A DNA stretch of 64,000 bases from positions 3,720,001 to 3,784,000 of the forward strand of contig NZ_CP108549.1 in NCBI RefSeq assembly GCF_036010325.1, in the 5' to 3' direction. This stretch comes from Streptomyces sp. NBC_01210. Lineage in GTDB: Bacteria > Actinomycetota > Actinomycetes > Streptomycetales > Streptomycetaceae. Numbering within the stretch: position 1 is the first letter of the stretch; the number at the start of each line of letters is the position of its first letter. Position numbers and translations under genes: made by a program. Shown in pieces: positions 1-64,000 of this stretch. Under the pieces are notes generated by a model. It made no database searches and was not told the DNA's origin. It saw only the letters and a program-made list of their open reading frames with translations.

Positions 1-897
1 TACCGCGGTGCCCGACGGATCGGCCGAGGCGGCCAGCCAGTCGCTGCCCGCCTTGTCGTCGGCTGCCCGCACCACCGCTCCGACGCGGCCCGTGCGGGTG
101 GTGACATGGACGGTCAGATCCGCGGCGGGGTCGGAGGTCAGTGTGGAGAGCAGGACCGGGACGCTGGATCCGGCGGGGACCGGGATGCCCTCGGTCAGTG
201 TGGTCTTGAGGGCGCCGTCCTTGCCGTACAGCTCGATGTCGGCGACGGCAGCCGTCGGGTCCGGGTTGGTGAGGTGGACGTAGTCCTGGCGGTTCTTGGC
301 GATGGAGGCGCCCGGGAACCAGAAGTCGGTGTCGGGTGCGGTGCAGCTGACGCCGAGCACGCCGCGCGAGCCGCCCGCGGTGACCGTGGTGGTCTGCTGG
401 GCGGTCCAGCCGGGGGCGAGGCGGCCGGTGGCGGTGCCGACGAGGGCGGGGGCCTCGCCGCCGGCGGCCTTGGCGGCGACGGGCTTGCCGGGCTCCTTCA
501 GCGCGAGCACCGCCTTGTCGGGCGCCGGCTTCTTCGCGCCCTCCGCCGCGGCGCCCTTCTTGGCGCCCTTCTGGGTTTCCTTCTGGGTTTCCTTCTGGGT
601 TTCCTTCTTGGGCGCGGTGCCGGTGTCGGCCAGGGTGGCGGCCGACGCCTTCAGCTCGGCTGCACCGTCCTTCGCGTCTCCGGCCTTCCCGACCGGGGTG
701 AACGACGTGTACGCCGTCTCCGCGATCTCGGAGCTGCTCGGCGCCGGGCAGAGCAGGCTGGAGCGTTCGACGGGCAGCCGCGCCGCGGCCCCGGCTTCCG
801 CCGTCGAGCCGCCGCCCGGTGCGGTGAGGGCGGCGAACCCGGTGATCGCGGCGAGTGCGACGGTGGTCGCGATCAGGGAGATGGTTGTGCGCTTCAC
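1..897 (-). CDS. DUF5719-like secreted/membrane protein (3' part missing)
   Basis: The gene reads leftward from a GTG at 897 and runs off the left edge; 299 codons are visible. The start forms a GTGA overlap with the stop of the upstream glycosyltransferase, so the pair is probably translationally coupled. A hydrophobic N-terminal segment (about residues 7-25) suggests export or membrane anchoring. It is followed by an Ala/Lys-rich linker with the tetrapeptide KETQ repeated three times, then beta-rich sequence. Family knowledge: DUF5719 proteins commonly sit beside this large glycosyltransferase next to whiB in Streptomyces. The function is unknown; a role in envelope glycan assembly is inferred from the neighbour only. 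Confidence 0.7.
   Translation of the reverse strand, partial: MKRTTISLIATTVALAAITGFAALTAPGGGSTAEAGAAARLPVERSSLLCPAPSSSEIAETAYTSFTPVGKAGDAKDGAAELKASAATLADTGTAPKKETQKETQKETQKGAKKGAAAEGAKKPAPDKAVLALKEPGKPVAAKAAGGEAPALVGTATGRLAPGWTAQQTTTVTAGGSRGVLGVSCTAPDTDFWFPGASIAKNRQDYVHLTNPDPTAAVADIELYGKDGALKTTLTEGIPVPAGSSVPVLLSTLTSDPAADLTVHVTTRTGRVGAVVRAADDKAGSDWLAASADPSGTAV
569..604. repeat. Three exact 12-bp tandem repeats encoding KETQ
   Basis: The 12-bp unit TTCTGGGTTTCC occurs three times head to tail. It lies in the linker of the DUF5719-like protein and keeps frame, giving KETQ x3 in the protein. Confidence 0.9.
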
Positions 898-3800
898 TCT
901 GACTCGCCTCGCGAAGTGTTGCCGGGATGCTGTTCGGTCTCGCTGCCGTCGGGGTAGGGCTGTCCGCCCTGCCGGTCGTAGCCGTACGGGTCGTACTGGC
1001 CCTCCTGGTACTGCCCGTCCCCGTAGGTCGCCGCCTGGTACGGGTCGGCCTGGTACGGCTGCTGCTGGTACTGGTCCGCAGCGCCGTACTGCTGCCCGTC
1101 GCCGTACTGCTCACCCCCGTACTGCTGCCGGCCGTCGTACTGGGCGCCGCCCTGGTACTGCTCGTTGTCGTACGGGGCGGTGTACCCGGTGTCCGCGTAC
1201 GACTGCGCGTCCCATTCGCCGTACTGCTGCTGGGGCACCGCCGCGTACTGCGTCGGCTGCTGCTCGGCCTGCTGTGCGCCGAGTTGGCCGTACGGGTCCG
1301 GGGCGGCGTAGGCCTGAACCTGCTCGGCCGTCCCCACCTCTGTCTCCAGCGCCGTGTCCGACTCGGCCTCCGCTTCGGACTCCGCTTCGGCCTGCGCGCG
1401 CAGTCTGCGTGCCCTGCGGCCTTCGCCCTCCACCGGCTGAGCCGGTACGGCGATCTCCTCGTCCGGCAGGTCGTCGTCGATCTCCCGGCGCCGGCCCGGA
1501 AGCGCGAGCACCAGCAGCACCAGCGCGAACGCGCCCTGGGTCCAGATCCAGCCCGTGTGGGTGGCGGGGTCGTCGTACGTCAGATCCAGCCGACCGCCCT
1601 CGGCGGGCAGCTCGAAGCCCTGGGCCCAGCCGTCGACGGTGGTCTTCGTCAGCACGCGGCCGTCGAGCGTTGCCTGCCAGCCTGCGTCGGCGCGGTCCGC
1701 GATGCGCAGCACGCGTCCGGACGCACCGGCCGGGATCTTGGCGTGGGCCTCGACCGGGTCGGCGGCGACGGGCAGGGGGTCGGCCTTGCCGGTGACGATG
1801 GTGGCCCGTGCCACCTGGCGGTCGACGCGCCACAGTGCGCTGCCGTCGAGCTGGCTCAGCCGGGTGAGGCCCGGGGTGGCGTCGAGGACGCGGCCGGTCT
1901 GGCGCGGTGCTCCGTCACGTACCAGTACGTAACGGATCGCGAAGCCGCTGAGCTGGCTGGTCTGGTCGGCGCCGGAGCCCGCGACGAGGTTGGCGACGAC
2001 CTTGTCGAGGCGGCCGTCGTTGCCGCCGGCCTCGGACAGTTCGGCGTCGCCGAGGCGGCCGCCGGAACCGCGTACGAGGGTGTACGAGACCTTGGCGGCG
2101 GAGGTGCCGCCGAGGACGAGGGTGCGTGGCTGGTCGCGGGTGTCGCTCTCTGCGGCGACGAAGGCGGGCACCTGGACGGGGTCGCGTCGTTGCAGCGGGC
2201 CCGCGGCGCCGCTGAGCATCCAGTTGCCTGCGGCGAGAAGGGGGGCAATGCCGGCGGCGAGCGTGACGAGGGCCGCGACGGGCTGGCGCCAGCCGAAGTT
2301 CTGGGCGGCGACGCGGGAGCGGCCGCCTTCGGCGCCGATGACGGCGGCGGTGAGCAGGGCGATGCCGTAGACGAGGGTGGCGGGTCCTGCCCAGCCGGAG
2401 CCGTTGGCGAGCACCGCGAAGATCAGTGCGACAAGTGCGGCGGCCCAGGCGGCGCGGATCGCGAACTGCCGTTCGCCGCGCAGCAGGGCCGCAAGTGCGG
2501 CCAGGACGATGCCGATGAGCAGGATTCCGCCCGCGGCCTTGGGGCCGCCGGGGCTCATGCCGAGGAGGTCGAGTGCGCCGGCCGATCCGGTGCCGAACTC
2601 GAGTCCGGCTTCACGGAAGAAGCCGGACGGGCCGGTGAGCAGGGTCAGCGACCACGGCGCGAGCACAAGGAGCGGAGTGCCGACGGCGGCGAGGAAGCGC
2701 AGTCCGTATGCCGTGATGTCGTCACGTCGCAGTACGAGGACGCCGATGCCGAGGACGAGCGCGATCGGCCACACGATGGGTGTGAACGCCATGGTGAAGG
2801 TCAGCAGGAGGGCGTAGGCCCAGGTGGCGCGCCAGCTTCCGCGCCCGCCGCCGATGTCGCCGCGCAGTCCGTGGGCGGCGACGCCGGCGCGTGCGATGAG
2901 GGGCAGCAGGATCGCGAGTACGGCGGTGCCGAGCCGTCCGGTGGCGAGTGCGCCGGTCGCGGCGGGCAGGAACGCGTACGCGACGCTCCCCCAGGCCCGC
3001 AGCAGCCGGGACTCGACGATGGGCCGGGAGGCGAAGTACGCGGTGAGTCCGGCGAGCGGGACCGAGCAGACGAGCAGCACGGTGAGTGCGAAGCCGGTGG
3101 AGCCGAGGAAGAGAGTGGAGAGCGCCGCGAGCACCGCGAGGTAGGGCGGTGCGGTCTGGGTGCCGCCGGTGCCGAGCGGGTGCCAGTTGTCGGCGTAACG
3201 GGACCAGAGCTCGGAGACGTCGGCCGGGGCGGGCAGCAGTGCGCCGCCCGCGAGGGCGCCGCTGCCGAAGAGTCCGCGGCAGGCGACGAGCGAGACGATG
3301 AGCAGGACGGCGAAGAGCACCGGTCCCGGCTTGCGCCCTATTTTCTTCAGGCGGGCGAATTGTTCGATCTCGAGGAAGTCCGCATCGTCGCCGCCGGGTC
3401 CGGATTCGACGGCGCCGTGCCGGGAGCCGCCGGAGTCGGCGTCGGAGCTGCCGCCGAAATGGCCCGCGACCTGTTCGACGGTGGCGCGGACGGTCGCGCC
3501 CGTCGGCGGGAAGAGGGGGCGCAGTTCGCCGGCCTCGACCGCTCGCCGAGAGCGCCTGCGGCGTCCGGCGATGATCCGTTCGGGCCGCAGCAGGGTGCCG
3601 AAGAGGCCCATGACTTCGTCGACGGCCTGGCCGGGGACTTTTCCGACGAGGTAGGCGAGGGTGCGCAGCAGGGTGCCGAAGACGATGCGCAGGAGTACGT
3701 AGGGGAGTGTGGCGCCGCGTGCGTTGGTGAGGAGGGTGTAGACGGCCCCGGCCTTGTCGACGCGGTGCGGGCTGGCGACGGAGCGTCCCGCGCAGTCGAC

Positions 3801-4637
3801 GGTGCGGCGTTCGCGGGCGGCGGCTTCGGCGTGCCGCATGACGGCGTCGGGGGCGATGAGGACGCGGTGCCCTGCGGCGTGGGCGCGCCAGCAGAGGTCG
3901 ACGTCGTCGCGCATGAGGGGCAGTCGTCGGTCGAAGCCGCCGAGCTCCTCGAAGACGTCGCGGCGGATGAGCATGCCGGCGGAGGAGACGGAGAGGACGG
4001 AGCGGATCTGGTCGTGCTGCCCCTGGTCCTGTTCGCGCCGGTCGAGTCCGGTCCAGCGGCGTCCGCTGTTGGCGATGGAGACGCCTGCCTCGAGGAGCTG
4101 TTTGCGGTCGTACCAGCCGCGGAGTTTGGGTCCGACGATGGCGGCGTATTCGTCGGAGTCGGCGACGCGCAGCAGTTCGGCGAGAGCGCCGGGTTCGGGT
4201 GCGCTGTCGTCGTGGAGGAGCCACAGCCATTGGACGGGTTCGCCGTGGGGCAGCTCGGGCATGTTGTAGGCGTCGTCGCGCCAGCTCCTGCTGACCGGGT
4301 CCCAGCCGCTGGGCCGCTTCAGGTAGGGCAGGTCGTCGGGCGTGAGCACGCCGGCGGTGCGGGCCGCTTCGTCGACGGCGGTGCCGAAGCCGGTGCGGCG
4401 GGCGAGGTGCAGTACGCGTTCGGCGCCGAGTGCTTCGGTGACCAGCCGAGCGGAGTCGTCGGCGCTGCCGGTGTCGGCGGCGATGACGTTCTGTACGGGG
4501 CGTTCCTGGCCGAGGAGTCCGGCGAGGGCGTCGGGGAGCCAGCGTGCGCCGTCGTGGGAGACAAGCACGGCGGTGACGACATGCCGCGGGAACTCGGGCG
4601 GGTGTGCGGGAACAAACGCGGCTGTGGTGGGGGACAT
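894..4637 (-). CDS. Large GT2 glycosyltransferase with multi-pass membrane region
   Basis: This 1247-residue protein begins with a family 2 glycosyltransferase domain (about residues 15-300). Visible motifs are an early VLVSHDGARWL strand, an acidic HDDSAPEP motif and a downstream RDDVDLCWRAH motif. Many hydrophobic helices follow (about 440-800), then an extracytoplasmic domain, one more TM near 1070, and a Tyr/Gln/Gly-rich tail of about 150 residues. It probably transfers a sugar to an envelope polymer at the membrane. The ATG at 4637 was chosen because GGAGGG lies upstream and the GT domain starts soon after; a longer frame to 4706 has no support. Its stop overlaps the start of the DUF5719-like gene. 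Confidence 0.85.
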   Translation of the reverse strand: MSPTTAAFVPAHPPEFPRHVVTAVLVSHDGARWLPDALAGLLGQERPVQNVIAADTGSADDSARLVTEALGAERVLHLARRTGFGTAVDEAARTAGVLTPDDLPYLKRPSGWDPVSRSWRDDAYNMPELPHGEPVQWLWLLHDDSAPEPGALAELLRVADSDEYAAIVGPKLRGWYDRKQLLEAGVSIANSGRRWTGLDRREQDQGQHDQIRSVLSVSSAGMLIRRDVFEELGGFDRRLPLMRDDVDLCWRAHAAGHRVLIAPDAVMRHAEAAARERRTVDCAGRSVASPHRVDKAGAVYTLLTNARGATLPYVLLRIVFGTLLRTLAYLVGKVPGQAVDEVMGLFGTLLRPERIIAGRRRRSRRAVEAGELRPLFPPTGATVRATVEQVAGHFGGSSDADSGGSRHGAVESGPGGDDADFLEIEQFARLKKIGRKPGPVLFAVLLIVSLVACRGLFGSGALAGGALLPAPADVSELWSRYADNWHPLGTGGTQTAPPYLAVLAALSTLFLGSTGFALTVLLVCSVPLAGLTAYFASRPIVESRLLRAWGSVAYAFLPAATGALATGRLGTAVLAILLPLIARAGVAAHGLRGDIGGGRGSWRATWAYALLLTFTMAFTPIVWPIALVLGIGVLVLRRDDITAYGLRFLAAVGTPLLVLAPWSLTLLTGPSGFFREAGLEFGTGSAGALDLLGMSPGGPKAAGGILLIGIVLAALAALLRGERQFAIRAAWAAALVALIFAVLANGSGWAGPATLVYGIALLTAAVIGAEGGRSRVAAQNFGWRQPVAALVTLAAGIAPLLAAGNWMLSGAAGPLQRRDPVQVPAFVAAESDTRDQPRTLVLGGTSAAKVSYTLVRGSGGRLGDAELSEAGGNDGRLDKVVANLVAGSGADQTSQLSGFAIRYVLVRDGAPRQTGRVLDATPGLTRLSQLDGSALWRVDRQVARATIVTGKADPLPVAADPVEAHAKIPAGASGRVLRIADRADAGWQATLDGRVLTKTTVDGWAQGFELPAEGGRLDLTYDDPATHTGWIWTQGAFALVLLVLALPGRRREIDDDLPDEEIAVPAQPVEGEGRRARRLRAQAEAESEAEAESDTALETEVGTAEQVQAYAAPDPYGQLGAQQAEQQPTQYAAVPQQQYGEWDAQSYADTGYTAPYDNEQYQGGAQYDGRQQYGGEQYGDGQQYGAADQYQQQPYQADPYQAATYGDGQYQEGQYDPYGYDRQGGQPYPDGSETEQHPGNTSRGESE

Positions 4638-4781
4638 TGAGGTACGGGCCCTCCGGCCGGGGGGTCGCCCCGTAGGGGCGTTGGAGCGTCTCGGACGGGG
4701 CCCCACACTAACGGTATGAAAAAGCGCTGCGGCGCGAAGCGGCTCGATGGGGTTGGTGGTCGGGCGACGGGTGGGACAGAA

Positions 4782-4820
4782 CGGTCCGCCGACTGCGGCG
4801 AGTGCGCAGTCGGCGGACCG
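4782..4820 (-). terminator. Hairpin terminator downstream of whiB
   Basis: Perfect 16-bp inverted repeat (4782-4797 and 4805-4820) with a 7-nt loop. It lies just beyond the whiB stop and before the glycosyltransferase. There is no strong U-tract, as is usual in Streptomyces. Confidence 0.7.
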
Positions 4821-4875
4821 TGGTTTACGTACAGGCTTGTGGTGTTTGGTCGAGTCTCGGGTATCGGTTCGGTTT

Positions 4876-5139
4876 TCAGACGGCGGCCTTCTTCAGCCTG
4901 CGGCGTTCGCGTTCGGACAGGCCGCCCCAGATACCGAATCGCTCGTCGTTGGCGAGGGCGTACTCGAGACATTCGGGGCGGACCTCGCAGGCAAGGCAGA
5001 CCTTCTTGGCCTCGCGGGTGGATCCGCCCTTCTCAGGGAAGAAGGACTCGGGGTCGGTCTGGGCGCACAACGCGCGCTCCTGCCAGCCGAGTTCCTCGTC
5101 CGCGTCCTCGACCAGCAGTTGTTCGAACAGCTCGGTCAT
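4876..5139 (-). CDS. whiB: WhiB iron-sulfur developmental transcription factor
   Basis: An 87-residue protein, the usual length of Streptomyces WhiB. The [4Fe-4S] ligands are C25, C48, C51 and C57, followed by the turn GIWGGL at 69-74 and a basic ERRRLKK tail that contacts DNA. Known role: with WhiA, WhiB switches on septation genes for sporulation; it is the counterpart of WhiB2 (Rv3260c) in mycobacteria. The start at 5139 has GAGGGG upstream; the frame continues to 5205, but those extra residues are not part of the conserved protein. It is transcribed away from the cysteine dioxygenase, leaving a long shared upstream region. Confidence 0.97.
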   Translation of the reverse strand: MTELFEQLLVEDADEELGWQERALCAQTDPESFFPEKGGSTREAKKVCLACEVRPECLEYALANDERFGIWGGLSERERRRLKKAAV

Positions 5140-5560
5140 GTGCGCCCCTCGTCTGTTTTTGCGTCCCCGTGATGTTGCCGGTGTCGCTTTTCGGCCGAAC
5201 GACACGAGTGAAATTACAAGTGCGGTGCTCCAAGCCAGTCAAGCCGAGATCTGCTATTGGGCCCGGTATTCACTCTGGGGAACCAAAGCTTTGCGGAAAG
5301 TGTTCAAATCATGAGAAACCTGACACATGCCAGCGGCCTGCCCCGCACTCCCCCTCTCACACAGAGAAGACGTGGCTGGGATCGATCTTGTTGCCCATCG
5401 AGCCACTGAAGCGATCCGGATCACAGTCCGATCACGGGACCGCAACGGCGTTTGTCAGCGCGGTTGCTGCGCCATGTCTCCGCGGTCGCGGCTGCACAAA
5501 CCTTTCTCCGCAGCCAGTAACCGGATGAGGTGAAACATTACCGCCAAATCGGTCATCGAG
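5140..5560. other. Long whiB upstream region, no gene seen
   Basis: About 420 bp with no convincing coding frame on either strand. It is less GC-rich than its surroundings and probably holds the whiB promoters. Two GACAC pentamers (near 5201 and 5319) resemble the core of the WhiA recognition motif. This is only a five-base match and weak evidence. Confidence 0.45.
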
Positions 5561-5589
5561 TTGACAGTATTGGACCCACCCGTCACCTT
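5561..5589 (+). promoter_or_regulatory. Candidate promoter of the leader peptide and cysteine dioxygenase
   Basis: A consensus -35 box TTGACA (5561-5566) is followed after 17 bp by CACCTT (5584-5589), an acceptable -10 for a housekeeping sigma factor. The leader ATG begins 7 nt after the -10, so the leader would be leaderless or nearly so. Confidence 0.5.
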
Positions 5590-5596
5590 TGATTGC

Positions 5597-5683
5597 ATGC
5601 CAGTGACCTCAGCGCCCTTCGCAACCCCCACCCGTGGGTTCCGCAGCGCTGTCCAGGCTCGCTGTTGCTGTTCCAGCTGTTGA
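5597..5683 (+). CDS. Candidate cysteine-codon leader peptide (28 aa)
   Basis: A short frame of 28 codons ends in R-C-C-C-S-S-C-stop, so four of the last six sense codons are Cys (TGT/TGC). It lies 108 bp upstream of a cysteine dioxygenase-type gene, directly after a good TTGACA promoter. Short Cys-rich uORFs that act as cysteine attenuators are known in actinobacteria, notably mycobacteria. GTTCC within the Cys codons (5670-5674) can pair with GGAAC overlapping the downstream ribosome binding site (5777-5781). A regulatory role is inferred. A frame on the opposite strand also crosses this region but lacks supporting features. Confidence 0.6.
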   Translation: MPVTSAPFATPTRGFRSAVQARCCCSSC

Positions 5684-5791
5684 TGCCGTAGCGCTCCAGC
5701 TTCACCACCGCGTACAGCTCATCGCCGTATGCACCGCATGTACTGCGACACCCCTGCACTGCACGTTCTCTGCCGAGGAACCACCGCACCC

Positions 5792-6292
5792 ATGAACAGC
5801 GACAGCGACCTCCAGATCGCCGGCGACATCCTCGCCGTACAGCACCTGCTCCAGCCCGCCCGTGAGCACCCGGCCACCGTCGCCGACTTCGTCGGCCTGG
5901 CCCGCTCCATCGCCGCCGACCGCGCGCAGTGGGCCCACCTCGTCCAGTACGACACCACCACCCGCTGGTACCACCGGCTGCGCACCGGTCCGGGCTACGA
6001 GGTGTGGCTGCTGTCCTGGGTCCCGGGGCAGGGCAGCGGGCTGCACGACCACGGACTGTCCTCCGGTGTGCTGACCGTCCTCGACGGCGAGCTCACCGAG
6101 CGCACCGCAGACACCTCCCGGTCCCTGTCGGCCGGCGCGCAGCGGGTGTTCGCGCCCGGATATGTGCACGAGGTGGTCAATGACTCGCTCGAGCCTGCGG
6201 TCAGCCTGCACATCTACTACCCGGGTCTGACCGATATGCCGATGCACAGCTCCCAGTGCTCCCCGGCCGAACGGGATGTCGTAGCCGCCTGA
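5792..6292 (+). CDS. Cysteine dioxygenase-family cupin protein
   Basis: A 166-residue single-domain cupin of the type I cysteine dioxygenase family. These enzymes oxidise L-cysteine to cysteine sulfinate with a mononuclear non-haem iron. Likely iron ligands are the two His of GLHDHGLSSG (about residues 86-90) and the His of GYVHEVVN (about 130). The ATG at 5792 has GAGGAA 11 nt upstream; an in-frame ATG at 5729 lacks a ribosome site. The upstream Cys-rich leader supports a cysteine-related substrate, but thiol dioxygenases of this family also use related thiols such as 3-mercaptopropionate. Confidence 0.8.
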   Translation: MNSDSDLQIAGDILAVQHLLQPAREHPATVADFVGLARSIAADRAQWAHLVQYDTTTRWYHRLRTGPGYEVWLLSWVPGQGSGLHDHGLSSGVLTVLDGELTERTADTSRSLSAGAQRVFAPGYVHEVVNDSLEPAVSLHIYYPGLTDMPMHSSQCSPAERDVVAA

Positions 6293-6302
6293 CCACCACC
6301 GG

Positions 6303-6428
6303 GATCAAGCTCCGCCTGACAGTCCCGCCCTTCGCCCGACCACCACCCCTCATGAGATCAGGCTCCGCCTGACAGTCCCGCCCGTCGCCCGACCACCACC
6401 CCTCATGGGATCAGGCTCCGCCTGACAG
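6303..6428. repeat. 53-bp tandem repeat with hairpins before fbiA
   Basis: Copies start at 6303, 6356 and 6409; the first two are full 53-bp units and the third is partial. Each contains the palindrome TCAGGCTCCGCCTGA (the first copy has one change), a 6-bp stem with a 3-nt loop. The last copy runs into a second small palindrome, GACAGACTGTC, ending a few bases before the fbiA ATG. It may terminate cysteine dioxygenase transcription or tune fbiA. Confidence 0.85.
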
Positions 6429-6437
6429 ACTGTCTGC

Positions 6438-7394
6438 ATGCGCATTGTGGTTCTGGCCGGCGGCATCGGCGGCGCCCGTTTCCTCCGCGGTCTCAAGCAG
6501 GCCGCGCCCGAAGCGGACGTCACGGTGATCGGCAACACCGGCGACGACATCCATCTGTTCGGACTGAAGGTCTGCCCCGACCTCGACACCGTGATGTACA
6601 CCCTCGGCGGTGGCATCAACGAGGAGCAGGGCTGGGGCCGTACGGACGAGACCTTCCAGGTCAAGAGCGAGCTCGCGGCGTACGGCGTGGGACCCGAGTG
6701 GTTCGGTCTCGGCGACCGCGACTTCGCCACGCACATCGTCCGTACGCAGATGCTGAGCGCGGGCTATCCGCTCAGCGCCGTCACCGAGGCACTCTGCGCG
6801 CGGTGGAACCCGGGCGTGCGGCTGCTGCCGATGTCCGACGACCGCGTCGAGACGCATGTCGCCGTCGAGGTCGAGGGCGAGCGCAAGGTCATCCATTTCC
6901 AGGAGTACTGGGTGAAGCTGCGGGCGTCCGTGGCCGCGGAGGCCGTCGTGCCCGTCGGCGCGGACCAGGCGAAGCCGGCGCCCGGGGTGCTGGAGGCGAT
7001 CGCCGCCGCCGACGTCATCCTCTTCCCGCCGTCCAACCCCGTCGTCAGCGTCGGCACGATCCTGGCCGTGCCGGGAATCCGCGAGGCCATAGCCGAAGCG
7101 GGCGTCCCGGTCGTGGGCCTGTCCCCCATCGTCGGGGACGCGCCGGTGCGCGGCATGGCGGACAAGGTCCTGGCCGCGGTGGGCGTGGAGGCGACGGCCG
7201 CGGCCGTCGCCCAGCACTACGGCTCCGGGCTGCTCGACGGCTGGCTGGTCGACACGGTGGACGCGGGCGCGGTGGCGGAGGTCGAGGCGGCCGGGATCCG
7301 CTGCCGGGCCGTGCCGCTGCTGATGACGGATGTGGACGCGACCGCCGAGATGGCGCGTCAGGCGCTGGCCCTGGCCGAGGAGGTACGGGCGTGA
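6438..7394 (+). CDS. fbiA: 2-phospho-L-lactate/phosphoenolpyruvyl transferase (F420 biosynthesis)
   Basis: A 318-residue CofD/FbiA family protein. It transfers the lactyl- or enolpyruvyl-phospho moiety from the guanylylated donor to the deazaflavin Fo, giving F420-0 or its dehydro form. The N-terminus [15 protein letters not shown] (residues 5-19) is the family's nucleotide-binding signature; GNTGDD and a downstream PSNP segment are also typical. No ribosome site is visible before the ATG, which follows a small palindrome, so translation may be leaderless or coupled. The stop overlaps the GTG of fbiB. The pair matches mycobacterial fbiA-fbiB (Rv3261-Rv3262). Confidence 0.95.
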
Positions 7395-8689
7395 ACCCGC
7401 CCTCCTACCGGGTCTGGGCGCTGCCCGGTCTTGCGGAGGTCCAGCCGGGCGACGACCTCGCGAAGCTGATCACCGCGGCCTCACCGGAGCTGGTGGACGG
7501 CGACGTACTGCTCGTCACCTCGAAGATCGTGAGCAAGGCGGAGGGGCGGGTCGTCGAGGCGGCCGACCGCGAGGCAGCCATCGACGCGGAGACGGTACGG
7601 GTGGTGGCGCGGCGCGGCACCCTTCGTATCGTCGAGAACCGGCAGGGCCTGGTGATGGCCGCGGCCGGGGTCGACGCCTCCAACACCCCTGCGGGGACAG
7701 TGCTGTTGCTGCCCGCCGATCCTGATGCCTCGGCGCGGGCGATCCGCGAAGGGCTGCGGGAGTCGCTCGGCGTCGACGTCGGCGTGATCGTCACGGACAC
7801 CTTCGGGCGGCCCTGGCGCAACGGTCTGACCGATGTCGCGATCGGTGCGGCGGGCGTGCGGGTACTGGACGATCTGCGCGGCGGGACCGATACGTACGGC
7901 AATCCGCTGAGCGCGACCGTCGTCGCCACCGCGGACGAACTGGCCGCGGCGGGCGACCTGGTGAAGGGCAAGGTGGCGGGTCTGCCGGTCGCGGTGGTCC
8001 GCGGTCTGCCGCATCTGGTGGCCGACGCGGCCGAGGGAGCGCGGGCGATGGTCCGGGTCGCGGCCGACGACATGTTCCGGCTGGGGACCTCGGAGGCGGT
8101 ACGGGAGGCGGTGAGCCAGCGCCGTACGGTGCGGGAGTTCACGGACGAACCGGTGGACGGCGGTGCGGTACGCCGCGCCGTCGCCGCGGCTGTGACGGCT
8201 CCGGCGCCCCATCACACGACGCCCTGGCGGTTCGTACTCCTCGAATCCGCCGCGGCACGCACCGGGTTGCTCGACGCGATGCGGGACGCGTGGATCGCGG
8301 ACCTGCGTCGCGACGGCAAGTCGGAGGAGTCCGTCGCGAAGCGGGTGCGGCGCGGGGACGTGCTGCGCAAGGCGCCGTATCTGGTCGTGCCGTGCCTGGT
8401 GGCGGACGGCTCGCACCACTACGGGGACGAACGCCGGGATGCCGCCGAGCGCGAGATGTTCGTGGTCGCTGCGGGCGCGGGCGTGCAGAACTTCCTGGTG
8501 GCGCTGGCGGGTGAGCGGCTCGGCTCGGCGTGGGTGTCGTCGACGATGTTCTGCCGCGAGGTCGTACGGGACGTGCTGCGGCTGCCGGAGGAGTGGGACC
8601 CGATGGGCGCGGTGGCGGTCGGGCATGCCGCCGGGGCGCCGAAGGAACGGCCGGCGCGGGAGGCGGAGCACTTCATCGAGGTGCGGTGA
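7391..8689 (+). CDS. fbiB: Bifunctional F420-0:gamma-glutamyl ligase / FMN-dependent nitroreductase-fold protein
   Basis: A 432-residue fusion starting at a GTG that overlaps the fbiA stop (GTGA). Residues 1-245 are a CofE ligase domain that adds glutamates to F420-0 ([10 protein letters not shown] and [16 protein letters not shown] motifs are visible). Residues 255-432 are a nitroreductase-fold FMN domain (QRRTVREF, then [17 protein letters not shown]). In actinobacteria this second domain reduces the dehydro-F420 precursor. The fused form is the actinobacterial FbiB; archaeal CofE has only the first domain. Confidence 0.95.
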
Positions 8690-8713
8690 CGCGCCCTCGC
8701 GCCCCGCAGCACG

Positions 8714-9415
8714 TCAGGAGTGGTACAGCACGCGTACGACCATCGCGTCGGCCGGCAGGGCGTCGAGGTAGGCGTTGATGCTGCGGCGGCACGCATGCGT
8801 GCCGCCCTCGATCCAGCGGCCGTCCAGTGTGAGCAGGGCCCAGGTCGGCAGTACGTCTGCGGTCTTGAGCTCGACGAAGGCGGCGAGGTCGTCCCCGTAG
8901 ACGGCCACCGGGTCGTCACCGAGACGGTCGTGCAGCTCGGAGTCCGCGCGCAGCGCCCGGATCACCGGCTGGTCCCCGAAGTCCTCCAGCGCCTGCCGCT
9001 CCGGGTAGCCGACCGGGTCGAGGAATGCCTTCTGCCAGAAGTGGCCCAGCGGCAGGGACGGCGGATACGCGGCGGCGAACTCGTGCCAGCGCCTCGCGGC
9101 ATCCTCGGCGGCCGGGGCCCGGTCGGCGTCGAAGTCCAGCAGCCCCTTGGGGCCTCCGTCGCACCGATTGCGGGGCCGCGGCTCGTCCTTGTCCTCGCCG
9201 TCCCTGACGATCCTCGGATCGTCCTCGTGCCCGGCGAGCACCGCGAACTCCCAGCCGCCGGCGGAGATGTACCAGTAGTCCCACTCCCCCACCCAGTCCG
9301 GGTGGGGGATGTCCTCGCGGTAGTAGTGGTAGGGCGCCATGGCCGCGCCGATCGCCCGCTGGAGATCGGCGGGTTCGGTCGGGGCGAGACAGACGGTGAC
9401 ACGTTGCTTGGCCAT
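8714..9415 (-). CDS. Uncharacterised protein, 233 aa
   Basis: I do not recognise a family. The 233-residue product is soluble, acidic and rich in Trp, Tyr and Asp, with no signal peptide or membrane helix. A segment near residues 90-150 (LLDFDADRAPAAEDAARRW, then LPLGHFWQKAFLDPVGYPE) resembles proteins annotated in Streptomyces only as hypothetical. It starts 23 bp upstream of the stop side of the divergently placed region and reads toward fbiB, so it is convergent with the F420 genes. The ATG at 9415 is the first in frame and is preceded by AGAAGGA-like bases. Confidence 0.75.
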   Translation of the reverse strand: MAKQRVTVCLAPTEPADLQRAIGAAMAPYHYYREDIPHPDWVGEWDYWYISAGGWEFAVLAGHEDDPRIVRDGEDKDEPRPRNRCDGGPKGLLDFDADRAPAAEDAARRWHEFAAAYPPSLPLGHFWQKAFLDPVGYPERQALEDFGDQPVIRALRADSELHDRLGDDPVAVYGDDLAAFVELKTADVLPTWALLTLDGRWIEGGTHACRRSINAYLDALPADAMVVRVLYHS

Positions 9416-9438
9416 GAAGTCCTTCTGCCCTCGGCGTT

Positions 9439-10446
9439 CTACAGGCCGGCGATGTCTGCGCGGGGCATCTTGGGCACGCGGCGGGGCGGGGTGCGGCCGC
9501 TCAGCAGGATCAGACGGGCGGCGCGGTGGCGCTGGCCGGCGTACGGGGCCAGGAGTTCGAGCATCGCCGCGTCGTCGGCGTCGCGGTCGCCCGCGAGCGC
9601 GTAGCCGACGATGCCCGGCAGATGCACATCACCGACGGAGACGGCATCGGGTGCGCCGTTGCTGCGCTGGACCGTTTCGGCGGAGGTCCAGGGGCCGATA
9701 CCGGAGATCAACTCCAGCCTTGCCCGGGCCTGTTCGGGCTCCATGGCTGCGGCCTCCTCCAGGCGGCGGGCGACGCGGACCGCGCGCAGGATCGTCGATG
9801 CGCGCTTGTTGTCGACGCCCGCGCGGTGCCACTCCCAAGAAGGGATCAGCGCCCAGGTGCGGGGCTCGGGCATCACGTACATACGCGGTGCGGGGCCGGG
9901 CGCGGGTTCGCCGTACTTGCGTACGAGCAGCCGCCAGGCTCGGTACGCCTCGTCCGTGGTGACCTTCTGCTCCAGGATCGAGGGGATCAGGGATTCCAGG
10001 ACCAGGCCGGTGCGGGACAGGCGGAGGCCGGGACGGCGGTGCTGGGAGGCGGCGATGAGGCGGTGGCGCGGGGTGAAGGCGGCGGGGTCGTCCGCCTCAC
10101 CGAGCAGCGTGGGGAGGTGCTCGAGCAGCCAGTCGGCGCCGGGGCCCCATGCCTCGGCCTCGGCGGCGCCGGCGCTCGCGTGCAGGGCGACGCGGAGGGT
10201 GCCGGGGCCGGCGGGCGTACGGCTGGCGCGCCAGACGGAGCCGTCCGGGGTCGTACGGAAGGTGGGGTCACCGGGGCCGCGACGGTGCGGCCCGAGCACC
10301 AGCCCGAGATCGAGGGGCCCGGGGGGCGTCCAGCTCCGGGTGCTGGAGCCGGCCCGCGTCTGCGCGGGGATGCCGGAGGGGACGGTGGTGTGGCCGCCTC
10401 GCACGGTGGTGCGGGTGGGGGTGCGGGGGGCGAAGCGTCCTGACAC
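9439..10446 (-). CDS. DNA-3-methyladenine glycosylase-like HhH-GPD protein
   Basis: A 335-residue AlkA-like base-excision glycosylase that removes alkylated bases. The helix-hairpin-helix LISGIGPWTSAETV lies near residue 250 and is followed by SVGDVHLPG, whose Asp is the expected catalytic residue of the HhH-GPD fold. The GTG at 10446 was chosen because GAGGA lies 7 nt upstream. An ATG further upstream at 10575 would add residues translated from a GC-rich intergenic repeat. It is followed closely by the uncharacterised 233-aa gene on the same strand. Confidence 0.85.
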   Translation of the reverse strand: MSGRFAPRTPTRTTVRGGHTTVPSGIPAQTRAGSSTRSWTPPGPLDLGLVLGPHRRGPGDPTFRTTPDGSVWRASRTPAGPGTLRVALHASAGAAEAEAWGPGADWLLEHLPTLLGEADDPAAFTPRHRLIAASQHRRPGLRLSRTGLVLESLIPSILEQKVTTDEAYRAWRLLVRKYGEPAPGPAPRMYVMPEPRTWALIPSWEWHRAGVDNKRASTILRAVRVARRLEEAAAMEPEQARARLELISGIGPWTSAETVQRSNGAPDAVSVGDVHLPGIVGYALAGDRDADDAAMLELLAPYAGQRHRAARLILLSGRTPPRRVPKMPRADIAGL

Positions 10447-10494
10447 GGCGGGGTCCTCGGGATCGGGTGCCTTCTGAGGGTAGGCGGTGTTGTT

Positions 10495-10515
10495 CCCCCA
10501 CTCCGCCCCTTCCCG
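10495..10515. repeat. Dispersed 21-bp GC-rich element, copy 1
   Basis: This 21-bp stretch (CCCCCACTCCGCCCCTTCCC plus G) matches 40577-40597 with one change. It lies in an otherwise non-coding, hairpin-rich gap, which is the normal setting for such Streptomyces elements. Confidence 0.7.
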
Positions 10516-10630
10516 AAGCCGGGGCTGCGCCTCCAGGCCTCCTGGAGGGAGGGGGACGTGGGGCCGGCGCTCCACACCCGATGCGCCGGCTTCGCGGCGC
10601 GGGGTCCCCGGGGCCGCTTCGGGCTGTGTA

Positions 10631-10678
10631 CTCCATCGCCGGACGGGCTTGATTTTTCAAGCCCGTCCGGCGATGGAG
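10631..10678 (-). terminator. Perfect 22-bp inverted repeat terminator
   Basis: Arms 10631-10652 and 10657-10678 are perfectly complementary around a TTTT loop. It lies just beyond the stop of the nucleotidyltransferase gene read on the minus strand. Confidence 0.85.
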
Positions 10679-10704
10679 GAGCGGGGTCCGGGGCGGAGCC
10701 CCGG

Positions 10705-11787
10705 CTACTGGTCCGACGAGAACCGCACCGATGACGGCGGTAGCACCGCCTCGCACCACACCCTCGCGCCGTCGCGGAGCTCGTTGTCCGCGCCCACCGA
10801 CGCGCCGTCTCCGATCACCACGCCCGACAGGACCGTGCGGGGTCCAATTCTCGCGCCCGCGCCGATCAGGGAGGCGGAGATCTCCGCGCCCTCCTCCACC
10901 ACCGCGCCCTCCAGGATCGCGCTGCCGTCGATACGGGCGCCGCCGCCGATCCGGGCGCCACGGCCGACCACCGTGCCGCCCGTCAGCTTCGCGTCGGGTG
11001 CCACTGTCGCCGACGGCAGTACCAGGCGGTCGCCGCAGCGGCCCGGGACCGCCGGGGACGGGGCACGGCCCATGACCAGGTCGGCCGAGCCGCGGACGAA
11101 GGCCTGCGGGGTGCCGAGATCCAGCCAGTACGTGGAGTCGACCATGCCCTGGAGGTGGGCTCCGGAAGACAGCAGGTCCGGGAAGGTCTCACGTTCGACC
11201 GAGACCGGACGGCCCGTCGGGATGGTGTCGATGACCGAGCGACGGAAGACGTACGCGCCCGCGTTGATCTGGTCGGTGACGATCTCCTCGGGCGTCTGCG
11301 GCTTCTCCAGGAAGGCCGTGACGCGGCCGGAAGAGTCCGTCGGGACCAGACCGAACGCCCGCGGATCCTCGACCCTGGTGAGGTGGAGCGAGACGTCCGC
11401 GCCGGACGACTGGTGCGTGGCGACGAGCGCCTCGATGTCCAGGCCCGTCAGGATGTCGCCGTTGAAGATCAGGACCGGGTCCTCGGGGCCCGAGTGCAGC
11501 CGCGACGCGACATTGCGGATCGCCCCGCCCGTGCCGAGCGGCTCCTCCTCGGTGACGTACTCCAGGTGGAGGCCGAGCGAGGAGCCGTCGCCGAAGTACG
11601 GCTCGAAGACCTCGGCCAGGTACGACGTGGCCAGCACGATGTGCTCGACCCCCGCCGCCCGCGCCCGCGCCAGCTGATGCGTCAGGAACGGGACGCCCGC
11701 GGCCGGAACCATCGGCTTCGGCGTGTTGACGGTGAGCGGACGCAGCCGGGTGCCCTTGCCGCCGACCAGGAGGATCGCTTCTGTCAC
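10705..11787 (-). CDS. NDP-sugar pyrophosphorylase, probable mannose-1-phosphate guanylyltransferase
   Basis: A 360-residue nucleotidyltransferase. The N-terminal Rossmann-like domain carries LVGGKGTRLRPLT and the Lys of TPKPMVP; FNGDIL holds the metal-binding Asp. From about residue 250 a left-handed beta-helix of hexapeptide repeats is seen (VVGRGARIGGGARIDGSAIL). Its place between whiB/fbiAB and the LCP genes matches mycobacterial ManB/ManC (Rv3264c), hence GDP-mannose synthesis, although glucose-1-phosphate specificity cannot be excluded. The GTG at 11787 precedes VTEAILLVGG; in-frame starts at 11820 and 11826 are possible. Confidence 0.85.
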   Translation of the reverse strand: MTEAILLVGGKGTRLRPLTVNTPKPMVPAAGVPFLTHQLARARAAGVEHIVLATSYLAEVFEPYFGDGSSLGLHLEYVTEEEPLGTGGAIRNVASRLHSGPEDPVLIFNGDILTGLDIEALVATHQSSGADVSLHLTRVEDPRAFGLVPTDSSGRVTAFLEKPQTPEEIVTDQINAGAYVFRRSVIDTIPTGRPVSVERETFPDLLSSGAHLQGMVDSTYWLDLGTPQAFVRGSADLVMGRAPSPAVPGRCGDRLVLPSATVAPDAKLTGGTVVGRGARIGGGARIDGSAILEGAVVEEGAEISASLIGAGARIGPRTVLSGVVIGDGASVGADNELRDGARVWCEAVLPPSSVRFSSDQ

Positions 11788-11871
11788 CTTGTCGTCTCTG
11801 CTTCCTGCTGGGGCCGGCATGCTCACTCGTTCGAGACCGGCAGTGTATGCAGTTCGTCGGTGCTTTCCCCG

Positions 11872-13185
11872 TCAGGTCCGGCCCTGCAGCGTGGCCGAGG
11901 AAGTCCGGGCCGTGCCGAGCCTGGCGTAGAGATGACTTCCCGGACATTCCGTGAAGAATCCGTCCCGGTGCCCGGAGATGGCGTTGAAACTGACGTTCTT
12001 GCCCTTCTCATACTTGCCGCTCCCTCCTGACGTCAGCACCGACTTGCCACGGGGGTCGATTCCGTACAGTCCGAGCTTCCAGGCGGTCAGCTGCGCGATG
12101 GCGTCCACCGCGACCGCGGGCGGGGTGGACAGACTGTACGTGCCGAGCACGGCGATACCCATGCTGTTCGTGTTGAATCCCAGGGTGTGCGCGCCGAGGA
12201 CCGGTTTGGCCACGCCTCCCGCGCGCCCTTCGTAGATGTTTCCGCACTTGTCGACGGCGAAGTTGTAGCCGAAGTCTCGCCAGCCACTGCTCACTACGTG
12301 GTAGCGGTAGATACTGCGCAGGACGGAGGGCGCCTGCTCGCAGGTATAGCTGTTGCCGGTGGCGGTGTGGTGCACGAAGGCGACCTTCACGGAATTGGTG
12401 TAGACGAAGCCCGGTTCGCGCAGCGACTCGCTCGCACCCCACCCCTTGCGCGTAATGATGCGCGGGCGCGGTCCGATGTAAGGACTCAACTCCACGGCGC
12501 CGACCTCCCCGGCCGCTGTCGCGTCCTCTTCGGCCTGCGCCACGGCCTGCGCTTCCGTCTCCGCCACGGAAAGCGCCGGGAGCACATCCTCATCCTCCGC
12601 CGACGTCGGCTCGTCGTCGGCCCGCTCCTCCTCGTCCGCCGGCGGCGCCTGGCCGGCTGCCGACTCCTCGCCGGGGTCGACGAGTTCAAGGCTCAAACCT
12701 TCGGGCAGCGGCCACGGATCCGCCGCCTCCGCGCGTACGCGTACCTCGACGCCGTCCGACGCCCCGACCCAGAGCGGGGCCGTGGCGCCGCGGGCCCTCC
12801 CCCATTCGCTCTCCCGGGTACCGGGATCGGCGCGATGCTCGGCGTTGTGGGTCTCCACGCCCTGCCAGCCGGACCACGCGCCGGAGCCGACGGCCCTGGT
12901 GCGGACCTGGACGGTGCCGTGCAGTTCGGCGTTCACGTCGTCCCAGACGACGCCGAGCAGGGAGAACGGTCTGACCTCACGTTTGGTCAGACCCTGTTCC
13001 GCCGCGTGCCCGAGGGACCGCTCCGATGTCGTCGCCCCGATGGCTGCGAGCGGCAGGGACTGGGTGGAGCCGGGCACATCAGGCGCCCGGGGCGCCACGG
13101 CGGCAGCGCCGGAGGGCAGCGAGAGCGGGAGTACGAGCGCGGCGGTGCACGCGATGCCGATCGAAAAAGCTGGGAATCCACGCAT
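11872..13185 (-). CDS. Secreted N-acetylmuramoyl-L-alanine amidase (PGRP domain)
   Basis: A 437-residue exported zinc amidase that cleaves the lactyl-amide bond between muramic acid and the stem peptide. It has a signal peptide (residues 1-30, ending GAAAVAP), a beta-rich N-terminal domain, an acidic Glu/Asp-rich linker (about 180-240) and a C-terminal PGRP/amidase_2 domain (about 255-430). Zinc ligands appear as HHTA, GHRD and ECPG. The ATG at 13185 gives a proper signal peptide; an upstream ATG at 13263 would bury it. It may remodel wall during growth or spore formation. Confidence 0.9.
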   Translation of the reverse strand: MRGFPAFSIGIACTAALVLPLSLPSGAAAVAPRAPDVPGSTQSLPLAAIGATTSERSLGHAAEQGLTKREVRPFSLLGVVWDDVNAELHGTVQVRTRAVGSGAWSGWQGVETHNAEHRADPGTRESEWGRARGATAPLWVGASDGVEVRVRAEAADPWPLPEGLSLELVDPGEESAAGQAPPADEEERADDEPTSAEDEDVLPALSVAETEAQAVAQAEEDATAAGEVGAVELSPYIGPRPRIITRKGWGASESLREPGFVYTNSVKVAFVHHTATGNSYTCEQAPSVLRSIYRYHVVSSGWRDFGYNFAVDKCGNIYEGRAGGVAKPVLGAHTLGFNTNSMGIAVLGTYSLSTPPAVAVDAIAQLTAWKLGLYGIDPRGKSVLTSGGSGKYEKGKNVSFNAISGHRDGFFTECPGSHLYARLGTARTSSATLQGRT

Positions 13186-13299
13186 GGGTTCGATCCTGAG
13201 CCGGGGCCGCCGACTCCGCTTCCCAAGGAACTGACGGCGCAGCGGTCCGACCGGTGTACGCATCACCGGTACGGCGGCCTGTCCAGTCACCGTGCCGCG

Positions 13300-13305
13300 T
13301 ACGCT
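13300..13305 (+). promoter_or_regulatory. -10 box of a probable leaderless promoter
   Basis: TACGCT fits the TANNNT -10 consensus and ends 7 nt before the GTG of the TIGR03089 gene, which has no ribosome binding site. Transcription would begin at or beside the start codon. Confidence 0.45.
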
Positions 13306-13312
13306 TGCGCGC

Positions 13313-14065
13313 GTGAACGCCAGCGACCGTACCCCCGCCGACCTGCTGCGATCCGCGCTCGCCGCGGACCCGGCGCGCCCCTTGGTCACCTTCTACGACG
13401 ACGCCACCGGTGAGCGCGTCGAATTGTCCGTGGCCACCTTCGCCAATTGGGTGGCCAAAACGGCGAATCTGCTCCAGGGCGATCTTGCGGCCGCGCCCGG
13501 CGACCGGCTCGCGCTGCTGCTTCCCGCGCACTGGCAGAGCGCGGTCTGGCTGCTCGCCTGCTCCTCGGTCGGGGTGACCGTGGAGGTGGGCGGCGACCCG
13601 GCGGACGCCGATCTCGTCGTCAGCGGACCGGACACGCTGGAGGCGGCGCTGGCCTGTTCCGGGGAGCGGGTCGCTCTCGCGCTGCGGCCGCTGGGGGGCC
13701 GTTTCCCGCAGCCGCCGGCGGGCTTCGCCGACTACGCGGTGGAGGTGCCGGGGCAGGGCGACCGTTTCGCTCCGTACGCGCCGGTGGACCCGGCCGCGCC
13801 CGCGCTCGCCGTCGGCGGCTTGGAGCTGACGGGCGTACAGCTGGTCGAACGGGCCCGCGCGGACGCGGCCGACTTGGGACTTTCACCCGGCTCGCGACTG
13901 CTGACGGGACGCTCGTACGACTCCTGGGAGGGGCTGTCGGCCGGGCTGTTCGCGCCGCTCGCGGCCGGCGGGTCGGTGGTGCTGTGCCGCCATCTCGGCG
14001 AGCTGTCCCAAGAGGGCCTCGAGAAGCGGATCGAGAGCGAGCGCGTCACCAACACCGCCGTATGA
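13313..14065 (+). CDS. TIGR03089 family protein (AMP-binding enzyme-like, N-terminal fragment)
   Basis: A 250-residue protein of the actinobacterial TIGR03089 family. It resembles only the N-terminal part of acyl-CoA synthetases/AMP-binding enzymes (FYDDATGERVELS, TFANWVAKTANLL, PGDRLALLLPAHWQS). The adenylate-forming P-loop and C-terminal lid are absent, so it is unlikely to be an active ligase. The size is normal for the family, so this is not a truncation. Its mycobacterial counterpart also lies beside an LCP gene, which suggests a conserved but unknown envelope role. Confidence 0.85.
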   Translation: MNASDRTPADLLRSALAADPARPLVTFYDDATGERVELSVATFANWVAKTANLLQGDLAAAPGDRLALLLPAHWQSAVWLLACSSVGVTVEVGGDPADADLVVSGPDTLEAALACSGERVALALRPLGGRFPQPPAGFADYAVEVPGQGDRFAPYAPVDPAAPALAVGGLELTGVQLVERARADAADLGLSPGSRLLTGRSYDSWEGLSAGLFAPLAAGGSVVLCRHLGELSQEGLEKRIESERVTNTAV

Positions 14066-14236
14066 CAAGCCTCTGAAGTCCACTCGTGTGGCGCACACAC
14101 GGGCCGAGCCCCCGGGCCTCAGCGTCAACTCCGGTACATGATCGGCGATACCCGTGCTTAAAAAGACAACCAAGCGTGAGGTTCGGCCGTCTAGTCCTGC
14201 GATCGGCGACCCAGCGCGCCGCCGACGCCGTGAAGG

Positions 14237-15652
14237 ATGGACGCAGACGTGACGGAGAGTGCTGGCACGCCCGCCGAACCGGACAGGCCGGCCGACGACG
14301 AGCCGGCCGCGGGAACGCCCGGGCACGAGGCGGACGAGGTCCCGAAGGGCGAAGCCGGTACGGCCGGCGCGCCGCAGGACGAGGCCTCCGCCACGGTGTC
14401 CGCCGCCGACGGACAGACGTCCGGCACTGACGGCACCGACGGCACCGACGGCATGACCGAAGGCACCCCTGCTGAAACCGCCAACCACAAGCGCCACTGG
14501 CTGCGTTGGACCGCCCTCGGCACCTCCGTCGTCGTGCTCGCCGCGGCCGGCGTCGGCTGGTGGTTCTACCGCAAGCTCGACGCCAACATCACCACGGACA
14601 GCACCGCCGCCGCCGAGCTCGAGTCATACGAGAAGGAGCGCCCGGCGTCCCTCGCGCACAACGCGCAGAACATCCTGCTGCTCGGCTCGGACACCCGCTC
14701 CGGCGAGGGCAACAGCAAGTACGGCCGCGACGACGGCGGCAGCCAGCGCTCCGACACCACGATCCTGCTGCATATCGCCGCGGCCCGGCAGAGCGCGACG
14801 GCGATGTCCATCCCGCGCGACCTGATGGTGACCATCCCGAGCTGCCACAAGCCCGACGGGACCCGCACGAAAGAGCAGTTCTCGCAGTTCAACTGGGCCT
14901 TCGAGTTCGGCGGTACGGCCTGCACCATCCGTACCGTCGAGCGCTTCACCGGTATCCGCATCGACCACCACATGGTGGTCGACTTCAGCGGCTTCAAGGA
15001 CATGGTCAACGCCGTGCACGGGGTCGAGGTCTGCCTCAAGGATCCGATCGACGACGCCGACGCGCACCTCAGGCTTCGCGCGGGCAAGCAGTTGCTCAAC
15101 GGCGAGCAGGCCCTCGGCTTCGTACGGGCCCGCAAGTCCATCGGCAACGGCAGCGACACCGAACGCATGGACCGCCAGCAGCAGTTCCTCGGTGCGCTGG
15201 TCAAGAAGGTACAGAGCAACGGCGTACTGCTGAATCCGATCCGGCTCTACCCGGTACTGGACGCGGCGACCAAGTCGCTGACCACTGATCCGGGTCTTGA
15301 CTCGCTCAAGGATCTGTATGACCTGACCCGCTCAATTCGTGACATTCCAACGGAAAAGGTGCAGTTCCTGACGGTTCCGCGGCAGCCGTACAGCGCCGAC
15401 CCGAACCGCGACGAACTCATCGAGTCCGAGGCCGCCCAGCTCTTCAAGCGGCTGCGGGAGGACACGCCCGTCACGGTCGTCTCCGGGGGCAACGGGAAGT
15501 CCGGGGACGAGGGCGAGAACGGGGAATCCGAAAAAGCGTCGCAGCGGCCCACGGCCGGGACCGACGAGAAGCCCGACGACAGCGCAGCCCGGGGCCCGAC
15601 ACCGACGCCGACTTTCTCCGGCACGAATGCCGCTGTGGGCATGTGTGAGTAA
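14237..15652 (+). CDS. LCP-family transferase, no LytR_C domain (LCP 1)
   Basis: A 471-residue LytR-CpsA-Psr protein. These membrane enzymes transfer undecaprenyl-pyrophosphate-linked glycopolymers onto peptidoglycan. It has a disordered acidic N-terminus with TDG repeats, a TM helix (about 90-110) and an LCP domain (about 140-380). Conserved features are LLLGSDTRSG, SDTTILLHI, AMSIPRDLMV and FVRARKSIGNGSDTERMDRQQQFL, with the Asp/Arg residues that bind pyrophosphate. The tail is Glu/Gly/Pro-rich. The first in-frame ATG at 14237 is used; a GTG at 14249 with GAAGGA upstream is an alternative. Confidence 0.92.
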   Translation: MDADVTESAGTPAEPDRPADDEPAAGTPGHEADEVPKGEAGTAGAPQDEASATVSAADGQTSGTDGTDGTDGMTEGTPAETANHKRHWLRWTALGTSVVVLAAAGVGWWFYRKLDANITTDSTAAAELESYEKERPASLAHNAQNILLLGSDTRSGEGNSKYGRDDGGSQRSDTTILLHIAAARQSATAMSIPRDLMVTIPSCHKPDGTRTKEQFSQFNWAFEFGGTACTIRTVERFTGIRIDHHMVVDFSGFKDMVNAVHGVEVCLKDPIDDADAHLRLRAGKQLLNGEQALGFVRARKSIGNGSDTERMDRQQQFLGALVKKVQSNGVLLNPIRLYPVLDAATKSLTTDPGLDSLKDLYDLTRSIRDIPTEKVQFLTVPRQPYSADPNRDELIESEAAQLFKRLREDTPVTVVSGGNGKSGDEGENGESEKASQRPTAGTDEKPDDSAARGPTPTPTFSGTNAAVGMCE

Positions 15653-15874
15653 AGCGATGGCCAAGCCGGAGTCCGCAGTCCATGACGATTGGGCGGAATG
15701 CCCGCTTGTAAGGGGCGTGGAATTTGTCACGAGCGTCGCTCGACGCTGAACTGGGCGGATAGTGTGACGCGACCTGGTGCTACCGACCCTGGGTCGCGCA
15801 CCTGCTGGATCGAAAGACCGAGCGCCCTTCGGGGGAGGCGCCTCGCGTGGCACCGACGGAGGACTCAAGCAACC

Positions 15875-17623
15875 GTGGATGCGCAAAGCCGTGGGCGGGA
15901 CGAGATCGACCCCGCCGACCAGTGGGTACTCAACCCGCAGACCGGCAATTACGAACTGCGACTGGATCAATCCGGAACGCAGTCACCGGCCGCGAGAACC
16001 ACGGCTCCCAGGACCCCGGCCCCGCGAAGTTCGACGCGCCGCAGTCCCGTCGCGCCGGGCGAGACGCCGGGCACGGAGGTTCCGGGCCGCGAGGCACCGG
16101 GCCGTCAGGTCCCGGGCCAGCGCTCGCGCCGCGCGGGCAACGCCTCCGGCGGTACGACACCGCCCACGGCGGGCCGGCGCAAGCGCAAGCAGCCCAAGTC
16201 GCGCAAGAAGAAGGCGCTGCTGTGGACGGGCGGCGTGATGGCCTTCATCGTCGTCGCCGGCTCCGTCGGTGCGTACCTCGTCTACCAGCACTTCGACTCG
16301 AACCTGAACACGGTCGACGTCGCGGGCGCGGGCAGCGGCGGCTTCAAGAAGGACCAGGCCGTCAACATCCTGGTGATCGGCACGGACAAGCGGTCCGGCA
16401 AGGGCAATGACGGCTACGGCGACAAGAACAGCGTCGGCCACGCCGACACCTCGATCCTCTTCCATGTCTCCAAGGACCGGACCAACGCGACCGCGCTGTC
16501 CATCCCGCGTGACCTGATCACCGACATCCCGGACTGCGAGACCAAGACCGCGGACGGCACCAAGGTCATAGGCGGTACGCGCAAGACCCGGTTCAACGAG
16601 AGCCTCGGCCAGGAGGGCCGCGACCCCGGCTGCACCATGCGCACGGTCAAGGAGCTCACCGGGCTGACCGTCGACCACTTCATGATGGCCGACTTCAACG
16701 CGGTGAAGTCGATGACGACAGCCGTCGGTGGCGTCGAGGTCTGTCTCGCCAAGGACATCCATGACAAGGACTCCAAGCTCAACCTCCCGGCGGGCAAACA
16801 CGTCCTCGAAGGTGAGCAGGCGCTTGCCTTCGTCCGTACGCGTCACTCGGTGGGCTTCGGCGGCGACCTGAGCCGGATCGAGATCCAGCAGCAGTTCCTG
16901 AGCTCGCTGATCCGGAAGATGAAGTCCAGCGACACCCTCTCCAGCCCCACCAAGATGTGGGACCTGGCCGAGGCCGCCACCAAGGCACTCACGGTCGACA
17001 GCGGGATAGGAAAGATCTCGAGGCTCCGGGATCTCGGTATGGAGCTCTCGAAGGTGAATCCGAAGAACATCACGTTCGCCACCGTGCCGGTGGTCGACAA
17101 CACCGACGGCGCGACCGTGCTGCTCAACGAGGCCAAGGCCAAGCCGCTGTTCGCGATGATGCAGAACGACACCTCGCTCACCGAGGTGAAGCAGAAGCAG
17201 CAGGACGCCAAGAACAAGCAGCAGACCCTGCTCAAGGGCTCCAGGGCGACCGCCTCCGAGGTACGGGTCGCCGTCTTCAACGGCAGCGAGACACAGGGTG
17301 CGGCACTGGCGACCCTCACCTGGCTGCAGAACGAGGAAGGCGTACTGAAGTCGAGCAATGAGGGCAACGCCCCGCAGAAGCTCGCCAGGACGACGCTGAC
17401 GTACGCACCGAACCAGGCCGCCCAGGCCCGCAAGCTCGCGGACCTGATGGGTCTGCCCGCCGAGGCTCTGAAGCCGGGCACGAAGGACGCCGTGGGGCGT
17501 GAGGCGATGACGCTGACCCTCGGCGCGGATTACAAGGGCGCAGGGGTGCCCATCACCGGACCGGCCAAAGCGCCGGAGGGTGTGCAGAAGGTCGAAGCAG
17601 ACAAACAGGTATGTGCCAAATGA
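15875..17623 (+). CDS. LCP-family transferase with C-terminal LytR_C domain (LCP 2)
   Basis: A 582-residue LCP protein. A Pro/Ala/Thr/Arg-rich cytoplasmic part precedes a TM helix (about 118-138). The LCP domain spans about 165-430 (ILVIGTDKRSGKG, ALSIPRDLIT, FVRTRHSVGFGGDLSRIEIQ), and LytR_C is near 465-550 (VAVFNGSETQG). The GTG at 15875 has GGAGGA 11 nt upstream and gives VDAQSRGRDEIDPADQW, the usual start of this subfamily. The longer frame to 15689 is not supported. It probably works in parallel with its four neighbours on different acceptors or polymers. Confidence 0.92.
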   Translation: MDAQSRGRDEIDPADQWVLNPQTGNYELRLDQSGTQSPAARTTAPRTPAPRSSTRRSPVAPGETPGTEVPGREAPGRQVPGQRSRRAGNASGGTTPPTAGRRKRKQPKSRKKKALLWTGGVMAFIVVAGSVGAYLVYQHFDSNLNTVDVAGAGSGGFKKDQAVNILVIGTDKRSGKGNDGYGDKNSVGHADTSILFHVSKDRTNATALSIPRDLITDIPDCETKTADGTKVIGGTRKTRFNESLGQEGRDPGCTMRTVKELTGLTVDHFMMADFNAVKSMTTAVGGVEVCLAKDIHDKDSKLNLPAGKHVLEGEQALAFVRTRHSVGFGGDLSRIEIQQQFLSSLIRKMKSSDTLSSPTKMWDLAEAATKALTVDSGIGKISRLRDLGMELSKVNPKNITFATVPVVDNTDGATVLLNEAKAKPLFAMMQNDTSLTEVKQKQQDAKNKQQTLLKGSRATASEVRVAVFNGSETQGAALATLTWLQNEEGVLKSSNEGNAPQKLARTTLTYAPNQAAQARKLADLMGLPAEALKPGTKDAVGREAMTLTLGADYKGAGVPITGPAKAPEGVQKVEADKQVCAK

Positions 17624-17674
17624 CGCCGGAACACCGGGTCATGGGGCGAGCCTGAACGACAGGGGGGACCCGGG

Positions 17675-19405
17675 GTGGGACAGAACAGGGTGCGGGGGGA
17701 GGGGACGCGGGATCGCGTCCGGCAGGCCCGTGAGCTGGGATGGGACGACAGCCTGTACGGCGAGGGCGGCGAGGCTCCCAAGGGCCGCACAGGCACGATC
17801 GGTCGCCAGGACCGGCATGACCGGCCGGCCGGCGACGACACCGCGACAGCGGAGGACGGCGGTGGTGGCGCTGAGAGCGGCCACCGGCGCGGTGGCCCGA
17901 GACGGCGCGGAAAGGGCGGCAAGCGCCGGATACTGCGCTGGGTCGCGGCCGTGGTGTCGCTGCTGATACTCGGCACGGCCGGGGCCGGTTATCTGTACTA
18001 CGAGCACCTCAACAGCAAGCTCAAGAAGGACGACCTGAACCTCGGCGGCAAGATGCGCGAGCACCAGGCCAACGCCGCGGGTCAGACGCCGCTGAACATC
18101 CTGCTGATCGGCTCGGACGCGCGGAACTCCAAGAAGAACCAGGAGCTCGGCGGCGCCAAGGAGACGTTCAACGGCGTGCCGCTCGCGGACGTACAGATGC
18201 TGGTGCACGTCTCGGCCGACCGCAGCAACATTTCGGTGATCAGCATGCCGCGCGACACCGTGCTGAAGATCCCGGAGTGCAAGGACCCCGACACCGGCAA
18301 GACGTACCGCGCCACCACAGAGGCGCCGACCAACGAGTCGCTGGGCCGTGGCGGACCCGGCTGCACGGTGGCCACCTGGTACGAGCTCACGGGCATCACC
18401 ATCGACCACTTCATGATGATCGACTTCGCGGGTGTGGTCTCCATGGCCGACGCCATCGGCGGCGTCCCGGTCTGCGTCGAGAAGAACGTCTACTCGCGCA
18501 ACAAGAAGGGCCAGGGCTCCGGCCTCAAGCTGGAGGCGGGCACACACCCGGTCAAGGGCGAGCAGGCCCTGCAATGGCTGCGTACGCGCTACGGCTTCGA
18601 GGACGGCACCGACCTCGCCCGCACACGCGCGCAGCACATGTACATGAACTCGATGGTCCGGGAGCTGCGCAAGAACACCAAGCTCACCGACCCGGCCAAG
18701 CTGCGCAACCTCGCCGAGGCCGCCATCGACGCGCTCACCGTCGACAAGGGCATCAACACCGTCAAGGACCTGTACGACCTGGGCGAGGAGCTCAAGAGCG
18801 TTCCCACCGGCCGGATCACCATGACCACGATGCCGAACTTCTACTCCACGCGCCACGAGGGGAAGGTCGAGCCCCAGCCCGGCGACGCCGAGCAGCTGTT
18901 CCGGCTGGTCCGCGAGGACATTCCGCTGGACGGCAAGGCCCCGAAGAAGCGGCCGACCACCACCCCGGCCGTGTCCAAGGACCCGGCGGCGGCGCCCGGT
19001 GAGATCGCGGTGATGGTGCAGAACGGCACCGGGGGCGACGGACAGCTAGCCGAGAAGCGCCGTGCGACGGCGGTCGCCGGGATCCTGACCGGCAAGGGGT
19101 ACGCCCTGGCCAAGGCCGACAGCACGACCAATCCGCAGAAGAAAACGATCATCCGCTTCTCCAACGCCGAGCTGGAGGGCGATGCGCAGGCGGTCGCCAA
19201 GTCCCTCGGGATTCCGCTGACTTCGGTGAAGAAGTCGACCGAGGTCAGCGGCATCACCCTGACCGTCGGCGCGGACTGGCGTCAGGGCGATGCCTATCCG
19301 AAGTCCACGGCGCAGCAGGACAACAAGACGCCGACGACGGCGAAGCCCCTGAACGGCGAGGACAAGACGGCGTGCATGCCAGTGCAGCCCGGCTTCACCT
19401 GGTAG
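17675..19405 (+). CDS. LCP-family transferase with C-terminal LytR_C domain (LCP 3)
   Basis: A 576-residue LCP protein starting at a GTG 51 bp after LCP 2, probably in the same transcript. It has a Gly/Arg-rich cytoplasmic region, a TM helix (about 88-108), and an LCP domain with ILLIGSDARNS, VISMPRDTVL and WLRTRYGFEDGTDLARTRAQ. LytR_C is near 445-535 (IAVMVQNGTGGDGQ). The closest visible relative is LCP 2, with the same domain order, so the pair is likely a duplication. Confidence 0.92.
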   Translation: MGQNRVRGEGTRDRVRQARELGWDDSLYGEGGEAPKGRTGTIGRQDRHDRPAGDDTATAEDGGGGAESGHRRGGPRRRGKGGKRRILRWVAAVVSLLILGTAGAGYLYYEHLNSKLKKDDLNLGGKMREHQANAAGQTPLNILLIGSDARNSKKNQELGGAKETFNGVPLADVQMLVHVSADRSNISVISMPRDTVLKIPECKDPDTGKTYRATTEAPTNESLGRGGPGCTVATWYELTGITIDHFMMIDFAGVVSMADAIGGVPVCVEKNVYSRNKKGQGSGLKLEAGTHPVKGEQALQWLRTRYGFEDGTDLARTRAQHMYMNSMVRELRKNTKLTDPAKLRNLAEAAIDALTVDKGINTVKDLYDLGEELKSVPTGRITMTTMPNFYSTRHEGKVEPQPGDAEQLFRLVREDIPLDGKAPKKRPTTTPAVSKDPAAAPGEIAVMVQNGTGGDGQLAEKRRATAVAGILTGKGYALAKADSTTNPQKKTIIRFSNAELEGDAQAVAKSLGIPLTSVKKSTEVSGITLTVGADWRQGDAYPKSTAQQDNKTPTTAKPLNGEDKTACMPVQPGFTW

Positions 19406-19414
19406 GTCGTACGC

Positions 19415-19453
19415 GAAGGGCCCCGGGTACGCGATGCGTGCCCGGGGCCCTTC
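19415..19453. terminator. Bidirectional hairpin between LCP 3 and GT2
   Basis: An 18-bp stem (19415-19432 and 19436-19453) with one wobble pair and a GAT loop. It sits between convergent genes and can serve both. Confidence 0.8.
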
Positions 19454-19460
19454 CTGCGTA

Positions 19461-20477
19461 TCAGGCGGAGGCCGTCCGCACGGCCGGGCGGCGGCTCGCG
19501 ATGACCTTCCGCGCCAGCGAGCGCGGGCTGGTCAGGAAGCCGTACCCCCACGACATGTGCATGGTGGCCAGCGCGACGGGGATCTGCAGTCGCGCCTTCA
19601 GCGACAGGCCCCTGCCCGCGGGGACGGATCCGGCCGCGATCGCGGCCAGATAGCCGGCCGGCACCACAAGGCCCCATGGGGTGAGGGCCACGCCGACCAC
19701 GAGGCCCGCGGCGATCGCGCAGACGGCGGTCGGCGGGGCGAGGTAGCGGAGGTTGATGGAGCCGGAGTGGTAGCGGGCGACGACATGGCGCCAGCGGCCG
19801 TAGTCCTTGTACTGCTTGGCGAGCGCCTTCACAGAAGGCCGCGGCCGGTACTGGACCTTGAGCTCCGGCGAGAACCAGATGAGACCGCCCGCCTCGCGGA
19901 TACGGAAGTTCAGCTCCCAGTCCTGGGCCCGGATGAACTCCTCGTTGTAGCCGCCCTGTTGCTCCAGCGCCTCGCGCCGGAAGACACCCAGATACACGGT
20001 TTCGGCCGGGGCTGCCGCGCCGCCGGTGTGAAAGGCCGCGTTGCCGACACCTATCTTCGAGGTCATGGCGGCGGCGACCGCGTGCTCCCAGTCGTTCTCG
20101 CCCTCGGCGTGCATGATGCCGCCGACGTTCTGCGCACCGGTCTCCTCCAGGAGCCGGACGGCGGTGGCGATGTAGTTGGCCGACAGCATGCCGTGCCCGT
20201 CGACCCGTACCACGATCGGGTGGCGCGATGCCTTGATGGCGGCATTCAGCGCGGCCGGGGTGCGGCCGGTGGGGTTCGGGACGGTGTGGACGCGGGGGTC
20301 CTCCCGTACGAGCTCGGCGGCGATCTCGTCGGTACGGTCCGTGGACGGCCCGAGCGCGATCACCACCTCCATCTCGCCGTCGTACTCCTGCTCGAGGATG
20401 TGACGGACGGAGTTACGCAGATGCCGCTCCTCGTTGAGGACCGGCATGATCACGGAGACAGCGGGTGTGGCGTTCAT
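19461..20477 (-). CDS. GT2 glycosyltransferase, ExoA-like, membrane-associated
   Basis: A 338-residue family 2 glycosyltransferase. It has an N-terminal nucleotide-sugar binding fold (VSVIMPVLNEERHL at about 8-21), the GPSTDRTDE loop, a DGHG acidic motif near residue 99 and QDWELNFRI downstream. Two or three hydrophobic segments near the C-terminus (about 255-300) anchor it to the membrane. The overall look is like succinoglycan ExoA. The ATG at 20477 begins just before the GT fold. Its position among LCP genes suggests it builds a wall glycopolymer that they attach. Confidence 0.85.
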   Translation of the reverse strand: MNATPAVSVIMPVLNEERHLRNSVRHILEQEYDGEMEVVIALGPSTDRTDEIAAELVREDPRVHTVPNPTGRTPAALNAAIKASRHPIVVRVDGHGMLSANYIATAVRLLEETGAQNVGGIMHAEGENDWEHAVAAAMTSKIGVGNAAFHTGGAAAPAETVYLGVFRREALEQQGGYNEEFIRAQDWELNFRIREAGGLIWFSPELKVQYRPRPSVKALAKQYKDYGRWRHVVARYHSGSINLRYLAPPTAVCAIAAGLVVGVALTPWGLVVPAGYLAAIAAGSVPAGRGLSLKARLQIPVALATMHMSWGYGFLTSPRSLARKVIASRRPAVRTASA

Positions 20478-20598
20478 CGGTCGCCACGTTACCGCGAACG
20501 GGGGACACGGACGCGCGGCGGCCGGGTCGCTGCCCGTTGCCGCAGATCGTATGGGCCTACGGTGCTCGCGATCCCTGTCACCTGCGGAGGTTTCCCAC

Positions 20599-22122
20599 GT
20601 GCCCACGCCGCCCCGCTCCAGCCGTCCGCGGCCGGCCGCTCAGCCCAGGACCAGACGTCCGGCCGGGAGCAGACAGCCGGTCGCGAGCGGGCGGGCGGCC
20701 GGGAGCAGACAGCCGGTCGCGAGCAGACGGCCTGCCGAGCGGCCCCGCTGGGGAATGCGGGTGGCGACGTCCCTCTCGGTCCTGGTGCTGGCCGCGGGCG
20801 GCATCGGGCATGCGGTGGTGACGAGTCTGGACACCACCGGTATCAGCCGCGTCGACCCGTTCCGGGACATGAAGAACCGGCCCGATGCGGGCCACGGCAT
20901 GAATCTGCTCGTCGTCGGCACCGACGGGCGCGACAAGATCACACGCGAGGAGAAGCGGAAGTACCGTCTGGGCGGCGCGCCCTGCCGCTGCACCGACACG
21001 ATCATGCTCGTGCACATCTCGGCGGACCGGGAGCGCGCGAGTGTGGTGAGCCTGCCGCGGGACACCTACACACAGATCCCCGAGCACATCGACGCCACCA
21101 CCGGCAAGCACCACCAGCCGCACCCGCTGAAGCTCAACGCGGCGTACTCGGAAGGCGGGCCGAACCTGACGGTGCGGACCGTCGAGAACATGACCAAGGT
21201 GAAGATCGACCACTATCTGGAGGTCGACTTCACCAGCTTCATGAAGACGGTGGACACGCTGGGTGGGGTGGAGATCTGCAACGCCCGGCCGCTGAAGGAC
21301 TCGCACACCGGTCTGGATCTCGGCGTCGGCACGCACCGGCTCACCGGCGGTCAGGCGCTGCAGTATGTGCGCTCGCGCTATGTCGACGGGGCGGCGGACC
21401 TGGGCCGGATGCAGCGCCAGCAGCGCTTCCTCGCGGCTCTCATCCACCAGGCGAGCAGCAGCGGCGTCCTGCTGAACCCGGTCAAGTTCCGGGATGTCGC
21501 CTCGACGATGCTGAACTCCGTACGGGCCGACCGGGGCTTCGGCTCGGACGAAATGCTCGCGCTCGGCAGGGCGATGCGCGGCTTCACACCCGCCTCGTCG
21601 GAGTTCACGTCCGTACCCCTCGCCGACACCAGAAAACCGGTCAGGGGCATCGGCTCCACGGTGAAGTGGGACGACGCGAAGTCGAAGAAGCTCTTCCAGA
21701 CGCTGCGCGAGGACAAGCCGCTCGCCCCGCGCCGGCCGAAGACGCGGAAGGTGACGCTGGTCGATGTGCCGCCGCAGCAGATCCGGGTGCAGATCTTCAA
21801 CGGCACGCACACCGACGGGCTCGGCAAGCAGGTCGACGCGGCCCTGCGCTCCACCGGCTTCAACACCACCCGCGCCCCGCTGAACGGCAGCAGCCGCGAG
21901 GTGCGCCGCACCTATGTGACATACGACCCACGCTGGGACCGTTCGGCGAGGTCGCTCGCGGCCGCGCTGCCGGGGTGCGAGCTGCGCGCGGCCAGGAGGC
22001 AGGGGCCGACGATGAAGGTGACGGCGGGGCGGGACTACAAAGGGGTCACGCCGGTGCGGGCGGAGGAGGTGCCCCGGGGCGGGTTCGGAGCGGTCACCGG
22101 CGACCAGGTCGTCTGCCGGTGA
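20599..22122 (+). CDS. LCP-family transferase with C-terminal LytR_C domain (LCP 4)
   Basis: A 507-residue LCP protein from a GTG with GGAGG 8 nt upstream (20586-20590). The Arg/Pro-rich cytoplasmic tail contains a duplicated GSRQPVAS segment. It is followed by a TM helix (about 52-72), an LCP domain with LLVVGTDGRDK, VVSLPRDTYT and YVRSRYVDGAADLGRMQRQ, and LytR_C near 395-480 (VQIFNGTHTDG). It is divergent from the GT2 gene, so the 120-bp gap between them probably holds both promoters. The gene ends a few bases from the convergent thioesterase. Confidence 0.92.
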   Translation: MPTPPRSSRPRPAAQPRTRRPAGSRQPVASGRAAGSRQPVASRRPAERPRWGMRVATSLSVLVLAAGGIGHAVVTSLDTTGISRVDPFRDMKNRPDAGHGMNLLVVGTDGRDKITREEKRKYRLGGAPCRCTDTIMLVHISADRERASVVSLPRDTYTQIPEHIDATTGKHHQPHPLKLNAAYSEGGPNLTVRTVENMTKVKIDHYLEVDFTSFMKTVDTLGGVEICNARPLKDSHTGLDLGVGTHRLTGGQALQYVRSRYVDGAADLGRMQRQQRFLAALIHQASSSGVLLNPVKFRDVASTMLNSVRADRGFGSDEMLALGRAMRGFTPASSEFTSVPLADTRKPVRGIGSTVKWDDAKSKKLFQTLREDKPLAPRRPKTRKVTLVDVPPQQIRVQIFNGTHTDGLGKQVDAALRSTGFNTTRAPLNGSSREVRRTYVTYDPRWDRSARSLAAALPGCELRAARRQGPTMKVTAGRDYKGVTPVRAEEVPRGGFGAVTGDQVVCR

Positions 22123-22129
22123 GAGCCGG

Positions 22130-22678
22130 TCAGTCCTCGATGCCCTCGGCGGCGCGCTTCTCCCGCAGCTCCTTGATCGCGCGGCGCCGGGCGAGCCGGT
22201 GCGTACGGCGGATCTGCGCCTCCTGGTAGCGCCGCCGGTCGCGCTCGGTCTCGGGGATCACGGACGGCACGCGACGGGGCTTGCCGTCGCCGTCGACGGC
22301 CGCGAAGACGAGATAGGCACTGCCGACCTGCTGCGCCGGGGTCGACTCGTTCCAGCGCTCGGCCAGGACCCGTACGCCGACCTCCATCGAGGACCGCCCT
22401 GTCCAGTTGACCTGGGCCTTCACATGGACCAGATCACCGACCCTGACCGGCTCCAGGAAGACCATCTCGTCCATGGAGGCGGTGACCGCAGGCCCGCCGG
22501 AGTGGCGGCCGGCGACCGCGCCCGCCGCGTCGTCCACCAGCTTCATGATCACGCCGCCGTGCACCGTGCCGAGGAGATTGGTGTCACTGCCGGTCATGAT
22601 GTGGCTCAGGGTGGTACGGGAAGCTGCGGTGGGCTTGCCCGGTATCTCTGGCTCCGGGCGCTGGGCCTGATCTGTCAT
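22130..22678 (-). CDS. Acyl-CoA thioesterase, hot-dog fold
   Basis: A 182-residue cytosolic hot-dog protein of the cytosolic long-chain acyl-CoA thioesterase type. HVGGVIMKLVDDAAGAVAGRH-like sequence near residue 38-58 contains the expected catalytic Asp region, and SMDEMVFLEPVRVGDLV follows. The C-terminal 50 residues are strongly basic and helical (ETERDRRRYQEAQIRRTHR), a feature of the actinobacterial members. The start at 22678 avoids eight extra residues. It reads away from LCP 5, and the short gap has little room for two full promoters. Confidence 0.85.
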   Translation of the reverse strand: MTDQAQRPEPEIPGKPTAASRTTLSHIMTGSDTNLLGTVHGGVIMKLVDDAAGAVAGRHSGGPAVTASMDEMVFLEPVRVGDLVHVKAQVNWTGRSSMEVGVRVLAERWNESTPAQQVGSAYLVFAAVDGDGKPRRVPSVIPETERDRRRYQEAQIRRTHRLARRRAIKELREKRAAEGIED

Positions 22679-22785
22679 GCCGCCCACCATATGCCGGGCC
22701 ACATTGCATCAGCTTCGCAACAGCCCTGGTGCGATTCCTCACCCTCCTTGTGGGGGACGGGGGCTCTCCCTGCACACTGGTCCGC

Positions 22786-24060
22786 ATGAATGACTGGCCC
22801 GATGGATGGTCCGACGACCGCGGCAACGGCAACGCAGCCGGCTACGGCCGCGGCAGCGCAGGCCCGCAGCCCGAAGGCGCGCGGGTGATGCGCCATGTCC
22901 AGCGCCCGGCCGCACCGCAGCGCGGCGGGGTCCCTCCGCAGTCGCGCGGGTACGACGAAGACTATGACCAGCAGGCGTACGACAGCGGCTACAACACGGG
23001 TCAGGTATACGGAGGCGGCGGCCGGGGCGGCGACAACGGCGCTCCCCCGCAGAGCTACCCGCCGCGCCCGGGCGCGGCCCCGGACTGGCGCCGCCGGCTC
23101 AAGATCGGTTCGCTGACGCTGGTCGTGCTGCTGCTCGCGGTCTCCATAGGCACGTACTTCTGGGCCGACTCCAAGCTCAAGCGCGAGGTCGACCTCTCCA
23201 AGGTCATCGAGCGGCCGGGCGGCGGCGAGGGCACGAACTATCTGATCGTGGGTTCCGACAGCCGTGAGGGCCTGTCCGCCGACGACAAGAAGAAGCTCCA
23301 CACGGGCTCGGCCGAAGGCAAGCGGACCGACTCGATGATGATCCTGCACGACGGCTCGAACGGCCCGACGCTGATCTCGCTGCCGCGCGACTCGGACGTG
23401 GAGATACCGTCCTTCAAGGGCTCGCAGTCGGGGAAGCTCTTCCCGGCGAAGGGGCGGCACACCAAGCTGAACGCCGCGTACGCGGAGGACGGCCCGGAGC
23501 TGCTGGTCCGCACGGTCGAGCACAACACGGGCCTGCGCATCGACCACTACGTCGAGATCGGCTTCGCGGGCTTCGCGAACATCGTGGACGCGATCGGCGG
23601 TGTCGAGATCGACATCCCGAAGGCCTTCAAGGACAAGAACTCGGGCGCGGACTTCCAGGCGGGCAAGCAGACGCTCGACGGCGAGCAGTCGCTGGCGTTC
23701 GTACGGACGCGGTACGCGTTCGCGGGCAGCGACCTGGACCGTACGAAGAACCAGCAGAAGTTCCTCGCGGCCCTGGCGAGCCAGACGGCGACGCCGGGCA
23801 CGATCCTCAACCCGTTCAAGTTCTACCCGACGATGGGCGCGGGCCTGGACACGCTCATCGTCGACAAGGACATGTCCCTGTGGTCGCTGGGACAGATGTT
23901 CTTCGCGATGAAGGGCGTCACGGGCGGCGAGGGCAAGTCCATGAACATGCCGATCTCGGGCAGCACGGGCGGGAACCTGGTCTGGGACAAGGCCAAGGTG
24001 AAGCAGCTGGTGCAGCAGCTGAAGAACGACGAGAAGGTCACGGTCACCTCGGACCGCTGA
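22786..24060 (+). CDS. LCP-family transferase, no LytR_C domain (LCP 5)
   Basis: A 424-residue LCP protein. The N-terminal 115 residues are Gly/Tyr/Pro/Gln-rich and cytoplasmic. A TM helix (about 105-125) and an LCP domain follow, with YLIVGSDSREG, LISLPRDSDV, KLNAAYAEDGPELLVRTVE and FVRTRYAFAGSDLDRTKNQQ. The protein ends shortly after the domain. The ATG at 22786 has no clear ribosome site, so the mRNA may be leaderless. Its compact form is nearest to LCP 1 in domain plan. Confidence 0.92.
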   Translation: MNDWPDGWSDDRGNGNAAGYGRGSAGPQPEGARVMRHVQRPAAPQRGGVPPQSRGYDEDYDQQAYDSGYNTGQVYGGGGRGGDNGAPPQSYPPRPGAAPDWRRRLKIGSLTLVVLLLAVSIGTYFWADSKLKREVDLSKVIERPGGGEGTNYLIVGSDSREGLSADDKKKLHTGSAEGKRTDSMMILHDGSNGPTLISLPRDSDVEIPSFKGSQSGKLFPAKGRHTKLNAAYAEDGPELLVRTVEHNTGLRIDHYVEIGFAGFANIVDAIGGVEIDIPKAFKDKNSGADFQAGKQTLDGEQSLAFVRTRYAFAGSDLDRTKNQQKFLAALASQTATPGTILNPFKFYPTMGAGLDTLIVDKDMSLWSLGQMFFAMKGVTGGEGKSMNMPISGSTGGNLVWDKAKVKQLVQQLKNDEKVTVTSDR

Positions 24061-24069
24061 CACCTGTCC

Positions 24070-24108
24070 TCGCTTCGTGAGGCAGCCATGGGCTGCCTCA
24101 CGGAACGA
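24070..24108 (+). terminator. Hairpin terminator after LCP 5
   Basis: An 18-bp stem (24070-24087 with 24091-24108, two wobble or mismatched pairs) and a 3-nt loop, starting 10 nt after the LCP 5 stop. Confidence 0.75.
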
Positions 24109-24271
24109 GGTGCGCGTCATGGCGGAGGACACCCGTACTGGGCCTCGGGCAGCTGGTGGCCGACGGGAAGGCCGACGAGCTCTCCTTGGCCTCCGAGCGA
24201 GCCCAGCCGTGAGCGTCGTCCGCCCCAAGAGCGGCGAACAGCCCGGCGAGTCTGTCGATCTCCGTCATGGC
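24098..24271 (-). pseudogene. Possible gene remnant (start of a small hypothetical protein)
   Basis: From an ATG at 24271 the frame reads MTEIDRLAGLFAALGADD and then HGWARSEAKE. This looks like the first 30 residues of a small soluble protein family I recall from Streptomyces. The rest is low-complexity and stops within the LCP 5 terminator hairpin. I read it as a truncated remnant, but the family memory is weak. Confidence 0.3.
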
Positions 24272-24353
24272 CGAGGAAGCTACGGCACAAGGCTGGGATG
24301 GCCAGCATGAGGTCCGGAAATAGGCTGAACCGGGCTGATGGGCCGGGAAAGAC

Positions 24354-24377
24354 AGAGGCACCCCGAGGGGTGCCTCT
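24354..24377 (-). terminator. Hairpin terminator after acyl-CoA dehydrogenase
   Basis: Perfect 11-bp inverted repeat (24354-24364 and 24367-24377) with a 2-nt loop, 30 bp beyond the dehydrogenase stop. Confidence 0.75.
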
Positions 24378-24406
24378 GACCTGCTCTTACAGCTGAGACT
24401 TTCAGG

Positions 24407-25564
24407 CTACGGAAGGTTCCTCGCCATGACGATCCGCTGCACTTGATTCGTACCTTCATAAATCTGCGTGATTTTGGCGTCGCGCATCATGCGCTCGACC
24501 GGGTAGTCACGGGTGTAGCCGTAGCCGCCGAGCAGCTGGACGGCGTCCGTGGTGACCTCCATCGCCACGTCGGAGGCGAAGCACTTCGCCGCCGCGCCGA
24601 AGAAGGTCAGGTCGCCGTCGACGCGCTGCGACTTGGCGGCCGCCGAGTAGGTGAGCTGACGGGCGGCCTCGAGCTTCATGGCCATGTCGGCGAGCATGAA
24701 CTGGATGCCCTGGAAGTCGGCGATCGGCTTGCCGAACTGCTTGCGCTCCTGGACATAGCCCTTGGCGTAGTCGAGGGCGCCCTGGGCGATGCCGAGGGCC
24801 TGGGCCGCGATCGTGACGCGGGTGTGGTCCAGGGTCTTCATCGCGGTGGCGAAGCCCGTGCCCTCCTCGCCGATCATGCGGTCGGCGGGGATGCGGACGT
24901 TGTCGAGGTAGACCTCGCGGGTCGGGGAGCCCTTGATGCCGAGCTTCTTCTCCGGGGCGCCGAAGGAGACACCCTCGTCCGACTTCTCGACGACGAAGGC
25001 GCTGATGCCCTTGGAGCGCTTGGTCGGGTCGGTGACGGCCATCACCGTGTAGTACTCGGAGACGCCGGCGTTGGTGATCCAGCGCTTCACGCCGTTGAGG
25101 ACCCAGAAGTCCCCGTCGCGTACGGCCTTCGTCTTCATGCCGGCGGCGTCGGAGCCCGCGTCCGGCTCAGAGAGGCAGTAGGAGAACATCCCGTCGCCCT
25201 GCGCGAGCGGCCCCAGGTACTTCTTCTTGAGGTCTTCGTCACCCGAGAGGATCACAGGGAGGGAGCCGAGCTTGTTCACGGCCGGGATGAGGGAGGAGGA
25301 CGCGCAGACGCGGGCCACCTCCTCGATCACGATCACAGTCGCCAGCGCGTCGGCGCCGGCGCCGCCGTACTCCTCGGGGACGTGGACCGCGTGCAGATCC
25401 GCGGGGACCAGCGCGTCCAGAGCCTCCTGCGGGAAGCGGGCCTGCTCGTCGACCTCGGCGGCGAACGGCGCGATCTTCGCCTCGGCGAGCGAACGGATGG
25501 CGTCACGGAGCATGTCGTGCTCTTCGGACGGGCGGTACAGGTCGAAATCAGCCGATCCGGCCAA
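24407..25564 (-). CDS. Acyl-CoA dehydrogenase (FadE25-like)
   Basis: A 385-residue FAD-dependent enzyme that introduces the alpha-beta double bond into acyl-CoA. It has the three-part fold: N-terminal helices (EEHDMLRDAIRSLAEAKIAP), the middle FAD-binding barrel (FSYCLSEPDAGSDAAG, RWITNAG) and the C-terminal helices. The catalytic base is the Glu of IYEGTNQVQ near residue 367, the short/branched-chain type. A TTG at 25564 is the start, with GGGAGTGAG upstream. The location before ugd and purEK matches fadE25 of mycobacteria (Rv3274c). Palindromes in its promoter suggest a TetR-type fatty-acid regulator. Confidence 0.92.
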   Translation of the reverse strand: MAGSADFDLYRPSEEHDMLRDAIRSLAEAKIAPFAAEVDEQARFPQEALDALVPADLHAVHVPEEYGGAGADALATVIVIEEVARVCASSSLIPAVNKLGSLPVILSGDEDLKKKYLGPLAQGDGMFSYCLSEPDAGSDAAGMKTKAVRDGDFWVLNGVKRWITNAGVSEYYTVMAVTDPTKRSKGISAFVVEKSDEGVSFGAPEKKLGIKGSPTREVYLDNVRIPADRMIGEEGTGFATAMKTLDHTRVTIAAQALGIAQGALDYAKGYVQERKQFGKPIADFQGIQFMLADMAMKLEAARQLTYSAAAKSQRVDGDLTFFGAAAKCFASDVAMEVTTDAVQLLGGYGYTRDYPVERMMRDAKITQIYEGTNQVQRIVMARNLP

Positions 25565-25588
25565 GGTCTCTCACTCCCCAAGTGACGC

Positions 25589-25606
25589 TAACTACCGTTA
25601 AGTAAC
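25589..25606. promoter_or_regulatory. Overlapping palindromes, candidate TetR-type operator
   Basis: TAAC-TACC-GTTA (25589-25600) and GTTA-AG-TAAC (25597-25606) overlap just upstream of the dehydrogenase TTG. The AT-rich 18 bp stand out from their GC-rich setting. Confidence 0.5.
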
Positions 25607-25731
25607 CTAATTTTAGAGGGCTCGGCACTGTCACGGATACGTGAGCTTGGCGACAGCGGCAAACCTGCCCTGCGAGGCCCCCGGTTATGCTCGGGCAGCG
25701 CACCTGAGCCCGCAATTCAATGGAGCACCGC

Positions 25732-27075
25732 ATGGCCCTCAAGATCACCGTGATCGGCACCGGATATCTCGGCGCCACGCACGCCGCGGCCATGGCGGAG
25801 TTGGGCTTCGAAGTGCTCGGCCTCGATGTCGTTCCCGAGAAGATCGAGATGCTTTCGGCCGGCAAGGTCCCCATGTACGAGCCGGGGCTCGAGGATCTGC
25901 TCGCCAAGCATGTCGCCGGGATCGAGGGATCGAGCGGCCGGCTGCGTTTCACGACCTCCTGGGAGGAGATCGGGGAGTTCGGCGACGTTCATTTTGTCTG
26001 TGTGAACACCCCGCAGAAGCACGGTGAGTACGCCTGCGACATGTCGTACGTGGACCGCGCCTTCGCCTCTCTCGCGCCGCAGCTGAAGCGGCCGGCGCTG
26101 GTCGTCGGCAAGTCGACCGTGCCGGTCGGCAGCGCGGCCCGGCTGGCGGAGCTGCTCGTCGAGCTGGCTCCGGTGGGCGTGGACGCGGAGCTGGCGTGGA
26201 ACCCGGAGTTCCTGCGCGAGGGCTTCGCCGTCCAGGACACGCTGCACCCCGACCGGATCGTGGTCGGGGTGGAGAGCGAGCGCGCGGAGAAGCTGCTGCG
26301 CGAGGTGTACGCGACGCCGGTCGGTGAAGGGTCGCCGTTCGTGGTGATGGACTTCCCGACCGCCGAGCTGGTGAAGACCTCCGCGAACTCCTTTCTCGCG
26401 ACGAAGATTTCGTTCATCAACGCGATGGCGGAGGTGTGCGAGGCCGCGGACGGCGATGTCGTGAAGCTGGCCGAGGCGATCGGTTACGACGAGCGAATCG
26501 GGTCCAAGTTCCTGCGGGCCGGGATCGGCTTCGGCGGCGGATGTCTGCCGAAGGACATCCGTGCGTTCATGGCGCGCGCCGGTGAGCTGGGCGCCGACCA
26601 GGCGCTGACCTTCCTGCGGGAGGTCGACTCGATCAATATGCGGCGGCGTGGCCACATGGTGGAACTGGCGCGGGACGCGGTGGGCGGTGACTCCTTCCTG
26701 GGGAAGCGGGTGGCCGTGCTGGGTGCGACGTTCAAACCGGACTCGGACGACGTACGGGATTCACCGGCGCTGAATGTGGCGGGCCAGATCCATCTGCAGG
26801 GCGGCCAGGTGACGGTGTACGACCCGAAGGGCATGGAGAACGCGCGCCGTCTCTTCCCGACGCTGGCCTACGCCGATTCGGCGCTGGACGCGGTGCGTGG
26901 CGCGGATGTGGTGCTGCACCTGACGGAGTGGCGCGAGTTCCGCGAGCTGGACGCGGCGGCGCTGGGCGAGGTCGCGACCAGCCGGATCATCCTGGACGGG
27001 CGGAACGCGCTGGACGGCGCGCGCTGGCGCGAGGCGGGCTGGACGTACCGGGCGATGGGCCGCCCGCGCGCCTGA
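25732..27075 (+). CDS. UDP-glucose 6-dehydrogenase family protein
   Basis: A 447-residue NAD-dependent nucleotide-sugar dehydrogenase. The N-terminal Rossmann domain begins VIGTGYLGATHAAAMAELG (about 6-24). The central domain has SANSFLATKISFINAM, and FGGGCLPKDIRA (about residue 262) carries the catalytic Cys. The C-terminal domain has GATFKPDSDDVRDSPAL. The most likely reaction is UDP-glucose to UDP-glucuronate, feeding wall polymers; GDP-mannose dehydrogenase is the main alternative. The ATG at 25732 follows GGAGC; an in-frame ATG at 25720 is less well placed. Confidence 0.9.
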   Translation: MALKITVIGTGYLGATHAAAMAELGFEVLGLDVVPEKIEMLSAGKVPMYEPGLEDLLAKHVAGIEGSSGRLRFTTSWEEIGEFGDVHFVCVNTPQKHGEYACDMSYVDRAFASLAPQLKRPALVVGKSTVPVGSAARLAELLVELAPVGVDAELAWNPEFLREGFAVQDTLHPDRIVVGVESERAEKLLREVYATPVGEGSPFVVMDFPTAELVKTSANSFLATKISFINAMAEVCEAADGDVVKLAEAIGYDERIGSKFLRAGIGFGGGCLPKDIRAFMARAGELGADQALTFLREVDSINMRRRGHMVELARDAVGGDSFLGKRVAVLGATFKPDSDDVRDSPALNVAGQIHLQGGQVTVYDPKGMENARRLFPTLAYADSALDAVRGADVVLHLTEWREFRELDAAALGEVATSRIILDGRNALDGARWREAGWTYRAMGRPRA

Positions 27076-27257
27076 GCGGGCGCGGCGGGGGCGATGGCGG
27101 GTGGGCCGCTGCGCGACGGTCATGACCAGCCGCGGATCTGATCAGCACGCCGCCGCGTACGGGCTGGCCCCGGGGCGCGGACTGCGCGGTCAGCGCGCTC
27201 GCAGCGGGCGGCTCCGCGTGCGGTCGTGACTTGCGGTCGGGCCGACCCTCGGGGGCA

Positions 27258-27782
27258 TCAGGCCGAGGCCTCCGGCACCGACCGGCGAGCCCGGTAGGTA
27301 CGCATCTTGGCGCGGGCTCCGCAGACCGACATCGAGCACCAGCGGCGGCGGCCCGCCGGGCTGCGGTCGTAGTACGCCCACTGGCAGTCCTCCGCCTCGC
27401 ACGCCTTGAGACGTCCCCAGCTCCCGTCGGCGGCCGCGGCCGCGAGTGCCTCGGCGATACGGGAGACGAGCGTGTCCGGGGTGGCCGGACGGAGCGCGGC
27501 CGTGCCGTCCTCGGCCACCGTGACCAGCAGCGGCGCCTCGGCCAGAAAGCCGTCCAGTGCCGCCGGCGAGCGGTCCGGTGCGCGGTGGCCCGCGTGGGCG
27601 AGGCAGGCGGCGCGCAGGGCCTCGCGAAGTTCGCGGGCGGCGGGGACGTCCCGCTCGGCGAGACCGAAGACGGCACGGCCGTCCGTCGTGTCCAGAGCGT
27701 CGGCGCCGGTCTCGACGTCCAGCGTGTTCACCAGGGCCTCGACCAGCGCCAGGCCGCCTGGTGCGGGCGCCTTCTCATTCAT
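27258..27782 (-). CDS. CGNR zinc-finger (ABATE domain) putative regulator
   Basis: A 174-residue protein with an N-terminal alpha-helical ABATE-type domain (about 10-125) and a C-terminal CGNR zinc finger (about 128-168). Metal ligands are the Cys pairs of CEAEDC and the C-x4-C around WCSMSVCG, followed by a basic helix (RAKMRTYRAR). Such proteins are probable DNA-binding regulators, often of a divergent neighbour. Here the divergent gene is the VOC protein 88 bp away, with a palindrome between them, so control of that gene is a reasonable inference. Confidence 0.85.
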   Translation of the reverse strand: MNEKAPAPGGLALVEALVNTLDVETGADALDTTDGRAVFGLAERDVPAARELREALRAACLAHAGHRAPDRSPAALDGFLAEAPLLVTVAEDGTAALRPATPDTLVSRIAEALAAAAADGSWGRLKACEAEDCQWAYYDRSPAGRRRWCSMSVCGARAKMRTYRARRSVPEASA

Positions 27783-27816
27783 GGTTGCGACGTTACCTCC
27801 AATGCAGGAGCATCAA

Positions 27817-27827
27817 GTAACCGTTAC
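27817..27827. promoter_or_regulatory. GTAAC-C-GTTAC palindrome between divergent genes
   Basis: An 11-bp near-symmetric site (27817-27821, 27823-27827) midway between the CGNR gene and the VOC gene. Further GTTAC and GGTAAC words occur at both edges of the gap. It may be the CGNR protein's operator. Confidence 0.45.
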
Positions 27828-27870
27828 TGGTTGCTCGCATATAGCGGTAACACCGACCGAGGAGGAAACC

Positions 27871-28404
27871 ATGGCCATCGCCACGCTGAGGGCCGTCGTT
27901 CTGGACTGTCCCGACCCCGTCGCACTCGGCCGTTTCTACGCCGCGGTGCTGGGCGGCCGGATCCAGGACGACGGCGAGGGCTGGGTCGACCTGGCGGAAG
28001 CCCCGGGCACCCCGCTGGCCTTCCAGGCCGCGCCCGGCTTCGTACCGCCGAAGTGGCCGGCTCCCGACGACTCGCAGCAGTTCCACCTGGATCTGACGGT
28101 GGAGGACCTGGACGCGGCGGAGAAGCGCGTACTGGCGCTGGGCGCGACGGTGCTGGACGCGGACGACACGACCCGATCCTGGCGCGTGTATGCGGACCCG
28201 GCGGGGCATCCGTCTGCCTCTGCGCCTGCTGAGGGGCAGCCCCGGGAACCGACGGACGGAGTCCGGCGCAGCCGCTCGACGCCCACGAGGCCCCCAAGGG
28301 CCGAACGGCGCGAGAACGGCCCCGGAAGAGGGGTACCGGAAGAGGGGTACCGGAAGAGGGGTACCGGATCCGGCCGGGCCCCCTTCTGCCCCTGCGCCTG
28401 CTGA
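27871..28404 (+). CDS. VOC-superfamily protein with frameshifted, extended C-terminus
   Basis: The first 113 residues are a glyoxalase/bleomycin-resistance fold (VVLDCPDPVALGRFYAAVLGG, then FHLDLTVEDLDAAEKRVLALG and WRVYADPAGHP). GGAGG lies just before the ATG at 27871. Relatives typically end GHPFCLC-. Here that ending is present out of frame at 28212-28232, one base short, so translation reads on through a Pro/Arg/Gly-rich tail. It stops at a second near-copy of the same 20 bp (28385-28404), which restores FCPCAC. The real product is therefore either 177 residues with an odd tail or, without the lost T, about 120. The function is unknown; a metal-dependent lyase or antibiotic-binding role is typical of the superfamily. 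Confidence 0.75.
   Translation: MAIATLRAVVLDCPDPVALGRFYAAVLGGRIQDDGEGWVDLAEAPGTPLAFQAAPGFVPPKWPAPDDSQQFHLDLTVEDLDAAEKRVLALGATVLDADDTTRSWRVYADPAGHPSASAPAEGQPREPTDGVRRSRSTPTRPPRAERRENGPGRGVPEEGYRKRGTGSGRAPFCPCAC
28324..28365. repeat. Three exact 14-bp tandem repeats in the VOC tail
   Basis: The unit GGAAGAGGGGTACC is repeated three times. Because 14 is not a multiple of three, the copies are read in all three frames, which argues against a selected protein repeat. Confidence 0.9.
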
Positions 28405-28439
28405 CCGCGCCGCCACGGGGCGGCCCGCGCGGCCGGGGT

Positions 28440-29630
28440 TCAGGTGTCCAGCGCCGGCAGTGTTGCCGTCGACGGCGGGCGGCGTGGATTCGTGGCGCGG
28501 GCCAGGAACTCCGCGTCGCGTAGCACCCGGGAAACGTTCGACCAGGTCAGGGCCTCGATATCCGGCTCCGGCCAGTCGCGGTCGAGGAGTTCGGCGATCA
28601 CGCGGGGGAAGCAGGACACATCGCCCAGTCCCGGGGCGTGCGGGGTTCCCGTGTCGTAGGCGCCGCTGAGGGCGACCGACTCGGGGCCCGCCACCTCGCG
28701 GACGTGGTCCAGGTGGTCCGCCGTCTCGCGGATCGTCGTGGCGGTGCACGCGACCATGCACACGCCGTGATTGTCGCGCAGCAGGCCCAGCACATCGTCC
28801 GGGACCCGTGCCGGGTGGTGCGAGATGACGACCGGAGCCCCGGCCACCGCGAGCGCACGGCGCATCGTGTCGGCCGAGCAGCCGGCAAGGTCGACGAGAA
28901 CGCCGAGGCGGTTCATCTCGCGGACGACCTCCTGGCCGAAGCGGGTCAGTCCGGTGCCCTGCGTCCAGCGGGTGCCCGCGAGGGTGAGGCTGCGGACGCC
29001 GAGTGCGTGGTACGCCCGCAGCGTGCCGAGCGAGTCGCCCAGCGCCGGGCCCGACACCGGGCCGAGCAGGGTGGCGACGCGGCCGCAGTTGTGGGCGTCG
29101 GCCATGTCGTCGGCGCTCAGCGCGAGGCGCAGGCCTTCGGGACAGGCGGCCACCAGGGAGCGGACCAGGTCGATCTGTTCCAGGGTGGCGCTCAGCGCGC
29201 GGTCCCCGGTCAGTTCCGGTGGCACGTGCAGGGACAGGAACTGCGCGCCGACGCATCCGTCCCGCAGACGCGGTACGTCGGTCTCCAGCACGCGCTCGCC
29301 CAGTTCGATGTCGTACCCGTACCCGGACGCGTATTTCAGCGCGCCGGCCAGTCCGCTGTGACCGTCGGCTATGGGGTGCGCGGCGAGGAGTTCGCGTGCG
29401 CGCTCAAGGCTTCCGGCGGGCACTGCCACATCGGTCGGCTCGACGGGCACTGCCACATCGGTCGGCTCGGCGAGCTCTGCCACATCGGTCGGCTCTGCCG
29501 ACTCGGCGAGCTCGGTCGGCTCGGCGAGTTCGGTCGGCTCGTCCGACACTCTCCTGCTGGGCGGGGCCGGGCCGTCGAGATCGCCGACCGCGGCGGTGGC
29601 GGCATGGGGGTCGTCCTCGAGATCTGCCAT
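28440..29630 (-). CDS. Membrane dipeptidase (M19) paralogue lacking zinc ligands
   Basis: A 396-residue homologue of the renal dipeptidase family. It aligns with the next gene along its whole length, but the metal-site residues are changed. The HND of DGHNDLP has become HSG in DGHSGLA, the Glu of MGAEGG has become Val in LGPVSG, and the His of VDLSHVA is missing in VDLAGCS; only the His of ISHHPA remains. It is therefore probably inactive as a peptidase. The N-terminal 75 residues are an added acidic linker of 9-residue repeats. Start: ATG at 29630 with GGAG upstream. A binding or regulatory role is possible. Confidence 0.85.
   Translation of the reverse strand: MADLEDDPHAATAAVGDLDGPAPPSRRVSDEPTELAEPTELAESAEPTDVAELAEPTDVAVPVEPTDVAVPAGSLERARELLAAHPIADGHSGLAGALKYASGYGYDIELGERVLETDVPRLRDGCVGAQFLSLHVPPELTGDRALSATLEQIDLVRSLVAACPEGLRLALSADDMADAHNCGRVATLLGPVSGPALGDSLGTLRAYHALGVRSLTLAGTRWTQGTGLTRFGQEVVREMNRLGVLVDLAGCSADTMRRALAVAGAPVVISHHPARVPDDVLGLLRDNHGVCMVACTATTIRETADHLDHVREVAGPESVALSGAYDTGTPHAPGLGDVSCFPRVIAELLDRDWPEPDIEALTWSNVSRVLRDAEFLARATNPRRPPSTATLPALDT
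29418..29549. repeat. 27-bp repeats encoding EPTDVAxxx in the dipeptidase-like protein
   Basis: The 18-bp core TGCCACATCGGTCGGCTC recurs at 29424, 29451 and 29478, 27 bp apart, followed by two more degenerate units. In the protein these are EPT(D/E)(V/L)A repeats of nine residues in the N-terminal linker. Confidence 0.85.
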
Positions 29631-29757
29631 GTCTGGGTGCTCCGAGCTTCGACGGCGGTTGCCGTACGGCCACCGTGGCACGGGAGCGGCGAGGGTTCAC
29701 GGCAGGGTGGTGCGTTCGGGGGTACGGAGCCTCGTCCCCGTACCCCCGTCACCGCAC

Positions 29758-30954
29758 TCAGCCGTCGAGCTGCTCGATCGTCGCGTTGGACGGTCCGCGG
29801 CCCCGCTGCAGGTCGCGGGAGACGTCTTCGGCCGCGCGCAGTGTACGCACCGCGTTCTGCCAGGTGAGCTTCGCCAGGTCGGCGTCGGACCAGCCGCGGC
29901 GCAGCAGCTCCGCGATCAGGTTCGGGTAGCCCGCGACGTCCTCGAGCCCGGTCGGGGTGAAGGCCGTGCCGTCGAAGTCGCCGCCGATGCCGATGTGGTC
30001 GATGCCGGCGACCTCGCGCATGTGGTCGAGATGGTCGGCGACCGTCGCGGCCGTCGCCATCGGCCGTGGGTTCGCCGCCTCGAAGGCCTCGTGGACCTTC
30101 ATGGCCTCCGGCGTGGTGTCCAGGTGGTGGAGGCCGTGCGCGCGCATGTTCTCGTCCGCGGCCCGTGTCCAGTCGACGGCCGCCGGAAGGATGAACTTCG
30201 GTACGAACGTCGCCATGGCGATACCGCCGTTGTCGGGCAGCTGCGCCAGCACGTCGTCGGGAATGTTGCGCACGTGGTCGCATATCGCCCGGGACGACGA
30301 GTGCGAGAAGACGACCGGCGCGACCGAGGTGGCCAGCGCGTCGCGCATCGTCGACACAGCGACGTGCGAGAGGTCGACCAGCATGCCGATGCGGTTCATC
30401 TCCCGTACGACCTCATGGCCGAAGGCCGACAGACCGCCGACGCCCACCTCGTCCGTCGCCGAGTCCGCCCACGCGATGTTGTCGTTGTGGGTGAGCGTCA
30501 TATAGCGCACGCCCAGCGCGAACAGGGCCCGCAGGGTGGCGAGGGAGTTGTTGATGGAGTGGCCGCCCTCGGCGCCCATGAGCGAGGCGATACGGCCCTC
30601 GCCGCGCGCCTTCTCCATGTCGTCCGCGCTCAGGGCTGCGGCCAGGTCCGCCGGATAGCGCTCAAGGAGCTGGCGCACCCCGTCGATCTGCTCGAGGGTC
30701 GCGCTGACCGCGTCGTCGCCGGCCATGTCGCTGCGTACGTACACGGACCAGAACTGCGCGCCGACCCCGCCGGAACGCAGCCGCGGGATGTCGGTGTGCA
30801 GCCGGCCGGTCTGGTCGCCGGCGATGTCGAGGCGGTCCAGGTCGTAACGGACCTGCTGGCGCAGCGCCCAGGGCAGGTCGTTGTGGCCGTCGACGACGGG
30901 GTGGGCGGCGAGGAGTTCGCGCGCCGCGGTGAGGAAGTCCGTGGCTGAGTCCAT
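29758..30954 (-). CDS. Membrane dipeptidase, peptidase family M19
   Basis: A 398-residue zinc dipeptidase of the renal dipeptidase type, which hydrolyses dipeptides, including some with D-residues. The binuclear site is intact: HxD in [10 protein letters not shown] (about residue 23), the bridging Glu of LMGAEGGHS (about 125), the His of LVDLSHV and the His of FSHSSSR; GGDFDG is near residue 320. No signal peptide is seen, so it acts in the cytoplasm. It lies 127 bp downstream (in transcription) of nothing closer than purE, whose stop is 6 bp away, so purK-purE-dipeptidase may be one transcript. The degenerate paralogue follows. Confidence 0.92.
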
Positions 30955-30960
30955 TGCCTC

Positions 30961-31497
30961 CTACTTCCCGAAGCCGAAGGCGCCCGCACCTTCGACCTTG
31001 GTGCGCAGCCGCTTGCCCTTCTCGGTGGCCTGGTCGTTCAGCTCCTGCTGGAACTCCCGCATACGGGCGAGGAGTTCGCTGTCCTGCGTGGCCAGGATGC
31101 GGGCCGCGAGCAGACCGGCGTTGCGGGCGCCGGCCACGGAGACGGTGGCCACGGGCACGCCCGCCGGCATCTGCACGATGGAGAGCAGGGAGTCCATCCC
31201 GTCGAGGTACTTCAGCGGCACCGGCACGCCGATCACGGGCAGCGGGGTGACGGAGGCGAGCATGCCCGGCAGATGGGCCGCTCCCCCGGCGCCCGCGATG
31301 ATCGCCTTGAGGCCGCGGCCGTCGGCCTCCTCCCCGTACGCGATCATCTCGCGCGGCATCCGGTGCGCGGAGACGACATCGACCTCGTAGGGGATCTCGA
31401 ACTCTTCGAGCGCCTGCGCGGCGGCTTCCATGACGGGCCAGTCGGAGTCCGAGCCCATGACGATGCCGACGAGGGGGCTGGCTGCGGGGCTGGTCAT
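30961..31497 (-). CDS. purE: N5-carboxyaminoimidazole ribonucleotide mutase
   Basis: A 178-residue class I PurE that converts N5-CAIR to CAIR in purine synthesis. [10 protein letters not shown] (about 15-24) and SAHRMP (about 50-55) are the signature motifs, followed by [12 protein letters not shown]. The ATG at 31497 overlaps the purK stop (ATGA), which fixes the start and implies translational coupling. The dipeptidase begins 6 bp after its stop. Confidence 0.96.
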
Positions 31498-32633
31498 TCC
31501 GTGATCGTTCCTCTGAGATAGCCGGCTGCGTGACGGGCGCGCTCCAGCACGTCGTCCAGGTCGTCGCCGTAGGTGTTGACGTGCCCCACCTTGCGGCCGG
31601 GCTTCACGTCCTTGCCATACATATGGATCTTGAGCTGCGGGTCGCGGGCCATGCAGTGCAGATAGGCCGCGTACATGTCGGGGTAGTCGCCGCCCAGCAC
31701 ATTGCACATGACCGTCCAGCCGGCGCGCGGGCGCGGGTCGCCGAGCGGGAGGTCGAGGATGGCGCGGACATGGTTGGCGAACTGCGAGGTGACCGCGCCG
31801 TCCTGGGTCCAGTGGCCGGAGTTGTGCGGGCGCATGGCGAGTTCGTTGACCAGGATGCGGCCGTCGGTCGTCTCGAAGAGCTCGACCGCGAGATGGCCGA
31901 CGACGCCGAGGTCCTTCGCGATCCGCAGGGCGAGCTCCTGTGCCTGGCCCGCGAGCGCCTCCGGAAGATTCGGCGCGGGCGCGATCACCGTGTCGCAGAC
32001 GCCGTCGACCTGCTGGGACTCGACGACGGGATAGGCGACTGCCTGGCCGTGCGGAGAGCGGACGATGTTCGCCGCGAGCTCGCGGGTGAAGTCGACCTTC
32101 TCCTCCGCGAGGACGGGGACACCGGCCCGGAACGGGGCCTCGGCCTCGTGCTGCGTACGGACGAACCAGACGCCCTTGCCGTCGTAGCCGCCGCGCACCG
32201 TCTTGAGGATGACGGGGAAGCCGCCCACCTCCTCGGCGAACGCCGACACATCGGCGGGGTCCGCGACGATGCGGTGGCGCGGGCAGGGCGCGCCGAGCTC
32301 GTCGAGCTTGGCGCGCATCACGCCCTTGTCCTGCGCGTGCACCAAGGCGTCGGGCCCCGGCCGGACGGGGATGCCGTCCGCCTCCAGGGCCCGCAGGTGC
32401 TCGATCGGGACGTGCTCGTGATCGAAAGTGATCACGTCGCAGCCCCGCGCGAACTCACGCAGCGTGTCCAGGTCGCGGTAGTCGCCGATGACGACCTCGC
32501 TGACCACCTGGGCCGCCGAGTCCTGCGCAGTGTCACTGAGGAGCTTGAATCTGATGCCGAGGGGGATGCCCGCCTCGTGGGTCATACGGGCGAGCTGACC
32601 GCCGCCGACCATGCCGACTACCGGGAACGTCAC
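31494..32633 (-). CDS. purK: N5-carboxyaminoimidazole ribonucleotide synthase
   Basis: A 379-residue ATP-grasp enzyme that carboxylates AIR with bicarbonate and ATP, the step before Pur[13 protein letters not shown] opens the preATP-grasp domain. [14 protein letters not shown] is the ATP-binding loop, and [15 protein letters not shown] (about 275-289) belongs to the active site. The start is a GTG at 32633 that directly follows AAGAGG with a -10 box beyond, so the mRNA is probably leaderless. The order purK-purE is the usual actinobacterial one. Confidence 0.96.
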
Positions 32634-32639
32634 CCTCTT

Positions 32640-32645
32640 AGGGTA
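32640..32645 (-). promoter_or_regulatory. -10 box of probable leaderless purK promoter
   Basis: Read on the minus strand, TACCCT is followed by exactly six bases and then the purK GTG, the arrangement expected when transcription starts at the start codon. Confidence 0.5.
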
Positions 32646-32760
32646 TCCGCCGCCCCGGTGGGCCCTGCCTCCCGCGGCCCCGGTCCCGTCGTCGCCCTCG
32701 TCACAGTCCCGCCACGCCGTTGAAGATGTCCGCGGGCAACTCCTGAGGGTGGTGGTTAGC

Positions 32761-32814
32761 ATGGCCGAGTTGACGACACCGACCCGAACGGGGCTGAGCG
32801 ATCACCATGAGTGA
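32761..32814 (+). CDS. Possible 17-aa upstream ORF overlapping the GtrA start
   Basis: ATG at 32761 opens a 17-codon frame (MAELTTPTRTGLSDHHE) whose TGA overlaps the GtrA start region by a few bases. GAGGGTGG lies upstream, while GtrA itself has only a weak ribosome site, so coupling through this uORF is conceivable. No homology is claimed. Confidence 0.3.
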   Translation: MAELTTPTRTGLSDHHE

Positions 32815-33313
32815 ACGAAGCGCACTGCGCGTGCCGCTTGATCAGCTCACGCGCGAGTTCGCGAAGTTTGGCGCGGTTGGTGCGGTGGGGCTCCTGGTGG
32901 ACCTGGGAGTCTTCAATCTCGTACGGACTCTCACGGACCTCCCTGTGGTACGGGCGAGCATCGTGGCCACGGTCGTCGCGATCGCCTTCAACTATGTGGG
33001 CTTCCGCTACTTCACCTACCGGGACCGCGACAAGACCCGCAGGACCAAGGAGCTGACGCTCTTCTTCCTGTTCAGCCTGGTCGGGCTGGTGATCCAGAGC
33101 GGGGTGCTCTACGCCGCGACGTACGGCTTCGGCTGGGACAGTCCGCTCCAGAGCAATGTGTTCAAGTTCCTCGGTATCGGCATCGCGACGCTGTTCCGCT
33201 TCTGGTCGTACCGCACCTGGGTGTTCCGGGCGCTGCCGGTGCGCGAGGCCGTACAGACCGCGGAGTCCTTCCTCGGGCAGCGACCGCCGCAGCCCGACCG
33301 GGTGTCCCGCTGA
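32807..33313 (+). CDS. GtrA-family membrane protein
   Basis: A 168-residue protein with four predicted membrane helices (about 22-42, 48-68, 82-104, 118-138). GtrA-like features are FAKFGAVGAVGLLVDLGVFN, NYVGFRYFTYRDR and the closing FRFWSYRTWVF. GtrA proteins are thought to flip or handle polyprenyl-phosphate-linked sugars for surface glycosylation. Divergent from purK; its relatives lie in the same place in mycobacteria (next to purK), so this association is old. The ATG at 32807 is the first that begins the family alignment. Confidence 0.88.
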   Translation: MSERSALRVPLDQLTREFAKFGAVGAVGLLVDLGVFNLVRTLTDLPVVRASIVATVVAIAFNYVGFRYFTYRDRDKTRRTKELTLFFLFSLVGLVIQSGVLYAATYGFGWDSPLQSNVFKFLGIGIATLFRFWSYRTWVFRALPVREAVQTAESFLGQRPPQPDRVSR

Positions 33314-33381
33314 GCCCGGCCTCCCGCTGAGCCCGGGCCGCACGCCGACTGTCCCACGGCTGTCCGACGGCTGTCCGACCG

Positions 33382-34650
33382 CTATCTGACCATCGGTGTC
33401 TGCTCGTCCCGGCGGCCGCGCTGCACCCGGCTCAGGAAGAGCGCGAAGACCGGCGGATCCTGCTGGAGCAGCTCGAGCCGTCCGCCGTCCGCCTCCGCCA
33501 GATCGCGGGCCACGGCCAGTCCGATGCCGGTCGAGTTGCGGCCGCTGATGGTCCGCTCGAAAATTCGCGCGCCGAGGTCGGCCGGTACGCCGGGGCCCTC
33601 GTCGGTCACCTCGACGACGGCCTGGTTGCCGGTGACGCGAGTGCGGACGGCGACGGTGCCGCCGCCGTGCATGAGGGAGTTCTCGATCAGCGCGGCGAGG
33701 ACCTGGGCGACCGCGCCCGGGGTGCCGACGGCACGCATGCCCTGCCGTCCCGAGCAGACGATCGCCCGGCCCGCGCTGCGGTAGGCCGGCCGCCACTCCT
33801 CCAGCTGCTGCTTGACGACCTCGTCCAGATCGAAGACGACGGCGGAACCGGTACGCGGATCACGGGAGTTGGTGAGCAGCCGCTCCACCACATCGGTGAG
33901 CCGCTCCACCTGGGCGAGCGCGATGCTCGCCTCCTCCTTCACCGTCTCGAGGTCCTCGGCGACGGTGATCTCCTCCAGCCGCATGGAGAGCGCGGTCAGT
34001 GGCGTACGGAGCTGGTGCGAGGCATCCGCGGCGAGCCGGCGCTCGGCGGTGAGCATGCGCGCGATGCGCTCGGCGCTGGCGTCGAGGACGTCGGCGACCC
34101 GGTCGAGCTCGGGGACGCCGTAGCGCTTGTGGCGGGGGCGCGGGTCGCCGGAGCCGAGTCGCTCGGCGGTCTCGGCGAGGTCGGTGAGCGGCGAGCCGAG
34201 CCGGTTCGCCTGGCGTACGGCGAGCAGTACGGCGGCGACGACCGCGAGCAGCGAAACCGCGGCGATGATCAGCAGGGTCCGGCCGACCTCGCGGGTGACG
34301 GAGGAACGGGATTCCTCGACAGTGACGGACTCGCCGCGCTCGCCGCGCGCGACGCCGCGGATGACGCTGCCGGAGGGGCGCTCGCCGATCGCGATGGGCG
34401 CGCGGCCGGGGATCTGGATCTGCGCGTACCGCTTGGCGCCGCTCTGCTCGGCCAGGATGTCCGGGTTGACGGGCTCGCCGCCGATGAGCCGACTGTCGAC
34501 GATGCTGACGAGGCGGAGGGCCTCGGAGTCCACGCTCTCCTGGGCGCTGCTGCTGATGGTGCGGGTCTCGACGAGGACGAGGGAGACACCGAAGACGGCG
34601 ATGACGACGAGCACGACGGCGAGCGTGGAGTTGATGAGGCGGCGGCGCAA
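33382..34650 (-). CDS. Two-component sensor histidine kinase
   Basis: A 422-residue membrane kinase. TM1 (about 7-28), an extracytoplasmic sensor loop (about 30-120) and TM2 (about 124-146) are followed by HAMP and a HisKA domain with the phosphorylated His212 in SHQLRTPL. The HATPase domain has the N-box ENSLMHGG, VTDEGPGVP and STGIGLAVARD. The TTG at 34650 has GGAGG 5 nt upstream. It lies downstream of its response regulator, separated by 147 bp that contain tandem repeats. The signal is unknown; the sensor loop has no recognisable domain. Confidence 0.92.
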   Translation of the reverse strand: MRRRLINSTLAVVLVVIAVFGVSLVLVETRTISSSAQESVDSEALRLVSIVDSRLIGGEPVNPDILAEQSGAKRYAQIQIPGRAPIAIGERPSGSVIRGVARGERGESVTVEESRSSVTREVGRTLLIIAAVSLLAVVAAVLLAVRQANRLGSPLTDLAETAERLGSGDPRPRHKRYGVPELDRVADVLDASAERIARMLTAERRLAADASHQLRTPLTALSMRLEEITVAEDLETVKEEASIALAQVERLTDVVERLLTNSRDPRTGSAVVFDLDEVVKQQLEEWRPAYRSAGRAIVCSGRQGMRAVGTPGAVAQVLAALIENSLMHGGGTVAVRTRVTGNQAVVEVTDEGPGVPADLGARIFERTISGRNSTGIGLAVARDLAEADGGRLELLQQDPPVFALFLSRVQRGRRDEQTPMVR

Positions 34651-34756
34651 AGTGCCCTCCGGGCGGGACGCGGTGTACGGGGAGTGCCCGTACTTCAGCC
34701 TAGGCCTCGTGGCGCGGTTTCCTGTCCGGTGCGGGTTCCGTGCGGGCTCCGCCCCC

Positions 34757-34810
34757 GTGCCTCGGCTCTTCGCTGTGCCTCGGCTCTTCGCCGTGCCTCA
34801 GCTCTTCTCG
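34757..34810. repeat. 18-bp repeats duplicating the end of the response regulator gene
   Basis: Copies start at 34757, 34775 and 34793 with unit GTGCCTCGGCTCTTCGCT. The third, variant copy includes the stop codon and last codons of the response regulator, so the 3' end of that gene has been duplicated into the spacer. Confidence 0.8.
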
Positions 34811-35475
34811 AAGCGGAAGCCCACTCCCCGGACCGTGGCGATGTAGCGCGGGTTCGCCGCGTCGTCGCCGAGCTTCTTGCGCAGCCACGAGATGTGCATG
34901 TCCAGCGTCTTGGTGGACGACCACCACGTGGTGTCCCAGACCTCGCGCATCAGTTGGTCGCGGGTGACCACCCGGCCCGCGTCCCTGACCAGGACCCGCA
35001 GCAGGTCGAACTCCTTGGCCGTGAGCTGGAGCTCCTCGTCGCCCATCCAGGCCCGGTGCGACTCGACGTCGATCCGTACGCCGTGGGTGGCGGGCGCCGG
35101 GACGTGCTCGGCGGCGCCGCGCCGCAGCAGGGCCCGTACCCGGGCGAGCAGCTCGGCGAGGCGGAACGGCTTGGTGACGTAGTCGTCGGCGCCGGCGTCC
35201 AGGCCCACCACGGTGTCCACTTCGTCGGCGCGGGCGGTCAGCACCAGGACGGGCACGGTGTGGCCCTCGGCACGCAGCCGTCTGGCGACCTCCAGGCCGT
35301 CCATGCCGGGCAGCCCGAGGTCGAGGACGACGAGGTCCACGCCGCCGACAAGTCCGGCTTCGAGCGCGGTCGGACCGTCTTCGCGCACCTCGACCTCGTA
35401 CCCCTCCCGACGTAGGGCGCGGGCCAGCGGCTCCGAGATGGAAGCGTCGTCCTCGGCGAGCAGTACACGGGTCAT
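34798..35475 (-). CDS. OmpR/PhoB-family response regulator
   Basis: A 225-residue regulator. The receiver domain (1-118) has the acidic pocket E8/D9/D10, the phosphoacceptor D52 in LVVLDLGLPGMDG, the Thr of LTARAD and the Lys of VTKPF. A winged-helix DNA-binding domain (about 130-222) follows, with LTAKEFDLL, a WWSSTKTLDMHISWLRKK recognition region and IATVRGVGFRF. It precedes its kinase partner. Adjacent Trp residues in the wing region are a small oddity. Targets are unknown. Confidence 0.94.
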   Translation of the reverse strand: MTRVLLAEDDASISEPLARALRREGYEVEVREDGPTALEAGLVGGVDLVVLDLGLPGMDGLEVARRLRAEGHTVPVLVLTARADEVDTVVGLDAGADDYVTKPFRLAELLARVRALLRRGAAEHVPAPATHGVRIDVESHRAWMGDEELQLTAKEFDLLRVLVRDAGRVVTRDQLMREVWDTTWWSSTKTLDMHISWLRKKLGDDAANPRYIATVRGVGFRFEKS

Positions 35476-35618
35476 GTGGGTGATGGTAGTCCGCGCGACT
35501 CGCAGGTTGGGGCTTGATCGTCAAGGCCTGCGGGTCTGGGATGCAATCATGGTTGCCGCCTTCGAATCAGGGCAGCGGTTCCATTAAATCCTGTGATCCA
35601 TGTCTCAAGTCCTTCCAT

Positions 35619-35747
35619 ATGCCACTGTGTCGTGACGTATGGTGGCGAGAAGCCTGTGCACTACACGGGACCTTTGGCCTGCTGAGCGCGCCAAGGGTCT
35701 CTTTTCTGCGCGAGGTTGGCCCTGCCGGCCTCGAAGACAGTGAATGA
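35619..35747 (+). CDS. Candidate 42-aa leader peptide upstream of the POT transporter
   Basis: The frame begins MPLCRDVWWREACALHG and ends with TGA at 35747, 195 bp before the transporter ATG. It contains a Trp pair and two Cys codons, and it overlaps a terminator-like hairpin (35669-35705). There is no strong ribosome site, but TAAAT at 35586 could be part of a -10 for a near-leaderless transcript. It is a candidate attenuation leader only. Confidence 0.35.
   Translation: MPLCRDVWWREACALHGTFGLLSAPRVSFLREVGPAGLEDSE
35669..35705 (+). terminator. Terminator/attenuator hairpin with U-tract before the POT gene
   Basis: The 10-bp stem (35669-35678 with 35690-35699, one wobble pair) is followed by TCTTTT, a rare good intrinsic terminator in this GC-rich genome. 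It stands on the sense strand upstream of the transporter, where it could only attenuate that gene or end a short leader RNA. Confidence 0.55.
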
Positions 35748-35942
35748 CCGATGGACCGGGCCTGGTGCGCGACACAGCGCGCGAGGCGTGGATCCCGGTG
35801 CGGACTGTCCCTCGGCTCCCGCTTCTGCGGAGCGAACCCCTCAGGCGTGGGGTGGGGCACATCCGTTGCCGGTGCCGGCCACCCCCACACCGGGCGCGTA
35901 CCGCTCACAAAGCAGCGCGTCCCGACCAAGCAAGGATCGACC

Positions 35943-37448
35943 ATGGCGTCCAGCCTGACGAAGGACACCGCCGGGGCTCCCTCTGGCGAGAAGACCTTCT
36001 TCGGCCACCCCCGCGGTATGGCCACCCTCTTCATGACGGAGATGTGGGAGCGCTTTTCCTGGTATGGAATGCGCGGAATTCTCACCCTCTACCTGGTGGC
36101 CTCCGTCCTCGACGGACCGCTCCAGGGCCGCGAGGCGCTCGCCGCCTCGATCTACGGTGTCTACAACGCCGTCGTCTACATGGCTGCCATGCCCGGCGGC
36201 TGGGTCGCGGACCGCCTCTGGGGCGCGCGCAAGTCCGTTCTCGTCGGCGGCATCGTCATCGCGCTGGGCCACTTCACCCTCGCGATCCCGAACAACACCG
36301 CCTTCTTCGTCGGTCTCGCGCTGATCGCGATCGGCACCGGTCTGCTGAAGCCGAACATCTCCGCGATGGTCGGCGGCCTCTACGAGGGCCAGTCCAGCGC
36401 CCGCCGCGACGCCGGTTTCACCCTCTTCTACATGGCGATCAACATCGGCGGTATGGCCGCCCCGCTGGTCGTCGGCTACCTCGGCGAGAACGTCAACTGG
36501 CACCTCGGCTTCGCAGTCGCCGGTATCGGCATGGCTCTTGCCGTCGTCCAGTACGTCCTGGGCGGCCGCCACCTCGGTGATATCGGCAAGGAGCCGGCCA
36601 AGCCGGCGTCGCCGGAGGAGAAGCGCGCTGTTCTGCGCAAGGTCGGACTGTGGAGCGGCCTCGCCGTCCTCGCGCTGGTGGCCGACATCGTCGTGGGCAC
36701 GTACGACATCGAGCACATCGTCAACGTCCTGGCCATCCTCGGCATCGTCGTGCCGATCGTGTACTTCATCACGATCTTCCGGGACCCGGCTCTCACGAAC
36801 GAGGATCGGCCGAAGATCAAGGCGTACGTGTGGTTCTTCGTGACCGCCGTGCTGTTCTGGATGATCTACGACCAGTCCGGCTCACTGCTGACGATCTTCG
36901 CCAACAACAAGACGGACCGCATGATCGGCGGCTGGGAGTTCCCGGCCTCCTGGTACCAGTCGGTGAACCCGATGATGGTCATCGTCCTGGCCCCCGTCTT
37001 CGCCGCCCTGTGGGTCAGGCTGGCCAAGCGCAACCGTGAGCCCAGCACCCCGCTGAAGTTCGCCCTGGCGATGCTCCTCATCGGTGGCTCCTTCGGCATC
37101 ATGGGCCTGGCCGGCGCTGCCGCCGCCAACAGCGAGACCGGCAAGGTCACCGTCTTCTGGCTGCTGAGCGTCTACCTGGTCCAGACCCTCGGCGAGATGT
37201 GCCTGTCGCCAGTCGGCCTGTCCCTGTCGACCAAGCTGGCCCCGAAGCTGTTCGTCGGCCAGATCATGGGTCTGTGGTTCCTCGCCACCTCGACGGGCAA
37301 CGCCCTGAACGGCTGGACCACCAAGCTCAACGCCCCGCTGGGCGACACCCTCTACTACACGATGTGGGCGATCATCGCGGTCGCCGCGGGCCTCGCCTTC
37401 ATGACGGCGGGCAAGAAGATCCGCGCGCTCATGGGCGATGTGAAGTAA
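35943..37448 (+). CDS. POT/PTR-family proton-dependent di/tripeptide transporter
   Basis: A 501-residue major-facilitator protein with about 12-14 membrane helices. The family's ExxERFxYYG motif appears as TEMWERFSWYGMRG (about 29-42), and the PTR2 signature lies around GTGLLKPNISAMVGGLY (about 131-147). It imports small peptides with protons. The ATG at 35943 follows AAGGA. No operon partner is seen, and a large palindromic terminator closes the gene. The upstream 467 bp contain a candidate leader and attenuator, so expression may respond to amino-acid supply. Confidence 0.93.
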   Translation: MASSLTKDTAGAPSGEKTFFGHPRGMATLFMTEMWERFSWYGMRGILTLYLVASVLDGPLQGREALAASIYGVYNAVVYMAAMPGGWVADRLWGARKSVLVGGIVIALGHFTLAIPNNTAFFVGLALIAIGTGLLKPNISAMVGGLYEGQSSARRDAGFTLFYMAINIGGMAAPLVVGYLGENVNWHLGFAVAGIGMALAVVQYVLGGRHLGDIGKEPAKPASPEEKRAVLRKVGLWSGLAVLALVADIVVGTYDIEHIVNVLAILGIVVPIVYFITIFRDPALTNEDRPKIKAYVWFFVTAVLFWMIYDQSGSLLTIFANNKTDRMIGGWEFPASWYQSVNPMMVIVLAPVFAALWVRLAKRNREPSTPLKFALAMLLIGGSFGIMGLAGAAAANSETGKVTVFWLLSVYLVQTLGEMCLSPVGLSLSTKLAPKLFVGQIMGLWFLATSTGNALNGWTTKLNAPLGDTLYYTMWAIIAVAAGLAFMTAGKKIRALMGDVK

Positions 37449-37469
37449 CTCCCCCGCGCCAGCAGGCGC

Positions 37470-37519
37470 AACGACAGAGGGTCGGTGCGAAGAGCTCTTC
37501 GCACCGACCCTCTGTCGTT
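37470..37519. terminator. Perfect 50-bp palindrome, bidirectional terminator
   Basis: Arms of 25 bp (37470-37494 and 37495-37519) are exactly complementary with no spacer. It lies between the convergent transporter gene and the small secreted protein gene. Confidence 0.85.
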
Positions 37520-37556
37520 GACCGGACCGCTTACTCGGCCTCGTAATCGGTCTCGA

Positions 37557-37919
37557 CTACCTGGTCTCGGCCTTGTAGCTGCGCAGGAAGCTGCGCATTC
37601 CGCACATCACCGTGGACTTCTCGCCCGGCTTCTTCCAGTCACCCCGCAGCGTCCACGGGATGGTGTGCTCCATACCCGCACCCGTGCCGCGCAAGACATC
37701 GCAGACGAGAACGACACGGTGCTGCTTGATCGCCTTGCCGGAGCCCGACTTCGAGCAGGCAGAGGTCGCCTTCGGACGGCCCCAGTCCAGGGTGGCCGAT
37801 GCCTTGCACTTGTACTTCGTTCCGGCCGCCTCGGCCGGAGCTGCCGTGATCAGCCCCGTCGCCGTCGCCGCCATCATCGTGGCGAGCGTTCCCGTGGCGA
37901 GCTTCTTCCCCCAGCGCAT
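37557..37919 (-). CDS. Small secreted cysteine-containing protein
   Basis: A 120-residue protein with a clear signal peptide (basic MRWGKK, hydrophobic core, cleavage near AEA-AG at about 32). The mature part is about 88 residues, basic, with four Cys (in YKCKAS, SACSKS, LVCDVL and VMCGMR) that could form two disulfides. I do not recognise a family. It is monocistronic between two terminators. A secreted ligand or inhibitor is possible, but there is no direct evidence. Confidence 0.75.
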   Translation of the reverse strand: MRWGKKLATGTLATMMAATATGLITAAPAEAAGTKYKCKASATLDWGRPKATSACSKSGSGKAIKQHRVVLVCDVLRGTGAGMEHTIPWTLRGDWKKPGEKSTVMCGMRSFLRSYKAETR

Positions 37920-37999
37920 TTGCTTCCTTTCCGCGACCGGACAGCGCGACGGAGGGTCATGTCTCGTCGAGCTGGAGTTCCGGCCGATCAGCCAACTTC

Positions 38000-38019
38000 G
38001 CCTTCGCTCAGGCGAAGGC
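38000..38019. promoter_or_regulatory. 8-bp-stem hairpin upstream of the small secreted protein
   Basis: GCCTTCGC-TCAG-GCGAAGGC is a perfect 8-bp inverted repeat in the promoter region about 80 bp upstream of the ATG. It could be an operator or a weak terminator. Confidence 0.35.
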
Positions 38020-38093
38020 AGCGAACATATCCATTCGGATCATGACGAAGCAACCTGCGCGGGCTGATCTGAGCAACATTTGAGCAAGATCCA

Positions 38094-38127
38094 CTTCCGG
38101 CCCCGGCCGGGCAGGCCGGGGCGGAAG
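38094..38127 (-). terminator. Hairpin terminator of the surface-protein operon
   Basis: A GC-rich stem of about 14 bp with one bulge (38094-38108 with 38114-38127), 20 bp beyond the stop of the LAXTG protein. Confidence 0.65.
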
Positions 38128-38146
38128 CGCACCGCTCAGGGGGATG

Positions 38147-39526
38147 TCAGCGGGTGCCGCGCAGTCGGCGCCACGGCGTGAACGTGAACACCGCGCCGCC
38201 CAGCAGGATCACTGTGCCGGCGACCAGGGCGAGGGCGCGCAGGGCGCCGTTGTCCTCGGCGCCCGTCTGGGCGAGGCCGCCGCTCGTGCTCGTACCGCCG
38301 CTGGATGTGGTGCCGCCGCCGCTGTCACCGCCCGACGCGCCGCCCGGCTGGGCCGAGGTGTCGAGTTCCAGGGAGACGGCCGCCGAGCCCTTGACCGTGC
38401 ACGGGATGCTGATCTTCTGGCCGCCCAGGGTGACGTCGATCGTCAGGGTGCCGGGGCTGAGCGTGGACTTGCCGCTCGCGCCCGGTTTGTACGTACCGGT
38501 CATATCGGGCAGGTCCACCGGCTTCCCCTGCTCCAGCGGATCCTTGTTGGCGGGGCCCGTGACGGGGACGGTGCCCTTGTCGACGCCACCGAGCAGGACC
38601 GCCATGGACGGCTTGAGGGCACCGGCGGGGAGTGCCGCCGGGCTGTTCATGACGCCCTTGGCGGTCTTGACGACCAGGTCGTAACTGCCGCCGTTCTTCT
38701 TGGCGTTGATCGTCACCTTGGAGTTGATGCTCGCCGGGCCCGGCGACTTGCAGGCGAAGGTGACGGCGACCTCCTTGCCGGGGAAGTCGCTCTGGCCGCC
38801 GTCGCCACCGCCGGAGGCCGTACCGCCTGAGGTGGTCGTGCCGCCTGAGGTGGTCGTACCGCCTGAGGTGGTGGTGCCGCCTGAGGTGGTCGTACCGCCC
38901 GACGTCGTCGTACCGCCCGACGTCGTGGTACCGCCTGAGGTGGTTCCGCCGGACGTCGTCGTACCGCCGGACGTACCACTGCCGTCCGACACCTTGATCG
39001 TCGCGGCGGCCTTGACCGTCTCCTTCGGCGTGCACTTGGTGTCGGTGGACATCGGCTTGGAGACGTTGATGTTGTACGCGTCGGGCGTCAGCGTGACCTC
39101 GCCGGCCTTGGTCAGCTTGATCTTGCCCTTCATGTCGGACAGCTTCATCGGGCTGTTCTTGGGGATCGGCGGGTTCGTCCGCGGCCCCTCCATGGCGATG
39201 TCCGCGGTCTGCGTACCGGCCGCCTTGAGCGTGCCGGTGGGCTTCACCGTGTCCTTCTCCAGATCGATGATGTCGGGGTTCTTGGAAGCCGCCTCGACAA
39301 ACCTCCACACCACTTCGACCTCATCGCCGACCTTCGCCTCGGCGGGCGCGGTGATCTCGACCTTGGTGGTGCCCTGCACGGGCGGCAGGCCCGAGATGGG
39401 CGGTGGGATGCACTCCGTCCGGTACGAGACCTCGGCTGCCTGGGCGGGGCTTGCGGCCAGCAGAATCCCCGCGCCGCCGAGCATCAGCGCGACTCCGGCC
39501 GCGCTCATCCTCCGTTGCGTGCTCAC
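38147..39526 (-). CDS. LAXTG sortase-anchored surface protein with two related beta domains
   Basis: A 459-residue wall protein. It has a signal peptide (1-30, ending AQA-AE), an N-terminal beta domain (about 32-180), a Ser/Gly/Thr linker of SGGTT repeats (about 183-245), a second, related beta domain (about 250-385), another Gly/Ser linker, LAQTG at 418-422, a TM helix and a basic tail. LAXTG is the motif preferred by class E sortases of Streptomyces. Both beta domains resemble the single domain of the LPXTG protein at the operon's start (…IPANTPIKINDLTGTY versus IPKNSPMKLSDMKGKI). The GTG at 39526 overlaps the upstream stop (GTGA). Confidence 0.85.
   Translation of the reverse strand: MSTQRRMSAAGVALMLGGAGILLAASPAQAAEVSYRTECIPPPISGLPPVQGTTKVEITAPAEAKVGDEVEVVWRFVEAASKNPDIIDLEKDTVKPTGTLKAAGTQTADIAMEGPRTNPPIPKNSPMKLSDMKGKIKLTKAGEVTLTPDAYNINVSKPMSTDTKCTPKETVKAAATIKVSDGSGTSGGTTTSGGTTSGGTTTSGGTTTSGGTTTSGGTTTSGGTTTSGGTTTSGGTASGGGDGGQSDFPGKEVAVTFACKSPGPASINSKVTINAKKNGGSYDLVVKTAKGVMNSPAALPAGALKPSMAVLLGGVDKGTVPVTGPANKDPLEQGKPVDLPDMTGTYKPGASGKSTLSPGTLTIDVTLGGQKISIPCTVKGSAAVSLELDTSAQPGGASGGDSGGGTTSSGGTSTSGGLAQTGAEDNGALRALALVAGTVILLGGAVFTFTPWRRLRGTR
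38820..38980. repeat. 18-bp tandem repeats encoding SGGTTT linker
   Basis: About nine units based on GTGCCGCCTGAGGTGGTC, with CCCGACGTCGTC variants in the middle. They stay in frame and encode the flexible wall-spanning linker of the LAXTG protein. Confidence 0.85.
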
Positions 39527-40728
39527 GAATGTCCCTTCGTCGTGGACCGGTTCTCTGACGGTGCGGAGTCAGGCGTGAACCACGGCAGAGCCGCCGTGGT
39601 GGTCGTGGTGCTCTTCGGCGCCGCGGACGGCCGCGCGCGGGACCGGGAGCCCGGGCGGCGGAACGTGGGCAGCTGGACGGTCCGGTGGCGGCCGTTGCCG
39701 CGTGGGCGGAGGCGGTCGACGATCGCCATACCGATACGGAAGACGGCGGCCGGTACGACGACGGCCAGCAGCAGCCAGAAAATCGTGACGCCCCACGGCC
39801 GGCCGACGCCCCACGGCTGCTCGACGAGCACCTTGGTGCCGTACTTCACGGAGATCTGGTAGTCGCCGTGTGCCCCGGCGGACAGCTGGACCGGCAGCTT
39901 GACCTGTGCCTTCTGGCCGGGCGCGATGGTGCCGCGCCACTGCTGCTCCTCCCACTGCGGGGCGAAGACGCCGTGCGAGGTGCCGACCTGGAAGACAGGG
40001 TCGCGCACGGGCGCGGAGCCGAGGTTGCCGACGGTGAACTCGAGCCGGCGGGACGGCGGGGCGCCGAAGAAGACGAGGATGCCGGATTCGCCCTCGAGCC
40101 GGGTGGCGGCGAGGACGGCGAGCCTGCCGGCGCCCGCCTGCTGCGGCAGCGGTGCGGTGGGGTGACCGGCGACGGTGAACGAGGCGTCGACGACGGCCTG
40201 TTCACCGGTCACGGTCGCTACGTGCACCACGCAGGGGCAGGGCTTGGGCGGCTCGGCAACCGGCATCTCCTTGCTGAAGGAGCCCTTGGCGTCGGTGGTG
40301 ACGGCGCGGCCGTCGGAGTTGGCGCAGGCGTTGGTGCCGCCGATCACGCCTCTGCCAGGCACGGCCTGCCCGCAGATGAGCATCATGAGGAGCGTGCCCG
40401 GCCGCCATCCGGTACCGCTGACGCTGATGTCGCCGCCCTTGCCGGCCTGCGCCTGGGAGAGCTTGACCGCGGGCTTTGCGTCGGCCGCGGAGGCGGGGAG
40501 TGCGGGGAGGAGCAGCAGCAGAGGGAGCAGGGCGAGGAGGACAGCGAGGGCGTTGGGGCGGCGGGCGGTGGAGCCTCCCCCACCCCGCCCCTTCCCGTGA
40601 CCGGGGGCAAGCCCCCGGACCCCCGGGCGTTGGAGGGCGCGCGGGGGCTGACGCCCGTCGACCCCAACGGCGTCAGCTTCGCGACGCCCGACGCCCCCTG
40701 CGGCGTCAGCTCTGTGGTGCATCGTCAT
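39523..40728 (-). CDS. Secreted/membrane protein of the surface operon, with repeat-derived N-terminus
   Basis: A 401-residue protein. A true signal-like segment is found only at about 60-83 (ALAVLLALLPLLLLLPALPASA), after an odd Arg/Gly-rich lead of about 58 residues. An extracytoplasmic part follows with a CPC motif (about 165), then a beta domain (LEFTVGNLGSAPVRDPVF), a TM helix (about 315-340) and a basic, Thr/Pro/Ser-rich cytoplasmic tail. The ATG at 40728 forms ATGA with the upstream stop, so coupled initiation there is likely. The lead is encoded by a GC-rich element found elsewhere in intergenic DNA. No family is recognised. Confidence 0.7.
   Translation of the reverse strand: MTMHHRADAAGGVGRREADAVGVDGRQPPRALQRPGVRGLAPGHGKGRGGGGSTARRPNALAVLLALLPLLLLLPALPASAADAKPAVKLSQAQAGKGGDISVSGTGWRPGTLLMMLICGQAVPGRGVIGGTNACANSDGRAVTTDAKGSFSKEMPVAEPPKPCPCVVHVATVTGEQAVVDASFTVAGHPTAPLPQQAGAGRLAVLAATRLEGESGILVFFGAPPSRRLEFTVGNLGSAPVRDPVFQVGTSHGVFAPQWEEQQWRGTIAPGQKAQVKLPVQLSAGAHGDYQISVKYGTKVLVEQPWGVGRPWGVTIFWLLLAVVVPAAVFRIGMAIVDRLRPRGNGRHRTVQLPTFRRPGSRSRARPSAAPKSTTTTTAALPWFTPDSAPSENRSTTKGHS
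40577..40700. repeat. GC-rich intergenic-type element inside a coding region (copy 2)
   Basis: 40577-40597 repeats 10495-10515 with one change, and an 8-bp-stem hairpin (40601-40618) follows. Together with the adjoining CGTCAG-rich palindromes this looks like an intergenic Streptomyces element, but here it is translated as the N-terminal lead of a membrane protein. Confidence 0.6.
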
Positions 40729-41660
40729 GTTCCTGACCTCGCCAAGTGCCGGTCGTTGTCCGTCTGTTCAGAGGTCGGATCGGGGGCCGGGGGGTGGCGT
40801 CGGCGCCGCACCCACCACAGCGTCGTCACGGACGTGGTGAGCAGAGCCGCGACCGCGCCCCCCACCGCCCTCCAGGGGACGAAGGCCGCCGATACCGAGG
40901 CCTCGGCCCTCGCGTCGCCCGATGCCGTCGCCTCGATGTGGACGGTCACCTTGTTCAGCGAGGGAGGATCGGTCCACTTCTCGGTGATCCTGACGCGCTG
41001 GGCCGGGAGCAGTTCCACCGGCAGCGTCCGCGGCGCCCGGCGCAGCACCTGCCCGAACAGACCGTCCGCGCGGAACGCGACTTGCGGGGTCAGCGCCGTA
41101 TTGCCGCGGTTCACCAGGCTGTAGCGGATCGCGCCGCCGGAGACCGCCACGTCCTCGACCGTGAGCGCCGCCAGCGTGGGGCCGCTCACCCGCAGCTGGA
41201 TCCGTACGCCCGCCTCACGGCCGCCGGACTCCGCCACAACCGCGCCCGGATGGTCGCCGGGGAGTGCGCCCGGAGGGACCGTGACCGAGAAGGGGACCTC
41301 CGCCCTGGTGCGGGGCGGGACCGTCACCCGGTTCGCGGCGAGCGTGATCCAGGTGCCCGCGTCCTTGGACTGCCGCGCGCCCCGTACCGCGGGCGCGCCA
41401 CCCGCGGTGTTGAACATATCGGCGGACCTGAGCCGGACGGCGAGCGGCTTCGCGCCCCGGTTCGTCACGGAGAGCTTGTCCTCGAGGACGGTGCCGGGCA
41501 CGCCTTCCATATAGATGTACGGTCTGCCTCCGCCCGCCGCCGGTTCCGCCGTCCACGTCGGCTCGCCGGACGCCCACGCGGCAGGGGCGCACAGCCCACA
41601 GAGCGCGCACAGCAGCACGGCGACGGCGAGGGCGACGGCGAGGCGTGCGCGCACGTGCAC
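40725..41660 (-). CDS. DUF916/WxL-interacting-like membrane-anchored surface protein
   Basis: A 311-residue exported protein. It has a signal peptide (1-31), two beta-sandwich regions (about 35-130 and 135-250), one C-terminal TM helix (about 265-287) and a basic tail. RPYIYMEGVPGTVLEDKLSVTNRG and PPGALPGDHPGAVVAE resemble the peptidoglycan-binding domain of DUF916 proteins, which in Firmicutes pair with WxL surface proteins. The GTG at 41660 begins 4 bp after the LPXTG gene, and its stop overlaps the next ATG, so all four genes form one operon. Confidence 0.75.
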   Translation of the reverse strand: MHVRARLAVALAVAVLLCALCGLCAPAAWASGEPTWTAEPAAGGGRPYIYMEGVPGTVLEDKLSVTNRGAKPLAVRLRSADMFNTAGGAPAVRGARQSKDAGTWITLAANRVTVPPRTRAEVPFSVTVPPGALPGDHPGAVVAESGGREAGVRIQLRVSGPTLAALTVEDVAVSGGAIRYSLVNRGNTALTPQVAFRADGLFGQVLRRAPRTLPVELLPAQRVRITEKWTDPPSLNKVTVHIEATASGDARAEASVSAAFVPWRAVGGAVAALLTTSVTTLWWVRRRRHPPAPDPTSEQTDNDRHLARSGT

Positions 41661-41663
41661 GGG

Positions 41664-42359
41664 TCAGCTCGCGGTGCGCTGTCCGCGCCGGGTCAGCCAC
41701 AGCACCCCGGCCGCTCCGGCCAGCAGGACCGTCCCGCCGAGCGTGCCGAGCGCGAGGGCCGAGTCGACCGGGCCGGTCTTGGGGAGTTCGCCGCCCGACT
41801 GGGCGTTCTGCCCCGTACCGCCGTCGGAACCGCCGCCGCCCGAACCGCCGCCCGCCGCCGTGACGTCGAGTTCCAGCGAGGGCTTGGGGTTGTTCCTGGG
41901 AGTGCACGTCGTCGTCGTACCGAGCGCCTTGATCGTCAGCACTCCGGCGGTGAAGGTGACCTTGCCGCTCTTCTTCGGGGTGTACGTCCCCGTCAAGTCA
42001 TTGATCTTGATAGGGGTGTTGGCCGGGATCGCCGCCTCGTTCGCGGGCCCGGAGACCGCGACCGAACCCTCCTCCGCGCCGCCCAGCTTGATCAGTGCGC
42101 TCGGCTTCATCGCGCCCTTGCCGAGCTCCACCGGGCTGGAGGAGACGCCTTTCTGGAAGGACATCGTCAGCCGGTAGCCGCCGCCGCTCCTGACGCTCTT
42201 GATATCGATCGGCGAGACCGCGCCTTTTGGCCCGATCGGAGTCTGACACTGGTAGTCGACGTCCACGACACTGGCTTGGGCGGCAGGGGCGGCCATCAGC
42301 ACCACCGAGCCCGCCACCGCTGCTGCCAGCGCGAGAGCTGTCCGCTTCTGGTACGACAC
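41664..42359 (-). CDS. LPXTG wall-anchored surface protein
   Basis: A 231-residue protein that heads the operon. It has a signal peptide (1-30), a beta-sandwich domain (about 31-165) with a likely disulfide pair (YQCQ and TTCTP), a Gly-rich spacer, LPKTG at 192-196, a TM helix and a basic tail, so it is covalently anchored by a sortase. The domain matches each of the two domains of the LAXTG protein, which suggests duplication within the operon. No sortase gene lies in the window. Confidence 0.85.
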   Translation of the reverse strand: MSYQKRTALALAAAVAGSVVLMAAPAAQASVVDVDYQCQTPIGPKGAVSPIDIKSVRSGGGYRLTMSFQKGVSSSPVELGKGAMKPSALIKLGGAEEGSVAVSGPANEAAIPANTPIKINDLTGTYTPKKSGKVTFTAGVLTIKALGTTTTCTPRNNPKPSLELDVTAAGGGSGGGGSDGGTGQNAQSGGELPKTGPVDSALALGTLGGTVLLAGAAGVLWLTRRGQRTAS

Positions 42360-42379
42360 CTCGAGTTCCCCTCAGGCCG

Positions 42380-42411
42380 GAAGTTACTGCCTGATGTCGC
42401 CGAAGTTACTG
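42380..42411. promoter_or_regulatory. Direct repeat GAAGTTACTG upstream of the surface operon
   Basis: Two exact 10-bp copies (42380-42389, 42402-42411) lie 22 bp apart, about two helical turns, 20-50 bp before the LPXTG start. The spacing suits a dimeric activator or repressor. Confidence 0.55.
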
Positions 42412-42468
42412 ACGACACATCAGATCGGGCGCTCAAGGTACGCCTGGGACCTTGGGGAGGGAAGACAA

Positions 42469-42493
42469 AGAGCACGCCGTATTGACGTGCTCT
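42469..42493 (-). terminator. Hairpin terminator after the RsbW-like gene
   Basis: Perfect 8-bp stem (42469-42476 and 42486-42493) with a 9-nt loop, 42 bp past the stop of the ATP-binding protein. Confidence 0.6.
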
Positions 42494-42534
42494 ACAAGAG
42501 ATTCAAAACCTGCCGTGGACCGCTACCCGCGGCA

Positions 42535-43029
42535 CTAGGACGGCGCGGCGAGCTCCGCCCAGACCGTCTTGCCCGACGCGCCGGGCACGCGGACAACTCC
42601 CCAGTCCAGACAGAGACGTTGGACGATGAACATCCCGTGTCCGCCGGGCCGTCCGGCCCGGTGCGGGGTGCGCGGGGCGGGCTGGCCGGTGCCCCGGTCG
42701 GTGACTTCCAGGCGCAGCACTTTCCCGTCGCAGCCGACTTTCAGCTGCTCCGGGCCATCGGCGTGCAGGCAGGCGTTGGTGACCAGTTCGGACACGACCA
42801 GCAGCACATCCTCCGCCGCCGCCCGCCGGTCGGCGCTGGCGGCGGGCAGCCAGCCCCAGTCGTACAGCGCCTGGCGGGTGAAGTCGCGGGCCATCGGAAC
42901 GATGCCGCTGGCGCTGCCCAGGGCAAGACTGCGCACCGCACCACCGGGTGCACCGGAGGCAGGGGCGGCGCCGGCGCCGTTCGGCTCGGGGCCGAGGTCG
43001 CCCGGCGGCTGCTGCCGGGTGGTGCTCAT
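42535..43029 (-). CDS. RsbW/HATPase_c_2-type anti-sigma factor or regulator kinase
   Basis: A 164-residue cytosolic GHKL protein. ATP-lid motifs are visible: the N-box SELVTNACLHA, VTDRGTG and GGHGMFIVQRL. Such proteins bind SigB-family sigma factors or phosphorylate STAS antagonists on Ser/Thr. It lies next to a STAS gene (160 bp away, same strand) and a divergent sigma factor, so it is a plausible partner for both. The first 45 residues are Pro/Gly/Ala-rich. The ATG at 43029 has GAGGTGA upstream. Confidence 0.85.
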   Translation of the reverse strand: MSTTRQQPPGDLGPEPNGAGAAPASGAPGGAVRSLALGSASGIVPMARDFTRQALYDWGWLPAASADRRAAAEDVLLVVSELVTNACLHADGPEQLKVGCDGKVLRLEVTDRGTGQPAPRTPHRAGRPGGHGMFIVQRLCLDWGVVRVPGASGKTVWAELAAPS

Positions 43030-43189
43030 CAGCGCTTCACCTCACCGATTCACCAAATTGCCATGACTTGAATACACAGAGTGCGGGGTCGTCGACGTTC
43101 TGCGGGGGTTCTCCTGCCCTGCCGAATCGTGACAACACCCACTACGCCGAAGCGGCGCGCGTGACGCGGACAACAAAGGGGGGCGACAG

Positions 43190-43558
43190 TCAGTCGGAGA
43201 GGGCCGCTTCGAGGGAGTCGTGCACGGTGAAGACCGCATCTGCTCCGGTGATCTCGAAGACCCTGGCCACTACGGGCAGCATCCCGGCCAGATGGACCCC
43301 TCCCCCGGCCGCCTCGGCCTTCAGTCGCGCGCCGAGCAGCACATTGAGCCCGGTGGAGTCGCAGAACTCGAGCTCCGAACAGTCGATGACCAGCCGTACC
43401 CGGCCCTGCTCGACCGCGTCGTCCAGTGGCGCGCGCAGCAATTCGGCGGTGTGGTGATCCAGCTCACCCGCCGGTTTCACCACCTCGCTGTGGCCCTCGG
43501 TCCGAACCTCGACCTGAAGCCGGCCCCGGTTCGCGCTGCCGACCGTCCCGCGGTCCAT
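43190..43558 (-). CDS. STAS-domain anti-anti-sigma factor
   Basis: A 122-residue single STAS domain of the SpoIIAA/RsbV/BldG type. The phosphorylatable Ser lies in LEFCDSTGLNVLL (about residue 68), the standard D-S-T-G motif. In its unphosphorylated form it would sequester the anti-sigma kinase and free the sigma factor. GAGGG lies 6 nt before the ATG at 43558; the frame continues to 43795 but that part lies in the promoter region. The sigma factor gene reads in the opposite direction. Confidence 0.92.
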   Translation of the reverse strand: MDRGTVGSANRGRLQVEVRTEGHSEVVKPAGELDHHTAELLRAPLDDAVEQGRVRLVIDCSELEFCDSTGLNVLLGARLKAEAAGGGVHLAGMLPVVARVFEITGADAVFTVHDSLEAALSD

Positions 43559-43725
43559 GCCCGTCCCTCTTCGCCGTGTCGTGCGCTGCATCGTTCGCCG
43601 CATCGCCGTCGTGTCATCGGAGTGTCGTTGCGTGCGTCGAGCGCCGTCATCGGACGGCGTGGACGCCCGACGAAGAGTAGCCCTTCCATGGGCCGACGGG
43701 TAGCCGAACTCTCCACCATAACGGA

Positions 43726-43740
43726 CATATAGAACATATG
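43726..43740. promoter_or_regulatory. CATAT-AGAAC-ATATG palindrome between STAS and sigma genes
   Basis: A perfect 5-bp-arm palindrome in an unusually AT-rich patch (43716-43745). It lies between two divergent regulatory genes and may be a shared operator or promoter core. GGGTAG words, like the SigB-type -10 box, occur on both sides (43698 and 43770). Confidence 0.45.
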
Positions 43741-43875
43741 ACACTTGCAACTGCCCGCACTGACCGGGTAGGCCTAGTACGGACACAACCAACACGACCG
43801 GCTTTGGAGGCGCCGCTCACCGCAGCAGCACGTATTGGCATCGGCGGCCATATGCCGAGAACGATGGAGGAGACC

Positions 43876-44772
43876 ATGTCACCCCGGCTCGACGCATCGC
43901 GTACCCCCACCGCGCCGTCGACACACGCCCCCGCCCCCGAACCCGAGAACCTGGAAAGCCTGAACGGGCTGAACGGGCTCCCGCAGATCCCACCCTTCAA
44001 CGAGGTGGGACCAGTGGACGCGCGCGCCCTGTCGAAGACGCTCTTCGGGCGCCTCGAATCCCTCGAGGAAGGCACGCACGAGTACGCCTACGTACGCAAC
44101 ACGCTCGTCGAACTCAACCTGGCGCTGGTCAAGTTCGCCGCCTCCCGGTTCCGCTCCCGCAGCGAACCGATGGAGGACATCATCCAGGTCGGCACGATCG
44201 GCCTGATCAAGGCGATCGACCGCTTCGAACTCAGCCGCGGCGTCGAGTTCCCGACCTTCGCGATGCCGACCATCGTCGGCGAGATCAAGCGATTCTTCCG
44301 CGACACCAGTTGGTCGGTGCGGGTGCCGCGCCGCCTCCAGGAGCTGCGGCTCGACCTCGCGAAGGCGCGCGACGAACTCGCCCAGCAGCTCGACCGCGCG
44401 CCCACGGTCGGCGAACTGGGGCAGCAGCTCGGCATCAGCAACGACGAGGTCGTCGAGGGCATGGCGGCGAGCAACGCGTACACCGCGAGCTCGCTGGACG
44501 CCCAGCCCGAGGAGGACGACACCGAGGGCGCGCTCGCGGACCGCATCGGCTACGAGGACCACGGACTCGAGGGCATCGAGTACGTCGAGTCGCTGAAGCC
44601 GCTGATTGCAAGCCTTCCGCCACGGGACCGTAAAATCCTCTCCCTGCGTTTCGTCGCCAATATGACGCAGTCGGAGATCGGCGAGGAGCTCGGAATCTCG
44701 CAGATGCATGTGTCCCGGCTGCTGTCCCGCACCCTGGTCAAGCTCCGGAAGGGCCTGACGCTGGAGGAGTAA
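43876..44772 (+). CDS. SigB/SigF-family RNA polymerase sigma factor
   Basis: A 298-residue group 3 sigma factor. Region 2 (about 85-155) has DIIQVGTIGLIKAIDRF and FPTFAMPTIVGEIKRFFRD. Region 3 (about 165-215) includes PTVGELGQQLGISNDEV. Region 4 (about 235-290) has LPPRDRKILSLRFVANMTQSEI and the helix-turn-helix QMHVSRLL. GGAGGAG immediately before the ATG at 43876 decides the start over in-frame ATGs at 43852 and 43864. The N-terminal 45 residues are Pro/Thr-rich. Position between a POT gene and hut genes recalls sigI of S. coelicolor, but I cannot confirm that by sequence. Confidence 0.92.
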   Translation: MSPRLDASRTPTAPSTHAPAPEPENLESLNGLNGLPQIPPFNEVGPVDARALSKTLFGRLESLEEGTHEYAYVRNTLVELNLALVKFAASRFRSRSEPMEDIIQVGTIGLIKAIDRFELSRGVEFPTFAMPTIVGEIKRFFRDTSWSVRVPRRLQELRLDLAKARDELAQQLDRAPTVGELGQQLGISNDEVVEGMAASNAYTASSLDAQPEEDDTEGALADRIGYEDHGLEGIEYVESLKPLIASLPPRDRKILSLRFVANMTQSEIGEELGISQMHVSRLLSRTLVKLRKGLTLEE

Positions 44773-44797
44773 CGGGGGACGCGCCGCACAGGCCACT

Positions 44798-44832
44798 GGA
44801 AGGGCCCATTCCGTCAAGGAATGGGCCCTTCC
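44798..44832 (+). terminator. Hairpin terminator after the sigma factor gene
   Basis: Perfect 15-bp stem (44798-44812 and 44818-44832) with a 5-nt loop, 26 bp after the stop. Confidence 0.8.
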
Positions 44833-44895
44833 CCGTTATTGACGGGGCAGTCCTGATTGGTCCACATTGAGCCTGGGGTAGGTGGGGGGACGAAC

Positions 44896-46128
44896 ATGGC
44901 TCTTGGGGAGGGCTGCCCTGCGGCGTACGCACCACTGGAACAGCTGATGGGCCGCCGCCTGGGCAGGGAATGTCTGTATGTGCCGTCGTGCCGTATCGGG
45001 CTCTACCTGGCACTGCGCCACTGGTGCCCGCCCGGCGGGCGGGTGTTGATGTCGCCGGTCAACGACGACGTCATCTTCTTCGTGGTGCTCGCCGCCGGAC
45101 TGCGTCCCGTACAGGCGCCGCTCAACGCCGAGGACGGGTCCATCGACACGGCCGCCGTCCCCGACGCCGTATGGCGCGGGCTGTCCGCCGTGATCACCAC
45201 CAATCTGTACGGAAATCCCGATCCGGTCCCCGAACTGCGCGCCCGCTGCGACCGGTTGGGGATCCCGCTCATCGAGGACGCCGCGCACGCGATCGGCAGC
45301 GAGGTGGCGGGACGGCCGGTGGGGACCTTCGGTGATGCGTCCGTCTTCAGCCTTTCCAAGCACACCGGGGCCAAGACCGGCGGATTCCTCGCTGTCGCGG
45401 ATCCGGCGCTGCGGTCGACACTGGAGCGGGCACGGGACGAACTCCTGGAACCCGCACGGCTGTCGGCGGAGATCGCGTACGGCCTGCGACCGTACGCCGA
45501 GGCCGGTGTGCGGGGACTGCGGCTCGTCCGGGCGGCCCGCGCCACCCAGCGGCTGCTCGGTCTCGAGGAGCGCGAGGACATCCGGATGGAACTGCGGCCC
45601 GGCGAGCTCAAGCAGGCGATGTCCACCGCACCCGCGCTCACGGACTTCCACTCCTGGATACGTGTGGACATGCACGACTACCGGCTCAGACCCGGCGGGC
45701 TGCGGCTGCGGCGTACGGAGCGGCTGCTGACCCGCCTCGACCACCGGCTGGCCGCGCATCTCGCCGGCACCCGGCGGCTGTACGCCACCGAGTGGGCGCT
45801 GCCGCGGCCCGGACCGGTGCAGCCGCTGTTCCGGGTTCCGCTGCTGGTCGAGGACCGCGACGCGGCCATCGCCGCACTCGCACGCCACCGGATCACGGTC
45901 GGCTATCTCTACGACCCGCCGCTCGACACGTACGCCGGCGAGGTCTTCACCGACCCGTCGCCCGCACCGGCCCGGGCCGCCTGGTTCGCCCGGCACGCCC
46001 TCCCCATCGATCCGCTCCGCGCGGACCAGGTGATATCCGTCCTCACGGAACTGCGCGCGCGGCCCGCCCGGCCGCCCGGAGAAGCCGAAGCCGCACCACC
46101 GTCCACGCAGGGCGAGCACGGTGTCTGA
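44896..46128 (+). CDS. DegT/DnrJ/EryC1-type PLP-dependent protein of a polysaccharide cluster
   Basis: A 410-residue fold-type I PLP protein. The expected Schiff-base Lys is K155 in FSLSKHTGAKTGG, and D128 in LIEDAAHAIGS would contact the PLP nitrogen. NDP-sugar aminotransferases of this family make amino sugars for surface glycans. The sequence between about 190 and 330 is Arg-rich and divergent from classical members, so the substrate is open. The ATG at 44896 has GGGGGGA upstream. Its 3' end overlaps the flippase start by 8 bp, so the two are co-translated. Confidence 0.8.
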   Translation: MALGEGCPAAYAPLEQLMGRRLGRECLYVPSCRIGLYLALRHWCPPGGRVLMSPVNDDVIFFVVLAAGLRPVQAPLNAEDGSIDTAAVPDAVWRGLSAVITTNLYGNPDPVPELRARCDRLGIPLIEDAAHAIGSEVAGRPVGTFGDASVFSLSKHTGAKTGGFLAVADPALRSTLERARDELLEPARLSAEIAYGLRPYAEAGVRGLRLVRAARATQRLLGLEEREDIRMELRPGELKQAMSTAPALTDFHSWIRVDMHDYRLRPGGLRLRRTERLLTRLDHRLAAHLAGTRRLYATEWALPRPGPVQPLFRVPLLVEDRDAAIAALARHRITVGYLYDPPLDTYAGEVFTDPSPAPARAAWFARHALPIDPLRADQVISVLTELRARPARPPGEAEAAPPSTQGEHGV

Positions 46129-48379
46129 CACCACCCGGCTGCGCAAGCCGTCCGATGCCGTGCCGTCGGCCGAGCCGGCCGCCCCCGACGTGTCCGAGGC
46201 GGACGGGTCCCGGGCGGACGTGTCCCCGGCAGACGGCTCGGCGGTGAGCGCGGCCCCCAGCGGCGACTCGATGTTCCGCAACGCCTACGCCCTGATGCTC
46301 TCCACCGGCGTCTCCGCCGCGCTGGGCCTCGGCTTCTGGCTGGTGGCCGCCCGCTACTACACCAAGGAGTCGGTCGGCGAGGGCTCGGCCGCGATCGCCG
46401 CGATGCGGCTGCTGGCCTCCATCACCGCGACGACCATGATCGGCGCGGTGGTGCGGTACGTGCCACGGGCCGGTCGGGCCACCGGCCCCCTGGTGTGGCG
46501 GGCGTACGCCGCCAGCTCGCTGGTGGTGTGCCTCGCCTCCGTGGCGTTCTTGTTCACGCTCGACCTCTGGGGGCCTTCGTACGCGCCTCTCGGCGGGCTC
46601 ACGGCGGGTGTGCTCTTCACCGCGTCCTGCGTCGCCTGGGCACTGCTGACCCTCCAGGACGGGGTGCTGACCGGGCTGCGCAAGGCCGTGTGGGTGCCCG
46701 TCGGCAACGCCGTCTTCTCCATCGGCAAGCTGCTGCTGCTCGCCGTCTTCGCCACCGCCATGCCCGTCCTGGGCATCTTCGTCTCCTGGGCCGCGGCCAT
46801 CGGCCTGTCCGTACTGCCGCTGGGCTGGCTGATCTTCCGCAGGCTCATCCCGCGGCAGGTCGCGGCCGACCGCGACCGCGAGCCGCCCAGCCTCCGCGAG
46901 ATCAGGCGCTTCCTCGCCGGTGACTCGGTCGGTTCGCTGTTCTCGCTGGCGATGATCAATCTGCTGCCGGTGATGGTCGCGATCCACTTCGACGCCGCGC
47001 ACAACGCGTACTTCTACATCGCGTACACCGTCGGCGGGACGATGGAGTTCATGGCCATCAATATGGCCTCCTCGCTGACCGCCCACGCCTCGCACAACCC
47101 GGAGACCCTGGCCGCCGGGGTGCGGGGCGCGCTGCGCCGGATGTCCGTGCTGCTGGTGCCGGTCGTGCTGTTCCTCGTCGTACTCGCCCCGCAGATCCTC
47201 GCCCCGTTCGGCCACACCTACGCCGAGCACGGCACCACGGTGCTGCGGCTGCTGGCCGCGGCCGCGCTGCCGCGGGTCGCCGTCGAGCTGTACATCGGAG
47301 TGCTGCGCGTCCAGGGGCGTACGGGCGTGCTCGCCGCGCTGCAGGGCGCGATGTGCGCGCTGGTGCTGGGCAGCGCCGCGCTGCTGCTCGGCCCCGTCGG
47401 GATCCCTGGCGCGGGCCTGGCGATGCTGCTCTCGATGACGCTGATGGCCGCGGTGTCGGTGCCCGGGCTGCGCGCCGCGCTGTCGGGCCGCGAGCCGAAG
47501 CCCTCCCGGCTGGGCCGGCTGCTGCACCGGGGGCGCGAGAAGGAGATCGACTACGGCACGAACTGGGCCAGGAAGGCCGCCGAGCGGCGCGAGCGGGCCG
47601 ACCGGGAGGAACAGGAGTTCGACTCCGACTGGGCGCGCCGGACCGCTTACCTGCGGGGCGGGCACGACACGGCGACGCCCGCACTCGGCATCCCGGTGTA
47701 CGTACCCGAGCCCGCGGACGAGCGGCCTTCCGCACCCGGCGGCGACGAGGTCCGGCTGACCGGCTGGCTGTGGCTGTGGCTCGGGCTGGCCGCCGGGCTC
47801 TTCTGGATTCCGCTCTCCCGCGCCGAGGACCTCGGCCGCAGCCGGCTGTCCGGCGGCGAGCTGCTCGACGCGCTGCCGCCGGTCACGCTCACCGCGGGCA
47901 TCCTGCTCGTCGTCGTGTACTGCGCGGCCGTCGCGCTCCAGCGGCCGCGGCTCGCCCTGACCGGCGCGGCCCTGCTGGTGACGGTCGCCGCGCTGCACAC
48001 CGCGCCGCTGCTGCTCGGCATCCGGCCGGAGCCGGCCGACGGCTCGTGGGCCGAAGCGCTCGCGGACTTCCTCGCCGAGGCGGCGGGCCTGGACAGCCCG
48101 GCCGGTGTCCTGAGCGTGCTGCCCGCCGCGCTCCAGGCGCTCTGCCTCGCGCTCGCAGCGGTGACGCTGCGTGCGGCGGGCGCGGGCGAGCGGGTCACGG
48201 CGGGCGCGGTGTGGGTGCTGGCGGTGGCCGGGTGGGCGGCCCAGGACACGGTGGCGGCTGCCGCGCTGCCGGTGTTCGCCGGATTCACCGGGCTGTACGC
48301 GGTCGCGGCGGCCGGTGCGGCGGTACGCCGCCGCCGCACCGGCCGGCGCGCTGTCAGCGGCTCGGAACCGTCTGCTTGA
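46121..48379 (+). CDS. Wzx-like flippase with an added C-terminal membrane domain
   Basis: A 752-residue membrane protein from a GTG that overlaps the previous gene. Residues 50-465 form a MATE/Wzx-like exporter of about 12 helices (MFRNAYALMLSTGVSAALGLGFWLVAARYY, then FLAGDSVGSLFSLAMINLLPVM). A charged cytoplasmic linker follows (about 470-545, EKEIDYGTNWARKAAERRERADREEQE), then six more hydrophobic segments (about 550-740). That last part resembles the N-terminal half of the membrane glycosyltransferase at 49.9-51.8 kb (GWAAQDTVAAAALPVFAGF versus NWVGQDYLAPQGFAYLLHL). It would flip lipid-linked repeat units. It is convergent with the GH26-like gene, with overlapping ends. Confidence 0.85.
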   Translation: MSDTTRLRKPSDAVPSAEPAAPDVSEADGSRADVSPADGSAVSAAPSGDSMFRNAYALMLSTGVSAALGLGFWLVAARYYTKESVGEGSAAIAAMRLLASITATTMIGAVVRYVPRAGRATGPLVWRAYAASSLVVCLASVAFLFTLDLWGPSYAPLGGLTAGVLFTASCVAWALLTLQDGVLTGLRKAVWVPVGNAVFSIGKLLLLAVFATAMPVLGIFVSWAAAIGLSVLPLGWLIFRRLIPRQVAADRDREPPSLREIRRFLAGDSVGSLFSLAMINLLPVMVAIHFDAAHNAYFYIAYTVGGTMEFMAINMASSLTAHASHNPETLAAGVRGALRRMSVLLVPVVLFLVVLAPQILAPFGHTYAEHGTTVLRLLAAAALPRVAVELYIGVLRVQGRTGVLAALQGAMCALVLGSAALLLGPVGIPGAGLAMLLSMTLMAAVSVPGLRAALSGREPKPSRLGRLLHRGREKEIDYGTNWARKAAERRERADREEQEFDSDWARRTAYLRGGHDTATPALGIPVYVPEPADERPSAPGGDEVRLTGWLWLWLGLAAGLFWIPLSRAEDLGRSRLSGGELLDALPPVTLTAGILLVVVYCAAVALQRPRLALTGAALLVTVAALHTAPLLLGIRPEPADGSWAEALADFLAEAAGLDSPAGVLSVLPAALQALCLALAAVTLRAAGAGERVTAGAVWVLAVAGWAAQDTVAAAALPVFAGFTGLYAVAAAGAAVRRRRTGRRAVSGSEPSA

Positions 48380-49493
48380 AGTAGCGGTCGCCGCCCGCCT
48401 TCCGGTAACCCTCCAGCGCCGGGCCCTCGTTGACGGTGAGATCGCATTTCGCCTCGACGGAGGTCGCCCGGTTCCAGTGGACCATCGCCTTCACCTTCGG
48501 CATGGCCCTGATGGCCTCGGGAATGGCCGAGTACCAGCCGCGCTGCCGGTCCGGGTCCGCCGGGTCGGGCGCGGTGGCGAACTCAGCCATCATCAGCGGT
48601 TTCTTCGCGGAGATGTTCTCCAGCAGCCAGTCGTAGGTGGGCCGCTGGCTCTCGTCGAAGTCGTTCCAGTCGGTGGTGTCGTGGCAGCCGAAGTAGTTGT
48701 ACTGGTCCATGCCGATCCAGTCGACGTAGTCGTCGCCCGGATAGAGCTGTTTCATGGCATCGGCGCTGCCCAGATAGCCGGAGACCGTCCACACCCAGAC
48801 GGCGTTGTCGGCGCCCAGCTTCCGGAACCGGTCGTACAGATGCCGGTAGGCGGCGACAAACTCGGCCGGGGTGCCCGCGCCCTCCTTGATACGGGCGTCG
48901 ACCTCCTGGTCGAAGGAGAAGAAGACCCGCTTGCCGTACGCCTTGAGGCGGCGGATCTGCGGGTCGATGATCTCGGCGTCGTACTTCCCGGCGGCGATGT
49001 TCTTCCAGCCGAGCTGGGTCTCCGTGTAGTTGGCGTGGTGCGGTTCCCTCCACACCGTGGACTCCCAGGCCAGCATCAGCAGGCGGTCCTTGCCGAGCTC
49101 CTGCTCGTCGGCGGTGAGCAGTTCACCGTCGGCCTTTCCGCCCGACATGTCGTGGTACGTGTAGACGAGATCGAGCTTGCGGCCGATCTTCTTCTCGAAC
49201 GCGTACACCGGTTTCGTGAGGGAGCTGTTCCGGTCGTACGGGATGTACGCGCCCCACCAGGCCCCGCACCCTGCGACCAGCTTCTCGTCCGGTGCGCAGG
49301 ACCCGGTGGGCAGCTCGCCGGACGCCGCGTTGCGGGGCAGATCCCGGCCCGGCGAGCGGGCGTCGTCCCCGTTCCCCGCCGTACCGTCGACCCCGCCGGC
49401 CCAGACGCCGAGCCCGGCGACGAGCAGCGCCACCGCGACCAGGACGACGGCGGTGTACGCCCTCTTGTGAGGCCCCGCGTGGCACCCGTTCAT
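48354..49493 (-). CDS. GH26-like secreted or membrane-anchored glycoside hydrolase
   Basis: A 379-residue protein with an N-terminal signal anchor (about 12-33) and a TIM-barrel-like catalytic domain (about 65-370). Candidate catalytic residues are E197 in FFSFDQEVDAR (acid/base) and E304 in LMMAEFATAPD (nucleophile), spaced as in GH26 mannanases; DYVDWIGMDQYNYFG lies between them. In polysaccharide clusters such hydrolases trim or release the polymer. The ATG at 49493 overlaps the upstream stop (ATGA). Its 3' end overlaps that of the flippase by 26 bp. Confidence 0.8.
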   Translation of the reverse strand: MNGCHAGPHKRAYTAVVLVAVALLVAGLGVWAGGVDGTAGNGDDARSPGRDLPRNAASGELPTGSCAPDEKLVAGCGAWWGAYIPYDRNSSLTKPVYAFEKKIGRKLDLVYTYHDMSGGKADGELLTADEQELGKDRLLMLAWESTVWREPHHANYTETQLGWKNIAAGKYDAEIIDPQIRRLKAYGKRVFFSFDQEVDARIKEGAGTPAEFVAAYRHLYDRFRKLGADNAVWVWTVSGYLGSADAMKQLYPGDDYVDWIGMDQYNYFGCHDTTDWNDFDESQRPTYDWLLENISAKKPLMMAEFATAPDPADPDRQRGWYSAIPEAIRAMPKVKAMVHWNRATSVEAKCDLTVNEGPALEGYRKAGGDRYFKQTVPSR

Positions 49494-49891
49494 CAGCCAC
49501 CGTCCGCGGGCCTGCGTTTGACCCGCTCGGCGGCGCCCTGCGTGGCGGCGGGCAGCGGCAGACCGGGCAGCGCGGCGACGACGGTCGCGAACGCGGCGAG
49601 CGCCACCAGGAAGGCGGTGGCCGAGAAGGCCTTGACCAGATAGAGCGACGTGGCGGTGAGCACGCCCAGCGACAGGCTGATCGGCGCCGCCAGCGCGAAC
49701 GCCTCCAGGCGGGCGCCGGACCGCAGCCCGCTGGGCTGCGGATAGAGCATGGCCAGGCCGGGCCCGAAGCAGACGAAGAGCAGCACCGGTATCCAGCGCA
49801 GCGGCGAACCGCCGGGCAGCAGGGTCGCGGCGAGGGCCACCCATCCGGAGACCGCCACGGCCGCTCTGAGCTGATTCTGATGGACCTTCAT
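49493..49891 (-). CDS. Small four-helix membrane protein
   Basis: A 132-residue protein with four hydrophobic segments (about 12-28, 32-50, 66-88, 92-112). It is similar in appearance to DUF1616-type membrane proteins but too short to assign. Both ends overlap neighbours by ATGA (start with the glycosyltransferase stop, stop with the GH26-like start), so it is an integral operon member. It may be an accessory subunit of the polymerase. Confidence 0.75.
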   Translation of the reverse strand: MKVHQNQLRAAVAVSGWVALAATLLPGGSPLRWIPVLLFVCFGPGLAMLYPQPSGLRSGARLEAFALAAPISLSLGVLTATSLYLVKAFSATAFLVALAAFATVVAALPGLPLPAATQGAAERVKRRPADGG

Positions 49892-51831
49892 CGGGTGATC
49901 CCCCCGCTTCGGGAGCCCCGTGGGCCTCCTGGCCGGTATTCGAGTACGACGCCGTACGGCTGCTCCTCGACGACCTTGAACAGCGGTGACGCCGACAGGC
50001 GCGAGCGCAGTGCGGCGAAGCCGCCGGGCGGCAGCAGGCCTTCGCCCGCGGTGTAGATGTCCTGGGTACGGGTGAGAATGACGTACGCCTTGGTGCCGCG
50101 CGCGATCCCCCGGGCCAGATATCCCGCCGGGTCCTTCAGCATCTTCTCGTTCTCCGGCAGCTCCTGCTCGGCGAAGAACCAGTGCTCCAGCCGGTCGTAG
50201 CGGTGCAGCGCCTGCGGGAACGAGCCGGTGGTGGCGAGAATCAGCGTGCCCTGCGGGGCCCGGTCGATGGTCCGGGTGACCATCGCCGTCTCGGCGGGCG
50301 GCGTGTAGTACATCTTCTCCTTGCCGTAGTACGAGGGCATGAAGCCCGCGACCAGCGCTGTCAGCGCCAACGGCAGTGCGACCGCGGCGATCCGGCGCCG
50401 GACCGTGCCGGCCCGGGTTTGTGGCCTGCGGGCCCCGACGACGGCCGGAACGAGTGCCGCGGCCGCGAAGAACGCCGCGCCCGGCAGCGCGAAGAGGTAG
50501 ACGCGGAAAAGCATTTCGCCGCCGTAGTCGTTCACGGCGAACATCGGTACGGGAGCGGCCGACACCAGCAGCAGCGGCAATGCGCTCCGGGTCAGCCGAC
50601 GCCGCGTCAGCACCGCGATCCCGGCAAGGGCGGCGACCGCAAGCACCATCACCACATTGGCGCGCCCGGCCAGCTCGGGCCCTGGCCCGGTGAGCTGACC
50701 GGCGTATCCGGCCCGGGAGTTCTGCATCAGCTCGCCGATCGAGTCGCGCAGGGTGCCCAGCGTCTCGACGAACAGCGGCCGCCCCATCGTCAGGTCCCAG
50801 ATCAGCATCAGCAGCCCGGCGACGACGAGCAGCCCGTAGTTGCGGTAGCGGCGGGTGAGGGTGAGGGCGAGCAGTGAGACGCACAACATGACCGGCGTGA
50901 GCTGGTGGGAAGCGTTGATCGCGGCGATGAGCGGGGCGAGGATGGCGATGCAGACGGCCCGCTGGCGCACCCCGGTGGGCGGCGGGACGGGGGCGGCCAC
51001 CGGATCGAGACAGGTGCGGTCGCGCAGCCTGCCTGCCGAGCCCGGCCGTACGAAATGGCGCAGCACCACGGCCAGTACGGTCAGATGCAGCAGATACGCG
51101 AAGCCCTGCGGGGCCAGATAGTCCTGCCCGACCCAGTTGGCGGCCTGGAAGATCCAGACGGCGGTCCACACCAGCCGCCAGTCCTCGGTGAAGGTGCGGT
51201 AGATCAGGACCAGTACCGGCATCACCAGCAGCCCGAGCACGATCGGCGCCCAGTTGAGGTAGGCGGCCGCGCTCTCCACGCCGAAGGTCCGCACCAGGGC
51301 GGCGTTGAGGGAGAAGAAGCCGGGCCACTGGTCGTACGCCGACATGTTGCCGGACAGGGCGGCGTTCGGCCGCAGTTCGCCGTTGAGCAGCAGCTGGTTG
51401 ATGACCGCGTCGTGCTTGGAGGCCCAGGGGTAGCGCACCGAGTCGTACAGCACGGCCGGCGCCGCCTTGAGCGCGAAGAGCAGTCCGACGCAGTAGGCGG
51501 CGGGCCACCAGGGTGCCGTACCGGCACGGCGCAGACTGAGCAGGAAGCCGCAGGTCAGAACCAGCAGCGAGAGATAAAAGGCGGCGGGCAGCCGGTCGAG
51601 GAGACCGTAGTCGCCCATGGAGCGGAATCCGATGCGCGGCAGCGCGTACAGCCAGAGGCCGATGCCGAGCAACAGCGGCAGCCAGCTGAACAGCAGGTCG
51701 GGCCGCAGCAGGTCGGGCGGTCTGCGGATGCGTGGGCGGGCGGTGTCGCCGGATGGTTCCTGGCCGGTGGTCTTCAGGGCGGACGGCGGCGCGCTGCGCC
51801 CTGTGAGCGGTGCGGGCACGCGTTGGCGCAC
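49888..51831 (-). CDS. Multi-pass membrane glycosyltransferase/polymerase-like protein
   Basis: A 647-residue membrane protein with about 12 helices between residues 45 and 505 and a C-terminal soluble part. The loop around AVINQLLLNGELRPNAALSG and SAYDQWPGFFSLNAALV lies between helices on the expected extracellular side, as in GT-C or Wzy-type proteins. NWVGQDYLAPQGFAYLL is a striking helix motif. It probably assembles or elongates the exported glycan. The GTG at 51831 has GGGGGGAG 7 nt upstream. Next gene down overlaps by ATGA; the deacetylase lies 117 bp upstream. Confidence 0.8.
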   Translation of the reverse strand: MRQRVPAPLTGRSAPPSALKTTGQEPSGDTARPRIRRPPDLLRPDLLFSWLPLLLGIGLWLYALPRIGFRSMGDYGLLDRLPAAFYLSLLVLTCGFLLSLRRAGTAPWWPAAYCVGLLFALKAAPAVLYDSVRYPWASKHDAVINQLLLNGELRPNAALSGNMSAYDQWPGFFSLNAALVRTFGVESAAAYLNWAPIVLGLLVMPVLVLIYRTFTEDWRLVWTAVWIFQAANWVGQDYLAPQGFAYLLHLTVLAVVLRHFVRPGSAGRLRDRTCLDPVAAPVPPPTGVRQRAVCIAILAPLIAAINASHQLTPVMLCVSLLALTLTRRYRNYGLLVVAGLLMLIWDLTMGRPLFVETLGTLRDSIGELMQNSRAGYAGQLTGPGPELAGRANVVMVLAVAALAGIAVLTRRRLTRSALPLLLVSAAPVPMFAVNDYGGEMLFRVYLFALPGAAFFAAAALVPAVVGARRPQTRAGTVRRRIAAVALPLALTALVAGFMPSYYGKEKMYYTPPAETAMVTRTIDRAPQGTLILATTGSFPQALHRYDRLEHWFFAEQELPENEKMLKDPAGYLARGIARGTKAYVILTRTQDIYTAGEGLLPPGGFAALRSRLSASPLFKVVEEQPYGVVLEYRPGGPRGSRSGGITR

Positions 51832-51948
51832 AGTGCGACTCCCCCCACGGAAGTGGTCGCGGCCGTCACGCCGCTGTCCCTTCAGCGAAGTATAGGAATA
51901 GATTTCGTGTTTGCGTGGCTCTCTTCCCCGGTTGTGTCACTGCCCCTG

Positions 51949-52740
51949 CTACCCGGCGAAGACCGGGCCCTTCACGACGGCGCGGGCCCGCCGGTAGAAC
52001 CGCCACCCGACCGTCGGCAGCGAGTCGGGGAACGGCGCGACCGGCGCGCCGCGACCGTCCATCCACGCCTCGATGTCCGCGACGGTGTGGCTGCGGCGCA
52101 GGATGAGACGGGCGATGCGGTACGTCTCGTCGGTGTCCGAGCTCAGTGCGTGCCGCACCGCGACCGCCGACGCGTAGCCCGCGCGGGCGACGGCCTTGCG
52201 CACGGCACGGCTGTTGTAGCCGTGCGGATAGGCGAGGTGCGTCACCTGATGGCCGAGGACGTCCTCCAGAACCGCCTTGGACTCGCGCAGTTCACGGTGG
52301 AGTGCCTTCGGCGGGAGGGTGTCCAGCTGGGGGTGGGTGACGGTGTGGGCGCCCACCTCCATTCCGTACTGCTCCAGCAGTGGCGCCTGCGAGAGGGTCA
52401 TCATCGGCGCGGGCGGCAGCAGACTGCGCCGGCCCGGGGTGATGGCCCCGGTGGTGAGATACGCGGTGGCGGGCAGTGCGCGTGCGGCGAGCGCTTCGGC
52501 GGTGGGCCCCGGCAGATCGGCGAAGCCGTCGTCGAAGGTGAGGACGACGGGCCGGGGGACGACCGGGGCACGGCCCGCGAGCTGGTCCGCGAGTGCGCCG
52601 ATGGTGACCGGGGTGCGGCCGCCGGCCACGATCGCGTCCAGCTGCGCGCCGAACTCCCGTGGTGTGACGGTGAATTCGGCGATCCAGTCGGGCGGCTCGT
52701 CCATCACGGCGTGGTAGAGCAGTACGGGGATCCGGGACAT
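51949..52740 (-). CDS. Polysaccharide deacetylase (NodB-like, CE4)
   Basis: A 263-residue carbohydrate esterase. NodB motif 1 is VLTFDDGFAD (metal Asp and catalytic base), motif 2 is GAHTVTHPQL (two His ligands) and motif 3 is AYPHG. CE4 enzymes remove N-acetyl or O-acetyl groups from glycans. No signal peptide or TM is obvious, so it may act inside the cell on lipid-linked units, or be exported by a route not visible here. The ATG at 52740 begins MSRIPVLLYHAV, the usual CE4 start; an ATG 21 bp upstream is possible. Confidence 0.88.
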   Translation of the reverse strand: MSRIPVLLYHAVMDEPPDWIAEFTVTPREFGAQLDAIVAGGRTPVTIGALADQLAGRAPVVPRPVVLTFDDGFADLPGPTAEALAARALPATAYLTTGAITPGRRSLLPPAPMMTLSQAPLLEQYGMEVGAHTVTHPQLDTLPPKALHRELRESKAVLEDVLGHQVTHLAYPHGYNSRAVRKAVARAGYASAVAVRHALSSDTDETYRIARLILRRSHTVADIEAWMDGRGAPVAPFPDSLPTVGWRFYRRARAVVKGPVFAG

Positions 52741-52769
52741 CGTCGTACCAGCGCCTCTCATTCTTCGTC

Positions 52770-54419
52770 TCACTCTTCGTCCCGCTGCGGCCGGCTGCCC
52801 CACGGGAGCGGTACGCCGCGCACGCGTCGGCGCGCCTTGGCATACCCGATCGGCCCGGCCAGCATCCCGCGCCGCTCGAGCCGGGAGAGATGGCGCGGCC
52901 ACGGATAGTCCTGCGCCCCGTGCTCCCCGGGCACCGAGGCGCCGCCGGCCTCGCGGTGCGCGGTGATGGAGCGGGCGTGCGCGAGTCCGCGCGGCAGCTT
53001 TCTGAGCAGTGCGGGCAGCAGCGCGGGCCGGCGGACCAGGACGGCGGTGAGATACGCGGTGAGGCCTGCGCCGTAGCCGTACGCCTGGTTCTTCAGGTCC
53101 TGCCAGCTCTCGCGGTGGTGGTGCCAGACCAGCGCGTCGGGCGTGTAGCGCAGCCGGTGCCCGGCGGCGAGGACGCTGACGAACGCGTACAGGTCGTCGC
53201 CGCCCCTGGCCGGAGTGCCGGTGCCGGTGGCGGGATCGAAGCCGCCGATCTCGCGCAGCACCGTGGCCCGGAAGGCCATATTGGCGCCGGAGCCGAAACT
53301 GCCGGCGGTGAACGGGAAGAGCGGTTCGCCGGCGGGCGGGTGCGCCGGGTCGTACTGGCGCGGCGCGAAGCCCTTGGCGAAGCCGCCGTGGCTCTCGAGG
53401 AGGATCTGCGCGGGCGTGCGCAGCCGGGCGGGCAGGATCAGGCCGGTCGCACAGCCCAGGCCCGGATCGCGGGCGAAGGGCGCGGTCAGCGCGGTGAGCC
53501 AGTGCGGATCGGCGACGACGTCGTCGTCGGTGAAGGCGATGACCGCGCCGTCGGCGGCGGCGATCCCGCGGTTGTGGGCGACGGCGAGCCCGGGTACGGG
53601 CTCGCGGACGTACCGGACGCGCTCACCGTATTTGTGCTCGACGAGGTCGTGGGTGGCGCTGGTGACGGGCGCGTTGTCGACGACGACGATCTCGAAGTCC
53701 GGGTGGTCCTGGGCGAGCAGCGAGTCGAGCGCGCGGGCGAGCTGATCGGCGCGCTCGCGGGTTGCGACGACGATGGTCGCCCGGTCCTGTACCCGGTCAT
53801 GTGGTGACCGTGGGCCGGGGGCGTGTGCGGGGTCTTGTGGCCAAGGTGGGCCGGTGGCGTGTGCGGGGTCTTGTGGCCGAGGTGGGCCGGGGGCGTTGGT
53901 GGTTGCTGCCCGGTGGGTGGTTTCCTCGTGGGCACCGCCGTATGGCGGAAGCACATCGTGCGCACCGCCGTATGGCGGAAGCACATCGTGCGCACCGCCG
54001 TATGCCGGAAGCACATCGTGCGCACCGCCGTATGCCGGAAGCGCATCGTGCGCACCGCCGTATGCCGGAAGCACATCGTGCGCACCGCCGTATGGCGGAA
54101 GCAGATCGTGCGCACCGCCGTATGGCGGAAGCGCATCGTGGGCGCCGCCGTATGCGGGAAGCGCATCGTGGGCGAGCTTGGCGCGGGCGGCTGCGGCTAC
54201 GGCGTCGGCCGGGTCCCTGCCGGGTGGGACGGCGCAGACGACGGTGGCGACGGGGCGGCCGCGGAGCCGGACGAGGGCGTAGACATCACCGGCCCGTACG
54301 GGGGGACCGCCGCCGGGCGCCGGTCCGAACCGCAGGACGGCGCCGTCGGGACCGTCCAGGTCCAGCTCGGCGACCTGGATCTCGGCCAGTCTGTGTGGTT
54401 TGTTCGGTGTGCTCGGCAT
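52770..54419 (-). CDS. GT2 glycosyltransferase with an inserted decapeptide repeat region
   Basis: A 549-residue protein. Residues 1-85 are a small N-terminal domain (LAEIQVAELDLDGPDGAVLRF). About 86-165 is eight decapeptide repeats (consensus GGAHDVLPPY), then a Pro/Gln/Asp-rich 12-residue repeat. The GT2 catalytic domain begins near 213 (ATIVVATRERADQLARALDSLL), with VVDNAP, VIAFTDDDVV and RGGDDLYAFVS. The last 100 residues are hydrophobic/basic (about 440-470) and may bind the membrane. The repeats separate two domains without breaking the frame. It begins 34 bp after the GNAT-like gene, and the deacetylase follows in 30 bp. Confidence 0.88.
   Translation of the reverse strand: MPSTPNKPHRLAEIQVAELDLDGPDGAVLRFGPAPGGGPPVRAGDVYALVRLRGRPVATVVCAVPPGRDPADAVAAAARAKLAHDALPAYGGAHDALPPYGGAHDLLPPYGGAHDVLPAYGGAHDALPAYGGAHDVLPAYGGAHDVLPPYGGAHDVLPPYGGAHEETTHRAATTNAPGPPRPQDPAHATGPPWPQDPAHAPGPRSPHDRVQDRATIVVATRERADQLARALDSLLAQDHPDFEIVVVDNAPVTSATHDLVEHKYGERVRYVREPVPGLAVAHNRGIAAADGAVIAFTDDDVVADPHWLTALTAPFARDPGLGCATGLILPARLRTPAQILLESHGGFAKGFAPRQYDPAHPPAGEPLFPFTAGSFGSGANMAFRATVLREIGGFDPATGTGTPARGGDDLYAFVSVLAAGHRLRYTPDALVWHHHRESWQDLKNQAYGYGAGLTAYLTAVLVRRPALLPALLRKLPRGLAHARSITAHREAGGASVPGEHGAQDYPWPRHLSRLERRGMLAGPIGYAKARRRVRGVPLPWGSRPQRDEE
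53812..53896. repeat. 36-bp tandem repeats in the GT2 linker (2.4 copies)
   Basis: Copies at 53812-53847 and 53848-53883 and a partial one from 53884. The first two differ at two positions. They encode GP(P/R)xPQDPAHAx. Confidence 0.85.
53931..54170. repeat. Eight 30-bp tandem repeats in the GT2 gene
   Basis: Eight head-to-tail units of 30 bp, nearly identical, encode AHD(V/A/L)LP(P/A)YGG. Several contain CCGCCGTATGGCGG, a 5-bp-stem palindrome. The unit length is a multiple of three, so changes in copy number would keep the enzyme in frame. Confidence 0.95.
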
Positions 54420-54453
54420 GCGAATCCCCCGCCTGCTCGGATGTTCCTGCTGT

Positions 54454-55563
54454 TCAGTTGCCCCGCAACCGGCCGACCTGGTTCAGCGCCCGCTGCGCGT
54501 ACCCGGCGAGCCGCGGCCGGCTGCGTACAAAGCTGTGCGCGCGGCGCGAGGGCTCACGGCTCAGCCAGTACAGGGCCGCCCCCGCCCCCGGCCGGACCGA
54601 GGAGCCCTCGTGGACCCGCAGCTCACCGGTCCTCAGCGCGTCCTTGTACTCCGCGGCCCCGCGCCCCAGGTCGAGCATTCCGATGCCCTCGTCGGCGGCG
54701 GACTCGGCCATCCGCAGATGCAGGATCAGACCCGGCGAGTACTTGGCGAACTCGACGTCGTACGCCGGGAACCAGCAGGACAGCACCGTGCGCGAGCGCA
54801 GCCCGAAGTGCGCGGCGACGGGCCGGTCGGCGACGTACAGCACGGACAGCACTCCGGAGCAGCCGGAGGTGCGTGTCTCGTGCAGCAGCTGGACCAGGGT
54901 GTTGATCCACTCCTGAGCGAAGCGGTCCCGGCGGCCGGTCCTGCGGTACTGCGCGGATTTCCACTCCATCAGCGCACGCAGCGCGGCCGGGTCGCGCTCG
55001 TCGAAGACGAACCGCACCTGGCCCGCCTGCCGCCCCAGCCGGCGTTCCTTGGCCAGGGTGGTCTTGAGGAACTTGGGTGACTGCGCGCGCAGGACCTCCT
55101 CGTACGCCGCGTATCCCGCGCCGATGTCGATCACGGGAGAGGCGAACTCCTCGGCGGCATCGGGCACGAACATCTCCTGGCCCGCTTCGAGGTTGTCGAA
55201 CTCCCACACCGACAGCCCGCAGGCGCGCAGCAGCTCACGGGGCGCGACGGTGAGGCCGGCGCGGAGCACGGCGCCCTGGCAGTCGGAGACCCCCAGACCG
55301 ATCGCGCGTCCGTGGCCCAGTGGCCCTCGTTCGTACGGGAAGAAGCCGGCGGGCTCCCCGTCCTCCCACAGCACCGCCACCCTGGCCGCGGGCCGCACAC
55401 GGCCGACGGTGAGGGTGAACTCCGGCTCCATGAACGGATTGGCGGGTGCGCCGGTCTTGGCACGCAGCTCCCGCCAGGCCTCGATCTCTCCCTCGCCCAG
55501 CTCGTCCGGTTTCACGACACAAATGCGTACACCGTTCAACTCGACCCCCCGGTCCCTCCCCAT
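54454..55563 (-). CDS. GNAT/FemAB-like acyltransferase (CelD/BcsL-type) of the polysaccharide cluster
   Basis: A 369-residue protein with the tandem GNAT arrangement of the acetyltransf_6 (CelD-like) group: FFPYERGPLGHGRAIGLGVSDCQG in the first half and PVAAHFGLRSRTVLSCWFPAYDVEFAKYSPG in the second. The latter is the typical acyl-CoA/glycan-binding segment (YSPGLILHLRM). Members decorate sugars or polysaccharides. It is the first gene of the leftward run GNAT, GT2, deacetylase, membrane GT, small protein, GH26. The ATG at 55563 has GGGGA upstream; a TTG at 55539 after GGGGGG is an alternative start. Confidence 0.82.
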   Translation of the reverse strand: MGRDRGVELNGVRICVVKPDELGEGEIEAWRELRAKTGAPANPFMEPEFTLTVGRVRPAARVAVLWEDGEPAGFFPYERGPLGHGRAIGLGVSDCQGAVLRAGLTVAPRELLRACGLSVWEFDNLEAGQEMFVPDAAEEFASPVIDIGAGYAAYEEVLRAQSPKFLKTTLAKERRLGRQAGQVRFVFDERDPAALRALMEWKSAQYRRTGRRDRFAQEWINTLVQLLHETRTSGCSGVLSVLYVADRPVAAHFGLRSRTVLSCWFPAYDVEFAKYSPGLILHLRMAESAADEGIGMLDLGRGAAEYKDALRTGELRVHEGSSVRPGAGAALYWLSREPSRRAHSFVRSRPRLAGYAQRALNQVGRLRGN

Positions 55564-55806
55564 GAGCTTTTCCCCAGGACAGGACGCTACCGGCCCATAT
55601 CCCGACAGGGTAGGGACCGTCGCACTTCTTGTGACGGTTTCGTGAAGGACTCAGAATGGAGGGATACGCGAGGTGTTCGAGTGCCGGAATCAACTCTTCG
55701 CCATCGTGGCTGGAGTTGCACAACTCGCGTTCGAACAAGGTCCGCTGCTCGTACCATCTGACTGCTCCCGGTCACTCAGGGGAGTTCGACGTGTCCTGGA
55801 GGACTG
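55564..55806. other. Divergent promoter region of the polysaccharide operon and the P450
   Basis: About 240 bp with lower GC and no plausible gene. It must hold the promoters for the leftward polysaccharide genes and the rightward P450. TGTTCGAG (55675) and CGTTCGAACAAGG (55730) are similar words on opposite strands, a possible regulator site. Confidence 0.4.
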
Positions 55807-57042
55807 TTGACCACCTCACGTGACACCGCGCACCGGATGGACCCGGCCGGCGGCTGCCCGCACGCGGACAATGCCCGGCTGCTCGCCGAGGGCGCGGTCG
55901 CGCCGGTCGTGCTCCCCGGCGAGGTGGCGGGCATGGCGGTGCTCGGCCATGACGCGCTCAAGGAGTTCCTCGCCCATCCCGACGTGGCGAAGGGGGCGGC
56001 GCATTTCACCGCGCTGCGCGAGGGGGAGATACCCGACGGCTGGCCACTGAAGACCTTCGCGACGGTGCAGGGCATGACCACCGCCGACGACGCGGACCAC
56101 CGGCGGCTGCGCTCTCTGGTGAGCAAGGCGTTCACGGCCCGCCGGGTGGAGGAGCTGCGGCCGCGGATCGAGACGGTGACGGCGCAGTTCCTTGACGACC
56201 TGGACGAGGCGGCCGCCGCGGGCGAGGGCGTCGCCGATCTGCGCAGACACTTCGCGCTGCCGCTGCCGATGGGCGTGATCTGCGAACTCCTCGGCGTGGA
56301 CGCCGAGCACCACGACCGGCTGCACCATCTGTCGAACCAGGTGGTGAGCACCTCCATCGGCCCGGAGGAGGCGATGGCCGCGAACCGCGAGATGGTGGCG
56401 GTGCTCGGGGCGGTCGCCGTGTCCCGTACGGAGAAACCGGGCGACGATCTGACCAGCGCGCTGATCGCGGCCCGCGAGGAGGACGGCGACAGGCTCAGCC
56501 GGCACGAACTGATCGGCACACTGCTGCTGATGATCATCGCCGGGCACGAGACAACACTGAACCTGATCACCAACGCGGTGCGTGCGCTGTGCGCCCACCG
56601 GGACCAGCTGGAGCTTGTGCGGTCCGGAGAGGCGGCCTGGTCGGACGTGGTCGAGGAGACGCTGCGCTGGGACAGCCCGGTCAGCTACTTCCCGTTCCGC
56701 TATCCGACCCGGGATCTGACGGTCGACGGAACGGTGATCCCCAAGGGCACGCCGGTGCTTGCCGGTTACTCGGCGGCCGGCCGCGACAAGTCGGCGCACG
56801 GCCCGGACGCGGACCGCTTCGACATCACCAGGACCGGCGGCGCCCGGCATCTGTCACTGGGCCACGGCCCGCACTACTGCCTGGGTTCGCCGCTGGCGCG
56901 GATGGAGGCGACGATCGCGCTGGAGCGGCTGTTCACCCGCTTCCCGGAGCTGGATCTGGCCGTCCCGGAGGCGGAGTTGCCGCGGCACACGAGCTTCGTG
57001 GGCAACAGCGTGCACACGTTGCCGGTACGGCCCCGGGCCTGA
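55807..57042 (+). CDS. Cytochrome P450 monooxygenase
   Basis: A 411-residue soluble bacterial P450 (CYP107/105-like). The I-helix has AGHETT, the ExxR motif is EETLRW and the haem-binding loop is LGHGPHYCLGSPLA, in which the usual Phe of FGxGxHxCxG is Leu. No ferredoxin gene adjoins it. The TTG at 55807 has GGAGG just upstream. It is monocistronic and its substrate is unknown; it is not obviously part of the polysaccharide cluster. Confidence 0.93.
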   Translation: MTTSRDTAHRMDPAGGCPHADNARLLAEGAVAPVVLPGEVAGMAVLGHDALKEFLAHPDVAKGAAHFTALREGEIPDGWPLKTFATVQGMTTADDADHRRLRSLVSKAFTARRVEELRPRIETVTAQFLDDLDEAAAAGEGVADLRRHFALPLPMGVICELLGVDAEHHDRLHHLSNQVVSTSIGPEEAMAANREMVAVLGAVAVSRTEKPGDDLTSALIAAREEDGDRLSRHELIGTLLLMIIAGHETTLNLITNAVRALCAHRDQLELVRSGEAAWSDVVEETLRWDSPVSYFPFRYPTRDLTVDGTVIPKGTPVLAGYSAAGRDKSAHGPDADRFDITRTGGARHLSLGHGPHYCLGSPLARMEATIALERLFTRFPELDLAVPEAELPRHTSFVGNSVHTLPVRPRA

Positions 57043-57086
57043 GGCGCAAACTGCGGGCGGACGTCGGCGCAAGCTGTGGGCGGACG

Positions 57087-57782
57087 TCAGCCCTCGCCCA
57101 GAGCGGCGTCCACAGCGGCCTCGGCATGCAGCCGGGTCGTCGGGAACACGGGCACCGGACTGTCCTTCTCCCCGATGAGCAACTCGATCTCGGTGCACCC
57201 GAGTACGACACCTTCCGCCCCGGCGGCGACAAGCCGGCCGATGACCTCCTGGTAGGCGGCTCGGGACTCCTCCCGTACGACTCCGAGGCACAGCTCCTCG
57301 TAGATCACCCGGTGCACCAGGGCACGCCCTTGCGTGTCGGGCGTGAGTACCTCGAGCCCGTGTCCGGCCAGCCGGTCCCGGTAGAAGTCCTGCTCCATGG
57401 TGAAAGCCGTGCCGAGCAGCCCGACCCGGCCGATCCCCTGCGCGCGTACGGCACCGGCGGTGGCGTCCGCGAGATGCAGCAGCGGCACGGAGACAGCGGC
57501 CTCCACCTGCCCCGCGACCTTGTGCATGGTGTTCGTACAGATCAGCAGCAGATCCGCGCCCGCGGCCTGGAGCCCCCGTGCGGCCTCGGCGAGGATCTCA
57601 CCGGCGCGCTCCCACTCCCCCGCGACCTGGAGCTCCTCGATCTCGGCGAAGTCGACGGAGTGGAGAACGCACTTGGCGGAGTGCAGCCCGCCGAGCCGTT
57701 CCCGTACGAGCTCGTTGAGAAGCCGGTAGTACTCAGCGCTGGATTCCCAGCTCATGCCGCCGATCAGCCCGATGGTCTTCAT
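57087..57782 (-). CDS. Aspartate/glutamate racemase-family protein
   Basis: A 231-residue PLP-independent racemase fold. The two catalytic Cys are seen in LLICTNTMH (about residue 83) and VLGCTEIELL (about 195). IGLIGGMSWESSAEYY is the N-terminal family signature, shared with aspartate racemases and related amino-acid racemases (YgeA type). It would give D-aspartate or another D-amino acid for the wall. The ATG at 57782 starts the family alignment. It is convergent with the P450. Confidence 0.9.
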   Translation of the reverse strand: MKTIGLIGGMSWESSAEYYRLLNELVRERLGGLHSAKCVLHSVDFAEIEELQVAGEWERAGEILAEAARGLQAAGADLLLICTNTMHKVAGQVEAAVSVPLLHLADATAGAVRAQGIGRVGLLGTAFTMEQDFYRDRLAGHGLEVLTPDTQGRALVHRVIYEELCLGVVREESRAAYQEVIGRLVAAGAEGVVLGCTEIELLIGEKDSPVPVFPTTRLHAEAAVDAALGEG

Positions 57783-57877
57783 CGGCTCACTGTGCCATGC
57801 CCGCCGTGCCGACTCGGCCGTCAGTGAGAAAATGGGACAAAGACCCTTTCTCGGGGATGCTCCCGTGGGAGGCAACA

Positions 57878-58636
57878 ATGATGGCGTCGCAAGGCACAGA
57901 ACCTGCCCTGCCCGCTCAGCACAGAGACCTCTGGCCCGGGATAGCCGGGCTGGTGGCCGGTGGGCTGCTGATCGCCGGGCAAGCTCTGTGGATGGGCACT
58001 CCCGGCACCAAGGGGAGCGGCGCGCTCAGGCACGTCTTCTTCTACTACCTCAAGGGCAGCAATCGGGACCTGTCGGAGGCCACGGCCCTGATACTGCTGG
58101 TGTCGGGCCTGCTCTTCCTGTTCTTCCTGGTCGCCCTCGCCCGGCTGGCCGGCAACCGCTCCCACCTGGTGCTGGTGGGCGGCACGGTCTTCGCGGCCCT
58201 GCTCATGGTCGCGGCGGTCGCCGGGAACGTCTTCGCCATCACGGCGAACCACTCCGAGGCGTTCCCAGTGCTCCCGGGGACCGCGCTGTTCGCCATCCTG
58301 CTGCTGAACATGGCGTACGGAGCGATGATCGCGTCGATGGCGGGCGCGGCGGTGATGCTCTTCGCGCTCTGGCGGGCGGGGCAGGAGACCCACTCGATCC
58401 CGGCCTGGCTCGGCTGGGCGGGCTTCGTGGTGGCGGTGGTGTCGCTGGCGGGGCCGCTGACCGCGTGGCTGACGCCGCTGCTGCTGGGCGTGTGGGCGCT
58501 GGGGGCGGGCGTTGTGCTGATCATGAACGCGCGTATCGCACGGGCCGAGAAGGAGCCGGCGGGCAGCACGCCCGCGGAGGAGGGCACCGGTCCGACGGAC
58601 AAGCCGACGGACCGGCCGACGGACAGGGAGAGTTAG
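57878..58636 (+). CDS. Six-helix integral membrane protein, unknown function
   Basis: A 252-residue protein with about six predicted membrane helices (about 18-38, 72-92, 102-122, 134-160, 178-200, 205-225), an Ala/Gly-rich core and a Pro/Thr/Asp-rich cytoplasmic tail with a PTD(K/R) repeat. It resembles DUF4386-like membrane proteins found near regulators, but I do not assign it. GGGAGG precedes a double ATG (57878/57881). It is convergent with the methyltransferase, with a 4-bp overlap of the ends. Confidence 0.75.
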   Translation: MMASQGTEPALPAQHRDLWPGIAGLVAGGLLIAGQALWMGTPGTKGSGALRHVFFYYLKGSNRDLSEATALILLVSGLLFLFFLVALARLAGNRSHLVLVGGTVFAALLMVAAVAGNVFAITANHSEAFPVLPGTALFAILLLNMAYGAMIASMAGAAVMLFALWRAGQETHSIPAWLGWAGFVVAVVSLAGPLTAWLTPLLLGVWALGAGVVLIMNARIARAEKEPAGSTPAEEGTGPTDKPTDRPTDRES

Positions 58637-59730
58637 CCTTCGGCGCGATACGGAGCCTTCCGTGCCAGTACACGGTAGGCGTTGCCCCGGTTCGCCGACC
58701 GCGCTGCCGGCAGGATGAGGACATCGAGGAATCCCGCCAGAGCGAGAGACGGGGCCTTCGCCACGAGGGCCGCCTTCCGTGACATCCGGTATCCGGTGCC
58801 GCGGCTCGGCAGCCAGGGGGCGTCGGGATCGGGCATCAGAGCGTTCCAGAATTGCACCGTGGCCATCAGGAGGTCGGCCCCCGTCTGGTGTGCCATTCCG
58901 CGCTCTTCGGCCACCGGGTCCAGGCCGCGGTTCCTCAGCGCCTCTTTGAGATTGCCGATCGGGAACATGTGCAGATGCTGGGGCTGGCACCACGGGTTCC
59001 AGCGCCGGCCGAGGACACGGCTCAGCGGCCACTCGGGGTCGGGAACCTCGATCAGCAGATGCCCCCCGGGCGGGAGCACCCGGGCTGCCGCGTCCAGCTC
59101 CGCGAAGGGATCAAGGGTGTGCTCCAGGTAGTGGTGCATGCTCACCACGTCGTAGCGCCCCGTCAGGTCGTCGGCCAGCTCGGGGAACGGCCCGCGATGG
59201 GACCGGTCGATCCAGCCCCGGCGTACTCCCTTGTCGACCCCGTCCCCGAAGTCCAGGCCGTCGAATACGGCGTTGGGCCAATGAGCGCGGGCCGCCCGGC
59301 AGAAGTGTCCGTGCCCGGCTCCCACGTCCAGCCAGGCCTTGGGCGAGGCGTGACGGTCGAGAAACGCGATCCGCCCCCGGTAGGTGGCCGCCTGGAGCTT
59401 GAACATCCTCTCCCGGAGGGCCTCTTGGTAACCGTCGTAGCAGTCACGGTAATAGAATTCCAGCCCCTCCGGGGTAAGACGCGGGTTCTGGAACACATGG
59501 CCGCAGCCACCACATTCCTCAAGTGTGAATCGCCCCGGCTTGTGCTGGACCACATCCGGGCTCCGCAGCAGCACCTTCAGTGCGGCCGAATTGCACCAGG
59601 GGCATTCGGTGTTCCGCGGCTCGAGGAAGCGATCCACCCCGATACTCATTTCGGATTGGTAGCGCATCCGGGATGCGGCCATGTCGCCGGTGCCCCCGAC
59701 GTAGGCGGTCGGGGTTTCTTGGGCAGCCAT
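58633..59730 (-). CDS. SAM-dependent methyltransferase with N-terminal zinc ribbon
   Basis: A 365-residue class I methyltransferase. Two CxxC pairs (CPWC near 43 and CGGCGH near 74) form a zinc ribbon like that of NDP-sugar C-methyltransferases. The SAM-binding loop is WLDVGAGHGHF (about 132-142), and the catalytic region has MHHYLEHTLDPFAELD and LLIEVPDPEWPL. It probably methylates a sugar or a small metabolite. The ATG at 59730 has AGGAG 5 nt upstream. No partner sugar gene lies next to it. Confidence 0.88.
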   Translation of the reverse strand: MAAQETPTAYVGGTGDMAASRMRYQSEMSIGVDRFLEPRNTECPWCNSAALKVLLRSPDVVQHKPGRFTLEECGGCGHVFQNPRLTPEGLEFYYRDCYDGYQEALRERMFKLQAATYRGRIAFLDRHASPKAWLDVGAGHGHFCRAARAHWPNAVFDGLDFGDGVDKGVRRGWIDRSHRGPFPELADDLTGRYDVVSMHHYLEHTLDPFAELDAAARVLPPGGHLLIEVPDPEWPLSRVLGRRWNPWCQPQHLHMFPIGNLKEALRNRGLDPVAEERGMAHQTGADLLMATVQFWNALMPDPDAPWLPSRGTGYRMSRKAALVAKAPSLALAGFLDVLILPAARSANRGNAYRVLARKAPYRAEG

Positions 59731-60126
59731 AGGAGCTCCTTCGGGCCTTCGGGATGGCACCGTTTCGCTATGTCACCTGACTATGGATTTTCAGGGTGGC
59801 CACTGATCAGGTGAGGCGATGGCACGTAACAGACGAGGCCCTCGGGCTGTTGAGCGAGATATTCGATGTCTCAACTCTTCAGCCAGGGAGCCTCATCGAT
59901 GACGCATCCTGCCGCGCTGAACCTGCCGCACGCCCTCATGGTGTGGGTGACATGCTGATCGTCACCCGGGTGGGCGACGTTTACCGTCATGGCCGGCTTT
60001 GAATGCGGCAACCGAAAGCGTCTGTTCAGACTGTGCGGGCACGGCGAAAGGACCGATGGCGAATGCCACCGCCACGCAGGGAGCACATACCGCGGTGCGT
60101 ACCGTCGGGTGTGTTCCACTGTGGGC
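59731..60126. other. 396-bp region without a convincing gene
   Basis: A 68-codon plus-strand frame (59796-60002) crosses it but shows no recognisable domain or ribosome site, so I do not call it. The stretch probably holds the promoter of the methyltransferase and may be scar DNA beside the deleted glycosyltransferase. Confidence 0.4.
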
Positions 60127-60417
60127 ATGCCGGAGATCGGGATTTCGGTCGTCGTGCCGTGCTGCGAAGAGAATGAAGTGATCGAAACCTTTCGTGCTGC
60201 CTTGACCGCTGAGCTCGAGCCGATCGGTGAGCCCTATGAGATCTGCTACGTCGACGACGGCAGCGGCGCCGGTACGGCAGAACGGCTGCGGGAATGGGCG
60301 GCCACCGCGCCGCAGGTGCGCTGCACCTCCTTCAGCCGGAACTTCGGCAACGAGTCGGCCCCCCTGCGGCCCGCCCGCGTCCTCCCCGTCGCCGGCACAG
60401 CGGCACCCAAGCCATGA
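60127..60417 (+). pseudogene. GT2 glycosyltransferase with a large internal deletion
   Basis: The 96-codon frame starts like a DPM1/ArnC-type GT2 (ISVVVPCCEENEVIETFRAALT, YEICYVDDGSG) and reaches FSRNFGNE, where intact relatives continue for another 200 residues (normally NFGKEAA). Here it jumps to PLRPARVLPVAGTAAPKP and stops. The stop overlaps the GtrA start (ATGA), the normal junction of such pairs, so the ends of the gene are kept and the middle is lost. The catalytic domain cannot fold as a normal GT2. Confidence 0.8.
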
Positions 60418-60818
60418 ACCCGCCCGCCCTTCACCAGTTCGCCGTCTTCGCCGCGATCGGCCTCGCCAACACCGCGGTCTACTACGCCGTGTACGTCGTG
60501 CTGAACCTCTGGATGCCCTACCTGGCCGCCCACGCACTGGCATACGCGGTGAGCCTCGCCGGGTCGTTCCTGCTCAACTCGTACATCACACTGCGAACCC
60601 GCCCTACCTGGCGGGCCTTCTTCCGCTTTCCACTGTCCGGACTGGCCAACCTCGCGGGCAGCGGCATCCTGCTTCATCTGGCCGTGAGCCGGCTGCGCAT
60701 GGACGAACAGTTCTCGGCGCTCGTCGCCGGCGTGCTGGTGATGCCCGTCTCGTTCCTGATCACCCGCTGGGCCATCACCTCCGGCGCGAAGCCGGAGGTC
60801 GCGCGGACCATCCCATAA
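60414..60818 (+). CDS. GtrA-family membrane protein
   Basis: A 134-residue protein with four helices (about 10-30, 38-58, 70-92, 100-120). It has the GtrA pattern FAVFAAIGLANTAVYYAVYV and ends FLITRWAI. It normally works with the GT2 gene upstream, with which it shares an ATGA overlap, in moving polyprenyl-phosphate sugars. Since that partner is broken, the protein may be idle or may serve another transferase. Confidence 0.85.
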   Translation: MNPPALHQFAVFAAIGLANTAVYYAVYVVLNLWMPYLAAHALAYAVSLAGSFLLNSYITLRTRPTWRAFFRFPLSGLANLAGSGILLHLAVSRLRMDEQFSALVAGVLVMPVSFLITRWAITSGAKPEVARTIP

Positions 60819-60935
60819 GGGGCGACGCGGGGGCGACGCGGAGCGCTTCCGCTTCGTTGTCGAGGCGCTGCTCACCGGGTTCGACCGGGCCCGGCCGTAG
60901 CCTCGGAGAAAGCAGCACGACGAGAGGACGCGCCC

Positions 60936-61802
60936 ATGCCCCCAGTCATCGCCGTCACCGGAGCCGGCGGACAGATCGGCGGGCGTCTCGCGCGGCGGCT
61001 CTCCGATCAGGGAGTGGGCGCGCGGCTGCTGGGGCGTGATCCCGGACGGCTGCCGGAGCTCGCCGGATGCGTCAAGGCGCCGCCCGCGGCCTACGGGGAC
61101 GGGGAGGCCATGCGCCGGGCGCTCGACGGGGCCGACACGCTCTTCCTGGTGTCGGCACACGAGGCGGCCGACCGGGTGCGGGAGCACATCACCGCCGTGG
61201 ACGCGGCCGTCGCGGCGGGGATCGGGCGCATCGTGTACGTCTCGTTCCTGGGCGCCGCACCCGATGCGACCTTCACCTTCGCGCGCGACCACTGGCACAC
61301 CGAGGAACACATCCGGGGCACAGGACTCGCGTACACCTTCCTTCGCGACAACCTCTATCTGGCCGGGCTGCCCGCCATGGCCGGCGCGGACGGGGTCATC
61401 CGCGGGCCCGCCGGGGACGGGCGCGTGGGGGCGGTGGCGCACGAGGACATCGCGGATGTCGCCGCTGCCGTGCTGCTCGGGGACGGGCACGACGGGGCGA
61501 CGTACGACGTCACCGGACCCGAGGCGCTCTCCCTCGACGAGGCCGCCGCGGAGCTGACCCGGTTCACCGGGCGACAGGTCACCTATGTGCCCGAGACCCA
61601 CGAGGAGGCGTACGCCTCACGGGCCAAGTACGGCGCGCAGCAGTGGGAGGTCGCCGGCTGGGTGTCCTCCTACGAGGCCATCGCCAACGGCGAGATGACC
61701 ACCGTCTCCGATGTCGTGCCACGGCTGACGGGCCGTCCGGCGCAGACCTTCACCGCGTACCTGGCCGGGCACCCGCGCAGTTACCGGCACCTCTTGCCCT
61801 GA
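60936..61802 (+). CDS. NmrA/SDR-family NAD(P)-binding oxidoreductase
   Basis: A 288-residue atypical short-chain dehydrogenase. The dinucleotide-binding motif is [16 protein letters not shown] (about 6-21), and the sequence then follows the NmrA/QorB type ([31 protein letters not shown]). The classical Tyr-Lys pair is not evident, as is common in NmrA-like proteins, so it may be a redox sensor or quinone reductase. The end overlaps the convergent hutI gene by 22 bp. Confidence 0.85.
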
Positions 61803-62950
61803 CGCCAGACCTCCGAGACGAGCGGCACGCCCGGCCGGTAGGCCAGATGGACATGGCTCGGCGCATCGAGCAGGGCGAGATCCGCGCGGGCGCCGGGGGT
61901 GATGCGGCCGATGTCGGTACGGCGCAGGGCCGCCGCGCCGCCCGCCGTGGCGGACCAGATCGCCTCGTCCGGGGTCATGCCCATGTCCCGTACGGCGAGC
62001 GCGATGCAGAACGGAACGGAGGAGGTGAAGGACGAGCCCGGGTTGCAGTCCGTGGACAGCGCGACGGTCACACCCGCGTCGAGCAGGCGGCGGGCGTCGG
62101 GCCACTGCGCGCGGGTGGAGAACTCCGCGCCGGGGAGGAGCGTGGCGACGGTCGCGCCGTTGGCGAGCGCGTCGACGTCCGCGTCGGTGAGGTGCGTGCA
62201 GTGGTCGGCGGAGGCGGCGTCGAGCTCGACGGCGAGCTGCACGCCGGGGCCGTAGCTGAGCTGGTTGGCGTGGACGCGCGGGTGCAGGCCCTTCGCCTTG
62301 CCGGCGGTGAGGATCGCACGGGCCTGGTCGCCGTCGAAGGCGCCCTTCTCGCAGAAGACGTCCACCCAACGGGCGTACGGAGCACAGGCGTCGAGCATCT
62401 CGCCGGTGACGAGGGCGACATACGCGGCGGGGTCGTCGGCGTAGTCGGGCGAGACGATGTGCGCGCCGAGGTAGGTGACCTCGTCGGTGTGGAGCGCGGC
62501 GATTCGAAGGGCGCGCGCCTCGTCCTCGACGGTGAGCCCGTAGCCGGACTTGGTCTCGAAGGTGGTGGTGCCCTGGCGGAGGGCCTCGTCGAGGTAGCGC
62601 GTGAGGTTGGCTTCGAGCGCCTCGTCGGTGGCCGCGCGGGTCGCGGCGACGGTGGTGCGGATGCCGCCGGCGGAGTAGGCGCGGCCGGACATCCGGGCGT
62701 TGAACTCCTGGGTGCGGTCGCCGGCGAAGAGGAGGTGGGAGTGGGAGTCGACGAAGCCGGGGATGACGGCGCGGCCGCCGGCGTCGTACGCCTCGTCGGC
62801 GTCGGGCGCGCTTGCGGCGGGGCCGGTCCAGGCGATGCGGTCGCCGTCGATGACGACGGCGGCGTCCTGGAGGAGACCGATGGGGCCTTCGCCGAGGGCG
62901 GGGTCGTTGGTGACGAGGCTGCCGATGTTGGTGATGACGGTGGTGGTCAT
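61781..62950 (-). CDS. hutI: Imidazolonepropionase
   Basis: A 389-residue amidohydrolase that opens 4-imidazolone-5-propionate to N-formimidoylglutamate in histidine degradation. Metal ligands are the HxH of [13 protein letters not shown], the His in VHANQLS, the His of HCTHL and the Asp of [15 protein letters not shown] is typical of HutI. The ATG at 62950 is 29 bp after the stop of the deiminase gene, so the two are probably one operon. Confidence 0.95.
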
Positions 62951-62979
62951 GGGTTCCTCTCGGTGGGGGACACGCAGCG

Positions 62980-64000
62980 TCAGGAGCGCAGGGCCGCGAT
63001 CGACTCGGCCAGCGCCCGCGCGACATCCGGGATCAGCGTGTGCACCCCGTCCCGCACCACATGGCGGCCTGCCACCACCGTGTGGCGCACATCCGCCGCC
63101 GTCGCCGCGAAGACCGCTGTCTCCGCCGCCAGGCGCGGCACCGGACCCGCCGTGCGGACCGAGTCCAGGGCCACCGTCGCGAAGTCCGCCGACGCGCCCG
63201 GCTCGAGGCGGCCCGCGTCGTGCCATCCCAGTGCGGCGTGGCCGTCTTCGGTCGCGGCCCGCAGGAGAGCCGCGGCCGTCCAGTGGCCGCGTGTCCGGGT
63301 GCGCAGGCGTTCGTCCAGCTCCATGGCGCGGGCCTCTTCGAGCAGGTCGATGACCGCGTGGCTGTCGCTGCCGAGCGACAGCGGTGAGCCCTCCCGCTGC
63401 AGCGTCGCCGCCGGGCCGATGCCGTCCGCCAGGTCGCGTTCCGTCGTCGGGCACATGCAGGTGCCGGTGACGGAGGAGCCCAGCAGCGCGATGTCCTCGT
63501 TCGTCAGGTGCGTGTTGTGGACGCCCGTCGTGCGTGGGCCCAGTACGCCGTGGTCGGCGAGCAGGCGCGTGGGCGTACAGCCGTATGCCGCCCGGCACGC
63601 GTCGTTCTCCGCCGTCTGCTCGGAGAGGTGAACATGGAGCGGGGCCCGGCGGGCCTCCGCCCACTGAGCCACCGTGCTCAGCTGCGCGGCCGGCACCGCG
63701 CGTACGGAGTGGATCGCCGCGCCGATCAGCGCATGGTCACTGCTCTTCAGCGCGGAGGCCCGTTCCGCCCATGCCTCTGCCGTGCCGTCGGAGAAGCGCA
63801 ACTGGTGCTTGTTCGGCGCCTCGCCACTGTGCTTGTTCCTGATGGCGGACGACAGATATGCCGTGTCCAGCAGCGTGATCCGGATACCCGCGTCCGCCGC
63901 CGCCGCGATCAGTGCCTCGCCCATCGCGTTCGGGTCGGAGTACGCGACACCGCCCGGCGCGTGGTGCAGATAGTGGAACTCGCCGACCGCCGTGATCCCG
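62980..64000 (-). CDS. hutF: Formimidoylglutamate deiminase (5' end outside window)
   Basis: About 340 C-terminal residues are visible; the gene continues beyond the right edge. It is an amidohydrolase that deaminates N-formimidoylglutamate to N-formylglutamate. Visible features are FHYLHH close to the right edge, [24 protein letters not shown] and [12 protein letters not shown] (metal Asp). The protein runs in the same direction as hutI. An ATG at 63924 is internal and not the start. Confidence 0.93.

What the first reader, a model, noticed from the sequence alone, without database searches (positions are those of the whole stretch)
5561..5791. Cysteine-codon leader peptide ahead of a cysteine dioxygenase gene
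Seen: a 28-codon frame ends R-C-C-C-S-S-C-stop, 108 bp before the cysteine dioxygenase-type gene and directly after TTGACA-N17-CACCTT. GTTCC in the Cys codons can pair with GGAAC at the ribosome site of the enzyme. Known: Cys-rich uORFs act as cysteine attenuators in actinobacteria, usually on cysteine-acquisition genes. Inferred: here ribosome position would tune translation of a cysteine-consuming enzyme, which is the reverse logic.
Basis: partly seen in the sequence, partly recalled or inferred. Interest (0 to 1): 0.75.

Follow-up and report, generated by a model that had tools for sequence, protein, structure and literature searches.

The report
Cysteine-codon attenuator of cysteine dioxygenase
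A tiny gene ending in a run of cysteine codons sits before a cysteine-oxidising enzyme in Streptomyces, and its RNA is predicted to fold back onto the enzyme's start site, which suggests that ribosomes waiting for cysteine switch the enzyme on.

Summary
A probably leaderless 28-codon uORF (5597-5683) ending C-C-C-S-S-C lies 108 nt before a CDO-type gene (5792-6292) next to whiB. TTGACA, 36-37 nt, ATG and a Cys-tail uORF precede CDO in 56 of 59 unnamed Streptomyces loci, 80 of 80 named ones and 34 of 39 loci from 16 other genera of the family (37 of 39 by a looser rule).
Instead the Cys codons (5659-5673) form a 15-bp helix with CDO codons 1-6 (5794-5808). In 132 of 138 Streptomyces loci the CDO start is the stretch most complementary to the uORF's end. 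Synonymous recoding of the uORF largely removes the sequestration; a ribosome on the Cys codons frees the start site by about 6 kcal/mol.
Best reading: a translational attenuator that opens when ribosomes stall for cysteine, like mycobacterial polycysteine uORFs, but with an unexpected target and no NCBIfam match. Published RNA-seq shows SCO3035, assigned here to this gene, co-induced with cysteine-biosynthesis genes. Polarity is untested; the start helix lacks significant covariation.

The parts
5561..5589 (+). Promoter: TTGACA (-35), 17-nt spacer, CACCTT (-10 position)
   Evidence: TTGACA lies 36 or 37 nt before the uORF ATG in 56 of 59 loci and 80 of 80; -10 poorly matching, no site in the promoter scan
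5597..5683 (+). Probably leaderless 28-codon uORF with C-terminal Cys codons
   Evidence: 1 of 178 loci has an SD-like sequence before the uORF start
5623..5640 (+). Hairpin H1 inside the uORF (5623-5627 with 5636-5640), upstream of the Cys codons
   Evidence: 75 aligned sequences: 91.0% of cells paired, 45 double-change cells against 12.5 in shuffles, covariation score reached by 0/500 shuffles; all 88 distinct sequences: 87.7% paired, 52 double changes against 13.5, 0/500; 7 loci lack the motif; weaker (5 bp) in the window itself
5659..5673 (+). Sequestering strand: Arg-Cys-Cys-Cys-Ser codons that pair with the CDO start
   Evidence: 15-bp helix in the minimum-energy fold, z -2.94; recoding controls; pairing location
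5675..5701 (+). Hairpin P1 spanning the uORF stop codon (5675-5679 with 5697-5701)
   Evidence: 55 Streptomyces loci: 92.7% paired, covariation score reached by 0/500 shuffles, 6 double-change cells against 1.2 (1/500)
5684..5791 (+). C-rich spacer (46 C, 23 G of 108 nt)
   Evidence: (C-G)/(C+G) averages 0.33 over 177 loci
5775..5779 (+). Shine-Dalgarno GAGGA of the CDO gene
   Evidence: sequence; GAGGA-type sequence in most Streptomyces loci
5794..5808 (+). Sequestered strand: G of the start codon and codons 2-6 of CDO (AAC AGC GAC AGC GA)
5792..6292 (+). CDO-type thiol dioxygenase gene (166 aa)
   Evidence: PF05995; H85, H87, H126, H140, Y142 in 106-108 of 108 relatives, R62 in 100 of 108

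Best explanation
A cis-acting cysteine-responsive translational attenuator. The uORF is translated from the very 5' end of the mRNA (inferred). When no ribosome sits on its end, the Cys codons base-pair with the start codon and codons 2-6 of the CDO gene and block initiation (predicted by folding). When charged tRNA-Cys is scarce, the ribosome stalls on the Cys codons, covers the sequestering strand and frees the CDO start (the opening is computed; the stalling is inferred). Hairpins H1 (behind the ribosome) and P1 (across the stop codon) frame the helix and probably time or stiffen the switch (inferred). CDO output is therefore predicted to rise together with cysteine-biosynthesis genes.
For: Conservation: 56/59, 80/80 and 34/39 loci by the strict rule. 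An SD-like sequence before only 1 of 178 uORFs. Cys codons use TGT in 217 of 283 and 330 of 427 cases, against 14 of 101 in window ORFs. 15-bp helix in the window fold, z -2.94, 0 of 200 shuffles as stable. The best-complementary window lies at the CDO start in 132 of 138 loci. The stem score beats all 30 synonymous recodings in 104 of 136 loci. Opening the start region costs 15.5 kcal/mol with no ribosome, 9.4 with one at the first clustered Cys codon, 11.0 with one at the stop (133 loci). Recoded uORFs lose most of this: 9.5 against 15.4 kcal closed, relief 1.1 against 6.2; the real relief exceeds all 8 recodings in 48 of 69 loci (69 of 138 tested). H1 and P1 covary. S. coelicolor SCO3035 rises 6.54-fold in H2O2 with cysI, cysA, cysM, ssu and metN/metI (PMC4991794 Table 1); gene order, counted by inspection, assigns SCO3035 to this gene.
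Against: The start helix shows no significant covariation: both strands are nearly fixed, 490 of 500 shuffles pair at least as well, and the longest stem is 12.32 bp own against 12.26 swapped (84 sequences); for 25 deviant CDO starts own uORFs do slightly better than others (10.88 against 9.94 bp). The stem that scores best overlaps the start codon in 93 of 136 loci, not all. In one Streptomyces clade (L031, L032, L036, L042, L043, L107) the Cys uORF is kept but the CDO start has changed and the stem scores no better than foreign uORFs, or barely so. Outside Streptomyces the helix is generally not at the start codon: 4 of 37 loci beat all recodings, a Cys1 stall relieves more than 2 kcal in 12 of 37, and pairing across the stop is no better than shuffled. 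A ribosome at the stop codon also opens the site, so polarity is not fixed by folding alone. In the window's own locus 1 of 8 recodings gave as much relief. The published induction may be transcriptional (SenR) and was H2O2, not cysteine starvation. A cysteine-consuming enzyme that is on when cysteine is short is physiologically odd. No TSS, ribosome footprint or reporter data were seen for this locus.
Confidence: 0.62

Rival explanations
1. Same attenuator, opposite polarity: with ample cysteine, ribosomes flow to the stop codon, and their presence there keeps the sequestering strand and P1 open, so CDO is on when cysteine is plentiful (catabolic logic, as in the recalled TnaC case).
For: A ribosome at the stop also lowers the opening cost, 15.5 to 11.0 kcal on average, and does better than a Cys1 stall by more than 1 kcal in 31 of 133 loci, among them the window locus (7.1 against 8.9). 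It fits the expected physiology of a cysteine-degrading enzyme.
Against: The Cys1 stall opens better by more than 1 kcal in 61 of 133 loci. A stalled ribosome occupies the strand longer than a passing one (inference). SCO3035 goes up with cysteine-biosynthesis genes.
Confidence: 0.2
2. Transcriptional attenuation: the C-rich spacer is a Rho loading site or P1 a terminator, and ribosome position on the uORF decides premature termination.
For: Spacer (C-G)/(C+G) averages 0.33, minimum 0.11, over 177 loci. P1 covaries. Seliverstov 2005 suggested Rho for mycobacterial cys leaders (passages). SCO3035 changes at mRNA level.
Against: No terminator-like site on the + strand of 5150-5810. It does not explain the match of the Cys codons to the CDO start. 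No background comparison of the C excess was made.
Confidence: 0.12
3. The uORF makes a functional small Cys-rich peptide, and the pairing is incidental.
For: Cys clusters are conserved in at least one locus of each of the 16 other genera sampled.
Against: The rest of the peptide varies widely, with lengths of 19-51 codons. Synonymous sites are constrained: Ala GCT 125 of 128 and TGT-rich.
Confidence: 0.04
4. Chance ORF and chance complementarity.
For: The ORF is short; start and Cys codons share triplet composition.
Against: Conservation, recoding and location controls.
Confidence: 0.01

Closest known systems
Polycysteine-encoding leaderless uORFs of mycobacteria (Ms5788A, Ms4527A; Canestrari et al. 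2020)
   Same: Leaderless short ORF, Cys codons, cis control of downstream genes by attenuation (as described in passages of PMC9031893 and PMC13236596; the original paper is not held)
   Different: No match to the Ms5788A, Ms4527A or generic leader models; target is a cysteine dioxygenase; the predicted partner strand is the start codon and first codons of the target
cysI and cysA leader peptides in the same genome
   Same: Short Cys-containing uORFs before sulfur genes
   Different: Both match NF042934 above its cut-off, and the cysA leader NF042933 (Ms5788A) just under it, 43.6 against 45 bits; 2 Cys each and an R-R-x-V-D-L-x-R motif that the window uORF lacks
Cys-run leader peptides of cys operons (Seliverstov et al. 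2005, PMC1262725; abstract and passages)
   Same: Runs of Cys codons near the stop, no evident terminator
   Different: Reported for Mycobacterium, P. acnes and B. longum cbs; 'dioxygenase' does not occur in that text
metL leader of metNIQ in S. lividans (PMC8079986, passages)
   Same: Leaderless, C-M-C-R-R-M-C near the end; relative found in this genome
   Different: Different target and sequence; presented there among methionine leaders; its relative here matches no NCBIfam model either
TnaC of the tryptophanase operon (recalled; tna named in PMC1262725)
   Same: Leader peptide before a catabolic gene for the same amino acid
   Different: No evidence here for nascent-peptide arrest or Rho control

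Membership tests
Cysteine-responsive leaderless polycysteine attenuators (as a mechanism) | Leaderless start of a short ORF | tested here: met
   By inference from sequence: TTGACA at 36-37 nt in 56/59 and 80/80 loci; SD-like in 1 of 178. No TSS data
Cysteine-responsive leaderless polycysteine attenuators (as a mechanism) | Cluster of Cys codons at the 3' end of the ORF | tested here: met
Cysteine-responsive leaderless polycysteine attenuators (as a mechanism) | uORF RNA pairs with the initiation region of the downstream gene (general description of translation attenuation in PMC13236596) | tested here: met
   Predicted only, and in Streptomyces; covariation not significant; not general in other genera
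Cysteine-responsive leaderless polycysteine attenuators (as a mechanism) | Downstream expression responds to cysteine through translation of the uORF | not testable with these tools
   Needs reporters; published co-induction is indirect
NCBIfam NF042933 (Ms5788A), NF042936 (Ms4527A), NF042934 leader families | Profile match | tested here: not met
   No match at E up to 10 for the window uORF or 4 relatives from CDO loci, while the cysI and cysA leaders of the same genome match NF042934
Classical transcription attenuator | Intrinsic terminator between leader ORF and gene | tested here: not met
   None found on the + strand of 5150-5810
Cysteine dioxygenase type I (PF05995) | Profile above cut-off and active-site residues | tested here: met
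   78.7 bits against cut-off 23; H85, H87, H126, H140, Y142 in 106-108 of 108 and R62 in 100 of 108; residue roles recalled
Cysteine dioxygenase type I (PF05995) | Activity on cysteine | not testable with these tools
   Closest solved relatives are named cysteine dioxygenase, but sequence similarity is low (best 44.8 bits)

The most novel reading that the evidence does not exclude
Streptomyces has a cysteine-uORF regulon (cysI, cysA, metNIQ and, unexpectedly, CDO) in which ribosome stalling at Cys codons, not only a transcription factor, produces the joint induction under thiol or peroxide stress. That would help to account for the NdgR-independent diamide response and place a cysteine-oxidising enzyme inside the cysteine-starvation response, implying that it serves sulfur or redox balance rather than disposal of excess cysteine.
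Probability: 0.33. Interest if true: 0.75.

Novelty: new variant of a known kind. Interest (0 to 1): 0.6.

Why it matters
It would put a cysteine-consuming enzyme under the sensor known from cysteine-making genes. [quoted passage not shown] The arrangement was found in each of the 17 genera of the family that were sampled, yet the uORF matches none of the leader models NCBI uses for annotation.

Tried and rejected
It does hold in 7 loci of one other genus (L067, L070, L071, L073, L074, L076, L077: GUUCCU with AGGAAC, or GUCCCU with AGGGAC).

First P1 count used a structure shifted by 2 columns; repeated correctly.

Long-window duplexes were uninformative: own was not better than swapped in Streptomyces (-43.5 against -44.1, p 1.0); in the other set own was better (-39.2 against -37.5, p 0.003), but with duplexes of many interior loops.

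Rfam: two matches below gathering score, taken as chance. The sigma-70 scan found nothing; the one terminator-like site is on the minus strand at 5333-5320.

Class-level CDO relatives: 43 genomes outside the genus matched; 19 loci were given and examined (L109-L127, 38-48% identity; L116 has only 17 nt upstream). None has a TTGACA-leaderless Cys-tail uORF; two Cys-tail ORFs overlap start regions (L122, L125).

The mec-cysO-cysM operon, co-induced in the published data, showed no uORF with 2 or more Cys in its last 12 codons.

Rows dropped: genomes G008 and G050 (weak or partial matches) not fetched; L054, L058 and L059 lack the arrangement (L059 reads N); L053 (19-codon uORF ending in R) left out of alignments. 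Of 51 other-genus genomes, 40 loci were taken and 11 not; L104 has too little upstream DNA, L072 and L095 lack the uORF. The family rule was looser (TTGAC[AT], 35-38 nt, ATG or GTG, 3 Cys in the last 16 codons): 37 of 39; by the strict rule 34 of 39. L106 and L108 are one place. L063 and L093 dropped (no SD found). L045, L167 and L220 dropped (start not ATGAA). For H1, 75 of 88 distinct sequences were aligned (5 left out for shifted loops or form, 8 for length of the list); all 88 were then counted without the tool's alignment. The GCT count (128) is of the 141 Streptomyces loci whose peptide fits the motif used.

The 37 'other' loci are 36 of other genera plus L106, a divergent Streptomyces.

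Full report
What is there. The frame runs from ATG 5597 to TGA 5683 (28 codons, ending R-C-C-C-S-S-C) and stops 108 nt before the ATG (5792) of a 166-aa protein that matches cysteine dioxygenase type I, PF05995, at E 4.8e-22. On the other side lies a WhiB gene on the minus strand (ORF 4876-5205, probable start 5139; PF02467), and cofD follows CDO (PF01933). TTGACA lies 36 nt upstream of the uORF ATG, so the mRNA should begin at the ATG. This is an inference, because the -10 hexamer is a poor match and the promoter scan found nothing.

Conservation. All 61 genomes of the genus searched had a CDO match. Of the 59 loci examined, 56 have TTGACA exactly 36 or 37 nt before an ATG uORF with at least 3 Cys in its last 14 codons. 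A set of 80 named Streptomyces loci gives 80 of 80, five of them overlapping the first set. In the 16 other genera of the family (genomes unnamed; family taken to be Streptomycetaceae), 39 loci with enough upstream DNA were examined, from 51 genomes searched. 34 of them meet the strict rule and 37 a looser one (GTG start, TTGACT or 35 nt allowed), with at least one in every genus. In 19 class-level loci (of 43 matching genomes) with CDO relatives at 38-48% identity it was not found. The peptide outside the Cys cluster varies greatly (19 to 51 codons). A genome-wide search for TGYTGYTGY-N6-TGYTGA gives 3 matches in 9.2 Mb, control 1.

Constraint is on RNA as well as codons. Cys codons are TGT in 217 of 283 and 330 of 427 cases, against 14 of 101 in long coding ORFs of the window. 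One Ala codon of the uORF is GCT in 125 of 128 loci with the motif (of 141), while GCT makes up 40 of 1358 Ala codons in window ORFs. A hairpin inside the uORF (H1) has 91.0% paired cells and 45 double-change cells against 12.5 in shuffles (75 sequences); over all 88 distinct sequences it is 87.7% and 52 against 13.5, reached by 0 of 500 shuffles. A hairpin across the uORF stop (P1) has 92.7% paired cells and 6 double-change cells against 1.2 (55 sequences). Such shuffles ignore relatedness, so these counts are support, not proof. Windowed folding energies dip at both places in Streptomyces. In the other genera H1 is weaker, a dip near the stop is present, but pairing across the stop is no better than with shuffled spacers (5.11 against 4.95 nt).

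The key pairing. Folding 5597-5811 gives a 15-bp helix between 5659-5673 (Arg-Cys-Cys-Cys-Ser codons) and 5794-5808 (CDO start codon G and codons 2-6), z -2.94, with 0 of 200 shuffles as stable. In 138 Streptomyces loci the 30-nt window most complementary to the last 45 nt of the uORF sits at the CDO start in 132 (mean score 30.9 there, about 13-15 over the spacer, 15-19 from +10 to +30). The stem score beats all 30 synonymous recodings of the same peptide in 104 of 136 loci, and the best stem overlaps the start codon in 93 of 136. In seven loci of one other genus the ribosome site is the partner, with matched changes GUUCCU:AGGAAC and GUCCCU:AGGGAC.

What a ribosome would do. Opening the CDO start region costs on average 15.5 kcal/mol with no ribosome on the uORF, 9.4 with one stalled at the first clustered Cys codon, 11.0 with one at the stop and 15.9 with one further upstream (133 loci). 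For recoded uORFs the closed cost is only 9.5 and the relief 1.1, against 15.4 and 6.2 in the real ones; the real relief exceeds all 8 recodings in 48 of 69 loci (69 of 138 tested). So sequestration is written largely into synonymous codon choice, and a ribosome on the Cys codons relieves it. As a single comparison, the cysA leader of the same genome behaves alike: 13.7 closed, 9.1 with a ribosome at its last Cys codon, but 13.6 at its first.

Polarity and biology. By this logic CDO is on when ribosomes dwell on Cys codons, that is when charged tRNA-Cys is short. Published data agree with this but do not prove it: in S. coelicolor treated with H2O2, SCO3035 ('hypothetical protein') rises 6.54-fold together with SCO6094-6102 (ssu and cys), SCO4164 (cysA), SCO2910-2912 (cysM operon) and metN/metI, changes lost in the hbpS-senS-senR mutant (PMC4991794, section 20 part 1 of 2 and passages). 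I assign SCO3035 to this gene by counting gene order. SCO3031 (DUF1025) and whiB (SCO3034) are linked according to PMC4255298 passages. A Zincin_1 domain (PF06262, which I recall as DUF1025) lies at G000:C1:3719051; then come a 525-aa ORF (minus), the 1270-aa ORF (minus), whiB and CDO. WhiB is found in 136 of 137 loci checked. The NdgR study found cysI, cysA and cysM induced by diamide regardless of ndgR and suggested other factors (PMC4340878 passages). In the window's genome cysI and cysA have leaders matching NF042934 (the cysA one also NF042933, Ms5788A, at 43.6 bits, cut-off 45), and metNIQ has a C-M-C-R-M-C leader that matches none. The cysM operon has none by my criterion.

Against. The start helix has no significant covariation (490 of 500 shuffles pair as well). 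One Streptomyces clade has mostly lost it while keeping the uORF (L031, L032, L036, L042, L043, L107). Outside Streptomyces it is not general (4 of 37). A ribosome at the stop also opens the site, and in the window's own locus more than a Cys1 stall does (7.1 against 8.9), so opposite polarity is not excluded. SenR may act directly on transcription. Whether the enzyme uses cysteine is untested.

Known or new. The kind is known: leaderless polycysteine attenuators in mycobacteria (Canestrari 2020, not held; seen only as described in passages of PMC9031893, PMC9094748 and PMC13236596) and Cys-run leaders of cys operons (PMC1262725 abstract and passages). The S. lividans leader table lists eight leaders, none for cysteine or CDO (PMC8079986 passages). 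My literature searches bearing on the CDO case showed no paper describing it in the titles and abstract beginnings listed or in the passages I read. Three of those lists were capped (20 of 28, 15 of 59, 12 of 107), and only open-licence papers are held. The uORF matches no NCBIfam or Pfam model. I therefore rate it a new variant of a known kind: new target, new sequence family, and a predicted partner strand at the start codon.

Noticed in passing
L269 (own genome), reverse strand 2030-2116: Leader before metNIQ, MTRTSSRTLATEAITTPGARCMCRMCAN, keeps C-M-C-R-M-C like S. lividans metL; it may sense cysteine rather than methionine.
   Followed up: partly
L271 rc 2093-2173 and L272 rc 2277-2360 (own genome): cysA and cysI have Cys-containing uORFs that match known leader-peptide models.
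   Followed up: partly
L067, L070, L071, L073, L074, L076, L077: In one other genus the Cys codons pair with the Shine-Dalgarno of CDO, with matched changes on both sides.
   Followed up: partly
L031, L032, L036, L042, L043, L107: Streptomyces clade with an intact Cys uORF but a changed CDO N-terminus and a mostly lost start helix.
   Followed up: partly
window 6303-6428: 53-bp tandem repeat, 2.4 copies, between CDO and cofD.
   Followed up: no
window 5580-5591: Across 178 loci the -10 region has conserved positions (G at -15 and T at -8 relative to the uORF start, 95% each) that do not fit TAnnnT; possibly another sigma factor or an activator.
   Followed up: no
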